Assembly: GCF_900104745.1 (NCBI RefSeq)
Contig: NZ_LT629732.1
Span: forward strand, 5,691,981 to 5,755,980
DNA from: Actinopolymorpha singaporensis
Lineage (GTDB): Bacteria; Actinomycetota; Actinomycetes; Propionibacteriales; Actinopolymorphaceae
Reading direction: 5' to 3'
Length of the DNA: 64,000 nt
Position 1 is the first letter of the stretch. Each line of letters opens with the position of its first letter. Positions 1-64,000 of the stretch are shown piece by piece. Under the pieces are notes generated by a model, which saw only the letters and a list, made by a program, of their open reading frames with translations, was not told where the DNA came from and ran no database searches. The translations under genes and the position numbers were made by a program.

Positions 1-10
1 GATTGCCCAG

Positions 11-280
11 CTATCGGCGCAGGCCGAGCCGCTCGATCAGGGAGCGGTAGCGCTGGATGTCTTCCTTCATGACGTAGTTGAGCAGCCGGCGGCGCTGACC
101 CACCAGGAGCAGCAGACCGCGACGGCTGTGGTGGTCGTGCTTGTGGGCCTTCTGGTGCTCGGTCAGGTGAGTGATCCGATGCGTGAGCAGCGCCACCTGG
201 ACCTCGGGCGAACCGGTGTCGCCCTCCTTGGTCGCGTACTCGGAGATGATCTTCTTCTTGGTCGCAGCGTCGAGCGACAC
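11..280 (-). CDS. rpsO: 30S ribosomal protein S15
   Basis: S15 is a primary 16S rRNA binding protein of the small-subunit platform. The 89-residue product has the usual family length and the typical features: an early [12 protein letters not shown] helix, the [14 protein letters not shown] segment, the [20 protein letters not shown] core that contacts the three-way junction, and a C-terminal IERLGLRR. The start is GTG at 280, preceded by AAGGAG four bases away. It is the last gene of the rimP-to-rpsO translation cluster, separated from ribF by 241 bases, so it may also have its own promoter. A TAACCT element near 370 on the minus strand is a weak candidate. Confidence 0.98.
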
Positions 281-415
281 GAGGCTCCTTTCGGGATCCG
301 TTGCGCGGCGCGCCAGGGCGGGTTCACCTGGGCACTCTTTGTCCGCGGCCGGCGTACGGCAGTGGTCAGGTTACCAGCCCGCGGGTCGGCGGACGGTCAG
401 CCGGGGCCGCCGGCG

Positions 416-462
416 CCCTGGTCCGGCACCTGGCCGGTCGCCCTGGTCCGGCACCTGGCCGG
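416..462. repeat. 22-bp direct repeat, two copies
   Basis: Identical 22-base copies lie at 416-437 and 441-462, separated by three bases, in the rpsO-ribF intergenic region. Each copy contains a CTGG...CCGG core that could fold locally. They may affect transcription between the two genes, but no function is visible. Confidence 0.8.
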
Positions 463-521
463 CGGCGTGGCCGGTTTCCGGCGGGTGTGTGGTCCGCCCG
501 GTCGGCCCTGATCAGCCCCGA

Positions 522-1634
522 TCAGCCTGGATTGGCCCGATCGGCTCGATCGGCTCGATCGGCCCGGTCGGCGGCGAGGAGGTGGCGTACGTGCTCCACG
601 TCGGCACGAATCTGGGTGACGAGGGCGTCCACCGAGTCGTACGTCTCCTGCCCGCGCACCCGGTCGACGAACTCCACGGCGATCGGCCGGCCGTACAGGT
701 CCAGATCGTCGCGATCCAGGACGTACGACTCGACCCGGCGCGGCTCGTTGCCGAACTGCGGGTTGGTCCCCACCGAGATCGCCGCCGGCAGGACCTGCGG
801 ACCGGGCGCGTCCACGTCGGCGACCCGTAGCCATCCGGCGTACACGCCGTCGGCGGGCAGGGCCAGGGCGGTCGACGCCGGCACGTTGGCGGTGGGGAAC
901 CCCAGCTCGCGTCCCCGGTGGGCGCCCTCGACGACCACGCCGTCCACCCGGAAGGTGTGCCCGAGCAGGGCGCGGGCGCCGGCCACATCGCCGGCCGCGA
1001 GCCGGTCCCGGACCGCGGTGGAGGAGACGGCGTCGACGGGTACGTCGGCGGTCGCCGCGTCCATGGGCGCGGCACCTCCCGGCGCGGGGTCGGCGGGATC
1101 GGTGGTCACCGCCGCACTCCCGCCGGGAGCGGGGGCCGGAGCCGGGTCGGCGGTCGACGGGACCTTCGCCGCGCGGGCGAGCCCCTCGACGGCGAACCCG
1201 AGCTCCCCGCCCAGCGTGCGGAGCAGGTCGACGTTGCCGGCCGCCTTGTGCCCGAACCGGAAGTCGTCGCCGACCACCACCGCCACCGGGCGCAGCGCGC
1301 GGACGAGCTCACGGACGAACTCCTCGGCGGGCTCGCGGGAACGTTCCTTGTCGAACGGCACGACGACCACACCGTCCATGCCGTACGCCTCGAACAGCTC
1401 CAGCCGGCGCTCCACCGTCGCCAGCAGCGGCGGCACCGCCTCCGGGCGGACCACGGAGGCCGGATGCGGGTCGAACGTCACCACGACGGAGCGGGCGCCG
1501 TGCGCGCGGGCCAGGTCACGGGTGCGGGAGAGCACCCTCTGGTGACCGCGGTGTACGCCGTCGAAGACGCCGATCGTGACGACCGTCGGCCCGAACCGCG
1601 GGTCCACCCCGGCCAGGTCTGTCCAGCGCTGCAT
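522..1634 (-). CDS. ribF: Bifunctional riboflavin kinase/FAD synthetase
   Basis: This enzyme converts riboflavin to FMN and then FAD. The N-terminal nucleotidyltransferase domain (residues about 15-185) carries VVTIGVFDGVHRGHQ, whose GxHxGH-like motif marks the FAD synthetase site, and FDPHPASVV. The C-terminal flavokinase domain carries GRELGFPTANV and the PAAISVGTNPQFG strand. The start chosen is ATG at 1634 (MQRWTDLAGVDP) with a GACGAGGA ribosome site; the open frame reaches 1799 but lacks homology there. Two oddities are a Pro/Ala-rich insert (about residues 195-240) between the domains and a repetitive ADRADRADRADR tail. The kinase-domain position next to truB and rpsO is standard in Actinobacteria. 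Confidence 0.96.
   Translation of the reverse strand: MQRWTDLAGVDPRFGPTVVTIGVFDGVHRGHQRVLSRTRDLARAHGARSVVVTFDPHPASVVRPEAVPPLLATVERRLELFEAYGMDGVVVVPFDKERSREPAEEFVRELVRALRPVAVVVGDDFRFGHKAAGNVDLLRTLGGELGFAVEGLARAAKVPSTADPAPAPAPGGSAAVTTDPADPAPGGAAPMDAATADVPVDAVSSTAVRDRLAAGDVAGARALLGHTFRVDGVVVEGAHRGRELGFPTANVPASTALALPADGVYAGWLRVADVDAPGPQVLPAAISVGTNPQFGNEPRRVESYVLDRDDLDLYGRPIAVEFVDRVRGQETYDSVDALVTQIRADVEHVRHLLAADRADRADRADRANPG
539..565. repeat. 9-bp tandem repeat in the ribF 3' end
   Basis: Three tandem GATCGGCTC units (539-547, 548-556, and 557-565 with one change) encode the ADR tripeptide tail of RibF on the minus strand. The tail lies after the flavokinase fold, so copy-number change would be tolerated. 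Confidence 0.8.
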
Positions 1635-1853
1635 CGTGTCCTCGTCGCCCTTCCGTCCCGATACCTGCCACCGACCGCACAGCCCGCCATCCGAGCCCGC
1701 GCAGGGGTCCCGCAAAGAGGGGCCGCGCGGAGAGCCCGCCTCAAAGGGTGCCAGACGGGCGTCCGCCGGCCCTCGGTCCGGTCCCGGCATCCGGCACAAC
1801 GCAGGGACCTCGGCCCCGTCCGGACCGAACCGATCCCCGGCCAGGCCCCGCGA

Positions 1854-2816
1854 TCAGCTCGCGAACACCGCGAGCGGCCGGGCGCCTTCCTCGACGTCCT
1901 CGTACAGCGCGAGGAAAGCACCGTCCGGGCCGAAGACTCCCACCGGGCCGCCGCCCACCCGCACGCCGGGCAGCTTCTGCCCGAACGAGACCAGCCGCGC
2001 CGTGTGCTCGTCCACGTCGAACGTGGGGAAGGTCCGGGCCGCCACGTCGGCGATCGGCACCACCTCGAAGTCGCCCTCGAGCTGGTCGATCCTGCGGGCC
2101 TGCTCCAGGCCGTAGGCACCGACGCGGGTACGCCGCAGCGCGGTCAGGTGGCCGCCCACGCCCAGCCCCGCACCCAGGTCACGGGCCAGCGCCCGGACGT
2201 AGGTCCCGCTGGAACACTCGACCACCACGTCGACGTCCACGACCTCGCCCATCGGCCGGACCTCGGTCACCTCGAACCTGCGGACCGTCACCTGACGCGG
2301 TGCAAGCTCGACGTCCTCACCTTTGTGCACCTTGCGGTAGGCGCGTTCGCCGGCCACCTTCACCGCCGACACCGCCGAGGGCACCTGGGAGATCTCGCCG
2401 GTCAGTGCGGCGATCCCCTCCTCGATGTCCGCCCGGCGTACCTCCCGCGCGGACGTCTGGGCGGTCACCTCTCCCTCCGCGTCGTCGGTGCGGGTGGACA
2501 CCCCGAGCCGGATCGTCGCGTCGTAGGCCTTCTCGGTGAGGGTGAGGTAGCCGAGCAGCCGGGTGGCGCGTTCGATGCCGAGGACGAGCACACCGGTCGC
2601 CATCGGGTCGAGGGTGCCGGCGTGGCCCACCCGCCGGGTGTGCGCCAGCCTGCGGACCTTGCCCACGACGTCGTGGGAGGTCCAACCGGCCGGCTTGTCC
2701 ACGACGACGATGCCGCTCGGGCTCACGCCAGGTCGGGCCGCGCCAGGTCGGGCCGCGCCAGGTCGGGCCGCGCCGGGTGGGGTCGCCTCAGGTGGGGTCG
2801 CCTCAGGTGGGGTCAC
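1854..2816 (-). CDS. truB: tRNA pseudouridine(55) synthase
   Basis: TruB makes pseudouridine-55 in the T-loop of tRNA. GIVVVDKPAGWTSHDVV and the catalytic-Asp motif RRVGHAGTLDPMATGVL are plain, followed by the conserved LGYLTLTEKAYDATIRLG and the C-terminal PUA-like region. The open frame extends to 2927, but GTG at 2816 is preferred: it lies one base after the rbfA stop, with GAGGAC just upstream inside rbfA, which indicates translational coupling. The first 30 residues are a Pro/Ala-rich extension made of five-residue units (TPPEA, ARPGA), encoded by a six-unit 15-bp tandem repeat. TruB homologues normally begin close to GIVVVDKP. Confidence 0.95.
   Translation of the reverse strand: MTPPEATPPEATPPGAARPGAARPGAARPGVSPSGIVVVDKPAGWTSHDVVGKVRRLAHTRRVGHAGTLDPMATGVLVLGIERATRLLGYLTLTEKAYDATIRLGVSTRTDDAEGEVTAQTSAREVRRADIEEGIAALTGEISQVPSAVSAVKVAGERAYRKVHKGEDVELAPRQVTVRRFEVTEVRPMGEVVDVDVVVECSSGTYVRALARDLGAGLGVGGHLTALRRTRVGAYGLEQARRIDQLEGDFEVVPIADVAARTFPTFDVDEHTARLVSFGQKLPGVRVGGGPVGVFGPDGAFLALYEDVEEGARPLAVFAS
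2726..2815. repeat. Six-unit 15-bp tandem repeat at the truB 5' end
   Basis: Six consecutive 15-base units fill 2726-2815 exactly. The first three on the plus strand are identical (CGCCAGGTCGGGCCG); the last three are diverged by a few bases (such as CCTCAGGTGGGGTCG). The array stays in frame and encodes the low-complexity N-terminus of TruB, ending at its GTG start codon. Confidence 0.95.
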
Positions 2817-2817
2817 G

Positions 2818-3267
2818 TCAGTCCTCGTCGGCGAGGTCCTCGTCCGTGCGCGGCACGCGGTACGGATCCGCCTCGCCGGCCGGGCTCGCCTGCGCGGCCC
2901 GACGGGCCACCTCCGCGTCGGAGTCACGGGCGCGGCGCAGCAGGTCCTCGATGTGCTTGGCGTTCTCGGGTACGGCGTCGGCGACGAAGGTCAGGCTCGG
3001 CGTGTGCCGAAGCCCGAGCCGGCGGCCGACCTCGGAGCGGATCAGCCCCTTCGCGCTCTCCAGCGCCACGGCGGTACCCGTGTGGTCCTGGTCGCCGCCG
3101 AGCACGGTGTAGAACACGGTGGCGTCGCGCAGGTCACCGGTCAGGCGGGCCTCGGTGACCGTCACGAAGCCGAGCCTGGGGTCCTTCACCCGGCGCTCCA
3201 GCATCTCCGCGACGATCACCTGGATCCGGTCCGCGAGCTGGTTCACCCGTGTCTGGTTCATCGCCAT
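2818..3267 (-). CDS. rbfA: 30S ribosome-binding factor A
   Basis: RbfA assists late maturation of the 16S rRNA 5' end. The KH-like fold is recognisable from NQLADRIQVIVAEMLERRVKDPRLGFVTVTEARLTGDLRDATVFYTVLG and the GLIRSEVGRRLGLRHTPSLTFVADAVPENAKHIEDLL stretch. A charged tail (DPYRVPRTDEDLADED) follows, usual in Actinobacteria. Two starts are possible: ATG at 3267, three bases after GAGGAG, or ATG at 3261 with better spacing. It lies directly before truB with a one-base gap. Confidence 0.96.
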   Translation of the reverse strand: MAMNQTRVNQLADRIQVIVAEMLERRVKDPRLGFVTVTEARLTGDLRDATVFYTVLGGDQDHTGTAVALESAKGLIRSEVGRRLGLRHTPSLTFVADAVPENAKHIEDLLRRARDSDAEVARRAAQASPAGEADPYRVPRTDEDLADED

Positions 3268-3283
3268 CCTCTCCTCGGCCGGC

Positions 3284-3306
3284 GGGCGACCCGGCCGGGG
3301 TCGCCC
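3284..3306. terminator. GC-rich hairpin between DUF503 gene and rbfA
   Basis: GGGCGACC (3284-3291) can pair with GGTCGCCC (3299-3306) around a short C/G loop, just upstream of rbfA. No U-run follows on either strand. It could attenuate transcription entering rbfA or shield the rbfA leader. Confidence 0.4.
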
Positions 3307-3469
3307 ACCGGTCCGGGTTCGCGTGCTTCGTGCCGGCTCACTTCGGTTCCACCCGATACCACTCGGTCCTGCTGGTCCGAATCGTGTCGCCCGATCGGTC
3401 TCACCGGGTCCTCACGGTCCCGCCGGGAACCGCGCGGGTACTACTCGTCACTATCGTCACTGGTCGGTA

Positions 3470-3766
3470 CTACTCGTCGTCATCGGAGAACAGCTGCCGG
3501 CGTACCTGCAGCAGTTCCACACCCGGGCGCTCGGCGAGCATCCGCTCCACCGCGTCCAGGACGTCGCGGCAGCGCACACTCTCGCCACTCACCACGGCAA
3601 CACCGATCTCCGCCCGACGGTAGAGGTCATGGTGCCCTGTCTCGGCGACGGACACGGCATGGCGGCGTGCGATCTCCGCCACGATCGGCCGGACCACCGA
3701 ACGCTTCTCCTTCAGCGACCGCACGTCGCCGAGCCGCAGGTCGGCGCACAGCGTCCCGGTGAACAT
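3470..3766 (-). CDS. DUF503 family protein (YlxP-like)
   Basis: A 98-residue protein of the DUF503/YlxP family, which is encoded between infB and rbfA in many Gram-positive bacteria. The pattern is MFTGTLCADLRLGDVRSLKEKRSVVRPIVAEIARRHAVSVAETGHHDLYRRAEIGVAVVS, an alternating beta/alpha fold, with an acidic DDDE terminus. YlxP has been linked to ribosome assembly, but its exact role is not settled. The start is set at ATG 3766 to match the family's first strand; ATG 3778, directly after GGAGG, would add four residues (MGEP). Confidence 0.9.
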   Translation of the reverse strand: MFTGTLCADLRLGDVRSLKEKRSVVRPIVAEIARRHAVSVAETGHHDLYRRAEIGVAVVSGESVRCRDVLDAVERMLAERPGVELLQVRRQLFSDDDE

Positions 3767-4069
3767 CGGCTCGCCCATCCTCCGGAAGTACGACATCGAC
3801 GACTGCGACCGGCCCGGGCCGCAGCGGCGGCTCGCCGGCCGCACCCGGCCCGCGGCACGCCTCGGCACGCCGCAGCACACAGCCAACCACTCTCGTGGCG
3901 CCCCGGTCGCGACCGGGGCGCCCGGGCCGAAACGAAGCCCCGAAGCCCTCCGGCGAGGAACAACACAGGCGTGCTGTGGGTCCCCTCCGGAGTCGCTCCG
4001 GGGCTTCGTCGACGGCGAGTCCCGATCGGCCGGCCTTGTGAACGCCAGGCCGGCCGACGGGGATCGGGG
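3767..4069. other. infB-DUF503 intergenic region
   Basis: A 303-base gap in an otherwise tight operon. It holds a 26-bp perfect palindrome (3897-3922) and a second long-range inverted pair, CGAAGCCCCG (3933-3942) with CGGGGCTTCG (3999-4008). No coding frame is supported. The gap may separate infB from the downstream maturation genes by partial termination. Confidence 0.6.
3897..3922. terminator. 26-bp perfect palindrome downstream of infB
   Basis: Bases 3897-3909 (GGCGCCCCGGTCG) and 3910-3922 (CGACCGGGGCGCC) are exact reverse complements, giving a symmetric hairpin or cruciform with no required loop. It sits 150 bases beyond the infB stop codon. Many actinobacterial terminators are strong stems without U-runs, so a terminator or RNA-processing role is likely. 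Confidence 0.55.
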
Positions 4070-7000
4070 TCAGCCGCGCGGCTTCTCCCGCATCTCGTAC
4101 GTCTCGACCACGTCACCGACCCGCACGTCGTTGTAGTTGTGCAGGGTGAGGCCGCACTCGTACCCCTCGCGGACCTCGGTGGCGTCTTCCTTGAACCGGC
4201 GCAGGGACGCGATGTCGCTGCTTTCCACGACGACCGCGCCGTCGCGGAGCAGCCGCGCCTTGGAGTTGCGGCGGATGGTCCCGCTGGTGACCAGACAGCC
4301 GGCGATGGTGCCGAACTTGCTGGAGCGGAACACCTCCCGCACCTCCGCGGTGCCGAGCCGCGCCTCTTCGTACTCCGGCTTCAGCATGCCCTTCAGGGCT
4401 GCCTCCACCTCTTCGATGGCCTGGTAGATCACCGAGTAGAACCGGATCTCCACGCCTTCGCGGTCGGCCAGCCGCTCCACCGACCGGCCCTGGGCCCGGA
4501 CGTTGAAGCCGATGATGATCGCGTTGTCGATCGTCGCAAGGTTGACGTCGTTCTCGGTGACCGCACCCACACCGCGGTGCAGGATCCGCAGGTCGACCTC
4601 CTCGCCCACGTCGATCTTGGCGAGCGCGTCCTCCAGGGCCTCGACCGACCCGGACACGTCACCCTTGATGACGAGGTTGAGGGACTGGCGCTCCTCGAGC
4701 AGCTTCGACAGGTCGTCGAGGCTGACCCGCTTGGTGCGCTGGGCGAACGACGCGTTGCGCTCGCGCGCCTCGCGCTTCTCCGCGATCTGCCGGGCCATCC
4801 GGTCGTCGGCGACGACCATGAAGGTGTCACCGGCGCGTGGCACGGCCGACAGGCCGAGTACGAGCACCGGTCGCGCGGGCGGAGCATCCTCGACCGGCTT
4901 GCCGTTCTCGTCCAGCATCGCGCGCACCCGGCCGTACGCCGGACCCGCGATGATCGAGTCGCCGACCCGGAGCGTGCCGCGCTGCACCAGCACCGTCACC
5001 ACCGGACCGCGACCCTTGTCCAGGTGCGCCTCGATCGCGAGACCCTGCGCGTCCTGGTTGGGGTTGGCCCGCAGGTCCAGCGCGGCGTCGGCGGTGAGCA
5101 CGATTGCCTCGAGCAGCCCGTCGAGGTTGGTCCGGGCCCGTGCGGAGATGTCGACGAACATCGTGTCGCCGCCGTACTCCTCGGGGACCAGGCCGTACTC
5201 GGTGAGCTGGCCGCGGACCTTCGCCGGGTCGGCGTCGGGCACGTCGATCTTGTTGACCGCCACCACGATCGGCAGGTTGGCCGCCTTGGCGTGGTTGAGC
5301 GCCTCGACGGTCTGCGGCATCACGCCGTCGTCGGCCGCCACCACGAGCACCGCGATGTCGGTCGACTGCGCACCACGGGCACGCATGGCGGTGAACGCCT
5401 CGTGGCCCGGGGTGTCGATGAACGTGATCTTGCGATCCTGTCCGTCCACCTCGGTGGCGACCTGGTAGGCACCGATGTGCTGGGTGATGCCGCCCGCCTC
5501 GCCGGCCACGACGTCGGCGTTGCGGATCGCGTCCAGCAGCTTGGTCTTTCCGTGGTCGACGTGACCCATCACCGAAACGACCGGCGGCCGGGCGATGATC
5601 TCGGCGTCCTCGCCCTCGTCCTCACCGAACTCGATGGAGAACGACTCCAGCAGCTCGCGGTCCTCGTCCTCGGGCGAGACCACCTGGATGTCGTACTCGA
5701 GCTCGGCGCCCAGTAGCTGCAGCGTCTCGTCGCTGACCGACTGCGTGGCGGTCACCATCTCGCCCAGGTGGAACATCACCTGGACCAGCGACGCCGCGTC
5801 CGCACCGATCCGCTCGGCGAAGTCGGTGAGGCTGGCGCCTCGCGGCAACCGGACGACCTGACCGCCGCCGCGGGGAACCCGCACGCCGCCGACGGACGGC
5901 GCCTGCATGTTGTCGAGCTCCTGGCGCTTCTGCCGCTTCGACTTGCGGCCACGGCGCACCGGTCCACCCGGACGCCCGAAGGCACCGGCCGTACCGCCAC
6001 GACCGCGCGCGCCACCGGGACGGCCGCCGAAGCCACCGCGCGGCGGAGCACCGGCGGGAGCACCGGCGCCGCCACCACCCGGGCGACCGGCACCGCCGCC
6101 GGGACGACCGGCACCGCCACGACCCGGCGCGCCGGTGCGGCCACCGGGACCACCGGTACGGCCGCCAGGGCCGCCGGGGCGGCCACCGGGACCGCCGGTG
6201 CGGCCGCCGGGACCGCCCGACCGTGGGGCCGGACGCGACGGCATCATGCCGGGGTTCGGACGGGGGCCACCCGGACGGTCGCCGGAGCTCTCCGGCCGGG
6301 TCGGCATCATCGCGGGATTGGGCCGCGGAGCGCCGGGGACGCCGCCGCCCTGCTGACCGGAACCGCCGCCGTCACGACGCGGACCACCCTGGCCGGGTCG
6401 CTCCGAGCGCGGCCCACGCATGCCGGTGGTGGAGGTGAAGGGGTTGTTGCCCGGACGCGGAGCCCCACCCTGACGCGGGCCGGACGGACGCTGCCGGGTG
6501 TCGCCGCCCTGACCGCCGCGACCACCGGGGGCGCCGCCGGGACCACCGGGACCACCTGGTCCGGGCTGGCGCGTGGGGCGCTGCCCGGGAGGAGCCGGCC
6601 TCGCGCCGGACGGACCCGGACGCTCTGGACGGTCCGGCCGGTCGGAACGTTCTGGCCGGTCGGTACGACGGCCACCGTCGGGCCGCGGGCCCGGACGGGG
6701 CGTCTGCGGCTGGGGCGCCGACCGCTCGGGTGCCTGGGGCGCCGGGGCGCTCGGCTGGGCCGTGGCGCTCGGCTGGGCCGCGGCCGCCGGGCGCTCGGTC
6801 ACCTCCGGCGCGACCTCGCGAACCACCTCGGCGGGCGCGGGGGAAGGCTTCGCCGGAGCCGGCCGCGGCGGCGCGGGCTTCGCGCCGGGGACCGGAGTTG
6901 GTTTGGGTGCCGTCGGGGCCGCAGCGCCCGAAGCGGCCTGCGCCGGGGACGCCGGTGCGGCCTGCTTGCTCGCGGACTTGCGCGCCGATCCCCGTCCGCC

Positions 7001-7174
7001 GGCCTTGCCACCGGTTTCGGTCGCGAAGGACTCCTTCAGCTTGCGGACGACGGGTGCCTCGACGGTTGACGAAGCGGAGCGAACGAATTCACCCAGCTCC
7101 TGAAGCCTGGCCATGACGGCCTTGCTTTCGATGCCGAACTCTTTGGCGAGTTCGTAGACCCGGACCTTTGCCAC
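4070..7174 (-). CDS. infB: Translation initiation factor IF-2
   Basis: IF-2 delivers initiator fMet-tRNA to the 30S subunit and drives 50S joining as a GTPase. The N-terminal IF2_N motif is [28 protein letters not shown]. Residues about 60-420 form a long Ala/Pro then Gly/Arg/Pro linker with GGPGGRTGG-type repeats, typical of actinobacterial IF-2. A second IF2_N-like segment follows ([36 protein letters not shown]). The G domain starts near residue 530 with [23 protein letters not shown] and NKID. The start is GTG 7174, four bases after AAAGGAG. At 1034 residues the length is normal for the phylum. Confidence 0.99.
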
Positions 7175-7258
7175 TGCTCTCCTTTGCCGGCCCGGGCCCC
7201 TCGTGGGTCCAGGCCGCTAGTAACCAGGCGTGCTCATTGCTCGGTTCTCATCGAGTGC

Positions 7259-7672
7259 TCATGAGCCGCTCGACCCACTTTCTTTGCCTGGGCGGCGCCC
7301 CTGGTCGCGCTGGGCGTCGCCGGTGTTCGGTGCGTTGCTGGCCAGATCGGTGGCATCCGCCTGGCCGGTGTCGACTGGATCCTGCTGCTCGACATGGCGC
7401 CGGAGCGGACCGACGTCGATCGGGGTTCGCGCACGCAGGGCGCGCGCGAACGCTCGTCGGCGTTCGGCGAGTCCGAGGCATTCTCTCGTGGGATGCAGAT
7501 GCGCCCCACGCCCCGGCGCGTGGCCGGTGACGTCCGCGACCAACCGTGTGGCGGTCTCGTCACGTGCGAGGACGACCCGGAGCAGGTCAGACTTTGCCGT
7601 ACGTTGCCGACACCCCACACACGTGCGCACCACGTGCGGACGCGTGTTTGGTTCCAGACCTGTACGACCCAC
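7259..7672 (-). CDS. ylxR: YlxR family RNA-binding protein (DUF448)
   Basis: YlxR proteins are small nucleic-acid-binding proteins encoded between nusA and infB; RNase P association and a regulatory role have been proposed in Bacillus. The hallmark RTCVGCRQRTAKSDLLRVV and the GRGAHLHPTRECLGLAERRRAFARALR motif are present. At 137 residues it is longer than the usual 90-100 because of a charged, low-complexity C-terminus after about residue 90. The annotated GTG start at 7672 has no good ribosome site; GTG codons just before RTCVGC are alternatives, so the N-terminus is uncertain by up to 14 residues. Confidence 0.92.
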   Translation of the reverse strand: MGRTGLEPNTRPHVVRTCVGCRQRTAKSDLLRVVLARDETATRLVADVTGHAPGRGAHLHPTRECLGLAERRRAFARALRARTPIDVGPLRRHVEQQDPVDTGQADATDLASNAPNTGDAQRDQGRRPGKESGSSGS

Positions 7673-7875
7673 CTCGTGAGAGTGTACCCAGACCGCCGGA
7701 CTCGGCGAGCGCTGGATCTCTTGATCCGGATCGGAGAAGGGTCCGATTCCGGCCGGATCTCCCGGATTCGCCTGGTCAGCAGGGGTCGGACCAGTCTGGT
7801 GCCGGACGGGCCGACGCCGACCTCGGTGCCGCCTCCTGGTCGGTGGTGTGCCGGCCCCTTCCGGAACGAGCCTAC

Positions 7876-8949
7876 CTACTGCTGGTCGCCGGCCTGCTGG
7901 TCGCCGACCGCGCCCGCGCCGGCCGGGTTCGGCGGCTCGGCAGAGCCCTCGCCCGCGGCAGTGGTGCCCGGTGCCGGCTCGGCCTCGGCCGTGTCGGACC
8001 GGATGTCGATCCGCCAGCCGGTCAGCCTGGCGGCGAGCCGGGCGTTCTGGCCCTCGCGTCCGATGGCGAGGCTGAGCTGGTAGTCGGGCACGACCACCCG
8101 AGCCGACCTGGCCGCGGCGTCGACGACCTCGACGCTGCGCACCCGCGCCGGCGACAAGGCCTGCTTGACGTACTCCGCCGGGTCCTCCGACCAGTCGACG
8201 ATGTCGATCTTCTCACCGTGCAGCTCGTTCATGACGTTGCGTACGCGCGAACCCACCGGGCCGATGCAGGCACCCTTGGCGTTGACCGACGGGTTGCGGG
8301 AGTGCACCGCGACCTTGGTGCGGTGACCGGCCTCGCGGGCGATCCCCCTGATCTCGACGGTTTCGTCGGCGATCTCGGGAACCTCCAGCGCGAACAGCTT
8401 CCGGACGAGGTTCGGGTGCGTGCGGGACAGGGTGATCTGCGGGCCGCGGAAGCCCTTGCGGACGGCCACCACGAAGCACTTGATCCGGTCGCCGTGGTTG
8501 TAGCGCTCACCCGGCACCTGTTCCTGGGGCGGCAGCACGCCCTCCACCCGGCCGAGGTTGACGTAGACCAGCCGGGGGTCCTTGCCCTGCTGGATCACCC
8601 CGGAGAGGATGTCGCCCTCCTTGCCGACGAACTCGCCGAACATGTGGTCTTCCTCGGCGTCGCGCAGCCGCTGCAGGATGACCTGTTTCGCCGTGGTGGT
8701 GGCGATCCGGCCGAAGCCCGTCGGGGTGTCGTCCCACTCCCGCGCCGGCTTGCCCTCGTCGTCGAGCTCGGTGGCGTAGACCGTCACGTGCCCGCTCTTG
8801 CGGTCGAGTTCGACCCGGGCGTGCTGCTGGGCTCCCTCGGTCCGCTGGTAGGCGATGAGCAGTGCCTGTTCGATCGCCTCGCAGACGGCCTCCAGAGGGA
8901 CGTCCTTCTCGCGCTCCAGGGCGCGCAGGACCGCCATGTCGATGTCCAT
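7876..8949 (-). CDS. nusA: Transcription termination/antitermination protein NusA
   Basis: NusA binds RNA polymerase and modulates pausing, termination and antitermination. [36 protein letters not shown] is the standard N-terminal domain. The S1 region ([18 protein letters not shown]) and two KH domains ([59 protein letters not shown]) follow. A short low-complexity [24 protein letters not shown] tail replaces the acidic repeats of Proteobacteria. The start is ATG 8949, four bases after the rimP stop, with GGAGG lying inside the rimP 3' end, so the two genes are translationally coupled. The 357 residues match actinobacterial NusA. Confidence 0.98.
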
Positions 8950-8953
8950 GGAC

Positions 8954-9547
8954 CTATCCCTCCTTGTCCGTGCCGTCGTACCTGTCGTACGTGTCGTCGC
9001 TGTCGTGGTTGTCGTGGTTGTCGTCGTCGTCCGGAAGGTCGGTGTCGTCGAGCTCCTCGCCGGACTCGGCGTCGTCGGCCGGCGCCATCTTCGCGAACTC
9101 GACCTGCACCCGCGCCTTGGCCACCCGGGCGTATTCGACCTGGTGGGGGGTTCCGTCGACGTCCAGCTCGGCACTCCGCTCGTCGGCCGCGGTGACCCGC
9201 CCGAGCAGCTGGCTGCCGTCGGCGTGCACCACCTTGACCAGGCGGCCGACGTTGCGCCGCCAGTGACGGGGTTCGGTCAGCGGGCGGTCGACGCCCCGCG
9301 AGGTCACCTCGAGGGTGTAGGAACCCGCACCCATCACGTCGCCGGCGTCGAGCAGCTTCGCCACGGTGCGCGAGATGTCGGCCAGCTGGTCCAGAGTGAC
9401 GCCGCCGTCGGCGTCCACCACGATCCGCAGGACGGTACGGCGGCCGGCAGGGGTGAGGTCGACGGACTCCAGGTCGAGTCCGGACTGGGCGAGCACCGGC
9501 GCGAGGAGGTCGGCCACCTGGTCACGAGCAGCAGCGCCGCTTGCCAC
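8954..9547 (-). CDS. rimP: Ribosome maturation factor RimP
   Basis: RimP is needed for early 30S assembly. The N-terminal domain shows [57 protein letters not shown], then the conserved [32 protein letters not shown] leading into the SH3-like C-terminal domain. The start is GTG 9547 with GGGAGG five bases upstream. The last 40 residues are an acidic Asp/Asn/His-rich tail made of [10 protein letters not shown]-type repeats, encoded by GTC/GTG trinucleotide-like DNA, which is outside the fold. It heads the nusA-infB operon. Confidence 0.97.
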
Positions 9548-9911
9548 GGGTGCCTCCCTCTCTAGTTGTGCGGTCGGTGCGGGCGCGGTGCCACCCGGTG
9601 TCGGGTGCCGCGGTGAGCGGCGCCGTCGCGACCACCTGGTTGCCGGCCCGGCCGCCCCGCCGACTGGTGCGGACCTGGTGCGAACTGGTGCGAACCGAGG
9701 GCCGACCGGAGTGTCCTGCGGTCACCTCGACCCGGCCTCGGCGTGGTCAGCGTACCCGGCACCGGAATTGCCCTTCAAACGGCGCCGCGCGCCGCGCCGG
9801 AGCGCCGTTCGATCTCCGCGGCGGAGGGCTCCGGCGGGCCGGAATTCCCCAGGTCGGAGAAGGGGGACGTAACGCGCCGAGGCCCGAATTCGCTCGGGTA
9901 ACGTCACGCTC
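9548..9911. other. Divergent intergenic region rimP / ferritin-like lipoprotein
   Basis: This 364-base gap should hold the promoter of the whole rimP-nusA-infB operon on the minus strand and that of the lipoprotein gene on the plus strand. A TAACGT element (9899-9904) lies seven bases before the GTG at 9912 and would give a leaderless mRNA. No clear -35 box or coding frame was found elsewhere. Confidence 0.5.
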
Positions 9912-10541
9912 GTGAACGCGCCCACCAACGCTTCGTCCCCTGCGCCTCCGCCGTCTCCGGCGTTCGCCGAGGTGTCGCCGACCCGGCGTGGAGTCCTGCG
10001 GACGACCCTGGGAGCCGGCGTCCTCGGCCTGACCGGAGGCCTTCTCGCGGCCTGCACGACCGGCCACGACACCGGGCCCGGGTCGTCCAGGGGCGCCGGA
10101 CACGGCTTGGATGCGGCGCCCACGCCCGACCCGGATCTTCCGGTGCTCACCTCGGCGCTGACCGAGGAGCGGGCGTTGCTGGCCGCCTATGCCGCGACCG
10201 TGGCCAAGCACCCCGACCTGCGAAAGCAGCTGTCGGGATATGTCCGGCGGCACGAGGAACACCTCGCCGCAATCACCGCGCTGACCCGGCGTGCCGGCGG
10301 GTCCACGGCCAGTCCGTCCCCGACCCCGGGCCGCACCGCGAGTCCCGGGCCGACCTCCCCGGTCGTCCCCGACGCGGGCGGAGACTCGGTCACCGCCCTG
10401 CTCGCTCTGGAGAAGGCCGCCACCGCCGCGCGCCGGACCAACGTCCGGGTGGTGCGCGATCCCGAGCACGCCCGGATCCTGGCCTCGATCGGTGCCTGCG
10501 AGTCGGCCCACGTGCTGACGCTGGGCGCGGGGAGCTCTTAG
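9912..10541 (+). CDS. Tat-type lipoprotein with ferritin-like domain
   Basis: A 209-residue predicted lipoprotein. The N-terminus has a twin-arginine motif (SPTRRGVLRTTLGAG), a hydrophobic core and a lipobox ending LLAAC at about residue 48, so it should be exported and lipid-anchored. The mature part is helical, with EERALLAAYAATVAKHPDLRKQLSGYVRRHEEHLAAITALTR, an E...E..H pattern seen in ferritin-like four-helix proteins and in the DUF4439 neighbourhood. A Ser/Thr/Pro linker splits the helices. The start is GTG 9912 and may be leaderless. The DUF4439 gene follows 70 bases later. Metal binding is an inference. Confidence 0.75.
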   Translation: MNAPTNASSPAPPPSPAFAEVSPTRRGVLRTTLGAGVLGLTGGLLAACTTGHDTGPGSSRGAGHGLDAAPTPDPDLPVLTSALTEERALLAAYAATVAKHPDLRKQLSGYVRRHEEHLAAITALTRRAGGSTASPSPTPGRTASPGPTSPVVPDAGGDSVTALLALEKAATAARRTNVRVVRDPEHARILASIGACESAHVLTLGAGSS

Positions 10542-10611
10542 ATGTTTCGACGACGCTCGACGAGTTCGGCGGGTGCGAGGAGTTCGACGCCGCCTCCGGG
10601 GAGGCTGACCG

Positions 10612-11115
10612 ATGAGTGACCGTGAGGTCGCCGGCCTGCAGGAAGCGCTGGCCGGTGTGCACGCCGCGATCTGGGGGTACGGCGTGCTGACGCCCCAGCT
10701 GGGTTCGGACGACCGGAGCCGGGGCGAGAGCACGATCGAGCTGTACCGCGAGCTGCGGGAACGCCTGCGGACGCTGGTGCGTGCACGGCACGCCACACCG
10801 GTCGCCGGCGACGCGGGCTACCGGCTGCCGTTCCAGGTGACCGGTGGCAGGAGCGCCCGGCGGCTCGCGGCGTACCTCGAGGACGGATGCGCCGGCGTGT
10901 TCGCCGACCTGGTGGCTGCCGCGACCACGTCGAGCGTGCGCACCATTGGCGCCGACCTGCTCGCCGACTGCGCCCGCCGGCGCCTGGAGTGGGGCGCCGA
11001 CCAGGTGGCGTTCCCCGGTGTCGCCCATCCGCCCGGTGCGGCGCCTACGCCCACGCGTCCGGCGTCGCCGTCGGCGTCCCGCCGCGTCTCCGGCGCCGGT
11101 AGTCGACAGCGGTAG
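10612..11115 (+). CDS. DUF4439 ferritin-like domain protein
   Basis: A 167-residue helical protein of the DUF4439 family, found in Actinobacteria beside the rimP-nusA cluster. Conserved features are ALAGVHAAIWGYGVLTPQL at the N-terminus, the charged RELRERLRTLVRARHATPVAGDAGYRLPFQVT loop, and the C-terminal DCARRRLEWGADQVAFPG helix. The ATG at 10612 follows GGGGAGG by eight bases. It has no signal sequence, unlike its upstream partner, so the pair may act on either side of the membrane. The last 25 residues are low-complexity Pro/Ser. No biochemical function is established. Confidence 0.8.
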   Translation: MSDREVAGLQEALAGVHAAIWGYGVLTPQLGSDDRSRGESTIELYRELRERLRTLVRARHATPVAGDAGYRLPFQVTGGRSARRLAAYLEDGCAGVFADLVAAATTSSVRTIGADLLADCARRRLEWGADQVAFPGVAHPPGAAPTPTRPASPSASRRVSGAGSRQR

Positions 11116-11140
11116 CGAACCCGGCACGGTCGCCGCGTGC

Positions 11141-13081
11141 TCAGCCGAGGTGTTGCCGAACCAGCGCGTAGAAGGTGTGCGCGTCCACGAGCTCCACCGC
11201 CGCCTCCCGCGCCTGCGCGAGCACCATGTCCACCACCTCGCGGTGCCACGAGGGGCTTTCCAGGATGGTGCGCACACAAAGGAACCGAGGCGCCGCGGGC
11301 GGCCCGGCCAGGTCGCCGTCGAGCGCGTCCCGTAGAGCCCGGGCCGCGGTCGCCGGGTCGGCGCGCGGCAGGTCGGGGCCCATCCGGACGAAGGGGGTGG
11401 TGCCGACGAGTCCCATGGGTTCGATCTTCTGCGCGGCGAACCCGTCGGGTGAGAAGTCGGCGTACGCCGCCCTGGTCTCGGCGTCCATGCCCGGCGCGTA
11501 GCCGTCGATCACGAAGCCGGTCACGGTGAGGTCCCATCGGGCGTAGCGCGGCCGGCAGTGCCGCCTCCACGCGGCGACGCCCGACGGCAGGCCGGAGAAC
11601 TCGCGCGGCTCGGCCAGCATGCCCGGGTTGACGTAACCAGCGCCGCTGTCACCGGCCACGAACGTGTCGGCCGAGGTCGCCGTCCGCCGCGCGAGGTCCA
11701 GCGCCACCGGCATCCGCTCGGCGAGGTTGGGATTGAACGCCCAGTTGAGCGGGACCTTGCCGCGGGCGGCGTCGTCCCAGACATAGGGCATCACCTGGTA
11801 CAGCCAGGCGGCCGAGTCGTAGTCGCCCACGTAGAACATCACGTAGCGGCGCGGGGCCACCGCACCCGACGCGTCGACGAAGCCGCGGGCCCGCAGGTCC
11901 GCGGTGGTCGGGCGCGGGCGTTGCGGGTAGGCCGACCGCAGCGGGGCGTGCCGGAACACCGAGGCGTTGGCCATCGCGTCGAGGTTCTCCGCGTCGGCGT
12001 CGAGGTAGGCGTTGTAGGCGGAGGCGACCTGCACGAAGCGCCACTCGGTGGCCACCGGTTCGTGGTGCCCGCCGGCCGGGTCGACCGTCGTGTACTTGTA
12101 GCCCCACGGGACGAACCCGTGCACCGGGACCATCGCTCCGCCCGCCCGCTCGTAGGCCACCCGCAGGATCTCCTCCAGCGTGGCCTGGTCGGTGCCGACG
12201 GGCTGGTTCGGATCGTCGACAGGAGCCTCGTCGTCCCAGGGCAGCAGGTCGAAGAAGAACCCGCGCCGGCTGACGAGGTAGTCGTGGTTGGTGAGCAGGG
12301 CCTGCTGCAGCTTGCCCTGAGGCCGGCATAGCCAGTAGCCGTCGAGGTAGTAGCCGAGATCAGGAGTGGACCGCCCGGTGCGGAGATAGTGCTCGACCGC
12401 CCAGACGTACGCGTCGCACTTGGCGCTGCCGGTCGACTCGCGCCGGGTGCCGGGAATCGGCCCCCGGCCGGTGAACAGCGAGCTCCCGTCGTCGCGTACG
12501 AGTCGTACGACGGCCGGCAACCGCAGTGGTCCGTCGGCCGCGTCGCGGATGCCGACGTAACGGGTGTACAGCGAGTCCGGTGAGGGGTCGTACCGAACGG
12601 CCACCAGGTCGCGGGCGCCCGCCACCGTCGACGCGACGTCGGAGGTGGCCGGCACGTTCGGGTCCCACACCACCGCGCCTCGGAGCGAGCGGCGGAAGGT
12701 CGTGACCAGATCCTCGAGGGTGCCGAGGTGGCGAAGCGGCCGGTCGGCGAGCAGGCCTCCGTCCCGGCGTAGTACGGCGAGCCAGTAGTCGTCGATGTCC
12801 TTGGTGCCGAACTCGCTGTGGTCGACAAAATGAACGTAGAGCCGGGGATGGTCGCGGTTGACGATGCCCTGCAGGGTGGACACGAAGTGGAGTTCGTCGT
12901 ACGCCCGGGCAGCCTGCTCCGGATCGGCCAGGTCGAGGGTGTACAGGTGCGTCAGGTCGTAGTGGAACACCGGCTCGGCGGCCGCACCCGGGGGCGCGGG
13001 GCGCGCAGTGGCCAGCAGCGAGGCGCCGGCAGCGAGGCCGCCCAGGCCTCCGACGAAACCGCGGCGGTCGATCTCGGGCAT
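11141..13081 (-). CDS. Tat-exported GxGYxYP family putative glycoside hydrolase
   Basis: A 646-residue secreted protein. The N-terminus MPEIDRRGFVGGLGGLAAGASLLATARPA is a Tat signal. The family-naming motif appears as GDSGAGYVNP, and the N-terminal half has the related GIVNRDHPRLYVHF block and the aromatic DLGYYLDGYWLC and FVPWGYKYTTVDP segments. GxGYxYP proteins are placed among putative glycoside hydrolases from structural and genomic context; the substrate is unknown. The start is ATG 13081, seven bases after GGAGG; the ATG at 13108 has poorer spacing. It converges on the DUF4439 gene with a 25-base gap, and an HAD phosphatase lies upstream on the same strand. Confidence 0.85.
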   Translation of the reverse strand: MPEIDRRGFVGGLGGLAAGASLLATARPAPPGAAAEPVFHYDLTHLYTLDLADPEQAARAYDELHFVSTLQGIVNRDHPRLYVHFVDHSEFGTKDIDDYWLAVLRRDGGLLADRPLRHLGTLEDLVTTFRRSLRGAVVWDPNVPATSDVASTVAGARDLVAVRYDPSPDSLYTRYVGIRDAADGPLRLPAVVRLVRDDGSSLFTGRGPIPGTRRESTGSAKCDAYVWAVEHYLRTGRSTPDLGYYLDGYWLCRPQGKLQQALLTNHDYLVSRRGFFFDLLPWDDEAPVDDPNQPVGTDQATLEEILRVAYERAGGAMVPVHGFVPWGYKYTTVDPAGGHHEPVATEWRFVQVASAYNAYLDADAENLDAMANASVFRHAPLRSAYPQRPRPTTADLRARGFVDASGAVAPRRYVMFYVGDYDSAAWLYQVMPYVWDDAARGKVPLNWAFNPNLAERMPVALDLARRTATSADTFVAGDSGAGYVNPGMLAEPREFSGLPSGVAAWRRHCRPRYARWDLTVTGFVIDGYAPGMDAETRAAYADFSPDGFAAQKIEPMGLVGTTPFVRMGPDLPRADPATAARALRDALDGDLAGPPAAPRFLCVRTILESPSWHREVVDMVLAQAREAAVELVDAHTFYALVRQHLG

Positions 13082-13200
13082 GGCGGGTCCTCCCCGTACG
13101 ACTGTCATCGGCGTCGGCCGATCTCCTCCTGAGCCGTGGCCCAGGACATCGGCCCGAGGTGTGTGCTGAGCGCAATGGCATCGCTACCGGACGGCGGGGT

Positions 13201-13965
13201 TCAACCGCCGCGACCGGTAACGGCTGGCCGGGTCGGCTCAGCAGCGGTAGCCGACCCGGATCGCCAGCCGTCCACGAGCGGGAGGATGTCGGCCAGTCGC
13301 TGGACCACCGCGTCCGGCTCGCCGTCGGTGTGCCCACGCTGCAGGGCGGGAATCTCGCTGTGCGGCACGTGGACGGCCCGCATCCCCGCCGAGCGCGCAC
13401 CGTGGATGTCGTCGAAGAGCCGGTCGCCGACGAAGACGCAGTGCTCCGGGCGGTCGACGCCGACGGCCGCCATGGCGGCGCGGAACGCCTCCGGGTGTGG
13501 CTTGGTGTGTGCGATCTCGCTGGTGTAGACGGCTCCGTCGATGAGGTCGAGCAGCCCGTCGCGGGCGAAGACGAGTTCGTGGTCGTCGCGTGGCCAGACG
13601 GTGTTGGACAGCACGCCGACCCGGATTCCCCGCTCACGCAGCGCCCGGAACAGCGGTGCGGCGTCCGGGTCGGACAGGGTGTGCGGCTCCCACCAGGCGC
13701 GATAGGCCTCGACCCCGCGCTGGTGCGCCGGACCGGACGGCTCCAGCCCGGCCGCCCGGACGATCGTGTCGAACGCGGTCGCGCGGTGCTCCTCCCTGGA
13801 CCGCCGCCAGGCCTCGTCCTCGGCCGCCCGCAGCGCTGCCGACACCTCGTCGCCGTGCGCCGGGTCGTAGGCCCGGGCGTAGTGCCGCCACTGGTCGTGC
13901 AGGTCGACCGTGTGCCAGGGCGTGAGAGTGCCGCCCCAGTCGAAGATCACCGCGCTCACTGTCAT
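13201..13965 (-). CDS. HAD-superfamily hydrolase
   Basis: A 254-residue haloacid-dehalogenase phosphatase. Motif I is VIFDWGGTLTP (nucleophile Asp, with Trp-Gly in place of the usual Leu-Asp, as in the WGGTL subgroup), motif II is VGVLSNTVW, motif III is the Lys in EIAHTKPHPEAF, and motif IV is CVFVGDRLFDDIHGARSAGM. The helical cap lies between residues about 20 and 110. The start is ATG 13965, the point where the fold begins; the frame is open to 14100. Substrate cannot be predicted. It is divergent from the gamma-glutamyltransferase gene across a 233-base gap. Confidence 0.92.
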   Translation of the reverse strand: MTVSAVIFDWGGTLTPWHTVDLHDQWRHYARAYDPAHGDEVSAALRAAEDEAWRRSREEHRATAFDTIVRAAGLEPSGPAHQRGVEAYRAWWEPHTLSDPDAAPLFRALRERGIRVGVLSNTVWPRDDHELVFARDGLLDLIDGAVYTSEIAHTKPHPEAFRAAMAAVGVDRPEHCVFVGDRLFDDIHGARSAGMRAVHVPHSEIPALQRGHTDGEPDAVVQRLADILPLVDGWRSGSATAAEPTRPAVTGRGG

Positions 13966-14198
13966 GCCGGGATGGTGCCAGCGGGCACCGACAACCGGGC
14001 TGCCGTTCGCACCTGCCGCCCGCACCCGCTGTCCGCACTCCCCGTCGGCCGGCGATCGGCGGTGCCGGGACCGGCATCGCGGCCGCCGGACGGCGTACAC
14101 GCGTTAGGGTCGGGCGCACCGCCGGTCGCGCCCGCACGTCTGCGTCGCCGTGCCCGAGACCGCCGGCCGGCTTCCTCCTTCGACGACGAGGACGGTTC

Positions 14199-16004
14199 AT
14201 GACGTTCACCACCCGCCCGACCCTCCGGGGCACCTTCGGCATGGTCGCGTCCACGCACTGGCTGGCGTCGCAGAGCGCCATGAGCGTGCTCGAACGCGGC
14301 GGCAACGCCTTCGACGCGGCCGCCTGCGCCGGCTTCGTCCTGCACGTGGTCGAGCCGCACCTGAACGGCCCGGGCGGTGAGGTCCCCGCCGTGGTGGCCA
14401 CCGCCGGCGACCCCGCGCCCAGGGTCCTGAACGGGCAGGGACCGGCACCGGCGGGCGCCACCATCGAGCACTTCCGCGACCTGGGCCTGGACCTGGTCCC
14501 CGGCTCCGGGCCGCTGGCGGCCACCGTCCCCGGAGCGGTGGACGCCTGGCTGCTGCTGCTCCGCGACCACGGCACCTGGCGGCTGCGCGACGTGCTCGAG
14601 CCGGCGATCGGGTACGCCCGCGCGGGTCATCCGCTGGTGTCCGGCGCGGTGACGACGATCGCCACGGTCGAGCGGTTGTTCGCCGAACACTGGCCCACCT
14701 CGGCGGCGCTGTGGCTGCGCGACGGAAAGCCACCGGCGCCGAACGCGATGTTCGCCAACCCGGCGTACGCCGGCACCCTGGAGCGGCTGGCCGCCGAGGG
14801 CGAGGCCGCCGGCACCGGCCGGGAGGCCCAGATCGACGCCGCCCGCCGGGCCTGGCGGGAGGGGTTCGTGGCCGAGGAGGTGGCGGCGTTCTCCCGGCAG
14901 GCGCACCGCGACGCAAGCGGCGCCGACCACGCCGGCGTGCTCACCGGTGACGACCTCGCCTCCTGGTCGGCGTCCTGGGAGGAACCCGCGACTTTGGAGT
15001 GGAACGGCCTGACCGTGGCCAAGACCCGGGCGTGGGGTCAGGGGCCGGTCCTGCTGCAGTCGCTGGCCCTGCTGGACGCGCTGGACGCCACGGCCGACAT
15101 CGACAGCACAGACGGCAGCGGTGAACTCGGCGTCCACCTGACGGCGGAGGTGCTCAAGCTCGCCCTGGCCGACCGGGAGGCGTGGTACGGCGACCTGCCC
15201 GACTCCCCGCTGCCGGCGCTGCTGTCCAGGGAGTACGCCACCGAACGCGCCGCGCTCGTGGGCGACCGGGCTTCGGGCGACCTGCGCCCCGGCTCGCCTG
15301 AGGGACGTACGCCGAGGCTGCCGGCAGCGCACGCCGACCCGGAACGGACCGCCCCGGCCGGCGGACGCGGGACCGGCGACACCGGCGAACCCACCGTCGA
15401 CCTCACCGGCCGTACCCGCGGCGACACCTGCCACGTGGACGTCGTCGATCGCTGGGGCAACATGATCTCCGCCACGCCGAGCGGCGGCTGGCTGCAGAGC
15501 TCGCCGACGATCCCCTCGCTCGGGTTCTGCCTGGGCAGCCGGGCACAGATGTTCTGGCTGGAGGAGGGGCTGTCCTCCTCGCTCGTGCCCGGTCGGCGTC
15601 CTCGTACGACGCTGTCGCCGACGCTGGTGCTCGCCGACGGCCGTCCGGTGCTCGCCTGCGGCTCCCCCGGTGGTGACCAGCAGGACCAGTGGCAGCTGCT
15701 GTTCCTGTTGCGGCACCTCGGCGCGGGGCAGGACCTCCAGCAGGCCATCGACGCGCCGGCGTGGCACACCACGAGCTTCCCCGGTTCGTTCTACCCGCGG
15801 ACGATGGAGCCGCGCGGTCTGGTGGTCGAGGACCGGCTCGGCGAGGAGGCGATCGGTGCGCTGGAACGCCGCGGCCACGTCGTCACGCGGTCGGGCCCGT
15901 GGAGCCTCGGCCGGCTGTGCGCGGTCGCCCGCGACCCGCGGACCGGTGTGCTCTCCGCGGGCGCCAACCCACGCGGGATGCAGAACTACGCCGTCGGCCG
16001 GTGA
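14199..16004 (+). CDS. Gamma-glutamyltransferase family protein
   Basis: An Ntn-hydrolase of the gamma-glutamyltranspeptidase/GGT-like acylase family, 601 residues. The N-terminal GMVASTHWLASQSAMSVLERGGNAFDAAACAGFVLHVVEPHLNGPGGE block is diagnostic. The probable autocatalytic nucleophile is Thr410 in GDTCHVDVVDRWGNMISATPSGG, which follows a variable linker. No signal peptide is visible, so the protein may act in the cytosol, unlike classical periplasmic GGT. The linker at residues about 345-405 is unusually Pro/Asp/Thr-rich. The ATG at 14199 has GAGGA upstream. The true acyl donor is not predictable; cephalosporin-acylase-like or cyclic-amide substrates occur in this family. Confidence 0.9.
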   Translation: MTFTTRPTLRGTFGMVASTHWLASQSAMSVLERGGNAFDAAACAGFVLHVVEPHLNGPGGEVPAVVATAGDPAPRVLNGQGPAPAGATIEHFRDLGLDLVPGSGPLAATVPGAVDAWLLLLRDHGTWRLRDVLEPAIGYARAGHPLVSGAVTTIATVERLFAEHWPTSAALWLRDGKPPAPNAMFANPAYAGTLERLAAEGEAAGTGREAQIDAARRAWREGFVAEEVAAFSRQAHRDASGADHAGVLTGDDLASWSASWEEPATLEWNGLTVAKTRAWGQGPVLLQSLALLDALDATADIDSTDGSGELGVHLTAEVLKLALADREAWYGDLPDSPLPALLSREYATERAALVGDRASGDLRPGSPEGRTPRLPAAHADPERTAPAGGRGTGDTGEPTVDLTGRTRGDTCHVDVVDRWGNMISATPSGGWLQSSPTIPSLGFCLGSRAQMFWLEEGLSSSLVPGRRPRTTLSPTLVLADGRPVLACGSPGGDQQDQWQLLFLLRHLGAGQDLQQAIDAPAWHTTSFPGSFYPRTMEPRGLVVEDRLGEEAIGALERRGHVVTRSGPWSLGRLCAVARDPRTGVLSAGANPRGMQNYAVGR

Positions 16005-16079
16005 GGAGGACCGGTGGACGAGGACCGGTGGACAGGGACCGACCGTCGACGGGGACCGTGTGAACGACCCCGTGGACCG

Positions 16080-16109
16080 GTGACAGATCGCCGGGGTGTC
16101 GCCTAGTCT
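16080..16109 (+). promoter_or_regulatory. Sigma-70-type promoter for the DUF1835 gene
   Basis: GTGACA (16080-16085) and TAGTCT (16104-16109) are spaced by 18 bases and point towards 16273. Transcription would begin near 16116, leaving a leader of about 155 nt. Confidence 0.5.
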
Positions 16110-16115
16110 GGCCCC

Positions 16116-16272
16116 GGCGCCCTGCCGCGCCCAACCTCCGCGATCCACCCCAGCGGGATCTGCCAGGGAGGCAAAGGGGAACCGACCTCGGCAGCGGGCA
16201 TGATCACCTGTCACCGCTGTCGTGCTCGGCTCCGCTGGGGGGCGCTGGCACGGCACGAAGGGACAGGTCGAC
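16116..16272 (+). promoter_or_regulatory. Long 5' leader with a predicted hairpin
   Basis: The inferred leader contains CTGCC (16160-16164) pairing with GGCAG (16190-16194) and inner GAGG (16168-16171) with CCTC (16186-16189), enclosing a purine-rich loop with AAAGGGGAACCGA. The length and the unpaired A/G-rich loop suggest a structured regulatory RNA, but I cannot match it to a known riboswitch class. Confidence 0.3.
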
Positions 16273-17433
16273 ATGACCCGAGACGCCGCGTTCAAGCGCC
16301 GTGTCCGCGCGCGGATGGCCAGGACGGGTGAGCGGTACGCCGCCGCCCGCGCACAGTTGGCGGACCGGACCGCCCCCGAGCCCGGAGACGAGCCGGCAGC
16401 CGGGATCGCCCCCGAGACCAGAGCAGAGACCAGAGCAGAGACCAGGGACGACCACACCAGGGACGTCCTGCACGTCACCAACGGCGACTGCGCCGCGGAG
16501 GTGATGCGGGCGGCCGGGCTCACCGAGCCGATCCTGCCCTGGCGGGACGTACTCCACGACGGCCCGGTGCCCGGCGGACTCACCGACGCCGAGCTTCGTG
16601 CCGTACGCGCGGACTTCATCGCCGGAGAGGGGCTGGATCCGGCCTCGGTGCGTGCCGACTTCGATGCCCGCGACGCAGCCCTCGCGGCCCACCGTGGTGG
16701 CCGGGTTGTGCTGTGGTTCGAGGCCGACCTGTACGACCAGCTCCAGGTGGTGCAGATCCTCGACCAGCTGCACCGGGCCGGTGTCCCACCGGAGTCGGTG
16801 TCGCTGGTGTCGGCCGGAGAGTTTCCCGGGATAGCGCACTTCGGCGGACTGGGCGAACTGGCGCCTGCGGACCTGCTGCGGTTGCGTGCGGACGAGCTCC
16901 CGCTGACCGCCGAGGCGTTCGACCTCGCGATAGCCGCCTGGGGGGCGTTCACCGCTCCCGACCCTGGCGGACTGGCCGAGATCGCGCGGTCGGCCTCGCC
17001 CGTCCTGCGGCACCTCCCGGAGGCGTTCGGCCGGTTGGCGCAGGAGTACCCCGCGCGCTCGGACGGACTCTCCCTGACCGAGCGCAGGATCCTCCTTGCC
17101 GTCGACGGTGGCGCGGGCACGGCAGGCGCGGTCTTCGCCGAGGTGCGGCGCCGCGAACGCCGGCCGTTCCTCGGCGACACCTCCTGCTTCGACCGCATCG
17201 CCGAGCTGGCGGCTGCCCGTCAACCGCTGCTTGCGGTGGATGGTGACACAGCCGACGGACCGTACGCCGAACGTCGGGTGGCGCTCACCACGGCTGGACG
17301 GGACGTCCTCGCCGGCCGGGCCGACCACGCCGAGCTCAACGGCGTGGACCGCTGGATCGGCGGTGTCCACCTGACCGGTACGCATCCGGCCTGGCGTTAC
17401 GACGAACGGCTGGAGAGGCTCCTGCCGGGCTGA
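16273..17433 (+). CDS. DUF1835 domain-containing protein
   Basis: A 386-residue protein. The DUF1835 region starts at about residue 70 with DVLHVTNGDCAAEVMRAAGLTEPILPWRDVLHDGPVPGG, the typical VHIxNGDxxAxxLRxAGxxGxVLPWxDVLHEGP pattern; it continues through VLWFEADLYDQLQVVQILDQL. The C-terminal half (RSDGLSLTERRILLAV ... CFDRIAELAAARQPLL ... RVALTTAGRDVLAG) resembles the companion domain with a winged-helix look. The first 35 residues carry a basic helix, RRVRARMARTGERYAAAR, similar to short motifs at the start of several actinobacterial proteins. The start is ATG 16273. The function of DUF1835 is not established. Confidence 0.85.
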   Translation: MTRDAAFKRRVRARMARTGERYAAARAQLADRTAPEPGDEPAAGIAPETRAETRAETRDDHTRDVLHVTNGDCAAEVMRAAGLTEPILPWRDVLHDGPVPGGLTDAELRAVRADFIAGEGLDPASVRADFDARDAALAAHRGGRVVLWFEADLYDQLQVVQILDQLHRAGVPPESVSLVSAGEFPGIAHFGGLGELAPADLLRLRADELPLTAEAFDLAIAAWGAFTAPDPGGLAEIARSASPVLRHLPEAFGRLAQEYPARSDGLSLTERRILLAVDGGAGTAGAVFAEVRRRERRPFLGDTSCFDRIAELAAARQPLLAVDGDTADGPYAERRVALTTAGRDVLAGRADHAELNGVDRWIGGVHLTGTHPAWRYDERLERLLPG

Positions 17434-17446
17434 GCGGCTCGGCCTG

Positions 17447-17514
17447 CTGACGTACTGCACCGAGCTGACGTACTGCGTGCGCCGGCTCTATGGTCGGTGC
17501 ATGCAGTACGTCAG
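17447..17514 (+). promoter_or_regulatory. Three-copy 12-bp operator and leaderless promoter of the AraC gene
   Basis: CTGACGTACTGC occurs exactly at 17447-17458 and 17465-17476 (18-base register), and its exact reverse complement GCAGTACGTCAG lies at 17503-17514, over the start codon. The second copy begins with CTGACG, which can serve as the -35 box for TATGGT (17489-17494); the A of the ATG at 17501 lies seven bases downstream. This arrangement fits autoregulation by the encoded AraC-type protein. Confidence 0.7.
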
Positions 17515-18313
17515 TCGGGCGCCGAGTGCGGCGCTAGCGCCGTTCGTCCGTCACCTCGGATACGCCGAGGGCATCGCGGGCAACGGCCGCGAGCGCGCGT
17601 TGCCGACCGGCGTTCCGCAGCTGCTGGTCAACCTGGCCGAGGACAGGTTCCGGGTGTACGGGGAGGCCGGCGACGCGCAGGCAGCGGAGTTCGTCGGCGG
17701 CGCAGCCTTGTCCGGACCGCAGTCCGGCGTCCGGGTGATCGACACAGCGGACCAGCGGGAGACCGTGTGGGTGGCGTTCCGGCCGGGCGGCGCGGCCCCG
17801 TTCTTCGCCGGGCCGGCGGACCGGACCGGTGAACGGCTGCTCGACCTCGACGCGCTCTGGGGCGACCACGCGGGCGGCGAACTTCGCGAACGCCTGGCGG
17901 CGGCGGCCACACCGGGGGCGAAGCTGGACGTGGTGGAGCAGGTCCTGCTGAGCCGGGCGGTCCGCCCCCTGCGGGCCGACCCGGGACTGGAGTTCGCGGT
18001 GGGCGAACTCCACCGGGGCAGACCGGTCGCGCAGGTGGCCGAACGTTGCGGGCTGACCGGCCGGGCGTTCACCCGGCGGTTCGCTGACAACGTGGGGTTG
18101 ACACCGAAACTCTTCGCCCGCGTACGCCGCTTCCAGCGGGCGCTGGCGGCGATCCCCCACGACCGGCCGGTCGACTGGGCCGAGATCGCCCACCGGACCG
18201 GCTACTTCGACCAGGCCCACTTCGTCAAGGAGTTCCGGGCGTTCACCGGCCTGGCGCCGTCGGCGTACCGACCGCGCTCGGCGACCACCCGCAACCACGT
18301 ACCACTCGGCTGA
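17501..18313 (+). CDS. AraC family transcriptional regulator
   Basis: A 270-residue regulator. The N-terminal half (LPTGVPQLLVNLAEDRFRVYG ... VWVAFRPGGAAPFFA) matches the DUF6597-like sensory domain common in actinobacterial AraC proteins. The C-terminal AraC domain has two helix-turn-helix units: PVAQVAERCGLTGRAFTRRFADNVGLTPKLFARVRRFQRAL, then DWAEIAHRTGYFDQAHFVKEFRAFTGLAPSAYR. The ATG at 17501 is chosen over the GTG at 17477 because the promoter and operator place transcription start at 17501. The gene lies between the DUF1835 gene and convergent proS; its targets beyond its own promoter are unknown. Confidence 0.93.
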   Translation: MQYVSRAPSAALAPFVRHLGYAEGIAGNGRERALPTGVPQLLVNLAEDRFRVYGEAGDAQAAEFVGGAALSGPQSGVRVIDTADQRETVWVAFRPGGAAPFFAGPADRTGERLLDLDALWGDHAGGELRERLAAAATPGAKLDVVEQVLLSRAVRPLRADPGLEFAVGELHRGRPVAQVAERCGLTGRAFTRRFADNVGLTPKLFARVRRFQRALAAIPHDRPVDWAEIAHRTGYFDQAHFVKEFRAFTGLAPSAYRPRSATTRNHVPLG

Positions 18314-18346
18314 CCGGTCGACGGACCGGCCCGGAAGCACAGCGGG

Positions 18347-20116
18347 TCAGGAAGCGCAGACCTCCACCAGATGGTCGACGACCTCGGCGATCGGCAGATC
18401 GATGCGTTCGCTGGTACGCCGGTCCTTGATCTCCACCTTGCCGTCCACGATCCGCCGCCCGCAGGTCACGATCGTGGGGATGCCCAGCAGGTCGGCGTCG
18501 TTGAACTTCTCCCCCGGGCTCGCCCCGCGCCGGTCGTCCAGCAGCACCCGGATGCCCCGGGCGTCCAGCTCGGCGGCGAGTCGCTCGGCGGTCTCGAACG
18601 GCGCGTCGTTCTTGCCGGTGGCGATGACGTGCACGTCGGCCGGGCTGATCTCGCGGGGCCAGATCAGGCCCTTGGCGTCGTGGTTCTTCTCCGCGATCGC
18701 GGCGACTGCCCGGCTCACCCCGATGCCGTACGACCCCATCGTCACCACGACCTGCCTGCCGTTCTCGTCCAGCACCGTGAGACCGAGCGCCTGCGCGAAC
18801 TTGCGGCCGAGCGCGAAGACGTGCCCCATCTCCATGCCCCTGGCCGAGGCCAGCGCGCTGCCGCAGCGCGGGCACGGGTCACCGTCGCGTACGTCGGCGG
18901 CATGGATGGTGCCGTCGGGGGTGAAGTCGCGGCCGGCGACGAGGTCCACCACGTGTTTGCCGGGTTCGTTGGCGCCGGTCACCCAGCGGGTGCCCGACGC
19001 GACCCGTGGGTCCACGAGGTAGCGAACCCTGGCCGGCTTGTCCGCACCCAGCGCGGCGGGTCCGATGTAGCCGCGCACCAGCTCCGGCCTGGCCGCGAAG
19101 TCCTCGTCGGTCGCCGCCTGGACGGTGGCCGGGTAGACCTGGGCCTCCAGCCGCTTCAGGTCCACCTCCCGGTCACCGGGTACGCCAACGGCAAGGAGTT
19201 CGCTGTCGCCGCCTGGTTGGACGACCTTGACGATGACGTTCTTCAGGGTGTCGGACGCCTGCCAGGGACGGTCGTCGCGACGGAGCTTCTCCCGGCCGTT
19301 CAGGAGCGCGACCAGCGACTCGATCGTCGGGGTGTCCGGCGTGTCCTCCACGTGCGCGGCGGGCAGGCCGGCGTGCGGCACCGGCTCGGTGGCGGGCACT
19401 TCCACCGCCTCGGTGTTGCTCGCGTAGTCGCAGGATGTGCAGCGGACGTAGGTGTCCTCGCCCACCTCGGTGGGGGTGAGGAACTCCTCGCTGAGCGAGC
19501 CCCCCATCGCTCCGGCCATCGCCTTGACGATCACGTGGTCGAGTCCGAGCCGGTCGAACGTACGGACGTACGCCTCACGGTGCCGGTGGTAGGAGCGCTC
19601 CAGGCCGGCGTCGTCGACGTCGAAGGAATAGGAGTCCTTCATGGAGAACTCCCGGCCCCGCAGGATGCCGGCCCGCGGACGTGGCTCGTCGCGGTACTTC
19701 CACTGGATCTGGTAGATCGACAGCGGGAGGTCCTTGTAGGAGGAGAACAGGTCCTTCACCGCAAGGGTGAACATCTCCTCGTGGGTGGGGCCGAGAAGGT
19801 AGTCGTTGCCCTTGCGGTCCTTGAGCCGGAAGATGTCGTCGCCGTAGTCGGTCCACCGGCCGGTGCGTTCGTACGGCTCGCGCGGCAGCAGCGCCGGGAA
19901 GTGGACCTCCTGGAACCCCGCGGCGTCCATCTCCTCCCGGACGATCCGCTCGACGTTGAGGTAGGTGCGCCAGCCCAGCGGCAGCCAGGAGTAGATGCCC
20001 GGTGCGACCCGCCGGATGTAGCCGGCGCGCACGAGCAACCGGTGGCTCGGCACCTCCGCGTCGGCCGGGTCCTCGCGCAGCGTGCGCAGGAACAACGTCG
20101 ACATCCGCAGGATCAC
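18347..20116 (-). CDS. proS: Prolyl-tRNA synthetase
   Basis: ProS charges tRNA-Pro. It is a class II synthetase of the long bacterial type with the YbaK-like editing insert. The N-terminus is [50 protein letters not shown]. Motif 2 is [27 protein letters not shown], the insert runs from about residue 225 to 400, and motif 3 is [20 protein letters not shown]; the anticodon domain ends the protein. The GTG at 20116 lies seven bases after GGAGGAG; the open frame to 20602 beyond it lacks homology. The 589 residues are normal for the family. Confidence 0.98.
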
Positions 20117-20248
20117 GGGGAAACTCCTCCGAGGAAGGGACGGCGGCGTCACCACCGCCGGGACCGAGGCGAGAATACCGGCTGTGCGTGACCAGGCCCC
20201 TGCTCGGCCCGAGGCGTGCCACGTCGCGAGGCGGCCCCGAGCCACAAT

Positions 20249-20523
20249 TTCTCCACAGCCAGCGGATCGGTCGCTCACCCGGATCTCCTTGTGGACAACG
20301 GGTTGGATGGCGGTCGCCATCGCTAGAGTTCGAACATGTATTCGACAACCAAGGATCTTCCCCGCGGCAGGGGCAGCGGCACCGTTGCCCGGTTGAGGGC
20401 TGCGCTCGGCATGTTCGGGGCCGGCATGGACCAGGCCCGGTCGACGCCGACCCTGAAGCCCGCACCGGCCGCGAACGACGAGGCGGCACAGGGCGACGCT
20501 CCGATCGAGGGACGTTGTCCACA
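20249..20523. promoter_or_regulatory. Cluster of three DnaA-box-like nonamers
   Basis: TTCTCCACA (20249-20257), TGTGGACAA (20290-20298, the reverse of TTGTCCACA) and TTGTCCACA (20515-20523) lie within 275 bases between proS and the EbfC-like gene. Two of them are perfect to the high-GC actinobacterial DnaA consensus. They may titrate DnaA or tie the adjacent promoters to replication state. Confidence 0.5.
20330..20345 (+). promoter_or_regulatory. LexA-type SOS box with overlapping start codon
   Basis: TCGAACATGTATTCGA matches the actinobacterial LexA consensus TCGAAC-N4-GTTCGA at 11 of 12 half-site bases. TAGAGT (20324-20329) just upstream is a -10 box, and the ATG at 20336 lies six bases after it. 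LexA binding would block a leaderless transcript. Confidence 0.7.
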
Positions 20524-20605
20524 GCTTGTCGATCACGTCCGGGTGGCGCCCGAAGTGTGGGCTAGAGTCGCTCAGCAGCGGAGATCCCGCACACCGGGGC
20601 ATTAG
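20336..20605 (+). CDS. Small leaderless ORF under an SOS box, unknown function
   Basis: An 89-residue open frame starting [20 protein letters not shown]. Its ATG lies inside the LexA-type box and directly after a TAGAGT -10 element, the same layout seen for SOS-controlled genes in Actinobacteria, which supports a real start. Codon third positions are strongly G/C through about residue 60 and become mixed after that, where the frame crosses a DnaA-like box, so the C-terminal third may not be under coding selection. No domain, signal or membrane segment is recognised. It is basic at the N-terminus. The EbfC-like gene starts 27 bases after its stop codon. Confidence 0.45.
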
Positions 20606-20631
20606 TGCGGGACGACAACGGGGAGGCGGCC

Positions 20632-21096
20632 GTGGCCGACGTCAGCGCCAACGACTTCGACCGGCTGTTCGACGACGCCATGGCGGCTCTGCGGCCGCTG
20701 GCCGGGCAGCCTGACCCCCACGCTGACAGCGCTCCCGGGGCTGAACAGGGCGCCGCCGACGGCGGCGCCGAACCCACCGGGCCGGTCCGCGGTGTCGGCG
20801 AGGCACTCGACGGCTACGTCCGCGTGACCGCCAAGCCGGGCGGAGAGCTGGAGACGGTCGAGCTCAACCCCCGCGTTCTGCGTTCGGACTCCGAGTCGAT
20901 CGCGGAGGCGTTCCGGGAGGCGGCCAACGCCGCGCTCGCCGACCTGCAGGCCAAGCTGACCAGCGCCCTGCCCGCGCTCGCCGACCAGCAGCAGATGCTC
21001 GAACGTCTGCAGGAGTTCCAGCAGCAGTCGGTGATGCAGATGCGGCGCTACCTGCAGGCCATCACCGACGTCCAGGACCGACTCGACAGGGACTGA
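20632..21096 (+). CDS. YbaB/EbfC family DNA-binding protein
   Basis: A 154-residue relative of the YbaB/EbfC nucleoid-associated proteins. The core [47 protein letters not shown] matches the family beta-sheet plus long helix, followed by a Gln-rich coiled-coil-like tail ([28 protein letters not shown]). The GTG at 20632 is preferred since GGGGAGG lies five bases before it; the open frame starts at 20605. It differs from housekeeping EbfC in sitting with WXG100 genes rather than with recR. Such EbfC-like genes often open type VII substrate cassettes in Actinobacteria; they may regulate or chaperone them. Confidence 0.85.
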
Positions 21097-21102
21097 ACGA
21101 CC

Positions 21103-21438
21103 ATGGGTGACGAGAGCGTCAGGCTCGGGTGGAACCAGCTCAACCGCGCCTCGGGAGACCTCGACAAGGCGGCCCAGGACCTCGCCCGCGAGCTGAAGGG
21201 GATCAAGGCGGAGCTTGCCGCCTTCGGTGAGCCGTGGGGCGGCGACGAGATCGGGATGCTGATCGGTGTCACCCACCAGGCCGTGTCGGAGTTCGCCTTC
21301 GACCAGCTCGACGGGATCCTCGGCGACCTGACCGCACACTCCGAGGCCGCCAACCACGTGGCGCGCACCGCGCGCGACAACGAGGAGGGCGGCGAGCAGC
21401 TGTTCAGCCAGGTCGGCAACGACGTCGAGGCGGTCTGA
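21103..21438 (+). CDS. WXG100-like type VII secretion substrate
   Basis: A 111-residue helical-hairpin protein of ESX/WXG100 type. The turn motif is seen as PWGGDE (Trp-Gly-Gly) near residue 45 between two long amphipathic helices (LNRASGDLDKAAQDLARELKGIKAELAAFG and AVSEFAFDQLDGILGDLTAHSEAANHVARTARDNEEGGEQLF). No signal peptide is present, as expected for this secretion route. It follows the EbfC-like gene by six bases and precedes the CpnT-N-type gene by six bases, so the three form one transcript. It probably pairs with the downstream product. No ESX secretion machinery is encoded in the window. Confidence 0.82.
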   Translation: MGDESVRLGWNQLNRASGDLDKAAQDLARELKGIKAELAAFGEPWGGDEIGMLIGVTHQAVSEFAFDQLDGILGDLTAHSEAANHVARTARDNEEGGEQLFSQVGNDVEAV

Positions 21439-21444
21439 GACGAC

Positions 21445-21933
21445 ATGGGGCTCCAACTTCCCGGCGAGCTGGTCACCGTGCTCGGCATGATCGGCATCAA
21501 CTGGCCGGAGGGTGACGAGGAGAAGCTGTTCGGTATGGGCCAGACCTGGGTGGACTTCGCCGGGCGGCTGAGCACGGTCGCAGGCGGCGCCGAGGGCGCG
21601 GCCACCAAGGTCTCCGAAGGGCACGAGGGCCCCACCGTCGAGGCGTTCACGAAACTGTGGGCCGAACACGGCGGCACCAGGAACCTCGACATCGCCTCCA
21701 CCGCCGGTACGGGCTTCGGTCTCGGCCTGTTCGTCTACGCCGGGGTGGTGCTGGTCCTGAAGATCAACGCCATCATCCAGCTGGTGATCCTGGCTTTCCA
21801 GATCGCCCAGGCGATCGCGACCGCGGCGGTGACGTTCGGCGGCTCGCTGCTGGAGATCCCGATCTTCCGGCAGATCACCAAGTCCATCATCGAGAACCTG
21901 ATCTGGATGGCGATCGGGCAGATCATCGGCTGA
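21445..21933 (+). CDS. CpnT-type N-terminal (WXG100-like) domain protein without toxin domain
   Basis: The sequence GLQLPGELVTVLGMIGINWPEGDEEKLFGMGQTWVDFAG is characteristic of the N-terminal helical domain of large actinobacterial type VII toxins and ADP-ribosyltransferase proteins. In those, the domain is followed by hydrophobic helices, a linker and a variable C-terminal toxin. Here the protein stops at residue 162 just after the hydrophobic segment (VLVLKINAIIQLVILAFQIAQAIATAAVTF ... IENLIWMAIGQIIG). No remaining toxin frame was found in the 33 bases before the convergent gene. It is either a trimmed remnant or a stand-alone secretion/membrane component. Confidence 0.75.
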   Translation: MGLQLPGELVTVLGMIGINWPEGDEEKLFGMGQTWVDFAGRLSTVAGGAEGAATKVSEGHEGPTVEAFTKLWAEHGGTRNLDIASTAGTGFGLGLFVYAGVVLVLKINAIIQLVILAFQIAQAIATAAVTFGGSLLEIPIFRQITKSIIENLIWMAIGQIIG

Positions 21934-21966
21934 GCGTACGGCGCACCGGCCGGCGTGGCCCGCCCG

Positions 21967-22908
21967 TCAGATCCGGATCCGCTGCCCCGGTCTGCCCACC
22001 GCCTTCTGTAGCATCAGCGTCGCCACCCCGGCGAGCACGATGGCGGCCATGTTGATGCCGAGCTGGGCCGCCGAGCCGGCAAGTTCGGCGAGGTCACCGA
22101 GCGCCAGCGCCGCGGCGAGGTTGCCGGCCGCGGGCACGGTGGTGACCGAGATGAACACGCCGACCAGCGTGCCGGACTTCGAGGCGGTGAGCGACAGCAC
22201 GCCGGCGATCCCCGCGATGAACGCCACCACGAACGACCACCGGTCCGGGGTCCAGATGAACCCTGTCAACGGTCTGGGCCGGTCGATCTGGGCGATGGTG
22301 ATCCATCCCGCGGCCCGCGCGATCAGGCACAGTACCGTGGTGCCCGCGATCGCCGCGGCGAAGCCGACGGCCAGGGTGAACAGCCCCCGGCGCAGCAGAC
22401 CCGTGCGGTGATGCACGATCCCGACCGCGATCGCGGCCAGCGCGACGAACTCCGGGCCCACCACCATCGCGCCGATCACCAGGATCGAGGAGTCGAGTAC
22501 GACCGCGATGGCGGCGAGAGTGGTGGCGAGGAAGAGGAACGACAGGAACGTCCACGAAAGCACGGCGTCGTCGGAGGTGTGCCGTACGACCTCCTCCCAG
22601 ATGACCGCGTCCGCGCCCTCGCCCGGCGCGGCGCGCTCGGCGCGTTCGGCGGCGTCGTAGACGGCGGTGTCGACCATCTCCATGGCGATCGTCCCGTCGG
22701 AGTCGAGGCCGAGGTCGCGCAGCCCACAGAGCACCCCCTCGACGGACTCCCGCGCGATGTCCGCGAACACCAGATCGCCCGGGGGCCGGATCGACGCGCC
22801 CGGCACCACCGCCAGGTTGGCGACGCCCACGCAGTCCTCGAGGAGCGCGACGACCTTCTCGGTCCGCTCCGACGGTGAGGTCACCCGCAGATGCAGCACG
22901 CCGGACAT
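21967..22908 (-). CDS. DUF389 family membrane protein
   Basis: A 313-residue integral membrane protein of the DUF389 family. Residues 1-110 form a cytosolic ferredoxin-like domain (LHLRVTSPSERTEKVVALLEDCVGVANLAVVPGASIRPPGDLVFADIARESVEGVL). The membrane part begins about residue 118 (VLSWTFLSFLFLATTLAAIAVVLDSSILVIGAMVVGPEFVALAAIAVGIVHH) and contains six or so segments. The family is widespread but functionally undefined. A 7-5-7 inverted repeat sits directly upstream of the ATG, which has no good ribosome site. It converges on the CpnT-N gene. Confidence 0.9.
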   Translation of the reverse strand: MSGVLHLRVTSPSERTEKVVALLEDCVGVANLAVVPGASIRPPGDLVFADIARESVEGVLCGLRDLGLDSDGTIAMEMVDTAVYDAAERAERAAPGEGADAVIWEEVVRHTSDDAVLSWTFLSFLFLATTLAAIAVVLDSSILVIGAMVVGPEFVALAAIAVGIVHHRTGLLRRGLFTLAVGFAAAIAGTTVLCLIARAAGWITIAQIDRPRPLTGFIWTPDRWSFVVAFIAGIAGVLSLTASKSGTLVGVFISVTTVPAAGNLAAALALGDLAELAGSAAQLGINMAAIVLAGVATLMLQKAVGRPGQRIRI

Positions 22909-22927
22909 GGTAGGTCGCGCACCTACC
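22909..22927. promoter_or_regulatory. 7-5-7 inverted repeat before the DUF389 gene
   Basis: GGTAGGT (22909-22915) and ACCTACC (22921-22927) are exact complements around CGCGC and abut the DUF389 start codon. This could be an operator or an RNA hairpin covering the initiation region. Confidence 0.5.
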
Positions 22928-22959
22928 GCGCTCGGGTCCGGCCGATCAGGTGCTGCCGA

Positions 22960-25900
22960 TCAGGTGGACCCGTCCCGCCCGGAAGGACCCGACGGACCAT
23001 CTGGTCCAGACGGCACAACCGGGCCGTATCCCCCTCCGCCCGGTGTCTCCACGACCAGGACGTCGCCGGTGCCCACCTCGGCCGAATCGGCACCCGCCAG
23101 CTCCACGACGCTGCCGTCGGCGCGTTCGACCCGGTTGTGCCCGAGCGCGCCGGCCCGGCCGCCGGCCATGCCGTACGGCGGAACCCGCCGGTGGCCCGAC
23201 AGCGTGCTCACCGTCGCCGGTTCCAGGAACCGCAGCCGGCGCACCGCTCCGTCGCCACCACGCCAGCGCCCCTCACCGCCGCTCCCCCGCCGGATCGCGA
23301 AGCTCTCCAGCAGCACCGGCAGCCGCCACTCCAGCACCTCGGGGTCGGTCAGCCGGGAGTTCGTCATGTGCGTCTGCACCACGGCCGCGCCGTCGAAGCC
23401 GTCGCCCGCACCCGACCCGGACGCCACCGTCTCGTAGTACTGGTGCCGCGCGTTTCCGAACGTCACGTTGTTCATCGTCCCCGAGCCCTCCGCCTGCACG
23501 CCGAGCGCGGCGTACAGCGCGCCGGTCACCGCCTGCGAGGTCTCCACGTTCCCGGCGACGACGGCCGCCGGGAACCTCGGCGCGAGCATGCAGCCCTCGG
23601 GTACCACGATGCGCAGCGGCCGCAGGCACCCGTCGTTGAGCGGAATGTCGTCGTCGACCAGGGTGCGGAAGACGTACAGCACGGCCGCGGTCGCCACCGA
23701 CGCCGGTGCGTTGAAGTTGGTGTCGAGCTGGGCCGAGGTGCCGGTGAAGTCGATGGTGGCGGTACGCGCCGAGCGGTCCACCTCGACCCGCACCTCGATC
23801 CAGGCGCCGGAGTCCATTTCGTAGCTGTACGACCCGCCGTCCAGGGTGGCGACGACCCGGCGGACAGCTTCCTCGGCGTTGTCCTGCACGTGCCGCATGT
23901 ACGCCTGTACGACGTCCAGCCCGAAGTGGTCGATCATCTTCCCGACCTCCTCCACTCCCTTCTCGCTGGCGGCGATCTGGGCGCGCAGGTCGGCGAGGTT
24001 GGTGTCGGGGTTGCGGGAAGGGTACGGCGCCTCGGTGAGCAGCCGCCGCGTCTCCTCCTCGCGCATGCGGGCGTTCTCCACCAGCAGCCAGTTGTCGAAC
24101 AGCACCCCCTCCTCCTCGACCGAGCGGCTGGTGGCCGGCATCGAGCCGGGGGTGAGCCCACCGATCTCGGCGTGGTGACCGCGGGAGGCGACGAAGAACA
24201 GCACCTTCTCCCCCGCCTCGTCGTACACCGGCGTCACCACCGTCACGTCGGGCAGGTGGGTGCCGCCGTGGTAGGGATCGTTGACCGCGTAGACGTCGCC
24301 GCGCTTCATCGCGGAGCCGCGCCGGCGGATCACCTCCTGCACGCTCGCGCCCATCGAGCCCAGGTGCACCGGCATGTGCGGCGCGTTGGCGATGAGGTTG
24401 CCGTCGGGGTCGAACAACGCGCAGGAGAAGTCCAGCCGCTCCTTGATGTTCACCGACTGCGCGGTCGAGGACAGCCGGGCACCCATCTGCTCGGCGATCG
24501 ACATGAAGAGGTTGTTGAAGATCTCCAGCAGCACCGGGTCGACCTCGGTGCCGACGTCCTCGACGTCGGCGCGGGCGCTGACGCGTTCGATCCGCAGGTG
24601 GCCGGTCGCGGTGACGGTCGCCGCCCAACCGGGCTCGACCACCGTGGTGGCGTTGGCCTCGGTGACGATCGCCGGTCCGCTGACGGTGGTGCCGGCAGCG
24701 AGCCGGTCGCGCCGCAGGAGCGGTACGTCGTGCCAGCGGTCCCCGGCGTACATCCGTACCGCCGGCTCCTGCGCCGCGCCGCCCGGGTCCTCCCCGGCCG
24801 GGCTTCCGTCGCCGGGGTCGGCCGGCGCCAGGGCGTCCAGGTCCGGAGGGACGGTGGCGCCGACCGCCTCGACCGACACCGCCTCCACCACCAGCGGGCG
24901 GTCCATCAGGAAGGAGTACGTACGCCGGTAGGCCGCCTCGAACTCCGCCACCATCGCCGCCGGGTCGGCCGGCTCGGCCAGCGCCACCGGCACCGCGGTG
25001 TCGGTTCCGTCGTAGCGCAGGTGCGCCCGCCGGACCACCTCGATGCGTTCGGCCGACACCTCCTCGGCGAGGAGCTCGTCGCGGGCGGTGCGGGCGAGGT
25101 CGTCGGCCACCGCATCGACCCGCTTGAGTCCGTCGGCGTCCAGCCCGCACTCGACGGACTGCTCGCGCATGGTGGTGGTGTCGGCCAGGCCGATACCGAG
25201 CGCGGAGAGTACGCCGGCCATGGGCGGCACGAGCACCGTCCGGATGCCGAGCGCGTCGGCCACCGCGCAGGCGTGCTGGCCACCCGCGCCGCCGAACGTG
25301 GTGAGGGCGTACTCGGTGACGTCGTGCCCCTTCTGCACCGAGATCTTCTTCACCGCGTTGGCCATGTTGGCGACCGCGATCGCCACGAACCCGGCGGCGA
25401 CCTGTTCCGGTGTCCGGTCGTCGCCGGTCGCGGCCGCGATCTGGCCGGCCAGCTCCGCGAACCCCGTCCGCACGACGGAGACGTCCAGCGGCTGGTCGCC
25501 GCCGGGCCCGAAGACGTGCGGGAAGTACGCCGGCTGCACCCGGCCGAGCATCACGTTGGCGTCGGTGACGGTCAGCGGGCCGCCGCCGCGGTAGCAGGCG
25601 GGCCCAGGGTCGGCGCCCGCGGAGTCGGGCCCGACGCGGTAGCGGCTGCCGTCGAAGTGCAGAACCGACCCACCGCCGGCCGCGACGGTGTTGATGTCGA
25701 GCATCGGGGCGCGCAGCCGCACGCCGGCCACCTGGGTGTCGAAGACGCGTTCGTACTCTCCGGCGTAGTGCGAGACGTCGGTGGACGTCCCGCCCATGTC
25801 GAAGCCGATCACCTTGTCGAACCCGGCCAGCCGCGACATCCGCACCATGCCGACGATCCCGCCCGCGGGCCCGGACAGGATGGCGTCCTTGCCGCGGAAG

Positions 25901-26685
25901 TGCCCAGCCTCGGCCAGCCCGCCGTTGGACTGCATGAACATCAGGCGTACGCCGGACAGCTCGTCGGCGACGTGCTCGACGTAGCGGCGCAGCACCGGTG
26001 AGAGGTAGGCGTCGACCACCGTGGTGTCACCGCGCGGCACCACCCGCATCAGGGGGCTGGCCTCACTCGACAACGACACCTGCGGAAAGCCGATCCGCGC
26101 CGCCAGGGCGCCGACCTGTTGCTCGTGCGCGGGATGGAGGTAGCTGTGCAGGCAGACCACGGCGACCGCGCGAACGCCGTCGGCGTACACCTCGCGCAGC
26201 TTCTCCTCCAGCGCGCCGCGGTCCGGCGGACGCAGGACGGTGCCGTCGGCGGCGACGCGTTCGGCGACCTCGACGACCCGCTCGAACAGCATGTCCGGCA
26301 GCACGATGTGCCGGTCGAAGATGCGCGGGCGGTTCTGGTAGCCGATCCGCAGCGCGTCGGCGAACCCCTCGGTGATCACCAGCGCGGTCCGCTCGCCATG
26401 GCGTTCGAGGAGCGCGTTGGTGGCCACGGTGGTACCCATGCGGACCGACTCGATCAGCTCGGCGATCGGCCTCGCACCGGGCGGTTCCTCGCCTGCCCGG
26501 TCCAGCAGCGCCCGGATGCCGGCGACCGCGGCGTCGGCGTACCGCGCGGGATTGTCCGAGAGCAGCTTGTGGGTCACCAGGGCACCGGTGGGTGTGCGGG
26601 CCACCACGTCGGTGAACGTGCCGCCCCGGTCGATCCAGAACTGCCAACCCGTGACCACTGTCCCGCGTGCCAAGCCGCTCCTCAC
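22960..26685 (-). CDS. 5-oxoprolinase / hydantoinase A-B fusion
   Basis: A 1241-residue enzyme joining the HyuA-type and HyuB-type halves, as in ATP-dependent 5-oxoprolinase (OPLAH), which opens 5-oxoproline to glutamate. The first half (residues about 14-690) has [13 protein letters not shown] and [15 protein letters not shown], the actin-like ATPase motifs, and [16 protein letters not shown]. The second half (about 720-1230) has [45 protein letters not shown] and ends GGGGYG. Both halves in one chain favour oxoprolinase over hydantoinase, where they are usually separate. The start is GTG 26685. The nearby gamma-glutamyltransferase gene (14199) could belong to the same gamma-glutamyl cycle. 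Confidence 0.92.
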
Positions 26686-26722
26686 CGGATCGGTTCCTAC
26701 CGGACGGACCCCAGGGGTGCCC

Positions 26723-27568
26723 CTAGAACAACACGGTCATGAACGTGTCGGCGTGGGTGAAGCCGACGCGTGCGTAGGTGCGCCGTGCCGCGTGGTTGAA
26801 ATCGTTGACGTACAACGTAGCCACCGGCGCCACGTCACGCAGCCCGGCGGCGGTCACCGCCGCGACCCCCGGCGCGGAGAGTCCCTCGCCCCGCCGGTCC
26901 GGCCGCACCCACACGCCCTGGATCTGGAACGCCCGCGGAGTCGCCACCCCGATCTCGGCCTTGAAGACGACCTCGCCGTTCTCGAACCGCGCGAACGCGT
27001 GGCCCCGGGCGATCAGCTCCGCGACCCGTGCACGGTAGTAGGCCCCGCCGTCGCGCTCCTCCGGGCTCACCCCGAGCTCCTCGCGGAAGAACGCCACGCT
27101 GGCGCGGTAGAGCGCGTCGAGCTCGTCGATGCGGACCCGGCGCACGGCCGGGTCGGCGGGCACCGCCGGCTGGTCGCGGGTGGTGAGGAACGGCTGCTCC
27201 GCACGCACCCCACGGGCCGGTCCCCAGGTCGGCGCGAGCGCGTCCCACAGCGGCGCCACCGCCTCCCGCGGGCCCCACACCGACGAACAGTTGCGGCCGT
27301 AGCGCAGGGCGAGTTCGGCGAACGCCGCGACCGCGGCCGGCGTGGCGGCGACGGGCACGAGGTTGGCACCGGCGAAGCACAGCGACGTGAGCCGGCTGCC
27401 CTCGCCGTACCCCCACAGCTGCCCGCCCATCCGGCGCAGGTCGCTGCCGGCCGCGCGGACCCGCGCGTCGATGAACACGTTGGTCACCGGGTCGGCGTCC
27501 AGCAGCCGCCGGACAGCGCGGAGATCGGACGTGCGCAGGAGCCGGACCCGCTCGGTGGTCTCGAGCAT
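26723..27568 (-). CDS. GNAT family N-acetyltransferase with DUF4081
   Basis: A 281-residue acetyltransferase that sits beside ispG in many Actinobacteria. The N-terminal DUF4081 part reads [30 protein letters not shown] ... [10 protein letters not shown] ... [14 protein letters not shown]. The C-terminal GNAT fold shows the acetyl-CoA-binding stretch [23 protein letters not shown] and [19 protein letters not shown]. The ATG at 27568 is preceded by GAGGAGG; the GTG at 27592 is less likely. Substrate is unknown. It follows ispG by 72 bases on the same strand and precedes the oxoprolinase. Confidence 0.92.
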
Positions 27569-27640
27569 CCCCCGCCTCCTCGTGATCGTCACCGCCCGGG
27601 CCTGGAAGAGACCCGGTCTCCGACGATCCTCGTCCCTGGC

Positions 27641-28798
27641 CTAGCGCACCTCGACCTCGGGTGCCCCGGATGCTACTCCGGCACCCTTCAGCTCCTCACC
27701 GATCCGCATGGCCTCGTCGATGAGGGTCTCCACGATCTCGCTCTCGGGGACGGTACGCACGACCTCGCCCTTGACGAAGATCTGGCCCTTGCCGTTGCCG
27801 GACGCCACACCGAGGTCGGCCTCGCGCGCCTCGCCCGGGCCGTTCACCACGCAGCCCATCACGGCGACGCGCAGCGGCACCTCCATGCCCTCCAGGCCCG
27901 CGGTCACCTCCTCGGCGAGCTTGTAGACGTCGACCTGCGCGCGCCCGCACGAGGGGCAGGACACGATCTCCAGCTTGCGCGGGCGGAGGTTCAGCGACTC
28001 GAGGATCTTGATGCCGACCTTGACCTCCTCCGCCGGCGGGGCGGACAGGGACACCCGGATCGTGTCGCCGATCCCCTTCGACAGCAGGGCGCCGAACGCC
28101 ACCGAGGACTTGATCGTGCCCTGGAACGCCGGGCCGGCCTCGGTCACGCCCAGGTGCAGGGGGTAGTCGCACTGCTCCGACAGCAGCTCGTACGCCCGCA
28201 CCATCACCACCGGGTCGTGGTGCTTCACCGAGATCTTGAAGTCGTGGAAGCCGTGCTCCTCGAACAGGCTGGCCTCCCACAGGGCCGACTCGACCAGCGC
28301 CTCGGGGGTGGGCTTGCCGTACTTCTGCAGCAGCCTGGGGTCCAGCGAGCCGGCGTTGACGCCGATCCGGATGGACACGCCCGCGTCGGCGGCCGTACGA
28401 GCGATCTCCTTCACCTGGTCGTCGAACTTGCGGATGTTGCCGGGGTTGACCCGTACCGCGGCGCAGCCGGCCTCGATCGCGGCGAAGACGTACTTCGGCT
28501 GGAAGTGGATGTCGGCGATCACCGGGATCTGCGACTTCGCGGCGATGGCCGGCAGCGCGTCGGCGTCGTCCTGGCTCGGGACCGCGACCCGGACGATGTC
28601 GCACCCGGTCGCCGTCAGCTCCGCGATCTGCTGCAGCGTCGCATTGATGTCGGTGGTCGGCGTCGTCGTCATCGACTGCACCGAGACCGGTGCGTCGCCG
28701 CCGACCAGCACCTTGCCGACCCGGATCTGCCGGGTCTTGCGGCGTTCGGCGAGGACGGGCGGGGGTGCTGCGGGCATGCCGAGGTCGATGCTGGTCAC
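27641..28798 (-). CDS. ispG: 4-hydroxy-3-methylbut-2-en-1-yl diphosphate synthase
   Basis: IspG (GcpE) catalyses the penultimate step of the MEP isoprenoid pathway, reductive opening of methylerythritol cyclodiphosphate, with a [4Fe-4S] cluster. The TIM-barrel part has [24 protein letters not shown] and VRVNPGNIR. The cluster cysteines are in [12 protein letters not shown] and [12 protein letters not shown]. The start is GTG 28798. The 385 residues are normal. It lies in the dxr-rseP-ispG series, placing two MEP enzymes together. Confidence 0.98.
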
Positions 28799-28924
28799 GA
28801 GTTGTCCTTCGCTGCTCGTCGCACGGCTTCCCGCGCGTACGTCTGGATCGTTACCCGATCAGCCGCCCGGATCACGTGTCCGGTGACGTCTCGGGTCGGT
28901 CGATGGGTCACGGGGTACGGCACC

Positions 28925-30214
28925 TCAGTTCGATATCCGTACCGGGTTGACGATGTCGGCGTACAACAACAGGACGCCCATCACGATGAGCACGCTCGCC
29001 ACCGCGTACGCGACCGGCAGGGCCCGCGCCACGTCGACGTAGCCCGGATCGGGCCTGCGCCGCAGCCGGGCCACGGCGCGCCGCAGCGCTTCGTACAACG
29101 CCCCCGCGATGTGACCGCCGTCCATGGGCAGCAGCGGCACGAGGTTGAACAACGCGACGAAGAGGTTCAGCGCCCCGAGCCACTGCAGGAACGTGGCGAT
29201 CCGGTCGCCGACCGACACCTGCGAGGCGGAGGCGATCTCGCCCGCGACGCGGCTGGCGCCGATCACGCTCATCGGGCTGTCCATCGCCCGCTTCTCCCCG
29301 AACGCCGCCTTGGCCACCCCGACCATGCGTTGGGGGATGTGCACCATTGCGTGGGCCGTCGCCGCGGTGAGCCGGCCCATCTCACCGATCACCGCACCGG
29401 GTCCCTGGCGTTCGCGGACCACGGTGGGACTGACCCCGAGGAAGCCGACGCGTTCCAGCTGCGCGGGGTTGTTCGGGTCGGGCCGGTCGGCCGCGATCAA
29501 CGTGGCGTGCAGGGTGCGCCGCGCGCCGTCCCGGTTCACCGTGATCGTGACCGGGCCCGCGCCGGCGTCACGGATCAGCGCGGACGCCTTGTTCCAGGAG
29601 TCGATCGGGGTGCCGTTGAAGGCCACGATCTCGTCGCCGGGCCGCAGCCCGGCCTTCTTCGCCGGCGACAGCGGATCAGCCGGCGTGCACTTGCGGGCGC
29701 CGTCGGCGGCGGGAACCACGCAGTCGGGCACCGCGCTGACCGTCGGCTTGGGCACGTCGGTGCCGAAGCCCATCAGCACGATCCCGAACAGCAGGACCGC
29801 CAGGATGATGTTCATCAGCGGGCCGCCGCTCATGATGATCAGCTTCTGCCACCACTTCTTGGTGTAGAAGAGGCGGTGCTCCTCACCGGGCGGCGTCTCC
29901 TCCGCCGAGGAGTTGCGGGCCTCCTCGATCAGCGTCTGGAACGGCCCGGTGCTGGCCCTGCGCATCCGCCCGTCGCGGGCCGGCGGGAACATCCCGATCA
30001 TCCGGACGTACCCGCCGAACGGGATGAGCTTCAGGCCGTACTCCGTCTCACCGCGCCGACGCGACCACACCGTGCGGCCGAACCCGACCATGTACTGGGT
30101 GACGCGGACGTCGAACCACTTGGCTGGCGCGAAGTGGCCGATCTCGTGCAGGGCGACCGAGGCGAGCACGCCGACGAAGAAGACGACGGCGCCGGTGATC
30201 GCGATCAGGTCCAT
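28925..30214 (-). CDS. Site-2 membrane metalloprotease (RseP/RIP type)
   Basis: An intramembrane zinc protease of the M50 family that cleaves membrane-bound substrates such as anti-sigma factors. The zinc site HEIGH is at residues 23-27 in the first transmembrane segment, and the third ligand motif is NLVPLLPMDGGH near the C-terminus. One PDZ domain (SPAKKAGLRPGDEIVAFNGTPIDSWNKASALI) lies between the membrane segments. The conserved GFGRTVWSRRRGETEYGLKLIPFGGYVRMIGM strand follows the active site. The ATG overlaps the region just after the dxr stop with a one-base gap. In mycobacteria the homologue is Rip1. Confidence 0.95.
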   Translation of the reverse strand: MDLIAITGAVVFFVGVLASVALHEIGHFAPAKWFDVRVTQYMVGFGRTVWSRRRGETEYGLKLIPFGGYVRMIGMFPPARDGRMRRASTGPFQTLIEEARNSSAEETPPGEEHRLFYTKKWWQKLIIMSGGPLMNIILAVLLFGIVLMGFGTDVPKPTVSAVPDCVVPAADGARKCTPADPLSPAKKAGLRPGDEIVAFNGTPIDSWNKASALIRDAGAGPVTITVNRDGARRTLHATLIAADRPDPNNPAQLERVGFLGVSPTVVRERQGPGAVIGEMGRLTAATAHAMVHIPQRMVGVAKAAFGEKRAMDSPMSVIGASRVAGEIASASQVSVGDRIATFLQWLGALNLFVALFNLVPLLPMDGGHIAGALYEALRRAVARLRRRPDPGYVDVARALPVAYAVASVLIVMGVLLLYADIVNPVRISN

Positions 30215-30215
30215 G

Positions 30216-31466
30216 TCAGATCCATCCGGAGGAGCCCTCCCGGTCAGACGATGCGGCGTGGCCTTCGATGAGTTCGGTGGCGCGGGCGCGTGCCCAGGTC
30301 TCCGCCTCCAGAACCTCCGGGAGCGTACGGGGGTTCCCGCCGGCTCCGGGGCCCGCCTGGTGAGCGTACTCCCCGACGATCGCGGCCACGGTGTCCACGA
30401 TGCCGAGGAACGGCAGCCGACCCGCCGTGAACGCCGCGACGCACTCCTCGTTGGCGGCGTTGTAGACCGCCGGCGCCAAGCCGCCCCGCTCTCCCGCCTC
30501 CCGGGCGAGGCGCACCGCCGGGAACGCCTCGTCGTCCAGCGGCTCGAACTGCCAGGTCGCCGCCCGGGTCCAGTCGCAGGCGGGTGCGGCGTCGGGCACG
30601 CGGTCCGGCCAGCCGAGCGCGAGCGCGATCGGCAGCCGCATGTCGGGCGGGCTGGCCTGGGCGATCGTGGACCCGTCGGCGAACTCCACCATCGAGTGCA
30701 CGACCGACTGCGGGTGGACCACCACCTCGATGTCGGCGTACGGGACGTCGAAGAGCTCGTGCGCCTCGATCACCTCCAGCCCCTTGTTGACCAGGGTGGC
30801 GGAGTTGATCGTGACCACCGGGCCCATGTTCCAGGTGGGGTGGGCCAGCGCCTGCTCGAGCGTGACGTCGGCCAGGGAGGCCCGGCTGCGGCCGCGGAAC
30901 GGGCCGCCGCTGGCGGTGACCACCAGCCGGCGCACCTCGGAGCGGCTGCCGGAACGCAGGCACTGCGCCAGCGCGGTGTGCTCGGAGTCGACCGGGACGA
31001 TCTGGCCGGGTTTGGCGGCCGCGCGGACGAGTGGACCGCCGGCGATCAGCGACTCCTTGTTGGCCAGCGCGAGCGTGCGGCCGGCGTTCAGCGCGGCGAG
31101 CGTGGGTGCCAGCCCGACGGAGCCGGTCATGCCGTTCAGAACGGTGTCGCAGGGCCAGGTGGCGATCTCGGCGGCCGCGTCCGGCCCGGCGAGGATCTTC
31201 GGAACGCTGAACTCGCCGCGGGAGTAGCCCTGCCGCTGGGCCTGCGCGTAGAACGCCAGCTGGAGGTCCTGGACGACGGTCGAGCGGGACACCGCCACCA
31301 CGTCGACGCCGAGATCGAGCGCCTGCCGGGCGAGCAGGTCGACCTGCCCGCCGCCGGCGGCGAGCCCGACGACGCGGAACGTGTCCGGGTTGCGGCGTAC
31401 GACGTCGATCGCCTGGGTTCCGATCGAGCCGGTCGAGCCGAGGAGTACCACCTCACGCATGAGCAC
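30216..31466 (-). CDS. dxr: 1-deoxy-D-xylulose 5-phosphate reductoisomerase
   Basis: Dxr converts DXP to MEP, the committed MEP-pathway step, using NADPH and a divalent metal. The Rossmann motif [16 protein letters not shown] opens the protein; [65 protein letters not shown] and [16 protein letters not shown] give the metal and substrate sites. GTG 31466 and ATG 31460 are both possible starts; GGGGA is closer to the GTG. It is divergent from the TetR gene at 31549. Confidence 0.97.
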
Positions 31467-31521
31467 CAGTGTCCCCTATCGGAGTGACCGGGTGGCGTAC
31501 GGTCGCGTCTCGGTGGGTTTT

Positions 31522-31541
31522 TGACCGATCGGTCATATACT
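31522..31541 (+). promoter_or_regulatory. TetR operator and leaderless promoter
   Basis: TGACCGATCGGTCA (31522-31535) is a perfect 14-bp palindrome of TetR-operator style. It is immediately followed by TATACT (31536-31541), a strong -10 box, eight bases before the ATG at 31549. The palindrome occupies the -10/-35 spacer, so binding should repress. Confidence 0.75.
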
Positions 31542-31548
31542 CCTTCCC

Positions 31549-32208
31549 ATGTCGGACATCGCCCCGGCCCCCTCGGCCTCCCGGAGCAGACCGCCCGGCC
31601 GGCCGCGCTGCTTCGACCCCGGCGCCGCCCTCGACACGGCTGTCGAGGCGTTCCTCGCCCGGGGTTACCACGCGACCTCGCTGACCGACCTCACCACCGC
31701 CACCGGGCTGCACCGGGGCAGCCTGTACGCGGCGTTCGGCGACAAGCACAGCCTGTTCCTGGCGGCGCTGCGCCGGCACGCCGAGCGCAGCCTGGCAGTG
31801 CTCGACGCCACGGTCACCGCCGCACCCTCGCCGCTGGAAGGCATCCGGACATTCCTCCGCGACCACGCCGAACGCGCCGCCGGGCAGGGGAACGGGCAGG
31901 GCGACGGGCGCGGCTGCCTGGTCGCCAACACCACGCTCGAACTGCTGCCCGAGGACCGCGAGGTGGCCCGGGAGATCGAGGCGTACCAGCTGCGGATGAC
32001 GGCCCGGGTCGCACAGGCGCTGGACGAGGCGCGGGCGGCCGGCGAACTCACCGCACCGGGTTCGACGACGGCGCAGGCGCGGTACCTGTTCGTGGTGGTG
32101 GAGGGAATGTGGCAGCTCGGGCGTACGACAGGCGACACCGGCACGCTGCTCGACGTCGCGGAGGTCGCCCTCGCCGCCCTCGGCCCGCGGACCGACCCGA
32201 CGACCTGA
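31549..32208 (+). CDS. TetR/AcrR family regulator
   Basis: A 219-residue repressor. The helix-turn-helix is GRPRCFDPGAALDTAVEAFLARGYHATSLTDLTTATGLHRGSLYAAFGDKHSLFLAAL. The C-terminal ligand domain contains GCLVANTTLELLPEDREVAREIEAYQLRMTARVAQAL, the pattern of the YcdC/TetR_C subgroup whose cysteine sits in the G-C-L-V motif. The start ATG lies just downstream of a perfect palindromic operator, so autoregulation is likely. The F420-type oxidoreductase gene that follows 76 bases later is the probable target. Confidence 0.93.
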   Translation: MSDIAPAPSASRSRPPGRPRCFDPGAALDTAVEAFLARGYHATSLTDLTTATGLHRGSLYAAFGDKHSLFLAALRRHAERSLAVLDATVTAAPSPLEGIRTFLRDHAERAAGQGNGQGDGRGCLVANTTLELLPEDREVAREIEAYQLRMTARVAQALDEARAAGELTAPGSTTAQARYLFVVVEGMWQLGRTTGDTGTLLDVAEVALAALGPRTDPTT

Positions 32209-32252
32209 CGCACCGACTGACGCACCGACTGACGCACGGACTGACGCACGGA
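32205..32252. repeat. Four-unit 12-bp tandem repeat
   Basis: CTGACGCACCGA occurs at 32205-32216 and 32217-32228, then CTGACGCACGGA at 32229-32240 and 32241-32252. The first unit contains the TetR stop codon; the rest fill most of the gap to the next gene. Confidence 0.9.
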
Positions 32253-32284
32253 GAAGTTCACCTACCGACGAAAGGTCACCTCTC

Positions 32285-33211
32285 ATGACACCCCTCTCCG
32301 GCAACGCGCCCCGGCCCGGCACCTGGAAGGAGCGGCTGGGCTCCGTCGGCGTCTGGAGCAGCGCTCTGAACTGGGCGTCCGCAGCCTCCGCCCGCGAGGC
32401 CGCCGCCGAGGTCGAGGAGCTCGGCTACGGCTCGCTGTGGGTCTCGGAGACCCCGCTGTCGAAGGAGCCGTTCGCCAACGCCGCCGTCCTGCTGGCGGCG
32501 ACCGCGCGGATCCCCATGGGCACCGGCATCGCCAACGTGTGGGCCCGGGACGCGGCCGCCGCCAGAGCCGCTGCGCTGACGCTGTCGGAGTCGTTCCCCG
32601 GCCGGTTCGTGCTCGGCCTCGGCGTGAGTCACCTGCCCGCGGTCCAGGCCAGAGGCGGGCAGTACGAACGCCCGTTGGCCAAGATGCGTGACTACCTCGA
32701 CCAACTGGAGGGCGGCGCACCCTACGAGGCGAACCGCGGGCAGGAGGACCCGCCGGTGGTGCTGGCCGCGCTGCGCCGGAAGATGCTGGAACTCGCCCGC
32801 GACCGTACGCAGGGCGCGCACCCCTACTTCGTCCCTCCCGAGCACACCGCCCGTGCTCGGGAGGTGCTGGGGGCCGACCCGCTGCTCATCCCCGAGCAGG
32901 CCGTCCTGCTCGAGACCGACCCCGAACGGGCGCGTGCCCTCGGCCGCGACCACACGTCGTACTACCTCAAGCTCCCCAACTACACCAACAACCTGCGCGC
33001 GCTCGGCTTCTCCGACGAGGAGTTCGAGAACGGCGGCAGCGACCGCCTGCTCGACGCGATCGTCGCGTGGGGTGACGTCGACGCCGTACGCGCCAGGGTG
33101 CGGCAGCACCTGGACGCGGGTGCCGACCACGTGCTGCTCCAGCCGGTCGCGCCCGAACACGGCATCGGGCTGGACCAACTACGCGAGCTCGCACCGGCCC
33201 TGCTCGGCTGA
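32285..33211 (+). CDS. LLM-class F420-dependent oxidoreductase
   Basis: A 308-residue luciferase-like TIM-barrel flavoprotein, in the group that usually uses coenzyme F420. Recognisable blocks are LGSVGVWSSALNWASAASAREAAAEVEELGYGSLWVSE, ATARIPMGTGIANVWARDAAAARAAALTLSESFPGRFVLGLGVSHLPAVQ and ARDRTQGAHPYFVPPEHTARAREVLG. Substrate is unknown. Its ATG at 32285 follows the TetR gene after a tandem repeat; AAAGGTCACCTCTC gives only a weak ribosome site. A TetR/LLM pair suggests ligand-induced redox detoxification or catabolism. Confidence 0.9.
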   Translation: MTPLSGNAPRPGTWKERLGSVGVWSSALNWASAASAREAAAEVEELGYGSLWVSETPLSKEPFANAAVLLAATARIPMGTGIANVWARDAAAARAAALTLSESFPGRFVLGLGVSHLPAVQARGGQYERPLAKMRDYLDQLEGGAPYEANRGQEDPPVVLAALRRKMLELARDRTQGAHPYFVPPEHTARAREVLGADPLLIPEQAVLLETDPERARALGRDHTSYYLKLPNYTNNLRALGFSDEEFENGGSDRLLDAIVAWGDVDAVRARVRQHLDAGADHVLLQPVAPEHGIGLDQLRELAPALLG

Positions 33212-33259
33212 GAGCGGGAGGTCCGCCGCTTCCCGTCCGAGCAGCCCGCCGAAAGCGGG

Positions 33260-34126
33260 TCAGCGGGAGGCGTCGGCCGCCGCCGCCTCGGCTGCCTCCA
33301 CCACGTTCGTCAGCAGCATCGCCCGCGTCATCGGGCCCACCCCGCCCGGCATCGGCGCCAGCCAGCCGGCCACCTCGCGCACACCCGGGTCGACGTCGCC
33401 GACCAGGCCGGCGTCGGTCCGGGTGATGCCGACGTCGAGCACCGCCGCGCCCGGCCGCACCATGTCGGCGCGGATCAGCCCGGGCACCCCGGCCGCCGCC
33501 ACCACGATGTCGGCGCCGCGCACGTGTGAGGCCAGGTCCTTGGTACGGGTGTGACAAAGGGTCACGGTGGCGTTCTCCGAGCGCCGGGTGAGAATCAGCC
33601 CGAGCGGACGGCCGACCGTGATGCCGCGGCCGATCACGCAGACCTCCGCACCGGCCAGCTCCACGTCGTGGCGGCGAAGGAGCTCGACGATGCCCCGCGG
33701 CGTGCAGGGCAGCGGCGCGGGTTCACCGTGCACCAGCCAGCCGAGGTTGGCCGGGTGCAGCCCGTCGGCGTCCTTGGCCGGATCCATCAGGGCGAGCACG
33801 CGGTTGGCGTTCAGTCCCCTCGGCAGCGGCAGCTGGACGATGAACCCCGTGCAGGCCGGGTCGGCGTTCAGCCGGCGTACCTCCGCCTCGACCTCCTCCT
33901 GGGTGGCGTCGGCGGGCAGCTCCACCTGGATGCTCTCGATACCGACCTGGGCGCAGTCGCGGTGCTTTCCGCGTACGTACGCGTGGCTGCCGGGGTCGTC
34001 GCCGACGATCACCGTACCCAGCCCGGGTGCGACACCCTGCGCGCGCAGGCGCGCCACGCGTTCGGTCAGCTCGGCGCGGATGGCCGCCGCCGTCGCCTTG
34101 CCGTCCAGGATCCGTGCGCTGCTCAT
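33260..34126 (-). CDS. folD: Bifunctional methylenetetrahydrofolate dehydrogenase/cyclohydrolase
   Basis: FolD interconverts 5,10-methylene-, methenyl- and 10-formyl-tetrahydrofolate with NADP. The active-site Lys is in [15 protein letters not shown], the folate motif is [13 protein letters not shown], followed by [17 protein letters not shown] and [11 protein letters not shown]. The NADP-binding region [21 protein letters not shown] and the closing [23 protein letters not shown] complete the fold. The ATG 34126 has GAGGAG four bases away. The adjacent purU gene uses its product, 10-formyl-THF. Confidence 0.97.
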
Positions 34127-34234
34127 CGTTCTCCTCGTTCGGGGCCCGGTGTCGGTCCGCGTGCGTTCGTCACGTCCGTACGTCGTTCCTACCAGTGCGT
34201 GGCCCGCGCACCTCGCGGCGGGCCGCGCGGTGGC

Positions 34235-35104
34235 TCACCGGAAGATGACCGTCCGCATGCCGTTCAGGATCACCCGGTGCTCCAGGTGCCAGGTGACGGC
34301 CCGGGCCAGGGCGAGGCATTCCAGGTCGCGGCCCACCGCCGCGAGTTTGGCCGGGGTCAGGGTGTGGTCGACCCTGGCCACCTCCTGCTCGATGATCGGC
34401 CCCTCGTCCAGCACCTCGGTGACGTAGTGGGCGGTCGCGCCGATCAGCTTGACGCCGCGTTCGTACGCCTGGTGGTAGGGCCGCGCGCCCTTGAAGCTCG
34501 GCAGGAACGAGTGGTGGATGTTGATCGCCCGGCCAACCAGCTTCTCACACAGATCGTGGGACAGCACCTGCATGTAGCGGGCCAGCACCACGAGGTCGAC
34601 CCGCTGGGCGGACACGAGATCGAGGATCGCCTGTTCCTGCGCCTGCTTGGTGTCCGCCGTCACCGGCAGATGGTGGAACGGCAGGCCGGTCTTCTCCACC
34701 ATCGGGCCGGCGTCGGGGTGGTTGGACACCACGGCGGCGATGTCGGCCGGAATCGCACCGACCCGGCAGCGGTACATCAGGTCGTTGAGGCAGTGGTCCT
34801 GCTTGGAGACCAGCACCAGCAGCCGCTGGCGGACACCGAGGTCGCGAACCTGCCAGTCCATCCCGAAGGTGGCACCGATCGGGGCGAAGCCGACCTGCAG
34901 GTCGTCCAGCGTCGTCTGCTCGGACTCCGCCTGGACGTGCACCCGCATGAAGAAGCCGCCGTCCAGCCGGTCGCTGAACTGCTGGCTGTCCACGATGTTG
35001 CAGCCGCGCTCGGCCAGGAAACCGGCCACGGCGTGCACGATGCCGAGCCGATCGGCACAGGACAGGGTGAGGACGTACTCCGGCCGGGGGCTGGTGTTGC
35101 TCAT
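34235..35104 (-). CDS. purU: Formyltetrahydrofolate deformylase
   Basis: PurU hydrolyses 10-formyl-THF to formate and THF, balancing one-carbon pools. Residues about 8-90 are an ACT domain (YVLTLSCADRLGIVHAVAGFLAERGCNIVDSQQFSDRLDGGFFMRV). The formyltransferase domain follows with LVLVSKQDHCLNDLMYR, VSNHPD and the catalytic HHSFLPSFKGARPYHQAYERGVKLIGATAHYVTEVLDEGPIIEQ (His-Pro-like and Asp residues). The 289 residues match the family. It lies 108 bases upstream of folD on the same strand. Confidence 0.96.
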   Translation of the reverse strand: MSNTSPRPEYVLTLSCADRLGIVHAVAGFLAERGCNIVDSQQFSDRLDGGFFMRVHVQAESEQTTLDDLQVGFAPIGATFGMDWQVRDLGVRQRLLVLVSKQDHCLNDLMYRCRVGAIPADIAAVVSNHPDAGPMVEKTGLPFHHLPVTADTKQAQEQAILDLVSAQRVDLVVLARYMQVLSHDLCEKLVGRAINIHHSFLPSFKGARPYHQAYERGVKLIGATAHYVTEVLDEGPIIEQEVARVDHTLTPAKLAAVGRDLECLALARAVTWHLEHRVILNGMRTVIFR

Positions 35105-35377
35105 GGGTTCGATTGTCCCGGGCAGCGGCCCGCGGCACGGCCCGACCCCGTCAGTCGGCCGCCGGAGTTGCTCGTCGCCGCTCCTGCCGGCCCTCCTCGC
35201 AGCGCCCCGGCGACCGTGGCAGGAACCGCCGAAACCTGCCCATCAAGGGGCAGAACCCGACGAACGGGAACTTTTGCAGGTGCGGTGTGCTCGTCGCGCC
35301 TGTCCTTCCTCGGCACGTTCCTGGGTGCCGCCGCGCTCGGGGTGGTCGGCGATCTCTTCGTCCTCGCGGGTGTGCGC
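35105..35377. other. Intergenic region upstream of purU
   Basis: A 273-base gap between purU and the peptidase gene. It contains a small hairpin, CTGCCC (35236-35241) with GGGCAG (35248-35253), that on the minus strand lies upstream of purU, or downstream of the peptidase gene. No gene or clear promoter is visible. Confidence 0.4.
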
Positions 35378-36310
35378 CTACTCGTCGAAGGCGGTGGTGT
35401 CGAACATCTCCGCCTGGGTCATCGACCACCAGTCGGTGGCGAGCTCGCGACGGACGTACTCGTACGGCAGCCAGCCGTAGCCGCTGTCACCCCAGCTCTC
35501 CCCCCACGAGTTGCGGACGAGGAACGCGCCGGTCTGCGTGGTGTTGTCGCCCGGGTTGGTGACCTTGCGCTTGTCGTCGTACCCGACGGCGGCGATCGCG
35601 TGGCCGCCGAGGACGTTCTCCTTGGCGCTCGGGAACGGAATGTCACCGGGGCTGGCCGGCTTCTGGATCGACTCGTAGACGGTGAAGCCGAACATCGCGG
35701 GGATGCCGGCGGCGAGGTGGCTGCGCACCTCCGCGAGCGCGTCCTCGCCGTTCGTCCCGGCTGGGTCGAGCCGGAAGTACTGCAGGGCCTGGTAGTTCTG
35801 CGCGAAGGCGAACGCGAACGCGGGCGGGTCCTCGTCGAACTTCGTCACGTCGTAGGGCCAGTACTTCTCCGGCGGCGAGCCGAAGGCGGCCAGTGCCCCC
35901 ATCACCGAACGCAGGTAGGCACCCGTGTCCCCCTTCACCCCGAGGAAGTCGCGGGTGACCTTGTACAGGAACAGCCGGGACAGGTCGATGTACTTCCCGC
36001 TGGCCCGGCGCTGGTAGTACTCCATGATCCCGCAGGCGGCGTTCGCCGTGCACGAACCGAGCTCGCCCTGGTCCTCCACCGACGAGCACCACTGCCGCAG
36101 GTCGACCTTGGCCGGCAGCTTGTTGGTGGCCCGCCCACCTCCCGCGGTCGTCATCCGGTCCGCCAGGCCGCGCAGGCTGGCCGAGGCGGAGTTCTTCAGC
36201 TTGTCCACCACGGGCGTGGACCGGCTGGTGAGGTCGCGTACGTCGGGGCGGTCGGGCAGCCAGCCCGTGCCGACCGGCCGGGTCCGGCCGGGCAGGACGA
36301 TCGTCTCCAT
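35378..36310 (-). CDS. C1 (papain-like) cysteine peptidase without signal peptide
   Basis: A 310-residue papain-fold peptidase. The oxyanion Gln81 and nucleophile Cys87 are in VEDQGELGSCTANAACGIMEYY; the catalytic His237 is in LGGHAIAAVGYDD, and Asn267 in LVRNSWGESWGDSGYGWLPYEYV. The first 65 residues (LPGRTRPVGTGWLPDRPDVRDLTSRS) resemble the short region before the mature fold in bacterial C1 proteins that start with GWxPDxPDxRD. No signal peptide, membrane segment or sorting signal is seen. The ATG at 36310 has GGGAGA upstream. It stands alone on its strand, preceded by repeat arrays. Confidence 0.93.
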   Translation of the reverse strand: METIVLPGRTRPVGTGWLPDRPDVRDLTSRSTPVVDKLKNSASASLRGLADRMTTAGGGRATNKLPAKVDLRQWCSSVEDQGELGSCTANAACGIMEYYQRRASGKYIDLSRLFLYKVTRDFLGVKGDTGAYLRSVMGALAAFGSPPEKYWPYDVTKFDEDPPAFAFAFAQNYQALQYFRLDPAGTNGEDALAEVRSHLAAGIPAMFGFTVYESIQKPASPGDIPFPSAKENVLGGHAIAAVGYDDKRKVTNPGDNTTQTGAFLVRNSWGESWGDSGYGWLPYEYVRRELATDWWSMTQAEMFDTTAFDE

Positions 36311-36440
36311 GGCGGTGTCTCCCTGGGTCTGCCTGGTGATGGTTCGGTGATGCTTCGCTGATGATTCGGTCGTGCTTCGGTGGTGCCGGTACACCGGGGG
36401 TTTTCCCAGGTCAGGCCGGACATATGTCGGCCGTGGGCCC

Positions 36441-36495
36441 GATCCCGCCCTGATCCCGCCCTGATCCCGCCCTGATCCCGCCCTGATCCCGCCCT
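36441..36495. repeat. Five-unit 11-bp tandem repeat
   Basis: GATCCCGCCCT is repeated five times without change at 36441-36495 in the divergent region between the peptidase and DUF6328 genes. A 12-bp imperfect array (TGATGCTTCGC-like) lies at about 36337-36385. Confidence 0.9.
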
Positions 36496-36587
36496 GGTGC
36501 TGCCGGGTGCTCGCAAGGTGCTCCCCGGATGCTGCTGGGCGCTGCCCGGTGCTGCGGGCCGAACGCGGTCCCGGGCATGATGCGGAC

Positions 36588-37181
36588 ATGGACAGTTCCG
36601 GAGGGACCGGGCCGCGCCGACCCCTGCGGCCCGGCGAGACCCGGGTCCAGCGGGCCGACCGGAACTTCGCCGAGATCCTCGGTGAGCTGCGGGTCCTGCA
36701 GACCGGTGTGCAGATCCTGTTCGGTTTCCTGCTGATCCTCGCGGTGCAGCCGAGGTTCGGCGAGACCTCGACGTTCGGCCGGGTCACCTACGTCGTCACG
36801 TTGATGCTGTGCTGCCTGGCGACCGCGTTGCTGATGGGCCCGGTCGCCTACCACCGCGCGCTGTTCGCGAAGGGCCTCAAGCCGGAGATCGTGCGGGTGT
36901 CCAACCGGTTCGCCCGCGCGGGCATGCTGGTGCTGTTCCTCGCGATCGACGGTGCGGTGCTGCTGGTGATGGACTTCGTGTTCGGCCTGCCTGTCGCACT
37001 GGTGCCGGCGGCGTTCGTCCTGGTGGTGTTCACGGCGGCGTGGTACGTCCTTCCGACCAGACGGCTGGCGGCCCTGGACCGGGAGTTGCGCGAGCTACGG
37101 GAAAAGCCCGAGCAGTCCTTGCCCGGGCAGCGGAGTCCTGGAGGTCCCCACGAGCCCGGGAACGCGGGCCATGGCTCCTGA
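36588..37181 (+). CDS. DUF6328 family membrane protein
   Basis: A 197-residue protein with four predicted membrane segments: VLQTGVQILFGFLLILAVQ, VTYVVTLMLCCLATALLMGPVAY, AGMLVLFLAIDGAVLLVMDFVFG and ALVPAAFVLVVFTAAWYVLP. The N-terminal RVQRADRNFAEILGELRVLQTG signature is typical of DUF6328 proteins. The ATG at 36588 lies six bases after CATGAT, a possible -10 box, giving a leaderless mRNA. Its last 11 bases overlap the next gene. No function is known for the family. Confidence 0.8.
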   Translation: MDSSGGTGPRRPLRPGETRVQRADRNFAEILGELRVLQTGVQILFGFLLILAVQPRFGETSTFGRVTYVVTLMLCCLATALLMGPVAYHRALFAKGLKPEIVRVSNRFARAGMLVLFLAIDGAVLLVMDFVFGLPVALVPAAFVLVVFTAAWYVLPTRRLAALDRELRELREKPEQSLPGQRSPGGPHEPGNAGHGS

Positions 37182-38511
37182 GCTCCGGGTGGCCGTCGTG
37201 GCCGACGACCTGACCGGCGCCGCCGACACCGGCGCCGGCTTCCTGCGGGCCCGGCTGAGCACCACTGTGACCTGGGCGGAGGAACTCCTCGTCGGCAGCC
37301 TCACCATTCCCGGCCATGGCCACACCGACGTACTCGCCGTCGACGCCGGTACGCGGCGGGCGACCCCCGAGCTTGCCGCGACGATGACGGGGCGAGTGGT
37401 GGAGGCGCTTCGAGTGGCCGGGACCCGCGTCCTCTACCAGAAGGTCGACTCGATGGCCCGTGGTCACCTCGGGGCCGAGGTCGGCGCCGCGTTGCGGGCC
37501 TGGCATCCAGGCGCGGTGGCGGTGGTCGCGCCGGCGTTCCCGGCCGCGGGACGCAGCACGGTCGGCGGGGTCCAGCGAGTGTACGGCGTTCCCGCCGAGC
37601 GCGGCGACCTCGCGGCCCGGCTCGACCGGGCCGGGGTCCGCGCTGCGCGGGTCGACCTGACTGCCGTACGAAGCGCCGACCCGCGGGCGGCCCTGGAACG
37701 TTCGCTTCCGCCCGGCGTCCAGGCCCTGCTGTGTGACGCCGAGACCGACGCCGACCTGGCCGCGATCGCCGGCACGGCCGCCTCGCTGTCCCGGCCCGTG
37801 GTGTGGGTGGGCTCGGCCGGCCTCGCCCACGTACTCCCCCACGTGCTGGGTCTCGTCGGCGACAGCGGGCCGCCTGACAAGGACTGCTTGACAGTGGTCG
37901 GCAAGGCGAAGTTGACAACCGATCCGGAGGGGCCCGTGCACGGACCGGGCGTCCATCCGGCCGGGCCGGTCCTGGTCGCCGTGGGCAGCGTGCACGCGTC
38001 GGCACGCGAGCAGGCCAGCCACCTGCTGGCCGACGGGGCGGGCCATGTGGAGGTGCCGGTGGCCTCCCTCGACCACCACGTCGACGTGACCCTCGCAGCG
38101 ATCCGGCGGCACCTGCGGGCGGGCACCGACGTCGTACTCACCCTCTCCGACGACCTCGGCGTCGCGGGGCCGGACGACCACCGGCTGACCGACCGGCTCG
38201 GCGAACTCACCAGGCCCTGCGCCGACCTGGTGGCCGGACTCGTGCTCACCGGCGGGGACACCGCCACCGGTCTCCTGCGGGCCTGGGGCGTTTCGGGGCT
38301 GCGCCTGTGTGCCGAGGTCGAGCCCGGCGTACCCCTGTCGGTGACGACCGGTCGCCGGCGAATCCCGGTCGTCACCAAGGCCGGTGCGTTCGGCGACGCC
38401 GCGACACTGCGGCGGGCCCGGGCCCGGCTCGCCTCGTTCGCCGCCTCCACCTCCACCCGCTCGTCCAGTTCCTCGTCCACCCACTCGCCATCCGCCGAAG
38501 GAGAACGATGA
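37171..38511 (+). CDS. Four-carbon acid sugar kinase (DtnK/OtnK family)
   Basis: A DUF1537-type kinase, 446 residues. The N-terminal half starts with VAVVADDLTGAADTGAGFLRARL and carries YQKVDSMARGHLGAEVGAAL. The C-terminal nucleotide-binding half has GLVLTGGDTATGLLRAWGVSGLRLCAEVEPGVPLS and ends TKAGAFGD. Kinases of this family phosphorylate D-threonate (DtnK), D-erythronate or 3-oxo-tetronates (OtnK). The ATGA overlap with a PdxA2-type gene favours D-threonate or a related tetronate as substrate. The Ser/Thr-rich tail (STSTRSSSSSSTHS) is unusual. A ~25-residue insert near residue 245 is also odd. Confidence 0.88.
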   Translation: MAPELRVAVVADDLTGAADTGAGFLRARLSTTVTWAEELLVGSLTIPGHGHTDVLAVDAGTRRATPELAATMTGRVVEALRVAGTRVLYQKVDSMARGHLGAEVGAALRAWHPGAVAVVAPAFPAAGRSTVGGVQRVYGVPAERGDLAARLDRAGVRAARVDLTAVRSADPRAALERSLPPGVQALLCDAETDADLAAIAGTAASLSRPVVWVGSAGLAHVLPHVLGLVGDSGPPDKDCLTVVGKAKLTTDPEGPVHGPGVHPAGPVLVAVGSVHASAREQASHLLADGAGHVEVPVASLDHHVDVTLAAIRRHLRAGTDVVLTLSDDLGVAGPDDHRLTDRLGELTRPCADLVAGLVLTGGDTATGLLRAWGVSGLRLCAEVEPGVPLSVTTGRRRIPVVTKAGAFGDAATLRRARARLASFAASTSTRSSSSSSTHSPSAEGER

Positions 38512-39509
38512 ACCGTCCCGTCATCGCGATCACCATGGGAGACGCCGCGGGTGTCGGCCCCGAGGTGGTCGTCAAGGCCCTCGCCCACCGGGAGACGTAC
38601 GACCTGCTCCGGCCGGTCGTCGTCGGGGACGCCGGCCGGCTGCGGCGCGCGGTCGAACTCACCGGCGTGGACCTGGACGTACGCGAGGTCGACTCCCCCA
38701 CCGACGCGGCGTACACCGCCGGCACCGTCGACTGCATCGACCTCGGACTGATCCCGGCCGACCTGGAGTTCGGCAAGCTGTCCGAGGTCGCCGGGGACGC
38801 GGCGTTCCGCTACATCGAGCGGGCCGTCGCGCTGGCCACGTCCGGTGAGGTGGACGCCATCTGCACCGCCCCGCTGAACAAGGAGGCGCTGCACGCGGCC
38901 GGGCACCGCTACCCCGGCCACACCGAGATCCTGGCCGCGCTGACCGGTACGCCCGAGGTGTCGATGATGCTCAGCGCACCCAGACTGCGGGTGGTGCACT
39001 GCACGACCCACATCGGCCTGGTGGACGCGGTCGAGCGGATCGAGCCCGGGCTGGTCGAACGCACCATCCGGCGCGGGCACGAGACGCTGGTCAGGTCGGG
39101 GATCGACGCACCGCGGATCGCCGTCTGCGGGATCAACCCGCACGCGGGCGAGAACGGCCTGTTCGGGAACGGCGAGGAGGAGACGAAGGTCGCCCCGGGC
39201 ATCGCCGCCGCGCGGGCCGACGGCATCGACGCCCGTGGCCCGCTGCCCGCCGACACGGTGTTCTTCCGGGCCGTACGCGGCGACTTCGACCTGGTGGTCG
39301 CGATGTACCACGACCAGGGGCACTGCCCGGTCAAGGTGCTCGGACTGGACGCCGGCGTCAACATCACCGTCGGGCTGCCGGTGGTGCGGACCTCGGTCGA
39401 CCACGGAACGGCGTTCGACATCGCCGGCACCGGCGAGGCGGACGAACGCAGCATGCTGGAGGCGCTGCGGCAGGCGGCCGAACTCGCGCCCGAACGCCAC
39501 GCGGCCTGA
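38508..39509 (+). CDS. PdxA2-type 4-phospho-tetronate dehydrogenase
   Basis: A 333-residue member of the PdxA family. PVIAITMGDAAGVGPEVVVKAL opens it; the metal and substrate motifs are [43 protein letters not shown] and MYHDQGHCPVKVLG, and NITVGLPVVRTSVDHGTAFDIAGTGEAD ends the fold. PdxA2 proteins oxidatively decarboxylate D-threonate or D-erythronate 4-phosphate to dihydroxyacetone phosphate, and occur next to DtnK-type kinases, as here (4-base ATGA overlap, GAAGGAG ribosome site). Vitamin B6 synthesis as PdxA is unlikely, since most Actinobacteria use the PdxS/T route. Confidence 0.9.
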   Translation: MNRPVIAITMGDAAGVGPEVVVKALAHRETYDLLRPVVVGDAGRLRRAVELTGVDLDVREVDSPTDAAYTAGTVDCIDLGLIPADLEFGKLSEVAGDAAFRYIERAVALATSGEVDAICTAPLNKEALHAAGHRYPGHTEILAALTGTPEVSMMLSAPRLRVVHCTTHIGLVDAVERIEPGLVERTIRRGHETLVRSGIDAPRIAVCGINPHAGENGLFGNGEEETKVAPGIAAARADGIDARGPLPADTVFFRAVRGDFDLVVAMYHDQGHCPVKVLGLDAGVNITVGLPVVRTSVDHGTAFDIAGTGEADERSMLEALRQAAELAPERHAA

Positions 39510-39664
39510 GGGAGGTCGTACGCCACGCCGGTGGGGCGATCTCGGGGCGGTCACCGGCCGGATGGGGTCTGTTCATGACCGTTCACCGGCGAACCGGCGC
39601 GCGTTGCCGGCGGTTGCGGCTAGCGTTCCGGCGAAGATCATCCTCGGCCGGAAGGACACCCCCG

Positions 39665-41914
39665 ATGCCGCCTCACTCCGACCCGGTTGTGCCCGCGTCC
39701 CCGCTCGGCCGGCGACGGTTCCTCACCTTGGCCGGTGCTCTCGGCGGCGCCGCGGCATGGGGTGGGACGGGTGGGTTCGGCACCGCGTGGGCGGCGGCAC
39801 CGGGCGCGGACGTGACCGGTAGGGCGGCGTCGGCCGCCACGGTCGCCGGAGCGCCCGGCGCGCCGCTGTCGTTCGCCGTCCTCACCGACACCCACGCAAA
39901 CGTCCAGGCGCCGGCGGGGCTGGACACCCTGCGCCGCACCTTCGCCTCCGTCGAGGCGGCCGACCCGGCGTTCGTCCTCAACTGCGGCGACATCACCGAC
40001 TACGGCGCCGACGACGAGTTCGGAGCCTACCTGTCCACGATCCCGGCAGGGCTGCGTGACCGGCTCCACCACGTGCCCGGCAACCACGAGGTGCGCTGGG
40101 ACGTCCACGGCCGCGAGCTCTACCACCGGCTGTTCGGCCCGGCGCCGTACTCCTTCGACGTGGCCGGGCTGCACGTCGTGGGCCTGGACCCGACCCAGCT
40201 TCTGCAGGAGCCGGGCCACTTCGGCCGGGACGGCCTGCGCTGGCTCGCCGACGACCTCGCCGCGGCCGGGCCGAGCGTGCTCTTCCTGCACTACCCGATG
40301 GGCGGCGAGCACTACTACGTCAACGACCAGGACGCGTTCTTCGAGACCGTTGCCGACCTGCGGGTGCGGGCGATCTTCGCCGGGCACATCCACCGCGAGC
40401 AGGTCGTCCGCACCAACGGCCTGACCCAGGTCGCCGCCAACGCGGTGAAGAACGGCGCCTACTACTACTGGGTCGACCGGGTGTCCGAGGCCGGGCACAG
40501 CGTGCTGCGGGTCTCGGCGGTCGCGGTCGCTGCCGACGGCACCGAGACCAGACGGGACCTCACCACGATCCCGCTGGAGGAGGACCGCACCACCCGGCGG
40601 CTCCGGCCGGTACGCATCGAGGTCGGCGTACCCTCCGGCGGCCGGGTGCAGGTCGACGTTCAGGTGCCTTCGACCGGCTCCACAGGCACCCAGGCACAGG
40701 TTTATCCGCAACAGATCTTCGGCGGTGGCTCGGCCGGGACCTGGGCCGACCTGACCCGCACGAGCCGCGGCTGGTCGGGGTCGGTCGACGTGGCAGCGCT
40801 CGCGGCAGGTGCACACCGGCTGCAGGTGCGGGTGCTCGGCACCGGCGGTGCCCGCTACGACGTGACCCGCCCGTTCACCGTGCCCGCCGTCGGTGACGCG
40901 CCCCGCGACCGGTGGCAGGCGCGGCTACCAGGCAGCATTCAGGGCGCCCTGGCCGCACACGAAGGTCTCGTCGTGGCCGCGACCACCAGCGGCGCGGTCG
41001 AGGCGTTCCGCCCCACCCGCGCCGGTCGCGAGGTGGCCTGGCGGGTGACTCTCGGCCCGGTCCGCCGCGGCCCGGCGTTCACCGCCGACGGCAGGACCGT
41101 CCTCGTGCCCTCCGCCGACCACCACCTGTACGCCCTCGACGCGGCGGACGGCAGCGTGCGCTGGCGGTTCGGCGTTCCCGACCCGGTGCTCAGCTCGCCG
41201 CTGGTGACGTCGGTGGGAGAGGTCGCCACCGTGGTCTTCACCGCCGGCACGACGCTGTACGCCGTGCACGCCGAGACCGGTGAGCAGCGGTGGAAGGCCG
41301 ACCTGCACGGCTTCTTCGCCGGCCGCGCGGCATGTGACGGCGACCGCGTCTATGTCGGCGGTGGAGACGGCCGCGCGTACGCCTTCGACGCGGCGACCGG
41401 CGCCCAGGCCTGGTCCTACGACGCCACCACCCGGCAGGACTCCTACGGCCGGCTCCTCTACGGGCCCTGGGACGACGTGATCGAGCTCCTGCCCGGCGGC
41501 GGTGTCCTGGTGTCCACCGTCTCGGCCGCCGCGGCACTCGACCGCGCGTCGGGGCAACGCCGGTGGAGTGTGCCGGGCAGCTACATCTACTCCCCCTCGC
41601 CGGTCACCGAGCGCGGCGTGGTGCTGATCGACGAGTGGGGCCGGGTGCAGCTGGTAGACCCGGCGACGGGGACGGCCACGTGGAAGACCGAGATCGGCGC
41701 CCGGGCGCTCAACTCCGGCCCGGTCGTGGTGGGCGACCTGATGTGGAACGTCGCGGTGACCGGGCTGCTCGCCTGCGTCGACCTCACCGACGGGACCGTG
41801 CGGCACCGCCGCCAGCTCGGCCCGGTCAACACGTTCAGCACACCCGTTCTCGTGGACGGTCTGCTGGTCACCGGCGACCAGGACGGCACGCTGCGTGGCA
41901 TCGAGCTGCCGTAG
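39665..41914 (+). CDS. Secreted metallophosphoesterase fused to PQQ-type beta-propeller
   Basis: A 749-residue Tat-exported protein (LGRRRFLTLAGALGG signal). Residues about 60-290 form a calcineurin-like phosphoesterase: FAVLTDTHAN (D-x-H), LNCGDITDYG, VPGNHE, LFLHYPMGGEH and FAGHIHRE hold the two-metal site. A linker beta domain (about 325-410) follows, then repeated PQQ/WD-like blades such as LVPSADHHLYALDAADGSVRWRFG, VYVGGGDGRAYAFDAATGAQAWSYD and LIDEWGRVQLVDPATGTATWK. The ATG 39665 follows AAGGA. The substrate may be a surface phosphodiester or nucleotide; the propeller may bind it. Confidence 0.9.
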   Translation: MPPHSDPVVPASPLGRRRFLTLAGALGGAAAWGGTGGFGTAWAAAPGADVTGRAASAATVAGAPGAPLSFAVLTDTHANVQAPAGLDTLRRTFASVEAADPAFVLNCGDITDYGADDEFGAYLSTIPAGLRDRLHHVPGNHEVRWDVHGRELYHRLFGPAPYSFDVAGLHVVGLDPTQLLQEPGHFGRDGLRWLADDLAAAGPSVLFLHYPMGGEHYYVNDQDAFFETVADLRVRAIFAGHIHREQVVRTNGLTQVAANAVKNGAYYYWVDRVSEAGHSVLRVSAVAVAADGTETRRDLTTIPLEEDRTTRRLRPVRIEVGVPSGGRVQVDVQVPSTGSTGTQAQVYPQQIFGGGSAGTWADLTRTSRGWSGSVDVAALAAGAHRLQVRVLGTGGARYDVTRPFTVPAVGDAPRDRWQARLPGSIQGALAAHEGLVVAATTSGAVEAFRPTRAGREVAWRVTLGPVRRGPAFTADGRTVLVPSADHHLYALDAADGSVRWRFGVPDPVLSSPLVTSVGEVATVVFTAGTTLYAVHAETGEQRWKADLHGFFAGRAACDGDRVYVGGGDGRAYAFDAATGAQAWSYDATTRQDSYGRLLYGPWDDVIELLPGGGVLVSTVSAAAALDRASGQRRWSVPGSYIYSPSPVTERGVVLIDEWGRVQLVDPATGTATWKTEIGARALNSGPVVVGDLMWNVAVTGLLACVDLTDGTVRHRRQLGPVNTFSTPVLVDGLLVTGDQDGTLRGIELP

Positions 41915-41977
41915 AAGGTCGGGAGACACGTGATCGGAGGGGTCGGCGCCGCTGGACCTCGCCGATCGCGGGCAGCT

Positions 41978-42862
41978 CTAGTCGTCGATACGGGTGCGGG
42001 CGAAGTCGATCATGGCGTCGACCTCGGCGGCGGAGTAGTGCCGGATCATCCAGTCGACCATGCGCAGGCTCATCGACGCCCAGTAGACGCGCAGGGTCGA
42101 GGGCTCGATGGTCCGGTCGATCACGTCGTCCAGCCAGCGCGCGGCGTCCGGGTCACCGTTTCGGGAGGCGACGCCGAACCGCAGCGTCACCAGGTCGAAC
42201 CTCCGGTCGCCCCGCCCGATGCCGTCCCAGTCGAAGATTCCGGTGATCGCACCGGTCTCGTCGACCAGCACGTTGCCGGCGTGGAAGTCGAGGTGCACCA
42301 GGTCCTCGCCGGCCATCCGGGCGTCGTCGCCGGCACCGACCTCGCGGATCCACGACAGCAGCCCCCGGGTCCGGTCGTCGTAGCGTTCCAGCGGTTCGTG
42401 CAGGCAGAAGCCGGGCCCGCTGTGCCGCAGGTAGAGGTCGGGTGGTTGCAGGTCTGGACGGTCGGCCAGCAGGCCGGCGAAGCGTCCGTTGAGCTCGACC
42501 ATCGCCTCGATCACGGCGCGGTCGTCCCGGGCGGGCGGGGAACCCGGCAGCCTCTCCTGGACGATCGCCACCGCGTCCGGCACCTCCGCCACCAGGTCGT
42601 ACGCCGGGACGGGCAGGCCACGCGCCCGCGCGGCCGCAAGGATCTCGGCGGTGGTGCGGAGTTCGTCGGCACGGCCCGCCGGACCCATGGTGAGCACTCC
42701 GTCCCGGCCGTCGGGCCAGCGGACGAACGCGGCGCCGACCTCCCCGCCGGGCGCCGGTCCGAGCAGGGTCAGCCGGGCGCCGGTGTGGTCGTTGACCAGC
42801 GCGACGAGGTGAGCGGGATCGAGCCGGCGTACGGGAGCCAGATCGGGGTGATCATCGGGCAT
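41978..42862 (-). CDS. Aminoglycoside phosphotransferase (APH) family protein
   Basis: A 294-residue kinase-fold protein. The catalytic loop and Mg-binding region are in LVHLDFHAGNVLVDETGAITGIFDWDGIGRGDRRFDL (HxDxxxxN and D). The N-lobe is RLTLLGPAPGGEVGAAFVRWPDGRDGVLTMG, with a less usual TMG in place of Lys-containing strands. The ATG 42862 matches the fold start; the frame is open upstream. Family members phosphorylate aminoglycosides, choline, homoserine and other small molecules, so resistance is not implied. It follows the TetR gene on the same strand by 11 bases, so the pair is probably co-transcribed and controlled by it. Confidence 0.88.
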   Translation of the reverse strand: MPDDHPDLAPVRRLDPAHLVALVNDHTGARLTLLGPAPGGEVGAAFVRWPDGRDGVLTMGPAGRADELRTTAEILAAARARGLPVPAYDLVAEVPDAVAIVQERLPGSPPARDDRAVIEAMVELNGRFAGLLADRPDLQPPDLYLRHSGPGFCLHEPLERYDDRTRGLLSWIREVGAGDDARMAGEDLVHLDFHAGNVLVDETGAITGIFDWDGIGRGDRRFDLVTLRFGVASRNGDPDAARWLDDVIDRTIEPSTLRVYWASMSLRMVDWMIRHYSAAEVDAMIDFARTRIDD

Positions 42863-42873
42863 GAACGCAGACG

Positions 42874-43515
42874 CTACCCCGCAGCCGTACGGATGCCGAC
42901 AAGCGCGACGTCGACACCGCGTCGAGCGGCTGCCCGAACCTCCGCCGGCGACTCGCCGCGGGCGATGGCGGTCAGCGCGGCCGCCTGTGCCGCACCCGTG
43001 AGCGCGCCGACGAACGCCGCGGCACTCACCCGGTCGAGCCGGTCGGGGTAGGCCCGGCACAACGCGTCGGTCAGCTGGCGCTGGGCGTCGAAGATCACGT
43101 GCAGCGCCCGGGCCTGCAGGGCCGGCACCGACATCACCAGACGTGCTCGCACGGTGTAGATCAGCTCGGCGTGCGCCTCGTCGGCCGTGTCACCCGAACC
43201 GTCGCCGGTGCCCATGAGGGCCATCACCCCTTCGGCGACCCGGGCCAGCAGGTCGCCGACATCTTCCTGGTCCCCGTGGTCGGTGATGAGCCGTACCGCC
43301 AGTTCGATCCGCTCGCCGGTGTCGGCGAACAGGACGGCTTCCTTGCTCGGGAAGTAGTTGAAGAACGTCTTCGTGGAGACGTCGGCGGCCGCGGCGACCG
43401 CGGCGACGGTCGTCTGGTCGTATCCCTGCTCGTCGAACAACCTGATCGCGGTCTCGATCAGGGTCTGGCGGGTCCGCCGCTTCTTACGTTCGCGCAGTCC
43501 GGCGCCGTCCGACAT
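42874..43515 (-). CDS. TetR/AcrR family regulator
   Basis: A 213-residue repressor. The DNA-binding region is [57 protein letters not shown]. The C-terminal domain contains [30 protein letters not shown], typical of TetR_C with unknown ligand. TAGCGT (43522-43527, minus strand) lies six bases before the ATG, giving a leaderless start. Two GCTGTAWTCC sites upstream are the likely operator. The APH gene is the apparent cotranscribed target. Confidence 0.93.
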
Positions 43516-43521
43516 GCGGAC

Positions 43522-43559
43522 ACGCTACCCCAGCTGTATTCCTGCACTCGCTGTAATCC
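43522..43559 (-). promoter_or_regulatory. TetR promoter with direct-repeat operator
   Basis: GCTGTATTCC (43533-43542) and GCTGTAATCC (43550-43559) are direct repeats at 17-base spacing with nine of ten bases alike, upstream of the TAGCGT -10 box (43522-43527). Confidence 0.5.
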
Positions 43560-43593
43560 TTCACCCGGACAACGGCCGCGGGCGACACCGCCG

Positions 43594-44697
43594 TCAGGAC
43601 TGCTTCGCCGCCAACTGCCCGCAGGCGCCGTCGATCTCCTGCCCCCGGGTGTCGCGGACCGTGACGGGTACGCCGTGCGCCTCCAGCCGGCGGACGAACT
43701 CCCGCTCGTCCTCCGGCCGCGAGGCGGTCCACTTCGACCCAGGCGTGGGGTTGAGCGGGATGAGGTTGACGTGCACCAGATGTCCGGCCAGCAGCCGGCC
43801 CAGCAGGTCGGCCCGGAACGCCTGGTCGTTGACGTCCTTGATCAGGGCGTACTCGATCGAGACCCGGCGCTTGGTGCGGTCGGCGTACTCCCAGGCCGCG
43901 TCCAGCACCTCGCCGACCTTCCACCGGGTGTTGACCGGCACGAGTTCGTCGCGAAGCTCGTCGTCGGGCGCGTGCAGCGACAGGGCCAGCGTCACCGCCA
44001 GCCCCTCCTCGGTGAGCTGGCGGATCCGCGGGACCAGCCCGACGGTGGAGACGGTGACGCCGCGCTGGGACATTCCGAGGCCGTCCGGGACGGGGTCGGT
44101 GAGGCGGCGTACGGCGGAGATCACCGTCTTGTAGTTTGCCAGCGGCTCGCCCATGCCCATGAACACGACATTGGAGACCCGGCCCGGCCCGCCGGCGACG
44201 GTACCGCTGGCGAGCAGCCGCGCGCCCGCGACCACCTGGCCCACGATCTCGGCGGCGGACAGGTTGCGGGTCAGGCCCGCCTGACCGGTGGCGCAGAACG
44301 GACAGGCCATCCCGCATCCGGCCTGGCTGGACACGCACATGGTGACCCGGCCCGGGTAGCGCATCAGGACGCTCTCCACCAGCGCGCCGTCGAAGAGCCG
44401 CCACACGGTCTTGACCGTCGCCCCGCCGTCGCAGGTCAGCGTGCGTACGGGAGTCAGCAGATCGGGCAGCAGGCCGGTGCCGATGCGTTCGCGGCTGCCC
44501 AGCGGCAGGTCGGTCATCTCCGCGGCGGAGTCGACGAACCGGCCGAAGTAGTGGGTGGACAGCTGGCGGGCACGGTAGGCGGGCTCGCCCAGCTCGACCA
44601 GCGCCTCCCGGCGTTCGGCCGGGGTGAGATCGGCGAGATGGCGGGGCGGCCGGCCGCGGCGCGGCGGGGCGAAGACGAGATCAACAGGAGCAGCCAT
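43594..44697 (-). CDS. rlmN: Dual-specificity 23S rRNA/tRNA adenine-C2 methyltransferase
   Basis: RlmN is a radical-SAM enzyme that methylates A2503 of 23S rRNA and A37 of some tRNAs. The cluster motif is [12 protein letters not shown] (CxxxCxxC), preceded by [28 protein letters not shown], the mechanistic Cys near the end ([10 protein letters not shown]), [23 protein letters not shown] and [15 protein letters not shown] are all present. The ATG 44697 ([12 protein letters not shown]) has GGGAG close by and is preferred over the GTG at 44742. The gene belongs to the backbone between cdsA and dxr. Confidence 0.97.
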
Positions 44698-44788
44698 GAC
44701 GGCTCCCAGTGTCACACAGCGCACCAAAACCGGGCCGGTCACTCACTCCTCCGGCCGCTCGTCGCCCGGCTGCCGCTTGCCCGGCCAC

Positions 44789-45095
44789 TCACTGTTCCGG
44801 TCGTGGCTGCCCTTCCTGACGGAGGTACGTCCGGAACGCCTCCGCCACGTCGCGCAGGTAGCGCAGGATGATCTCGCGCTCGTCCGGCGAGCGCTCCGCG
44901 GTGACCGCGGACACCTGAGCCAGCAACGGAAGCAGCTCCCCGCATCACCTCGCGCATGCCGGACTCGGTGACCGAGAGCACCTGCCGGCGCTGGTCACCG
45001 GGATGTGGCATACGCCGGACGTGCCCGTCCGCGACCAGCCGGTTGACGGTCTGGGTGGCCGCGGCGGATGTGATCCCGAGCCGCCGCGACAGCTC
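44789..45095 (-). pseudogene. MarR family regulator remnant, frameshifted and 5'-truncated
   Basis: Read on the minus strand from 45095, ELSRRLGITSAAATQTVNRLVADGHVRRMPHPGDQRRQVLSVTESGMREVM is the recognition helix and wing of a MarR regulator. After a four-G run (44938-44941) the frame shifts by one base; removing one G restores ELLPLLAQVSAVTAERSPDEREIILRYLRDVAEAF and a stop codon at 44789. The N-terminal dimerisation helices and start codon are absent. The upstream break lies near the CCGGC repeat that also bounds the MMPL remnant. Confidence 0.8.
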
Positions 45096-45180
45096 GACCG
45101 GCCCGGGGCCGACTCCCGTCTCGTTCCCCTGCTGCTCGCCGAGCGGGCTGCGCGCCGGGGTGCCAGCGGCGGCAGGCTTC

Positions 45181-45205
45181 CCGGCCCGGCCCGGCCCGGC
45201 CCGGC
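45181..45205. repeat. Five-unit CCGGC tandem repeat
   Basis: CCGGC repeats five times at 45181-45205, between the MarR and MMPL remnants. A slippage- or recombination-prone array here may mark the deletion junction. Confidence 0.7.
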
Positions 45206-45487
45206 GTGGGAGGGCACGCCACCCGCCGGGCCGTCCTGCGTGCGCTCGCCGTCACCGGCGGCGTGATCACCAGCGCGGGCATCCTGCCGGCGGCGGTGTT
45301 CGCGGTGCTCGGAGTGCTGCCGCTGATCACGCTCACTCAGATCGGCGTCGTGGTCGGTGTCGGCGTACTCCTCGACACCCTGCTGGTACGCACGGCGCTC
45401 GTGCCGACCCTGGTGCTCCTCGCCGGGCGGCGGTTCTGGTGGCCCGGCCAGCCCGAGGTCGCCCACCGCGAAGCGCACCGGACCTGA
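45206..45487 (+). pseudogene. C-terminal remnant of an MMPL family transporter
   Basis: The last 93 residues of an MMPL-type membrane protein: GHATRRAVLRALAVTGGVITSAGILPAAVFAVLGVLPLITLTQIGVVVGVGVLLDTLLVRTALVPTLVLLAGRRFWWPGQP. In full MMPL transporters, of about 700 residues, this segment forms the final transmembrane helices of the second repeat. The remaining ~600 residues and the promoter are missing, while the reading frame from 45206 is intact. Expression as a functional protein is unlikely. Confidence 0.85.
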
Positions 45488-45867
45488 AAGGGAGTGCCGA
45501 ACGGGGCGGAGAAATACCGGGCCGAGAATTCGACGGGATTTCTCCGGCGAACGCCAGGTCAATTTCAGACTACGGGCCCGAATGCGGGCTGAGCCGTTCC
45601 GAGTCGGGCCTGAGTTCGGTCTGAGTTCTCTGAGTTCGGCCTGACAGCCGGCGCCGATTCTCGTGCAGTAACCCAGCAGGTGCAGGCGCCGGGAATTCGC
45701 GGACCGCCACCGACGGCAACGACGGGCAGAATTTCGTACGACCGTACGGAGTTTCGGGTCGGTTTGCCGGTCGGGTTCGGCCGGCGCGGACCAGCGCGGC
45801 CCCTCGCGATCCGACCGGACGGGATACGCTCCGGCAGGAGAGCTACCGGCAGGAGGGGGCGGCGCCG
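45488..45867. other. Intergenic region, lower GC
   Basis: A 380-base gap with AT-richer stretches, compared with its neighbours. It has overlapping short repeats (variants of CTGAGTTCGGCCTGA, 45607-45645) and an inverted repeat CGTACGACCGTACG (45737-45750). TACGCT (45825-45830) is a possible -10 for the next gene. No coding frame is supported. Confidence 0.5.
45831..45855. repeat. Duplicated ribosome-site-like decamer
   Basis: CCGGCAGGAG is present at 45831-45840 and 45846-45855. The second copy extends to GGAGG and is the ribosome site for the gene at 45868. Confidence 0.7.
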
Positions 45868-46290
45868 ATGCGGCTGACCGGCGAGGAGGCGAGACGGCGG
45901 TTCGCGGGGAGCCGCACCGCCGCGCTGGCCATGGTGGACGCGGACAGCCGTCCCCACGTCGTGGTGGTGACGTTCGCCGTGGCCGGCGACGTGATCCTCA
46001 CCGCCGTCGACCACAAGCCGAAGTCGACTCCGCGCCTGCACAGGCTCCGTCTGGTGACGGAGAATCCGCAGGTGTCGTTGCTCGCCGACCACTACGACGA
46101 CGGCGACTGGACCCGGCTGTGGTGGGCCCGGGCCGACGGCCGAGCCGAGGTGGTGACCGACGCCGCCGAACGCGCCGAGCCGGTCCGGTTGCTGAGCGGG
46201 AAATACTCGCAGTACGCCGCCACACCGCCGGCCGGTCCGGTGATCAGGGTGCACGTCGAGCGCTGGACCGGCTGGGCGTACACCGAATGA
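45868..46290 (+). CDS. PPOX-class F420-dependent oxidoreductase (TIGR03668 type)
   Basis: A 140-residue split-barrel flavin/F420-binding protein. The conserved block is RLTGEEARRRFAGSRTAALAMVDADSRPHVVVVTFAVAGDVILTAVDHKPKSTPRLHRLRLVTENPQVSLLADHYDDGDWTRLWWARADGRAEV; the HKPK segment is typical for this subgroup. A short KYSQYAATPPAGPVIRVHVERWTGW closes the barrel. Members reduce or bind small heteroaromatics with F420. The ATG 45868 has GGAGG nine to ten bases upstream. It is likely single-gene transcribed. Confidence 0.9.
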   Translation: MRLTGEEARRRFAGSRTAALAMVDADSRPHVVVVTFAVAGDVILTAVDHKPKSTPRLHRLRLVTENPQVSLLADHYDDGDWTRLWWARADGRAEVVTDAAERAEPVRLLSGKYSQYAATPPAGPVIRVHVERWTGWAYTE

Positions 46291-46646
46291 CGCGGCCGCA
46301 GCGGCTGTTCGCAGGCGCTGCACAACGCCCTTGCCGCGGCATCGATCGGGGGTACCCTTTTCCTGCTGTCGGAATTCACTTTCCCCAAGCGGATCTCGAA
46401 GGTCCCTGCAGGAATTTCCGAGCCGGTCCGGTGAATGATTTCCGCAGGCCGCGGAATTCGCATCCTCAGTGGGCACAGAATTCGTGTCGCGCACCTTACC
46501 AGCGACCACCGACAACCTGATTTTCCCCAGGAATCCCCTTGGCGGACGGCCCGGGTTTCGTGCTAGAAAGTCCTGGTCTCACGCGCGGAGCCGGCACCGG
46601 ACACGATCGTGCGACCCCCACCCCGTTGGTTCCTCGGAGGAAGCTC
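46291..46646. other. Intergenic region with promoter of the ABC exporter
   Basis: A 356-base gap that is AT-richer than its surroundings, with several GGAATTC/GAATTT motifs (46371-46480). TTGGCG (46539-46544) and TAGAAA (46564-46569), spaced by 19 bases, form a probable promoter for the ABC genes, 78 bases before the GTG. No gene is visible. Confidence 0.5.
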
Positions 46647-48677
46647 GTGGCCACGCCCAGATCGGAGTTCACCGTCGCCGACCAGCGACGGTCCGACCTT
46701 CGCGGTCCGGTTCGCTGGATCCTGTCCCATCCGCTGCGTCACCGCCGCTACGCCACCGGGTTCCTGCTCGGCTCGCTGATCATGGTGGTGCTCAACTCCG
46801 CGATCCCTGGGCTGACGGGTTCGGCGTTCGACGCGGTGACGGCCGGCGGTGACGAGGGTCGACGCAAGCTCGCCGGCATCGTGGTCGCACTGGTGGCCCT
46901 CGTTCTCCTGCGCGGTGTCTTCGATCTCATCGCCCGGCTGTGCACCGAGGTGCTCGCCAAGCGCATGGAGCGCGACGCACGCGAGGAGCTCTACACCAGC
47001 CTGCTCGGCAAGAGCCAGACGTTCCACAACCGGCAGCGGGTCGGCGACCTGATGGCCCGCGCCGCCAACGACGTCCGACAGCTGAGCACGATGATCTCCC
47101 CCGGCTTCGACCTGATCGTCGACTCGATGCTGCAGGGGCTCGTCCCGATCATCTTCATCGCGTTCATCGACCCCCGGCTGCTGCTGGCCCCGGTGCTGTT
47201 CGCGGTGTCGTTCTACTTCGCGATCCGGCACTACATGCGCCGGCTCAACCCTGTGTCGACCGCGATGCGCGACCAGTTCGGAAACCTCAACGCCGGCCTG
47301 AGCGAGGCCGTGCGCGGCATCGAGGTGGTCAAGGTCACCGCGCAGGAGGAGCAGGAACGCCGGCGGTTCGAGACCAACGCCCGCACCTACCGCGACTCCT
47401 TCGTCAAGCAGGGCATGATCCAGGCGCGGTATCTCCCGACGCTGCTGCTCGCGGTCGCCACCGGCGGCGCGCTCCTGCACGGGCTGGTGCTCTACCGCGC
47501 GGGCAACCTGTCGCTGGGTGACCTGGTTGCCTACCTCGGCCTGATGGGCCTGCTCGGGTTCCCGACCGGCATCTCCATCTTCTCGTTCTCCCTGGTCCAG
47601 ATCGGGATCGTCAGCGCGCGGCGCATTCTCACCCTGATCCAGGAGGAGACCGAGCTCGACCAGAACACCGCCGGTCACCAGGGCGCCATGCGAGGCGAGA
47701 TCGTCTTCGAGAACGTCTCCTTCGGCTACGGCGGGGAGCCGGTCATACGTGATCTCAGCTTCCGCGCCGAGCCTGGCCAGACGATCGCGATCGTCGGCGA
47801 GACCGGGTCGGGCAAGAGCACCCTCACCAAGCTGGTCAACCGGATCTACGACGCCGACGAGGGCCAGGTGCTGATCGACGGGGTGGACCTGCGCGACTGG
47901 AATCTCGACTCCCTCCGGTCCCAGATCTCCACCATCGAGCAGGACATCGTGCTGTTCTCGCGGCCGATCGCTGAGAACATCGCGTTCAGCCTCGGGCAGC
48001 GGGCGCACCGCGACGACGTGGTTCGGGCGGCCAAGGACGCCCAGGCCCACTCGTTCATCGAGGAGCTCGAGGACGGCTACGACACGGTGATCGGCGAGCG
48101 AGGCGTCACGCTGTCCGGCGGGCAACGCCAGCGGCTGGCCATCGCCCGTGCCCTGCTCACCGACCCGGCCGTCCTCATCCTGGACGACTCGACCAGTGCC
48201 ATCGACAGCGCCACCGAGGACGAGATCCAGCAGGCGATCCGGCGGATCCTGCAGGGCCGCACCACCCTGCTCATCACCCACCGGCTGTCCCAGATCCGCT
48301 GGGCCGACAAGGTGCTCCTGATCCAGCGCGGTGCCCTCGTCGACCAGGGGACCCACGACGAACTCCTCCAGCGGTGCGCGCTGTACCGCCGGATCTTCGC
48401 GCACTACGACGAGGTGGCCCACCCCGAGGCGGTGCCCGCGGAGATCGGTGCCGGCGGGATCGTCGAGCCCTCGTTCGAGCCCGACGAGGCTGATCGGGAC
48501 GGGATCCTCCAACCCGCCGGCGAGCGGGTGGGTGCCGGCGCGCGAGCGCACGACCACCCGGCGACGGTGACGGCCGACGGGCACCACCCCCACCACCCCG
48601 GGCAGAGCGACGAGCCCGCGCGCTCCGGCAGGCACCGGAGCCCGGCCAACCCGGTTCACGACGGCGAGGAACTGTAA
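46647..48677 (+). CDS. ABC exporter subunit, degenerate-site half
   Basis: A 676-residue half transporter with an N-terminal six-helix membrane domain and C-terminal ATPase. Walker A is GETGSGKST; the signature LSGGQRQR is canonical, but Walker B reads LILDDSTSAID with Asp in place of the catalytic Glu. The H-loop is THRLSQIRWAD. The last ~90 residues form a His/Pro-rich, disordered tail (VTADGHHPHHPGQSDE). The GTG 46647 follows GGAGG. It overlaps the second gene by one base (TAATG). Together they form a heterodimeric type IV exporter; drug, lipid or peptide substrates are possible. Confidence 0.95.
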   Translation: MATPRSEFTVADQRRSDLRGPVRWILSHPLRHRRYATGFLLGSLIMVVLNSAIPGLTGSAFDAVTAGGDEGRRKLAGIVVALVALVLLRGVFDLIARLCTEVLAKRMERDAREELYTSLLGKSQTFHNRQRVGDLMARAANDVRQLSTMISPGFDLIVDSMLQGLVPIIFIAFIDPRLLLAPVLFAVSFYFAIRHYMRRLNPVSTAMRDQFGNLNAGLSEAVRGIEVVKVTAQEEQERRRFETNARTYRDSFVKQGMIQARYLPTLLLAVATGGALLHGLVLYRAGNLSLGDLVAYLGLMGLLGFPTGISIFSFSLVQIGIVSARRILTLIQEETELDQNTAGHQGAMRGEIVFENVSFGYGGEPVIRDLSFRAEPGQTIAIVGETGSGKSTLTKLVNRIYDADEGQVLIDGVDLRDWNLDSLRSQISTIEQDIVLFSRPIAENIAFSLGQRAHRDDVVRAAKDAQAHSFIEELEDGYDTVIGERGVTLSGGQRQRLAIARALLTDPAVLILDDSTSAIDSATEDEIQQAIRRILQGRTTLLITHRLSQIRWADKVLLIQRGALVDQGTHDELLQRCALYRRIFAHYDEVAHPEAVPAEIGAGGIVEPSFEPDEADRDGILQPAGERVGAGARAHDHPATVTADGHHPHHPGQSDEPARSGRHRSPANPVHDGEEL

Positions 48678-50497
48678 TGGGCTTCCTGATGGACGGCCTC
48701 TCGGCCGAGGACTACGACCGCACCTACTCCGACCGTGACCTCGTCCGGCGCATCCTCGGCTACTTCCGGCCGAAGCTGCCGGCCATGTCGGTGGTCGCGG
48801 GAATGCTGGTCCTGACCTCGCTGCTGCAGGCGGTGCTCCCACTGGTGATCAGCTGGGGCCTGGACCGGGTGGTCAAGGACGATTCCGCCAACTTCATCGC
48901 GATCCTCGTGGGGCTCATCCTGCTCTCCGGCGTCTTCGCCTGGGTCACCAACTTCGTCCGTCAGGCGTTCAGCGCCCGGGTCGTCGGTGACGTGGTGCTG
49001 CAGCTGCGGGAGGACGCGTTCGCCGCGACGCTCAAGCGCGACCTGTCCTTCTACGACGAGAATCCCTCCGGCAAGATCGTCAGCCGGGTCACCTCCGACA
49101 CCGACGACTTCGCCAACGTCGTGACCCTGACGATGAACCTCCTCAGCCAGCTGCTGCTGGTCGGCGTGATCACCGGCCTGCTGTTCGCCCGCGACGTCGG
49201 CCTCGCGTTGCTCACCCTGGCACTCACCCCAGTGGTCATCGCGCTCGCGCTCGCCTTCCGACGGCTCGCCCGCGACACCACGCGCAAGGCCCAGCGGTCC
49301 CTGGCCCGGGTCAACTCCAACGTCCAGGAGACGATGGGCGGCATCGCGGTCGCCAAGAACTTCCGTCAGGAACAAACGATCTACGACGAGTTCAGGCCGA
49401 TCAACGACCAGAACTACCGCGTGACCCTGCGGCAGGGAATGGTCTTCGGGGCGATCTTCCCGCTGCTCTTCCTGGTCGCCGGGCTCGGCACGGCCATGCT
49501 CGTGCATGTCGGCGGTCACAGCGTGCTCGACGGCCGGGTGTCGGCGGGCGACTGGTACCTCTTCCTGCAGGCCGTCGCGTTGTTCTGGTTCCCGCTGACC
49601 AGCATCGCGTCGTTCTGGTCGCAGTTCCAGCAGGGTCTGGCCGCGGCCGAACGCGTCTTCGCTCTGATCGACGCGACTCCGCGGGTGCTGCAGACCAACC
49701 CCGGGCCGGTGGGCCGGCTCACCGGTGAGATCGAGTTCGCGGACGTGACGTTCGGCTACGTGCCCACCCAGCCGGTGCTCGACCACTTCTCGCTGCACAT
49801 CCGGGCCGGGGAGATGATCGCGCTCGTCGGCCACACCGGCGCCGGCAAGTCCACGCTCGGCAAGCTCATCACCCGCTTCTACGAGTTCCAGGGTGGTCAC
49901 ATATACCTCGACGGCCGCGACATCCGGTCGCTCGACCTGCACGACTACCGCCGTCAGCTCGGCGTCGTCCCGCAGGTGCCGTTCCTGTTCGCCGGCACCG
50001 TGGCCGACAACATCCGCTACCCCCGACCGGAGGCCGGCGACGAGGAGGTCCGCCAGGCGGCGCGGCACATCGGCAACGGTGACTGGCTGGCCGCGCTGCC
50101 GGAGGGGCTGGCCACCGAGGTCGGCGAACACGGGCAGGCACTGTCCATGGGGCAGCGGCAGCTGGTCGCCCTTGCCCGGCTGCTCATCCAGGACCCGGCC
50201 ATCGTCATCCTCGACGAGGCAACCGCGAGCGTCGATCCGCTGACCGAGGCACAGATCCAGGAGGGGCTGGACGTCGTGCTCGAAGGACGTACGTCGATCG
50301 TGATCGCCCACCGGCTGTCCACGATCCAGCACGCCGACCGGATCGTCGTGCTCCGCGACGGCGGGATCGTCGAGGAAGGCGACCACGTGTCGCTGATGCG
50401 GCGAGGTGGCCAGTACTGCGAGGTCTACAACACCTATTTCCGCCACCAGTCGCCGAACTATCGGCCGGGCACCGGGTTCGTCCCCGTCGGCACCTGA
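48677..50497 (+). CDS. ABC exporter subunit, consensus-site half
   Basis: A 606-residue half transporter. The membrane domain begins at about residue 27 (LVRRILGYFRPKLPAMSVVAGMLVLTSLLQAVLPLVISWGLD). Walker A is GHTGAGKST, Walker B is the canonical VILDEATASVD, and the H-loop is AHRLSTIQHAD. The signature reads LSMGQRQL in place of LSGGQ. In a heterodimer with the upstream gene, the Glu of this subunit and the LSGGQ of the partner form the one hydrolysing site. The ATG at 48677 shares its first base with the partner's TAA stop. Confidence 0.95.
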   Translation: MGFLMDGLSAEDYDRTYSDRDLVRRILGYFRPKLPAMSVVAGMLVLTSLLQAVLPLVISWGLDRVVKDDSANFIAILVGLILLSGVFAWVTNFVRQAFSARVVGDVVLQLREDAFAATLKRDLSFYDENPSGKIVSRVTSDTDDFANVVTLTMNLLSQLLLVGVITGLLFARDVGLALLTLALTPVVIALALAFRRLARDTTRKAQRSLARVNSNVQETMGGIAVAKNFRQEQTIYDEFRPINDQNYRVTLRQGMVFGAIFPLLFLVAGLGTAMLVHVGGHSVLDGRVSAGDWYLFLQAVALFWFPLTSIASFWSQFQQGLAAAERVFALIDATPRVLQTNPGPVGRLTGEIEFADVTFGYVPTQPVLDHFSLHIRAGEMIALVGHTGAGKSTLGKLITRFYEFQGGHIYLDGRDIRSLDLHDYRRQLGVVPQVPFLFAGTVADNIRYPRPEAGDEEVRQAARHIGNGDWLAALPEGLATEVGEHGQALSMGQRQLVALARLLIQDPAIVILDEATASVDPLTEAQIQEGLDVVLEGRTSIVIAHRLSTIQHADRIVVLRDGGIVEEGDHVSLMRRGGQYCEVYNTYFRHQSPNYRPGTGFVPVGT

Positions 50498-50517
50498 TCC
50501 GCAGGACGCGCGCGCGA

Positions 50518-50560
50518 TCAGGAAGGGTCCGACGCAGGACGCTGGGTCAGGAAGGGTCCG
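50518..50560. repeat. 14-bp direct repeat in a convergent gene junction
   Basis: TCAGGAAGGGTCCG lies at 50518-50531 and 50547-50560. On the minus strand each copy encodes DPS-stop, so the phosphatase 3' end appears duplicated downstream. Confidence 0.7.
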
Positions 50561-51137
50561 GAACGGGCTCGCCGGCTCCCCACGGTGAGACGATCTCCGC
50601 GATCTCGCCGTCGACCCGGAGGGCGCAGTGGTCCGGCATCCGCAGCCGCTCCCACGCCTGCAGGTCGGGGGGACGTCGCGTCAGGGCCGCGACCACCAGA
50701 GTCCAGGCCGTACCGTGACCGACGAGCACCACGTCGTCGTCCGGGCAACTGTCGGTGATCCGCCTGACGGCACCCACCACCCGGTCGGCGGTGGCGGCAG
50801 CAGCTTCCCACCCGGGTGCTGCCGGAACCTCCGGCTCGGACATGCACCGCCGGACCAGCGCCGCCCATTCCTGCGCACCCAGCCACGGCTGTGCCGGCCG
50901 GGTCATCTCGCGCAGGCCGTCGACGAAGCCGACGGAGGTGCCGGTCAGCGCCCGGGCGGTGGCCCGCGCCTTAGGCTCCGGGGAGGAGAACCACCGCGCT
51001 CCCACCGGGAGCTTCCCGGACTCGCGCAGCGCGGTCAGCCCGGCGCCGGCGTCGGGATGCAGCGGCCACTCCTCGGCCGGGCGGGCGTCGTCCGGCGCGG
51101 ACCGGCCGTGGCGTACGAGATGGATCATCTGGGTCAT
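50547..51137 (-). CDS. Histidine phosphatase family protein
   Basis: A 196-residue phosphoglycerate-mutase-like protein. The phosphohistidine motif is MIHLVRHGRS (RHG), with the second catalytic His in VVLVGHGTAW. The middle segment (ARWFSSPEPKARATARAL) carries a conserved Ser-Ser-Pro and Ala turn, typical of broad-specificity phosphatases. The ATG 51137 lies two bases after the cdsA stop, so it is coupled to cdsA; ATG 51128 (MIHLVRHG) is an alternative. Substrate unknown. Confidence 0.92.
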   Translation of the reverse strand: MTQMIHLVRHGRSAPDDARPAEEWPLHPDAGAGLTALRESGKLPVGARWFSSPEPKARATARALTGTSVGFVDGLREMTRPAQPWLGAQEWAALVRRCMSEPEVPAAPGWEAAAATADRVVGAVRRITDSCPDDDVVLVGHGTAWTLVVAALTRRPPDLQAWERLRMPDHCALRVDGEIAEIVSPWGAGEPVPDPS

Positions 51138-51139
51138 GC

Positions 51140-52039
51140 TCAGGTCACCACCGGCACCAGCAGGCTCAGCACCAGCCAGCTCACCAGGGCGGTGGGCAGC
51201 AGCGAGTCCAGGCGGTCCATCACCCCGCCGTGCCCGGGCAGCAGGCTGCCCATGTCCTTGATGCCCACGTCCCTCTTCAGCATCGACTCCACCAGGTCGC
51301 CCAGCGTCGCGGTGATCGTGGCGGCCGCACCCAGGATCAGCCCGGCCCACCAGGAACCCTCCAGCAGAACCATCACGCCGACCACACCGATGGCCAGACA
51401 GAAGACGGCCGAACCGGCCAGTCCCTCGTAGGTCTTCGCGGGACTGATCGAGGGCGCCAGCGGATGGCGCCCGAAGAGTACGCCCGCGGTGTAGCCGCCG
51501 ATGTCGCTGGCGACCGTGACGGCGACGAAGACGACGACCCGAAGCGGACCGTCCTCCGGCCGGAGCATCAGCATCGCGAATCCGGCGAGGAACGGTACGT
51601 ACATCGCCACGAACACACCGGCGGTCACGTCGCGGACGAAGCCGTCTCGCCCTCCGGCCAACCGGCCCATGCAGAGCGCGAGCGCGGTCAGCCCGAACGC
51701 ACCCACGAGTGCAGGGGTCTGCCCGACGTACGCACCGACCAGCATTCCGATCACCCCGGCCAGGAGCGGCACCAGGGGAAGCCGTACGCCGGCCGGCTGG
51801 AGAGCACGGGACAGTTCGATGACGGCGATGCAGACGGCGACCACCACGAAGCCGACGAACACGGCCTTGACGATGAACAGCGAGGCGAGCACCACCACGC
51901 CCAGCAGCAGACCGACGCCGATCGCCGCCACCAGGTTGCGGCCCGGGCGGGGACGTGGGCGCGCCGGGACGACGTCCTGCCCGGAGTCGGCGGGGGACGG
52001 GTCGCCGCCGGAAGAGGGATGGGTCACGATTTCCTGCAC
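51140..52039 (-). CDS. cdsA: Phosphatidate cytidylyltransferase
   Basis: CdsA makes CDP-diacylglycerol, the precursor of all anionic phospholipids and of phosphatidylinositol. About eight membrane segments are visible from residue 35 on. The family signature is GDLVESMLKRDVGIKDMGSLLPGHGGVMDRLDSLL near the C-terminus. GTG 52039 is preferred, with GAGGA eight bases upstream; the frame extends to 52120 but would overlap frr. It follows frr by 40 bases in the rpsB-tsf-pyrH-frr-cdsA operon. Confidence 0.95.
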   Translation of the reverse strand: MQEIVTHPSSGGDPSPADSGQDVVPARPRPRPGRNLVAAIGVGLLLGVVVLASLFIVKAVFVGFVVVAVCIAVIELSRALQPAGVRLPLVPLLAGVIGMLVGAYVGQTPALVGAFGLTALALCMGRLAGGRDGFVRDVTAGVFVAMYVPFLAGFAMLMLRPEDGPLRVVVFVAVTVASDIGGYTAGVLFGRHPLAPSISPAKTYEGLAGSAVFCLAIGVVGVMVLLEGSWWAGLILGAAATITATLGDLVESMLKRDVGIKDMGSLLPGHGGVMDRLDSLLPTALVSWLVLSLLVPVVT

Positions 52040-52079
52040 CGGCAGCTTCCTCGCAGGTCGTGCGGTCGCGGAGCCACGC

Positions 52080-52640
52080 CTAGACCTCGAGGATCTCTTC
52101 TTCCTTGTGCTTGAGAACACCGTCGACCTGCTCGACGTACTTGCGCGTCAGCGAGTCGAGGTGTTTCTCCGCGCGAGCCACGTCGTCCTCGCCGGCCTCA
52201 CCGTCGCGCGAGAGGCGGTCCAGCGTCTCCTTCGCGTGCCGGCGGACGCTGCGGACCGAGACCCGTGCCTCCTCCGCCTTCTGGCGGGCGAGCTTGACGT
52301 ACTCCTTGCGGCGTTCCTGGGTCAGCTCCGGCAGCGAGATCCGGATCACGTTGCCGTCGTTGGCGGGGTTGACACCAAGGTCGGAGTCGCGGATCGACTT
52401 CTCGATCGCCGACATGGCGTTCTTGTCGTACGGGGAGATCACGACGAGCCGGGCCTCCGGGATCTGGAAGGAGGCAAGCTGCTGGATCGGCGTGGGCGTG
52501 CCGTAGTACTCCGCCTGGATCTTCGCGAACATTGCCGGATGCGCGCGACCGGTCCGAATCGCGGCGAACTCGTCTTTGGCAAAGTCAACTGCCTTGCCCA
52601 TCTTCTGTTCCGCGTCGCGGAGGGTCTGGTCGATGGTCAC
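52080..52640 (-). CDS. frr: Ribosome recycling factor
   Basis: RRF dissociates post-termination ribosomes with EF-G. The 186 residues match the family: [112 protein letters not shown], then a long C-terminal helix. The start is GTG 52640 with AAGGAG nine bases upstream. A 184-base gap separates it from pyrH. Confidence 0.98.
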
Positions 52641-52824
52641 GGTCGCGGTCTCCTTCGTCCTCGGTTGCCGGCCTCCGGCCCCGGGGGCGCTCCGGCAGGG
52701 GTTTGGCGTACACGAGTGCTTTGGGCGTCAGGTGTCGCGTTCGGCACGTCGTTCGCTCCGTGGACGGAACCGCGCAGGCGCCGCGAGGCCGACCACTTCG
52801 CTCACTGCGACCCGAACCGCTCCG

Positions 52825-53574
52825 TCAGGAGTCGGCCGAGACGAGCGTTCCGATCCTCTCACCCCGAACGACCCGAGCGATGTTGCCGTCCTCGAGCAGG
52901 TTGAAGACGATGATCGGCAACCGGTGCTCCATGCACAGGCTGAACGCGGTCGCGTCCGCGACCCGCAACCGCCTGCGCAGGCACTCGCCGAAGCTGATCT
53001 GCTCGAACTTCGTCGCCTCGGGCACCTGCTTGGGGTCGGCGTCGTAGACGCCGTCGACGGAGGTGGCCTTCAGCAGCACGTCGGCACCGACCTCGAGGGC
53101 ACGCTGCGCGGCCACCGTGTCGGTGGAGAAGTACGGCATGCCGGAGCCGGCGCCGAAGATGACGACCCGGCCCTTCTCCATGTGGCGGATCGCCCGCCGC
53201 GGGATGTATGGCTCGGCGATCTGCCCCATGGTGATCGCCGTCTGCACGCGGGTGTCGACGTGCTCCTTCTCCAGGAAGTCCTGAAGCGCCAGGCAGTTCA
53301 TCACCGTGCCCAGCATGCCCATGTAGTCGGCGCGGGCCCGGTCCATGCCGCCCTGCTGGAGCTCGGCGCCGCGGAAGAAGTTGCCACCGCCCACGACGAC
53401 CGCGACCTGCACGCCACTGCGTACGACGTCGGTGAGCTGCTTGGCGATGCTCGCGACGACGTTCGGGTCGACGCCGAGCCGGCCGCCGCCGAACACCTCA
53501 CCGGACAACTTCAGGAGAACGCGGTCGTAGGGGCGCTCCTGCGGGGCTGAGGGCGGGATCGCTGCGGCCGTCAT
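52825..53574 (-). CDS. pyrH: UMP kinase
   Basis: PyrH phosphorylates UMP to UDP, feeding RNA and cell-wall precursors. It is an amino-acid-kinase-fold protein: [106 protein letters not shown] and [22 protein letters not shown]. The 249 residues are normal. It lies between frr and tsf in the conserved order. Confidence 0.98.
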
Positions 53575-53688
53575 CGGCGTGTTCCCCTTGGTACGGCCTT
53601 CACGATCCCGCCTCCTGTCCAGCTGAGGGTTGATGTCAGTCGCGCCGGCGGAGTGCGGACTGTGCCCACCGCCGGCGCGCTGGGCAGC

Positions 53689-54510
53689 TCAGGACTGGCC
53701 GACCTCGAAGCGCACGAAGCGCTTCACGGTCACCCCGGCGTCACTGAGGACCTGGCCGACCGTCTTGTGCTGGTCGTGGACGGAGGGCTGCTCCACCAGA
53801 ACCGCGTCCTTGAAGAAGCCGTTGACGCGACCCTCGACGATGCGCGGGAGCGCCTGCTCGGGCTTGCCCTCGGAGCGGGCGGTCTCCTCGGCGATCCGCC
53901 GCTCGCTCTCGACGACCTCGGCGGGTACGTCGTCGCGGGAGGCGTACTGCGGGCGCATCGCGGCGATCTGCATCGCCGCGCTCTTGGCAGCATCCTCGTC
54001 GGCACCTTCGTAGGCGACGAGGACGCCGACCTGCGGAGGCAGGTCGGTGGCGCGCCGGTGGAGGTAGACCGCGGTCGGTCCGTCGAAGACCGCCACGCGG
54101 CCGATCGCGAGCTTCTCACCGATCACCGCGGCGAGCGCGTCGACGGCCTCGCCGGCGGTCTTGCCGTCGGGGAGCGTCGCCGCGGTCAGCGCCGGGGCGG
54201 AGTCGACCTTCGCGTCGGCCGCGGCGGCGGCGAGCTCGGCACCGAGCGCCTGGAACTGCTCGTTCTTGGCCACGAAGTCGGTCTCGCAGTTGAGCTCGAC
54301 CAGGGCACCGTCCTTGGCGACGACGATGCCGTTGGCGGCGGTGCGCTCGGCTCCGCGCTTGGCCGCCTTGGCCGCGCCCTTGACCCGCAGGATCTCGACA
54401 GCGCGCTCGAAGTCGCCGTCGGCTTCCTGGAGGGCGTTCTTGCAGTCCATCATCCCGGCCCCGGTGGCTTCCCGGAGCCGCTTCACGTCGGCTGCTGTGA
54501 TGGTGCTCAT
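53689..54510 (-). CDS. tsf: Elongation factor Ts
   Basis: EF-Ts is the nucleotide exchange factor for EF-Tu. The N-terminal UBA-like domain is [42 protein letters not shown], and the core has [27 protein letters not shown], the TDFVA motif that reaches the EF-Tu Mg site. The 273 residues fit the family. The ATG 54510 has no strong ribosome site, which suggests coupling to rpsB, 74 bases upstream. Confidence 0.98.
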
Positions 54511-54584
54511 CTGAAGTGGATCGCTCTCTTGCTCAGTGGGCGTCTGTGGAGTGCCTCGAACTCAGGCGGCTTGCGCTGCCGGGC

Positions 54585-55541
54585 TCAGGCGTTGCCGTCG
54601 GACTCGCCGGCCGGAGCTTCAGCGGTGGCGGACGCCTGCGCCGGAGCGGCCTGCTCGGAGCTCGCGGCCTCGGTGCCGGCGGTCTCGGTGCCGGCGGTCT
54701 CGGTGCTCGCCGGGGCCTGCTCGCCGTTCGCCGCCTTCTCGGCCTCGCCACCGGCCTCGGCCTCCGAGCGTGCCAGCAGCTCCCGCTCCCACTCGGGCAG
54801 CGGCTCCTCGGCACCGAGCTCGGCGCCCGCCTGCGGCTCCTCGCCGCCACCGGCGCGGGCCATCAGGCCGTCGGCGACCGCGTCGGAGATGATCCGGGTG
54901 AGCAGCGAGACCGAACGGATCGCGTCGTCGTTGCCCGGAATCGGGAAGTCGACCTCGTCCGGGTCGCAGTTGGTGTCCAGGATCGCGATGACCGGGATAC
55001 CGAGCTTCTTGGCCTCGTCGACGGCGAGGTGCTCCTTCTTGGTGTCGACGATCCACACGGCGCTGGGCAGCCGCTGCATCCGGCGGATACCGCCGAGCGT
55101 GCGGTCGAGCTTGTCCCGCTCGCGACGAAGCTGCAGGAGCTCCTTCTTGGTCATGCCCGAGCCGGCCACGTCGTCGAAGTCGATCTCCTCGAGCTCCTTG
55201 AGACGCTGCAGCCGCTTGTAGACGGTCTGGAAGTTGGTGAGCATGCCGCCCAGCCAGCGCTGGTTGACGTAGGGCATCCCGACCCGGGTCGCCTGCTCGG
55301 CGATGGCCTCCTGGGCCTGCTTCTTCGTACCCACGAAGAGCACCGAGCCGCCGTGGGCCACGGTGTCCTTGACGTACTGGTACGCACGGTCGATGTACGA
55401 CAGCGACTGCTGCAGGTCGATGATGTAGATGCCGTTGCGCTCGGTGAAGATGTAGCGCTTCATCTTCGGGTTCCAGCGCCGGGTCTGGTGTCCGAAGTGA
55501 ACGCCGCTCTCGAGCAGCTGCCTCATCGTGACGACGGCCAT
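54585..55541 (-). CDS. rpsB: 30S ribosomal protein S2
   Basis: S2 binds late to the 30S subunit near S1/S8. [77 protein letters not shown] and [36 protein letters not shown] are diagnostic. At 318 residues it is longer than the usual 230-270 because of a C-terminal Glu/Ala/Thr-rich tail with repeats ([13 protein letters not shown]). The ATG 55541 follows GGAGG by ten bases. Its leader is long (see 55542-56013). Confidence 0.98.
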
Positions 55542-56013
55542 GGCCGTAAGTCCTCCTCTGCGCTCCGTGGGAGCGCGCTCTCGGTTCGGTGGCCTCGACC
55601 CGGTTGGTCGTGCCCCTGACGCCCGCGCACACCCAAGCCCCGCCTGGCTTCATGCCCGCAGGGACCGAGAGGTGTGCCCGCGTCGTCGGAACGACTTGGA
55701 GAGCGGGCGTGCGTAATGTGTTGCTCTGATATCGGTGATGTCGCTGATATCGAGTTGTGGTGCTTCGTCGTACTTGCTGTGCTGACATCCCGTCCGGACC
55801 GGCAGGCCCGAGCCCCGACCCGGAGTGCACGGTGGCGTACTCCGAGACGGCGGGTAGACGGATTGCCCGGTGAAGTGTACTCGATCGCCGGAGTTGGCCC
55901 CGGCCCCGCGTCCCGGCGGCTGGTTTCCGTCCACAGCACCCCGACCGGCTGCGGCGTCCACAGCGGCCGCCTCCTTTCGGGCAGGCCGCGCCGCCGCTCG
56001 AAACGATCAGCCC
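55542..56013. other. Divergent intergenic region rpsB / M23 peptidase
   Basis: A 472-base gap carrying the rpsB-tsf promoter and leader on the minus strand and the peptidase promoter on the plus strand. Direct repeats CTGATATCG (55726-55734 and 55744-55752; 18-base register) may be promoter or operator parts. CCGTCCACA (55925-55933) and GCGTCCACA (55950-55958) are weak DnaA-like boxes. No gene is visible. The 100-200 bases before rpsB may form a ribosomal-protein leader. Confidence 0.5.
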
Positions 56014-57066
56014 ATGACTCCCTCCCACCCCTGTTCCGCACGTCCGGCGCTCCCACGTGGCGCCGCCTCGTCGATCATGGCCGGTCTCGTGCTCGTGGTG
56101 CTCCTGGCGAACGCGACGGCCGCGTCCGCGGCCGCATCGGCCCCGGCGCCGGCACGCTGGGTGTGGCCGCTGTCTCCGCGCCCGGAGATCGGCCAGCGCT
56201 TCGATCCGCCGGACGCCCCGTGGGGCCGGGGCCATCGCGGCGTCGACCTGCTCGGCTCCGACGGCCAACAGGTCCGGGCCGCGGGTGCGGGGGTGGTCAC
56301 CTATGCAGGACTCCTCGCCGGCCGCGGAGTCGTCTCCGTCCGCCATGGAGACCTCCGTACGACCTACCAGCCGGTGAGCCCGGACGTCCCGGTCGGCGCC
56401 CACGTCGACGCCGGTGACGTGGTGGGTTCGCTGCGCGCGGACGGCAGCCACTGCGCACCGCGAACGTGCCTGCACTGGGGGTTGCTCCGCGGCGACGACT
56501 ACCTGGACCCGCTGTCCCTTCTCGGCACCGGCCCGCCGCGCCTGCTCCCCCTCGACGTGCCGCGCACCACCGGGGTGCCGCTGACGACGGCGCGGTGGAC
56601 GCCGTTCACCCTGCCGTCACATTGGGAAGTCCCAGCCGACCTGGCCGCGGGCTCGCCGGGCGTCCCCTCCCAACCGGCCGACTCCGCCCAACCGGGCGAG
56701 TCCTCCCTGGAGACGGAATCGTCGCCAACAGGGCCACCGATGGCGCTGCCGTCGCTCGCCGTGCCCTCTCCGAGTCCCAGGGACCCGGACCGGCAGGGCC
56801 GTCGGCTCGACGCCCGCGCTCCCGAGATCCCCACGCTGCTCACCACGGTCATGGCTCCCGCGGCGGGTGCGCTCGCCGGGGCGGTCGCGGCGGGCCTGCT
56901 GGTCCGGCGCAGCAGCACACCGATGAGCCGGCCACCGTTACCGCCTTCTCCGCCGCCCACCCCGGCGTTCGGGCCCGCGCGCCGGTTGCACCTGCGCCGC
57001 CGGCGACGTCCGGCGCCGGTCGTGGACCTCGCCTCGATGCGCCGCCGGTCCGGGCGTGCGGCCTGA
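56014..57066 (+). CDS. M23 family (LytM-type) peptidase
   Basis: A 350-residue exported peptidase or peptidase-like protein of cell-wall type. A signal segment covers about residues 20-42 (MAGLVLVVLLANATAASAAASA). The M23 fold has its metal ligands in GHRGVDLLG (His74, Asp78) and CLHWG (His154), with GAGVVTYAGLLAGRGVVSVRHGDLRTTYQPV between them. A Pro/Ser linker and a C-terminal membrane helix (VMAPAAGALAGAVAAGLLV) follow, then an Arg-rich tail, so it is probably anchored. The M23 gene facing rpsB is a common actinobacterial arrangement. ATG 56014 is chosen; ATG 56077 is possible. Confidence 0.88.
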   Translation: MTPSHPCSARPALPRGAASSIMAGLVLVVLLANATAASAAASAPAPARWVWPLSPRPEIGQRFDPPDAPWGRGHRGVDLLGSDGQQVRAAGAGVVTYAGLLAGRGVVSVRHGDLRTTYQPVSPDVPVGAHVDAGDVVGSLRADGSHCAPRTCLHWGLLRGDDYLDPLSLLGTGPPRLLPLDVPRTTGVPLTTARWTPFTLPSHWEVPADLAAGSPGVPSQPADSAQPGESSLETESSPTGPPMALPSLAVPSPSPRDPDRQGRRLDARAPEIPTLLTTVMAPAAGALAGAVAAGLLVRRSSTPMSRPPLPPSPPPTPAFGPARRLHLRRRRRPAPVVDLASMRRRSGRAA

Positions 57067-57111
57067 CAACGAGATGCCGGCGTGCGCACCGCGCTGGACC
57101 TGGGACATGCC

Positions 57112-58302
57112 CTAGCCCAGGATCTGGGCGAGGCCGGTCGCGAGTCGCTCGTACTCCTCGGCCGCGTTGTACGCCTGGGCCGAGACCCGCAGGAACCCGC
57201 GGTCACGCCAGCAGGTGACAGCCGCCTCGACCCGCAGGTCCTGCGCGATGCGGGCGGACAGTGCGCGCGCACCTTCCTCGTCGGTGGCGACCCCAGCCGG
57301 CAAGGGGATGATGCGCATCGACAGCTCGGCCGCGCCTCCGGCGGCCTGCCACCCCACGCCGAGAGCGGTGCCCACCACCTGCTGCCCGTAGGCCGCCAGC
57401 GCGTTGTTGTGGTCGCGCAGCCGCTTCGGCTGCCAAGCAGCGAAGAAGTCGAGCGCGTCGGGAACGGCGAGCCAGGCGGAGTCGTCGGCGGTTCCCTGCT
57501 GGTCGAACGCTGCCGGAAACTGGTGTGCCTCGTTCCAGGAGGCGACCAGCGGGCGGATCCGGTCCCGCCACGGCTGGGCGATCCACAGGCCGGCGACCCC
57601 GCGGGGGGCAAACGCCCACTTGTGGAAGTTGCCCACCCAGAAGTCGGCCCCGAGTGCTTCGACCTGAACCGGCAGCATCCCTGGTACGTGTGCGCCGTCG
57701 ACCAGGGTCGCCACGTCTTGTGCCCTCGCGGCGGCGGCGATCCCCGCGACCGGGAACAGCCGCGCGGTCTGGGAGGTGATCTGGTCGATGATCAGGAGGC
57801 GCGTGCGGCTGGTGAAGGCGCCCACGACCGCGCTGGTCACCTCCTCGTCGGAGGCGAGCAGATCGACCTGGGCGGTCACCACCCGCGCTCCCGCCGAGCG
57901 CGCCCAGCGGTGGGCGGCGAGAGTCACCGCTCCATAGCTGTGGTCGGTCAGGACCACCTCGTCGTCCGGCCTCAACGGGAACGAGGCCAGCACCGTGCTC
58001 ACGCCCGCGGTCGCGTTGCCGACCAGACCCACGGAGCCCGGCGCGGCACCGAGAAAGGCGGCCGCGCGCTCCCGGGCATGCTGGACCGCGGGGACGCGTA
58101 CCTCGCGGTAGTAGTTCATCGGGTTCGCGTCCGACAGGTCGCGCCACCGGGTCTGGGCGGCTCGAACCACTCGCGGGACAGCACCGAAGGACCCGTGGTT
58201 GAGATGCGCTCGGCCAGGATCGAGATCCCATGCCGAACGAGGGTTTCCCCAGTCGGGCGCGCCCGCCGAGTCTGACTTCGCCGTCGGCGCCTCACCGGTC
58301 AT
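57112..58302 (-). CDS. Aminotransferase class V / isopenicillin-N-epimerase-like protein
   Basis: A 396-residue PLP enzyme. The core is HLNHGSFGAVPRVVRAAQTRWRDLSDANPMNYYREV, GLVGNATAGVSTVLASF, LIIDQITSQTARLFPV, TLVDGAHVPGMLPVQVEALGADFWVGNFHKWAFAPRGVAGLW (PLP Lys in NFHKW) and the C-terminal LSMRIIPLP. It belongs to the cysteine-desulfurase/epimerase-like group; substrate unknown. The ATG 58302 is chosen for the family start; ATG 58380, with a weak AGGGG, would add 26 residues. It follows xerC on the same strand by about 110 bases. Confidence 0.85.
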   Translation of the reverse strand: MTGEAPTAKSDSAGAPDWGNPRSAWDLDPGRAHLNHGSFGAVPRVVRAAQTRWRDLSDANPMNYYREVRVPAVQHARERAAAFLGAAPGSVGLVGNATAGVSTVLASFPLRPDDEVVLTDHSYGAVTLAAHRWARSAGARVVTAQVDLLASDEEVTSAVVGAFTSRTRLLIIDQITSQTARLFPVAGIAAAARAQDVATLVDGAHVPGMLPVQVEALGADFWVGNFHKWAFAPRGVAGLWIAQPWRDRIRPLVASWNEAHQFPAAFDQQGTADDSAWLAVPDALDFFAAWQPKRLRDHNNALAAYGQQVVGTALGVGWQAAGGAAELSMRIIPLPAGVATDEEGARALSARIAQDLRVEAAVTCWRDRGFLRVSAQAYNAAEEYERLATGLAQILG

Positions 58303-58412
58303 CGCCGTCACGTCCCAGGTCACGACGGGCGATTGTGCCACGCTCACCACGCTGGACGTACGCCCCACGCTCGTGCGCATCTGGACAACCCCTGGGTGCG
58401 CGCGTTCGGCCC

Positions 58413-59477
58413 TCAGGCGCGCGGATGCGCCTGCTGGTACACCTTGCGCAGCCGTTCCGCGGAGACGTGGGTGTAGATCTGCGTGGTCGCCATCGAGGCG
58501 TGTCCGAGGAACTCCTGCACGGTGCGCAGGTCGGCGCCACCTTCGAGCAGGTGGGTCGCGACCGAGTGGCGCAGGCCGTGTGGTGCGAGGTCGGGTGCGT
58601 CCGGAACGTCGGCCAGCCTGGCGTGCACCAGCCTGCGGACCGTGCGCTGGTCGAGCCGCCCACCACGTACCCCGACAAACAGCGCGGGCCCGCTCCGGTC
58701 GGTGCACAACCTGCCGCGGGCCGTCCGCAGGTAGTCGTTCAGCGCCTCGGCCGCCGGGACCCCGAACGGCACCGAGCGTTCCTTGCGCCCCTTGCCGAGC
58801 ACTCGTACCAGCCGGCGGCCCTGATCGATGTCGTCGACGTCCAGGGCGACAAGTTCGCCGACCCGGACACCGGTCGCGTAGAGAAGTTCGAGAACAGCGC
58901 GGTCGCGACTTCCGACGGGCGACCCGTCGTCGCTGGCGACGGCGGCGACCCGCAACAGTCGACCGGCCTCGTCCTGGCGGAGCACGCCCGGCAGAGTGCG
59001 GCGCGGCTTGGGCGAACCGAGCAGCAGCCCGGGATCTTCGGGCAGGACTCCGGTGCGGTGGGCCCAGGCGGTGAAGGTCCGGGCCGCCGCCGCGCGGCGG
59101 GCGAGGGTGGTTCGGGCTCGGCCCCCGGCCTGGATCCCGGCCAGCCAGTCGCGAAGCAGGTGGATGTCGATCAGGCCGAGCGGGCCGGTCGCGGCCTCGC
59201 CTCCTCCACCAGAGTGTTCATGGTCCTTCTCAGCGGCTCCGTCACCGTCCGCGGCACCGGGGTCGACCGCATCACCGCCCTCGTCCGCCCCAGCGGTGCT
59301 CCGGACGGACTGCACGTGCTCGAACAGGCTCCGGATGTCGCCGAGATATGCCCGAACCGAGTGCTCGGACAGGTCACGCTCAGCCTGGAGGTGGCGGGCG
59401 AAGGCAGCGAGCGTGGACTCGGCCCACTCGGGTCCGGGCCGACCGGGGGCGCGTTCGGCTTTCACAACTACGACCAT
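58413..59477 (-). CDS. xerC: Tyrosine recombinase XerC
   Basis: XerC-type recombinase of the chromosome-dimer resolution pathway. The N-terminal SAM-like domain (LAAFARHLQAERDLSEHSVRAYLGDIRSLFEH) is split by a 45-residue Asp/Gly/Glu-rich insert (about residues 60-100) before LGLIDIHLLRDWLAGIQ. The catalytic residues are Arg in YATGVRVGELVAL, Lys in LGKGRKERSVPFG, His-x-x-Arg in HGLRHSVATHLLEGG, His in FLGHAS and Tyr in TTQIYTHVS. The 354 residues exceed the usual ~300 because of the insert. ATG 59477 has only a weak ribosome site. It is encoded between dprA and rpsB. Confidence 0.94.
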   Translation of the reverse strand: MVVVVKAERAPGRPGPEWAESTLAAFARHLQAERDLSEHSVRAYLGDIRSLFEHVQSVRSTAGADEGGDAVDPGAADGDGAAEKDHEHSGGGGEAATGPLGLIDIHLLRDWLAGIQAGGRARTTLARRAAAARTFTAWAHRTGVLPEDPGLLLGSPKPRRTLPGVLRQDEAGRLLRVAAVASDDGSPVGSRDRAVLELLYATGVRVGELVALDVDDIDQGRRLVRVLGKGRKERSVPFGVPAAEALNDYLRTARGRLCTDRSGPALFVGVRGGRLDQRTVRRLVHARLADVPDAPDLAPHGLRHSVATHLLEGGADLRTVQEFLGHASMATTQIYTHVSAERLRKVYQQAHPRA

Positions 59478-59550
59478 GCCGCATCCGACGTCTTCACGGG
59501 AGGGCGACCGGCCGAGGAAGCGAGCCGCTGCTCGGTGCGGGTCGCGGCGG

Positions 59551-60864
59551 TCATGGGCCGCTCGACTGGTGTCGGCGGGTGTCCCGCTCCCGGGCCGACA
59601 ACCGCCAGCCGGTCCCCTGGCGTTCGACGAAGCCGAGCAGGAACAGCTCCCCGAGCGCGGCGAGCACCTCGTCGGCGGCCACCCCCGCTGACCGGGCGAT
59701 GGAGGCGACACCGCTCGCCCGCAGAACCGGCACCGCCTCCAGCACCTGGCGCGCCCGCGGGTCCAGACCGTCCCGTGACCGGCTGACCCCGGTCTTCGGT
59801 GAGGCGAGGTCCATGCCCAGTCGGCCGATCTGTTCCACGACCTCCTCGGCGTCGGTGACCAGGACGGCGCCGCCGTCGCGGACCAGCCGGTGTACCCCTG
59901 CCGAGGCAACGGAAGTCACCGGCCCCGGCACGCCCATCACCTCCCGATGGCACCGATCGGCCCAGCTCGCGGTGTTGAGCGCCCCGCTGCGCAGTGCCGC
60001 CTCCACCACGACGGTGCCCAGGGTCAGTGCCGCGATCAGGCGGTTGCGGATGAGGAAGCGCGGCCGGCGCGGAGTCGATCCGGGCGGCACCTCGCTGATC
60101 ACCAGTCCGGCGTCGGCGATCCAGCTCAGGAGCTGTTCGTGCGCCCGGGGATAGGGGACGTCCACGCCGGAAGCGAGGACGGCGACCGTGCAGCCACCCG
60201 CGGCGAGCGCGCCGCGGTGGGCAGCCGCGTCGATTCCGAACGCGCCTCCGGACACGATCGTCACGTCGTGGTCGGCGGCACCGGATGCGAGCTCGGCCGC
60301 GACGTACAGGCCGTACTCGGTGGCCGCCCGGGCTCCGACGAAAGCGCACGAGCGTGCGGTCACGGCCCGCAGATCCGTGCGCCCGCGCACCCACAGCGCC
60401 AGCGGAGGACCTCCGCGTCCGTCGATGGTCCCGGCCACGTCCAGGACGTCGAGCGAGGGCGGCCACTCGGCGTCGCCGGGGCAGACCAGCCGGCCGCCGA
60501 CGGTGGCAGCGGTCTCCAGGTCGCGGTCGGGGTCGAAGGCCGCGAGCCGGGACTGGTAGTCGCCGAGCCTGCGGCCCGGGAACCGGCTCGTGCGGATGGC
60601 GTCGTAGGCGGCCTCGGCGCCGTGCTCGGCGACGAAGCGGGCCAGGGTCAGATCACCGGGTTCGCCGAGACGGGTCAGAGCGGCCCGGGCCCGGCGTTCG
60701 GCCGAGGTGACCCCGCCTCGGCTGTCCCGTGCCGAGGAGTCGACCGCCGCCGGAGCCCCTACTCCACGACGGTTCTCCTGGTTCTCCGGACTCCTCGTGG
60801 AACCCGGGTCGCCTACGCCGTCCAGGCCGAGTTGGCCGGGTGCGTCACCAGCTGGGTTGGCCAT
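59551..60864 (-). CDS. dprA: DNA-processing protein DprA
   Basis: DprA loads RecA on incoming single-stranded DNA in transformation. The Rossmann-like core is CAFVGARAATEYGLYVAAELASGAADHDVTIVSGGAFGIDAAAHRGALAAGGCTVAVLASGVDVPYPRAHEQLL, followed by FLIRNRLIAALTLGTVVVEAALRSGALNTA and a C-terminal winged-helix-like domain. The 437 residues include an N-terminal Gly/Asp-rich extension (residues 1-55) before the SAM-like domain. The ATG is one base past the comM stop, so the genes are coupled. Confidence 0.95.
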   Translation of the reverse strand: MANPAGDAPGQLGLDGVGDPGSTRSPENQENRRGVGAPAAVDSSARDSRGGVTSAERRARAALTRLGEPGDLTLARFVAEHGAEAAYDAIRTSRFPGRRLGDYQSRLAAFDPDRDLETAATVGGRLVCPGDAEWPPSLDVLDVAGTIDGRGGPPLALWVRGRTDLRAVTARSCAFVGARAATEYGLYVAAELASGAADHDVTIVSGGAFGIDAAAHRGALAAGGCTVAVLASGVDVPYPRAHEQLLSWIADAGLVISEVPPGSTPRRPRFLIRNRLIAALTLGTVVVEAALRSGALNTASWADRCHREVMGVPGPVTSVASAGVHRLVRDGGAVLVTDAEEVVEQIGRLGMDLASPKTGVSRSRDGLDPRARQVLEAVPVLRASGVASIARSAGVAADEVLAALGELFLLGFVERQGTGWRLSARERDTRRHQSSGP

Positions 60865-60865
60865 G

Positions 60866-62521
60866 TCAGCGGCTCCGTCGTCTCGGTGTGGACTCCCCCG
60901 CCACCGCGACCGGAACCGATGCGACGGGTGGCACCGCGCCGTGCCTTCCTGTGTCCCGGCGGAAGGGCTCCCTGCCCAGCCGCAGCGTCAGTGCCGCGAA
61001 CACGTCCTGCCGCCCGGGGCGGTCGCGGCCGGCCAGATCCGCGAGGGTCCAGGCCAGGCGGAGCACCCTGTCGGCACCGCGGGCGGTGATCCAGCCTGAG
61101 CTGAGCTGGCTCTCCACGGCGGGCAACGCGTCCGGCTCGGGTGGCCAGCGTCGCCGCAGCTCGTAGCCGGGCACGTGGGCGTTCAGCGTCCACGGATCGT
61201 GCGCGAAGCGCCGGACCTGGCGCTGCCTGGCCGCTCGCACCCGCTCCGCGACGACGGCACTGGGCTCGACCAGGCTCTGGTCGGCGACCATCTCCGCCCG
61301 GGCGACGGGCTCGACAAACTGCATGATGTCGATCCGGTCCTTGATCGGACCGGACAGACGATGCTGGTAGCGGCTCCTGGCCTGTGGGGTGCAGGTGCAG
61401 TAGAGGCCCTTGCCGTAGGCGCGTCCGCACGGGCACGGGTTGGACGCGATCACCAGTTGGAAGCGGGCGGGAAACCTGGCTGTGCCGGCCGCCCGGGCGA
61501 TGACCACCTCGCCGTGTTCGAGCGGCTGGCGCAGCGCGTCGAGCACCGTGGGCCTGAACTCGGGAGCCTCGTCCAGAAACAGCACCCCCCGGTGGGCCAG
61601 CGACACCGCGCCCGGCCGGGCCGTCCGGGCACCCCCGCCGACGATCGCCGGAAGGGAGGCGGAGTGGTGGGGATCGCAGAACGGCGGCCGCACCACCAGC
61701 GGAGCGTGTGAGGGCAACAACCCCGCGACCGAGTGGATGGCGGTCACCTCCAGCGCCTCCCGCTGGTCGAGGTCGGGGAGCAACGAGGGCATCCGCTCGG
61801 CCAGCATCGTCTTGCCGGCGCCCGGCGGACCCGACATCGCGAGGTGGTGCCCACCGGCGGCGGCCACCTCGACCGCCTTCCGGGCGGCTGCCTGACCGAG
61901 CACCTCGGCGAGATCGAGCCCGGCCAGCCGATCCGAGCGCGGCAGCACACTGTGCTCGGCTGCCGCCGGATCGTCCTCGGCGGGATAGGGCGGCTCGTCG
62001 GGCAGCTCCTCCCCGCACAACAGAGCCATCGTCTGCCGCAGTGACCGCACACCGAAGACCTCCACTCCGGCCACCAGCCTTGCCTCGTCGACGTTGGGCT
62101 CGGGAACGACGAACCGCGTCCGGCCCGCCGTGGCGGCGGCGAGCACGGAGGGGAGGGTGCCCCGGATGGGTTTGAGGCGGCCGTCGAGCCCGAGCTCACC
62201 GAGCAGCACCACGTCGTCGAGCCGGTCCTGCGGAACGGCCTGGGCCGCACCCAGCACCGCCATCGCGATGGCCAGGTCGAAATGGGCGCCGGCCTTCGGC
62301 AAGGTGGCCGGTGACAGCGCCACCGTGAGCTTGCGCTGCGGCCAGCCCTGGCCGGAGTTGGCGACGGCGGCACGCACCCGCGACCGCGCCTCGGCCAACG
62401 CGGCGTCTGGCAGGCCCACCAGGCTGAACCCGGGAAGGCCGTTGCCAATGTGGGCCTCCACGTCGACGACGTGGCCCTCCACTCCGGACAGGGAAACGGA
62501 CCGGGCACGAGCGAGCGTCAT
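60866..62521 (-). CDS. comM: YifB family Mg-chelatase-like AAA ATPase (ComM)
   Basis: ComM/YifB is a hexameric helicase-like AAA+ protein; in Gram-negative species it drives branch migration during transformation. The N-terminal domain is GHVVDVEAHIGNGLPGFSLVGLPDAALAEARSRVRAA and LTVALSPATLPKAGAHFDLAIAMAVL. Walker A is GPPGAGKTMLAERMPSLLPDL, Walker B LFLDEAPEF, and the cysteines of NPCPCGRAYGKGLYCTCTPQ are the Mg_chelatase zinc-finger-like part. The 551 residues match. It overlaps yraN by four bases. Confidence 0.96.
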   Translation of the reverse strand: MTLARARSVSLSGVEGHVVDVEAHIGNGLPGFSLVGLPDAALAEARSRVRAAVANSGQGWPQRKLTVALSPATLPKAGAHFDLAIAMAVLGAAQAVPQDRLDDVVLLGELGLDGRLKPIRGTLPSVLAAATAGRTRFVVPEPNVDEARLVAGVEVFGVRSLRQTMALLCGEELPDEPPYPAEDDPAAAEHSVLPRSDRLAGLDLAEVLGQAAARKAVEVAAAGGHHLAMSGPPGAGKTMLAERMPSLLPDLDQREALEVTAIHSVAGLLPSHAPLVVRPPFCDPHHSASLPAIVGGGARTARPGAVSLAHRGVLFLDEAPEFRPTVLDALRQPLEHGEVVIARAAGTARFPARFQLVIASNPCPCGRAYGKGLYCTCTPQARSRYQHRLSGPIKDRIDIMQFVEPVARAEMVADQSLVEPSAVVAERVRAARQRQVRRFAHDPWTLNAHVPGYELRRRWPPEPDALPAVESQLSSGWITARGADRVLRLAWTLADLAGRDRPGRQDVFAALTLRLGREPFRRDTGRHGAVPPVASVPVAVAGESTPRRRSR

Positions 62522-62877
62522 CCGTCGATCCCCCGTACGTGCTCGATCTGGGCGGGAGCCGACCCCCGGCGGAGTATGCCGACGACGTCGATCCGGACCG
62601 CACGCGGCCGAAGGTCGTGGTCGGCGAGGAAACGCGCGGCGAGCCGGCGTAGCCGCGCGGCCTTCTCCGCCGTCACCGCCTCCAGCGGGGTCCCGAACAT
62701 CACGCCGGACCTGGTCTTGACCTCACACACGACCAGGGTCTGCTCGTCCCGCGCGACGATGTCGATCTCGCCGATGTCACAGCGCCAGTTGCGGGCCAGG
62801 ACGGCGAATCCGGCCTCCTGCAGATGCCGGGCCGCCAGCTCCTCGCCGTGGCGTCCGACCAGGTCTTTCACTCGCAT
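62518..62877 (-). CDS. yraN: UPF0102 / YraN family nuclease-like protein
   Basis: A 119-residue protein of the YraN family with a restriction-endonuclease-like fold. GRHGEELAARHLQEAGFAVLARNWRCDIGEIDIVARDEQTLVVCEVKTRSG contains the E...D..E.K residues of the PD-(D/E)XK type; VTAEKAARLRRLAARFL follows. The function in actinobacteria is unknown, but its linkage with comM and dprA suggests DNA processing. The start is at 62877; the ATGA overlap with comM indicates coupling. Confidence 0.94.
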   Translation of the reverse strand: MRVKDLVGRHGEELAARHLQEAGFAVLARNWRCDIGEIDIVARDEQTLVVCEVKTRSGVMFGTPLEAVTAEKAARLRRLAARFLADHDLRPRAVRIDVVGILRRGSAPAQIEHVRGIDG

Positions 62878-62942
62878 CGGTGCTCACCTCCGCGACCACT
62901 GTGGCCGGACGCGCGGGCTGGTTTCGGGGCGGCGAGACGGAC

Positions 62943-62978
62943 TGTGGACAAGGCCGCCGGCGTACCGACTGTGGACAG
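62943..62978. promoter_or_regulatory. Two DnaA-box-like repeats upstream of yraN
   Basis: TGTGGACAA (62943-62951) and TGTGGACAG (62970-62978) lie in direct orientation, 27 bases apart, inside the shared repeat GACTGTGGACA. The first is a perfect TTGTCCACA on the minus strand. They sit in the divergent gap between yraN and the ThDP enzyme. Confidence 0.5.
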
Positions 62979-63050
62979 AAACCGGTCGCCACGCGGGTGT
63001 TGCGGGAGGCGGCTGATATGACGGGAGTCCGCGCAGAAGGGAGGGAGCAG

Positions 63051-64000
63051 ATGACCCAGACCGTCGCCGGGACGGCTGTCCGGCAGCTTGTCGAGGCCGG
63101 CGTCCGGACCGCGTACACGGTTCCGGGAGAGTCCTTTCTCCCTCTGCTCGACGCCTGGGAGGCCGAGCACGGCGTACGCCTGGTCTCGACTCGGCACGAG
63201 TCCGGGGCGGCGTTCATGGCGGAGGCGGAGGCCAAGCTGACCGGGCGGCCGGCGCTCGCCCTGGCCAGCCGCGGTCCCGGGGCTGCCAACCTCGCCATCG
63301 GCGTACACACCGCGCGCCAGGACCAGACGCCGCTGATCGCGATCCTCGGACAGGTGGAGTCCGGCGCACGTGGCCGGGAGTCGTTCCAGGAGGTCGACCT
63401 CGCCGCCATGTACGCCCCACTCACCGGATGGGCGCGGGAGGCACGCGCCGCCGAGGAGGTGCCGTCGCTGTTGGCCGAGGCCCACCGAGCGGCGACCGGG
63501 CCGCGCCCCGGGCCGGTGGCGCTAGCGGTGCCGGCGGACTTCTGGACCGCTGCGTACGACGAGGGGATGCCGCTCGCGCCCGGCGGCGACCAGCACGCCC
63601 AAACGGCCCGCTCCAGCGGCGAGTCGGCCGACGAGTCAGCGGACGGGCTCGCCGAACACCTCGCCGGCCTGCTGTCGTCGGCGCACCGACCGGTGGCGAT
63701 CTGCGGTCCAGGCGACCGGGTGGGCCGGGAGACCCTGCGGGCCGCCTGCGAGGCCGCCGGCTTCGGGGTCTACTCCGCGTTCCGGCGGCAGGACTGCTTC
63801 GACGAGGACCACCCGCACTTCCTCGGGCACCTCGGTCTCGGCGTACCCGCGCAGGTGCGCCAGGCGCTTGACGAGGCCGACCTGGTGATGGTCCTCGGCA
63901 CCCGGCTGGATGCGATCACCGCGCAGGACCACCGCTACCCCCTGCCCCACCAGCACCTGGTCCTGGTGGGCACCGGCCTGCCAAGGCCAAGGCACCCGGG
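63051..64000 (+). CDS. Thiamine-diphosphate-dependent enzyme (acetolactate-synthase-like), partial
   Basis: The frame opens with ATG 63051, eight bases after GGAGGG, and runs off the right edge with no stop codon, giving 316 residues. It starts TQTVAGTAVRQLVEAGVRTAYTVPGESFLPLLDAWEAEHGVRLVSTRHESGAAFMAEAEAKLTG; the catalytic Glu of ThDP enzymes is in RHESGAAFMAEA. LASRGPGAANLAIGVHTARQDQTPLIAILGQV and the central Rossmann-like domain (PVAICGPGDRVGRE ... DLVMVLGTRLD) follow. Acetolactate synthase, oxalyl-CoA decarboxylase or benzoylformate-decarboxylase-type activity cannot be told apart from this part. An in-frame ATG at 63018 is unlikely. Confidence 0.9.
   Translation, partial: MTQTVAGTAVRQLVEAGVRTAYTVPGESFLPLLDAWEAEHGVRLVSTRHESGAAFMAEAEAKLTGRPALALASRGPGAANLAIGVHTARQDQTPLIAILGQVESGARGRESFQEVDLAAMYAPLTGWAREARAAEEVPSLLAEAHRAATGPRPGPVALAVPADFWTAAYDEGMPLAPGGDQHAQTARSSGESADESADGLAEHLAGLLSSAHRPVAICGPGDRVGRETLRAACEAAGFGVYSAFRRQDCFDEDHPHFLGHLGLGVPAQVRQALDEADLVMVLGTRLDAITAQDHRYPLPHQHLVLVGTGLPRPRHP

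Follow-up and report, generated by a model that had tools for sequence, protein, structure and literature searches.

The 13E12 proteins of mycobacteria, which we take to be DUF222-HNH proteins, are the closest described counterparts of the locus analyzed here. M. tuberculosis 13E12 members are assigned to the LexA regulon (PMC4181829, PMC5005354), five putative HNH endonucleases appear among the RecA-dependent mitomycin C responders of the same species (PMC8151990), and the REP13E12 regions are said to 'lack defined biological function' (PMC13061034). The M. tuberculosis lexA gene is described as leaderless, its transcription beginning at the start codon (PMC2897130), and deletion-born fusions have been proposed to be a general source of new genes (PMC12803068). 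Within the literature passages searched, no description of a start codon lying inside the box was met for the 13E12 family, and we make no claim of novelty for this layout.

Here we analyze a 64,000-nucleotide stretch of the Actinopolymorpha singaporensis genome (the window, whose numbering is used throughout), in which an 89-codon frame had been proposed to be a small, leaderless, SOS-controlled gene. Our analysis indicates, with a probability of roughly 0.93, that this frame is a 5' stump left by a multicopy DUF222-HNH gene (13E12/REP13E12 type) that has lost most of its length at this locus. Sequence comparisons assign codons 1-39 to this family, identify the layout of box and start codon as family-wide, and trace the DNA downstream to former flank. 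The stump is an ordinary decayed remnant of an already known SOS-controlled repeat family.

A LexA-type box over the start codon

The frame occupies positions 20336-20605 of the forward strand (89 codons and a TAG stop at 20603-20605). Its ATG (20336-20338) lies inside a LexA-type box, TCGAACATGTATTCGA (20330-20345, forward strand), supported by pattern searches of the window and the genome, and a -10-like TAGAGT (20324-20329, forward strand) directly precedes the box, leaving six bases between TAGAGT and ATG. Aligned family copies carry TAG at the same place, and the positions of box, hexamer and frame agree with those of the initial annotation. Within the window, TCGAACATGTATTCGA occurs a single time, and a sigma-70 promoter scan of 20100-22000 returned no match.

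The box deviates by one letter from the SOS operator palindrome TCGAAC-N4-GTTCGA, which has eight exact places in the A. singaporensis genome and 90 at up to one mismatch, versus 14 for the reversed control. Five of the eight perfect palindromes adjoin lexA (L173), an IMS polymerase gene that we label imuB-like (L167), a weakly RecA-like gene that is presumably imuA'-like (L168), a radical-SAM gene (L169) and a HEPN_SAV_6107 gene (L171); the remaining three have as neighbors an ArsR-type regulator, a PMT_2 protein and a frame lacking any Pfam match. Because five of the eight perfect boxes adjoin lexA or other SOS-type genes, the sequence justifies the designation of the box as LexA-type, as first proposed. 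With the ATG inside the box, LexA bound at this site would lie over the transcription start as well as the start codon, and DNA damage would then give rise to a leaderless mRNA beginning at the ATG. LexA binding at the stump box, induction by DNA damage and leaderless transcription are thus predictions from sequence, and some residual expression of the stump may persist.

The DUF222-HNH family and its boxed start codon

Searches with the 89-aa product against 57 genomes yielded strong matches almost solely to residues 1-40 and within the same genus alone, G001, G003 and G004 each contributing several and the A. singaporensis genome itself weaker ones; in G002 and G005, of the same genus, the best match was no better than E 0.017. 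One match from outside the genus (G033, E 5.8e-6) covers residues 5-71 and lies within a 1266-aa frame. The strong matches are N-termini of frames mostly 548-819 aa long, and the shorter matching frames look broken or stop at contig ends; most of the Actinopolymorpha copies fetched measure 545-816 aa. Residues 1-39 (20336-20452, forward strand) are 77% identical to L021, a paralogue located elsewhere. At the DNA level, homology extends over 205 bp (20248-20452, forward strand), comprising these 39 codons and the 88 bp upstream, and hence the upstream region, promoter and box of the repeat unit; 20 of 34 blastn rows against family loci span exactly 20248 or 20287 to 20452, and identity in rows covering the element is 67-82%. 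The alignment of family 5' regions, which comprised 31 copies and the window, delimits the same surviving segment, so that the stump joins a family N-terminus (residues 1-39) to a 5' region (20248-20452) as found in the Actinopolymorpha copies. When 24 full-length-class family proteins were compared with the whole window (tblastn, complete run, low-complexity masking), 14 matched the stump, and these 24 queries revealed no other family-protein piece in the window at E 0.01.

The domains that define the family lie beyond the surviving segment. The long product L028 carries DUF222, from residue 53, together with a weak HNH match, and HNH is weak in relatives too (16.7 bits in L028 and 20.8 bits in L158, cut-off 21.4); the A. 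singaporensis copies tested likewise carry DUF222 and a weak HNH. Pfam searches found neither DUF222 (PF02720, E up to 1) in the 89-aa product nor the C-terminal HNH motif in the stump, and NCBIfam returned no match for the stump, L028 or L151. We have accordingly filed the stump as a remnant of the 13E12/REP13E12 family and not as a functional member. Three other assignments were set aside: an Rv0078B-like antitoxin (Pfam, 13.9 bits, cut-off 27.1, E 0.055), a role in anti-phage defence (two full-length DUF222 proteins had no PADLOC match at E 0.01) and IscB for L149 (NCBIfam, weak at 19.2 bits, cut-off 175).

The family is multicopy in A. singaporensis, where 28 match rows resolve into 17 DUF222 loci, 15 of them with a box at up to two mismatches and two without. 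When up to two mismatches are allowed, TTCGAACATGNNTTCG matches 72 sites genome-wide, versus four for the pattern read backward, and 16 of the 72 are exact. Thirteen of the exact sites precede a DUF222 match that starts 150-293 nt past the boxed ATG, ten in frame with it and three out of frame (broken copies); the other three are the window stump, a 121-aa frame (L085) and one site without such a gene. Among 33 family places fetched from matches to the 89-aa product, weaker matches being left out, the ATG lies inside TTCGNNNATGNNTTCG in 31, the exceptions being L047 and L039, the latter a full-length copy without a box. M. tuberculosis 13E12 proteins, we assume, start with M-R-S, a sequence that would be compatible with ATGCGTTCG in a box.

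A stricter pattern, TANNNTTCGAACATGNNTTCG, is present in 25 of 296 class genomes, that of A. singaporensis included, and its reversed form gave zeros among the rows listed. The TANNNTTCGAACATGNNTTCG search led to 30 loci, of which 28 frames were submitted to Pfam and two 5-aa frames were left out. Of 29 boxes fetched from other genomes of the class, 19 open a DUF222 frame (E 0.01), 18 of these above the curated cut-off; the other ten comprise two 5-aa frames, two cut by contig ends, four without a Pfam match, one HEPN_SAV_6107 and one LigD primase-polymerase. By these sequence comparisons, a start codon inside a LexA box is the DUF222-HNH family's own layout, found across the class though not universal within the family, and such boxes can therefore serve in the search for copies and remnants. 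Outside the family, HEPN_SAV_6107 genes occur at LexA-type boxes in L159 and L171, with the boxed-ATG layout in L159, and a LigD primase-polymerase frame starts at a boxed ATG in another genus (L160).

The 121-aa frame at L085 (G000:C1:1519756, 1508-1870) is LexA-boxed and weakly matches an internal stretch of DUF222 (E 1.1e-4, under the cut-off); it is probably another remnant. L087, L089 and L095 in the A. singaporensis genome and L048 and L049 in G003 look frameshifted and yet keep the box and the boxed ATG. As several frameshifted-looking copies retain a LexA-type box, broken copies appear to be common in this family.

The edges of the repeat unit can be read from the copies themselves. 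In most of them the 5' edge is marked by TTGTCCACA, altered in the window to TTCTCCACA (20249-20257, forward strand), and its conserved inverted partner in family copies, TGTGGACAA, aligns at 20290-20298 (forward strand), so that the inverted pair TTGTCCACA...TGTGGACAA lies 5' of the promoter. In 10-nt bins across the copies within L021-L053 (27 on each side), identity averaged over all pairs climbs from about 0.3 to 0.98 at the upstream TTGTCCACA edge and, immediately past the stop codon, falls from 0.77 to 0.34. The spaced pair has three exact places in the A. singaporensis genome, all at DUF222 copies. We take TTGTCCACA to be the actinomycete DnaA box. Control of the family by DnaA through this pair is at most a possibility, as the genome's own dnaA-dnaN region (L251, 1990-2900) contains no exact TTGTCCACA and few DnaA-box-like sites at one mismatch. 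It is conceivable, if doubtful, that the DUF222-HNH copies constitute an SOS-switched mobile unit running from TTGTCCACA/TGTGGACAA to the stop codon, whose loss here would have left a portable leaderless promoter driving a fused micro-ORF and reading into the adjacent type VII secretion-like cassette. If so, the fusion of a LexA box to a start codon would place repression and translation start at one site.

The syntenic locus and the missing gene

The placement originally given for the frame, between proS and a type VII substrate cassette, holds. On the left lies proS, encoding proline-tRNA ligase (18350-20116, reverse strand; NF006625, 748 bits, cut-off 558; start assigned by eye). On the right, all on the forward strand, follow a YbaB-like gene with a GTG start after GGGGAGG (20632-21096; start likewise by eye), a WXG100-like gene with a weak match (21103-21438; 17.4 bits, below the cut-off of 27.3) and a WXG100_2-like gene (21445-21933; PF25547, 49.5 bits, cut-off 27). 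The assignment of the YbaB-like gene draws on its relatives and on a PF02575 match (29.2 bits, cut-off 25.5) scored on the frame read from 20605; TIGR00103 reached 19 bits, below its cut-off of 49.45. A single TTGTCCACA, retained in G001, is found at 20515-20523, upstream of the YbaB-like gene.

We compared the locus, with proS on one side and the YbaB-like, WXG100 and DUF389 genes on the other, in relatives of the genus: G001, Actinopolymorpha pittospori (G002), Actinopolymorpha rutila (G003), G004 and A. alba (G005). At the syntenic site, G001 harbors a whole DUF222 gene of 772 aa; in A. rutila the DUF222 gene is frameshifted near codon 88, and the YbaB/WXG100 cassette has been mostly lost. 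G004 has neither the DUF222 gene nor the cassette at the site, which is occupied by other DNA, including by eye a TetR-like regulator. The cassette is present in A. alba and in A. pittospori, where the proS and YbaB matches are about 310 bp apart. The spacers of G004 and these two species showed no DUF222-family similarity or remnants (best E 0.33). In A. rutila, homology picks up again 55 bp past the stop codon of the DUF222 gene. With the cassette mostly lost in A. rutila and absent in G004, the site seems prone to deletion.

Family homology in the window stops after codon 39 (20452), and from 20510 on the window matches, at 88%, G001 DNA starting about 250 bp past the DUF222 stop. For the 57 bp in between (20453-20509), 8 of 1000 shuffles aligned as well to the G001 flank, versus 435 of 1000, or chance level, to the lost gene; this lends moderate support to an origin of the stretch in the old flank. 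Codons 40-89 (20453-20602, forward strand) thus align to G001 as former 3' flank and YbaB-like upstream region, apparently read in frame by accident. From the end of the stump and the flank alignments, about 2.37 kb is missing relative to G001.

These observations suggest a history in which an ancestor common to G001, A. rutila and the window, as judged from position, would have carried a DUF222-HNH gene between proS and the YbaB/WXG100 cassette. In the window lineage, a deletion of about 2.37 kb (relative to G001) would have removed the DNA from codon 40 to about 170 nt past the stop codon, leaving the promoter, the box and 39 codons, with a frame that runs by chance through old flank to the TAG at 20603-20605. 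Over 20248-20452, the window shows 76% identity to the positional counterpart in G001, 75% to that in A. rutila and 80% to the paralogue L021; since the paralogue is closer than the counterparts, orthology of the stump rests on position, and gene conversion or independent insertion may have occurred at this locus. One site is in this manner found in three states, as an intact, a frameshifted and a truncated DUF222-HNH gene.

Alternative readings and known systems

A regulatory effect of the deletion is an unlikely alternative. The LexA-controlled promoter would, in such a deletion-born fusion, read into the YbaB/WXG100 cassette and render it partly SOS-inducible, and the fused frame may itself be a new micro-protein. 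Since a scan of 20100-22000 for one terminator type found no terminator-like site between them, read-through from the box into the cassette would be possible; some 300 bp now separate the promoter from the YbaB-like gene, whose start follows the end of the frame by 26 bp, the box and the -10-like site are preserved, and such fusions have been put forward as a route of gene birth (PMC12803068). However, the scan covers a single terminator type, the stump codons are drifting, and the YbaB-like gene retains a TAGAGT (20563-20568, forward strand) that is likely its own -10 and that aligns with TACAGT in G001.

A genuine small SOS protein, leaderless and LexA-controlled, with a product of 89 or about 60 aa and a function of its own, has very little probability left. 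The intact box and -10-like site agree with it, as does GC3, which is high up to codon 58 (0.85 in codons 1-39 and 0.84 in 40-58) and drops to 0.58 in codons 59-89, in line with the fading of the coding signal near residue 60 that the initial annotation had pointed out. The homology, however, breaks earlier, after codon 39, and the fading follows from the composition of codons 40-89, which are old flank and YbaB-like upstream region and align with the G001 DNA beyond the DUF222 stop across several gaps whose lengths are not divisible by 3. Conservation over the first 60 codons, and homologous small frames with the same box, had been the expectation; conservation extends over codons 1-39 and no further, as the N-terminus of a long protein that is whole in G001 and frameshifted in A. 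rutila, and the box is kept in relatives, but the frames behind it are mostly long. In a constraint test of 28 sequences, the stump departed most, differing at 5 of the 20 positions with a conservation of 90% or more in the family, versus 0-3 in the 27 others, these being small numbers; L043 and L045-L047 were omitted from the test, their best tblastn match not beginning at residue 1, and L044 and L053 from its reference set. Such departures are expected if the stump is no longer used, and its protein, as inferred from sequence, probably has no function and is drifting. What endures of the original proposal is the box, the -10-like site and a putative SOS-controlled leaderless layout that recurs across the family; the independent small gene does not. 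Chance, in the form of a random ATG inside a LexA-like 16-mer, is negligible, for although 7 of 100 window shuffles contain a match at up to three mismatches, exact boxes recur genome-wide on DUF222 starts and the 205-bp homology around the box already refutes it.

Reading the frame as the stump of a DUF222-HNH gene removes a false 'small SOS gene' and accounts for its origin. Like the Mycobacterium 13E12/REP13E12 family, the family described here is multicopy, combines DUF222 with HNH and carries a LexA-type box at its promoter; unlike it, the window keeps the first 39 codons alone, without DUF222 or HNH. As in the leaderless, LexA-controlled lexA of M. tuberculosis, the start codon would coincide with the transcription start, here deduced from the -10-to-ATG distance alone. 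Finally, as in the deletion-born fusion frames of PMC12803068, a deletion has joined the start of a frame to other downstream DNA; whereas two ORFs are joined in that model, the 3' part here is intergenic DNA, so that the locus, with an intact ancestor-like gene in G001 and a joining deletion in the window, belongs among such fusions in a wide sense, its 3' part being non-coding.
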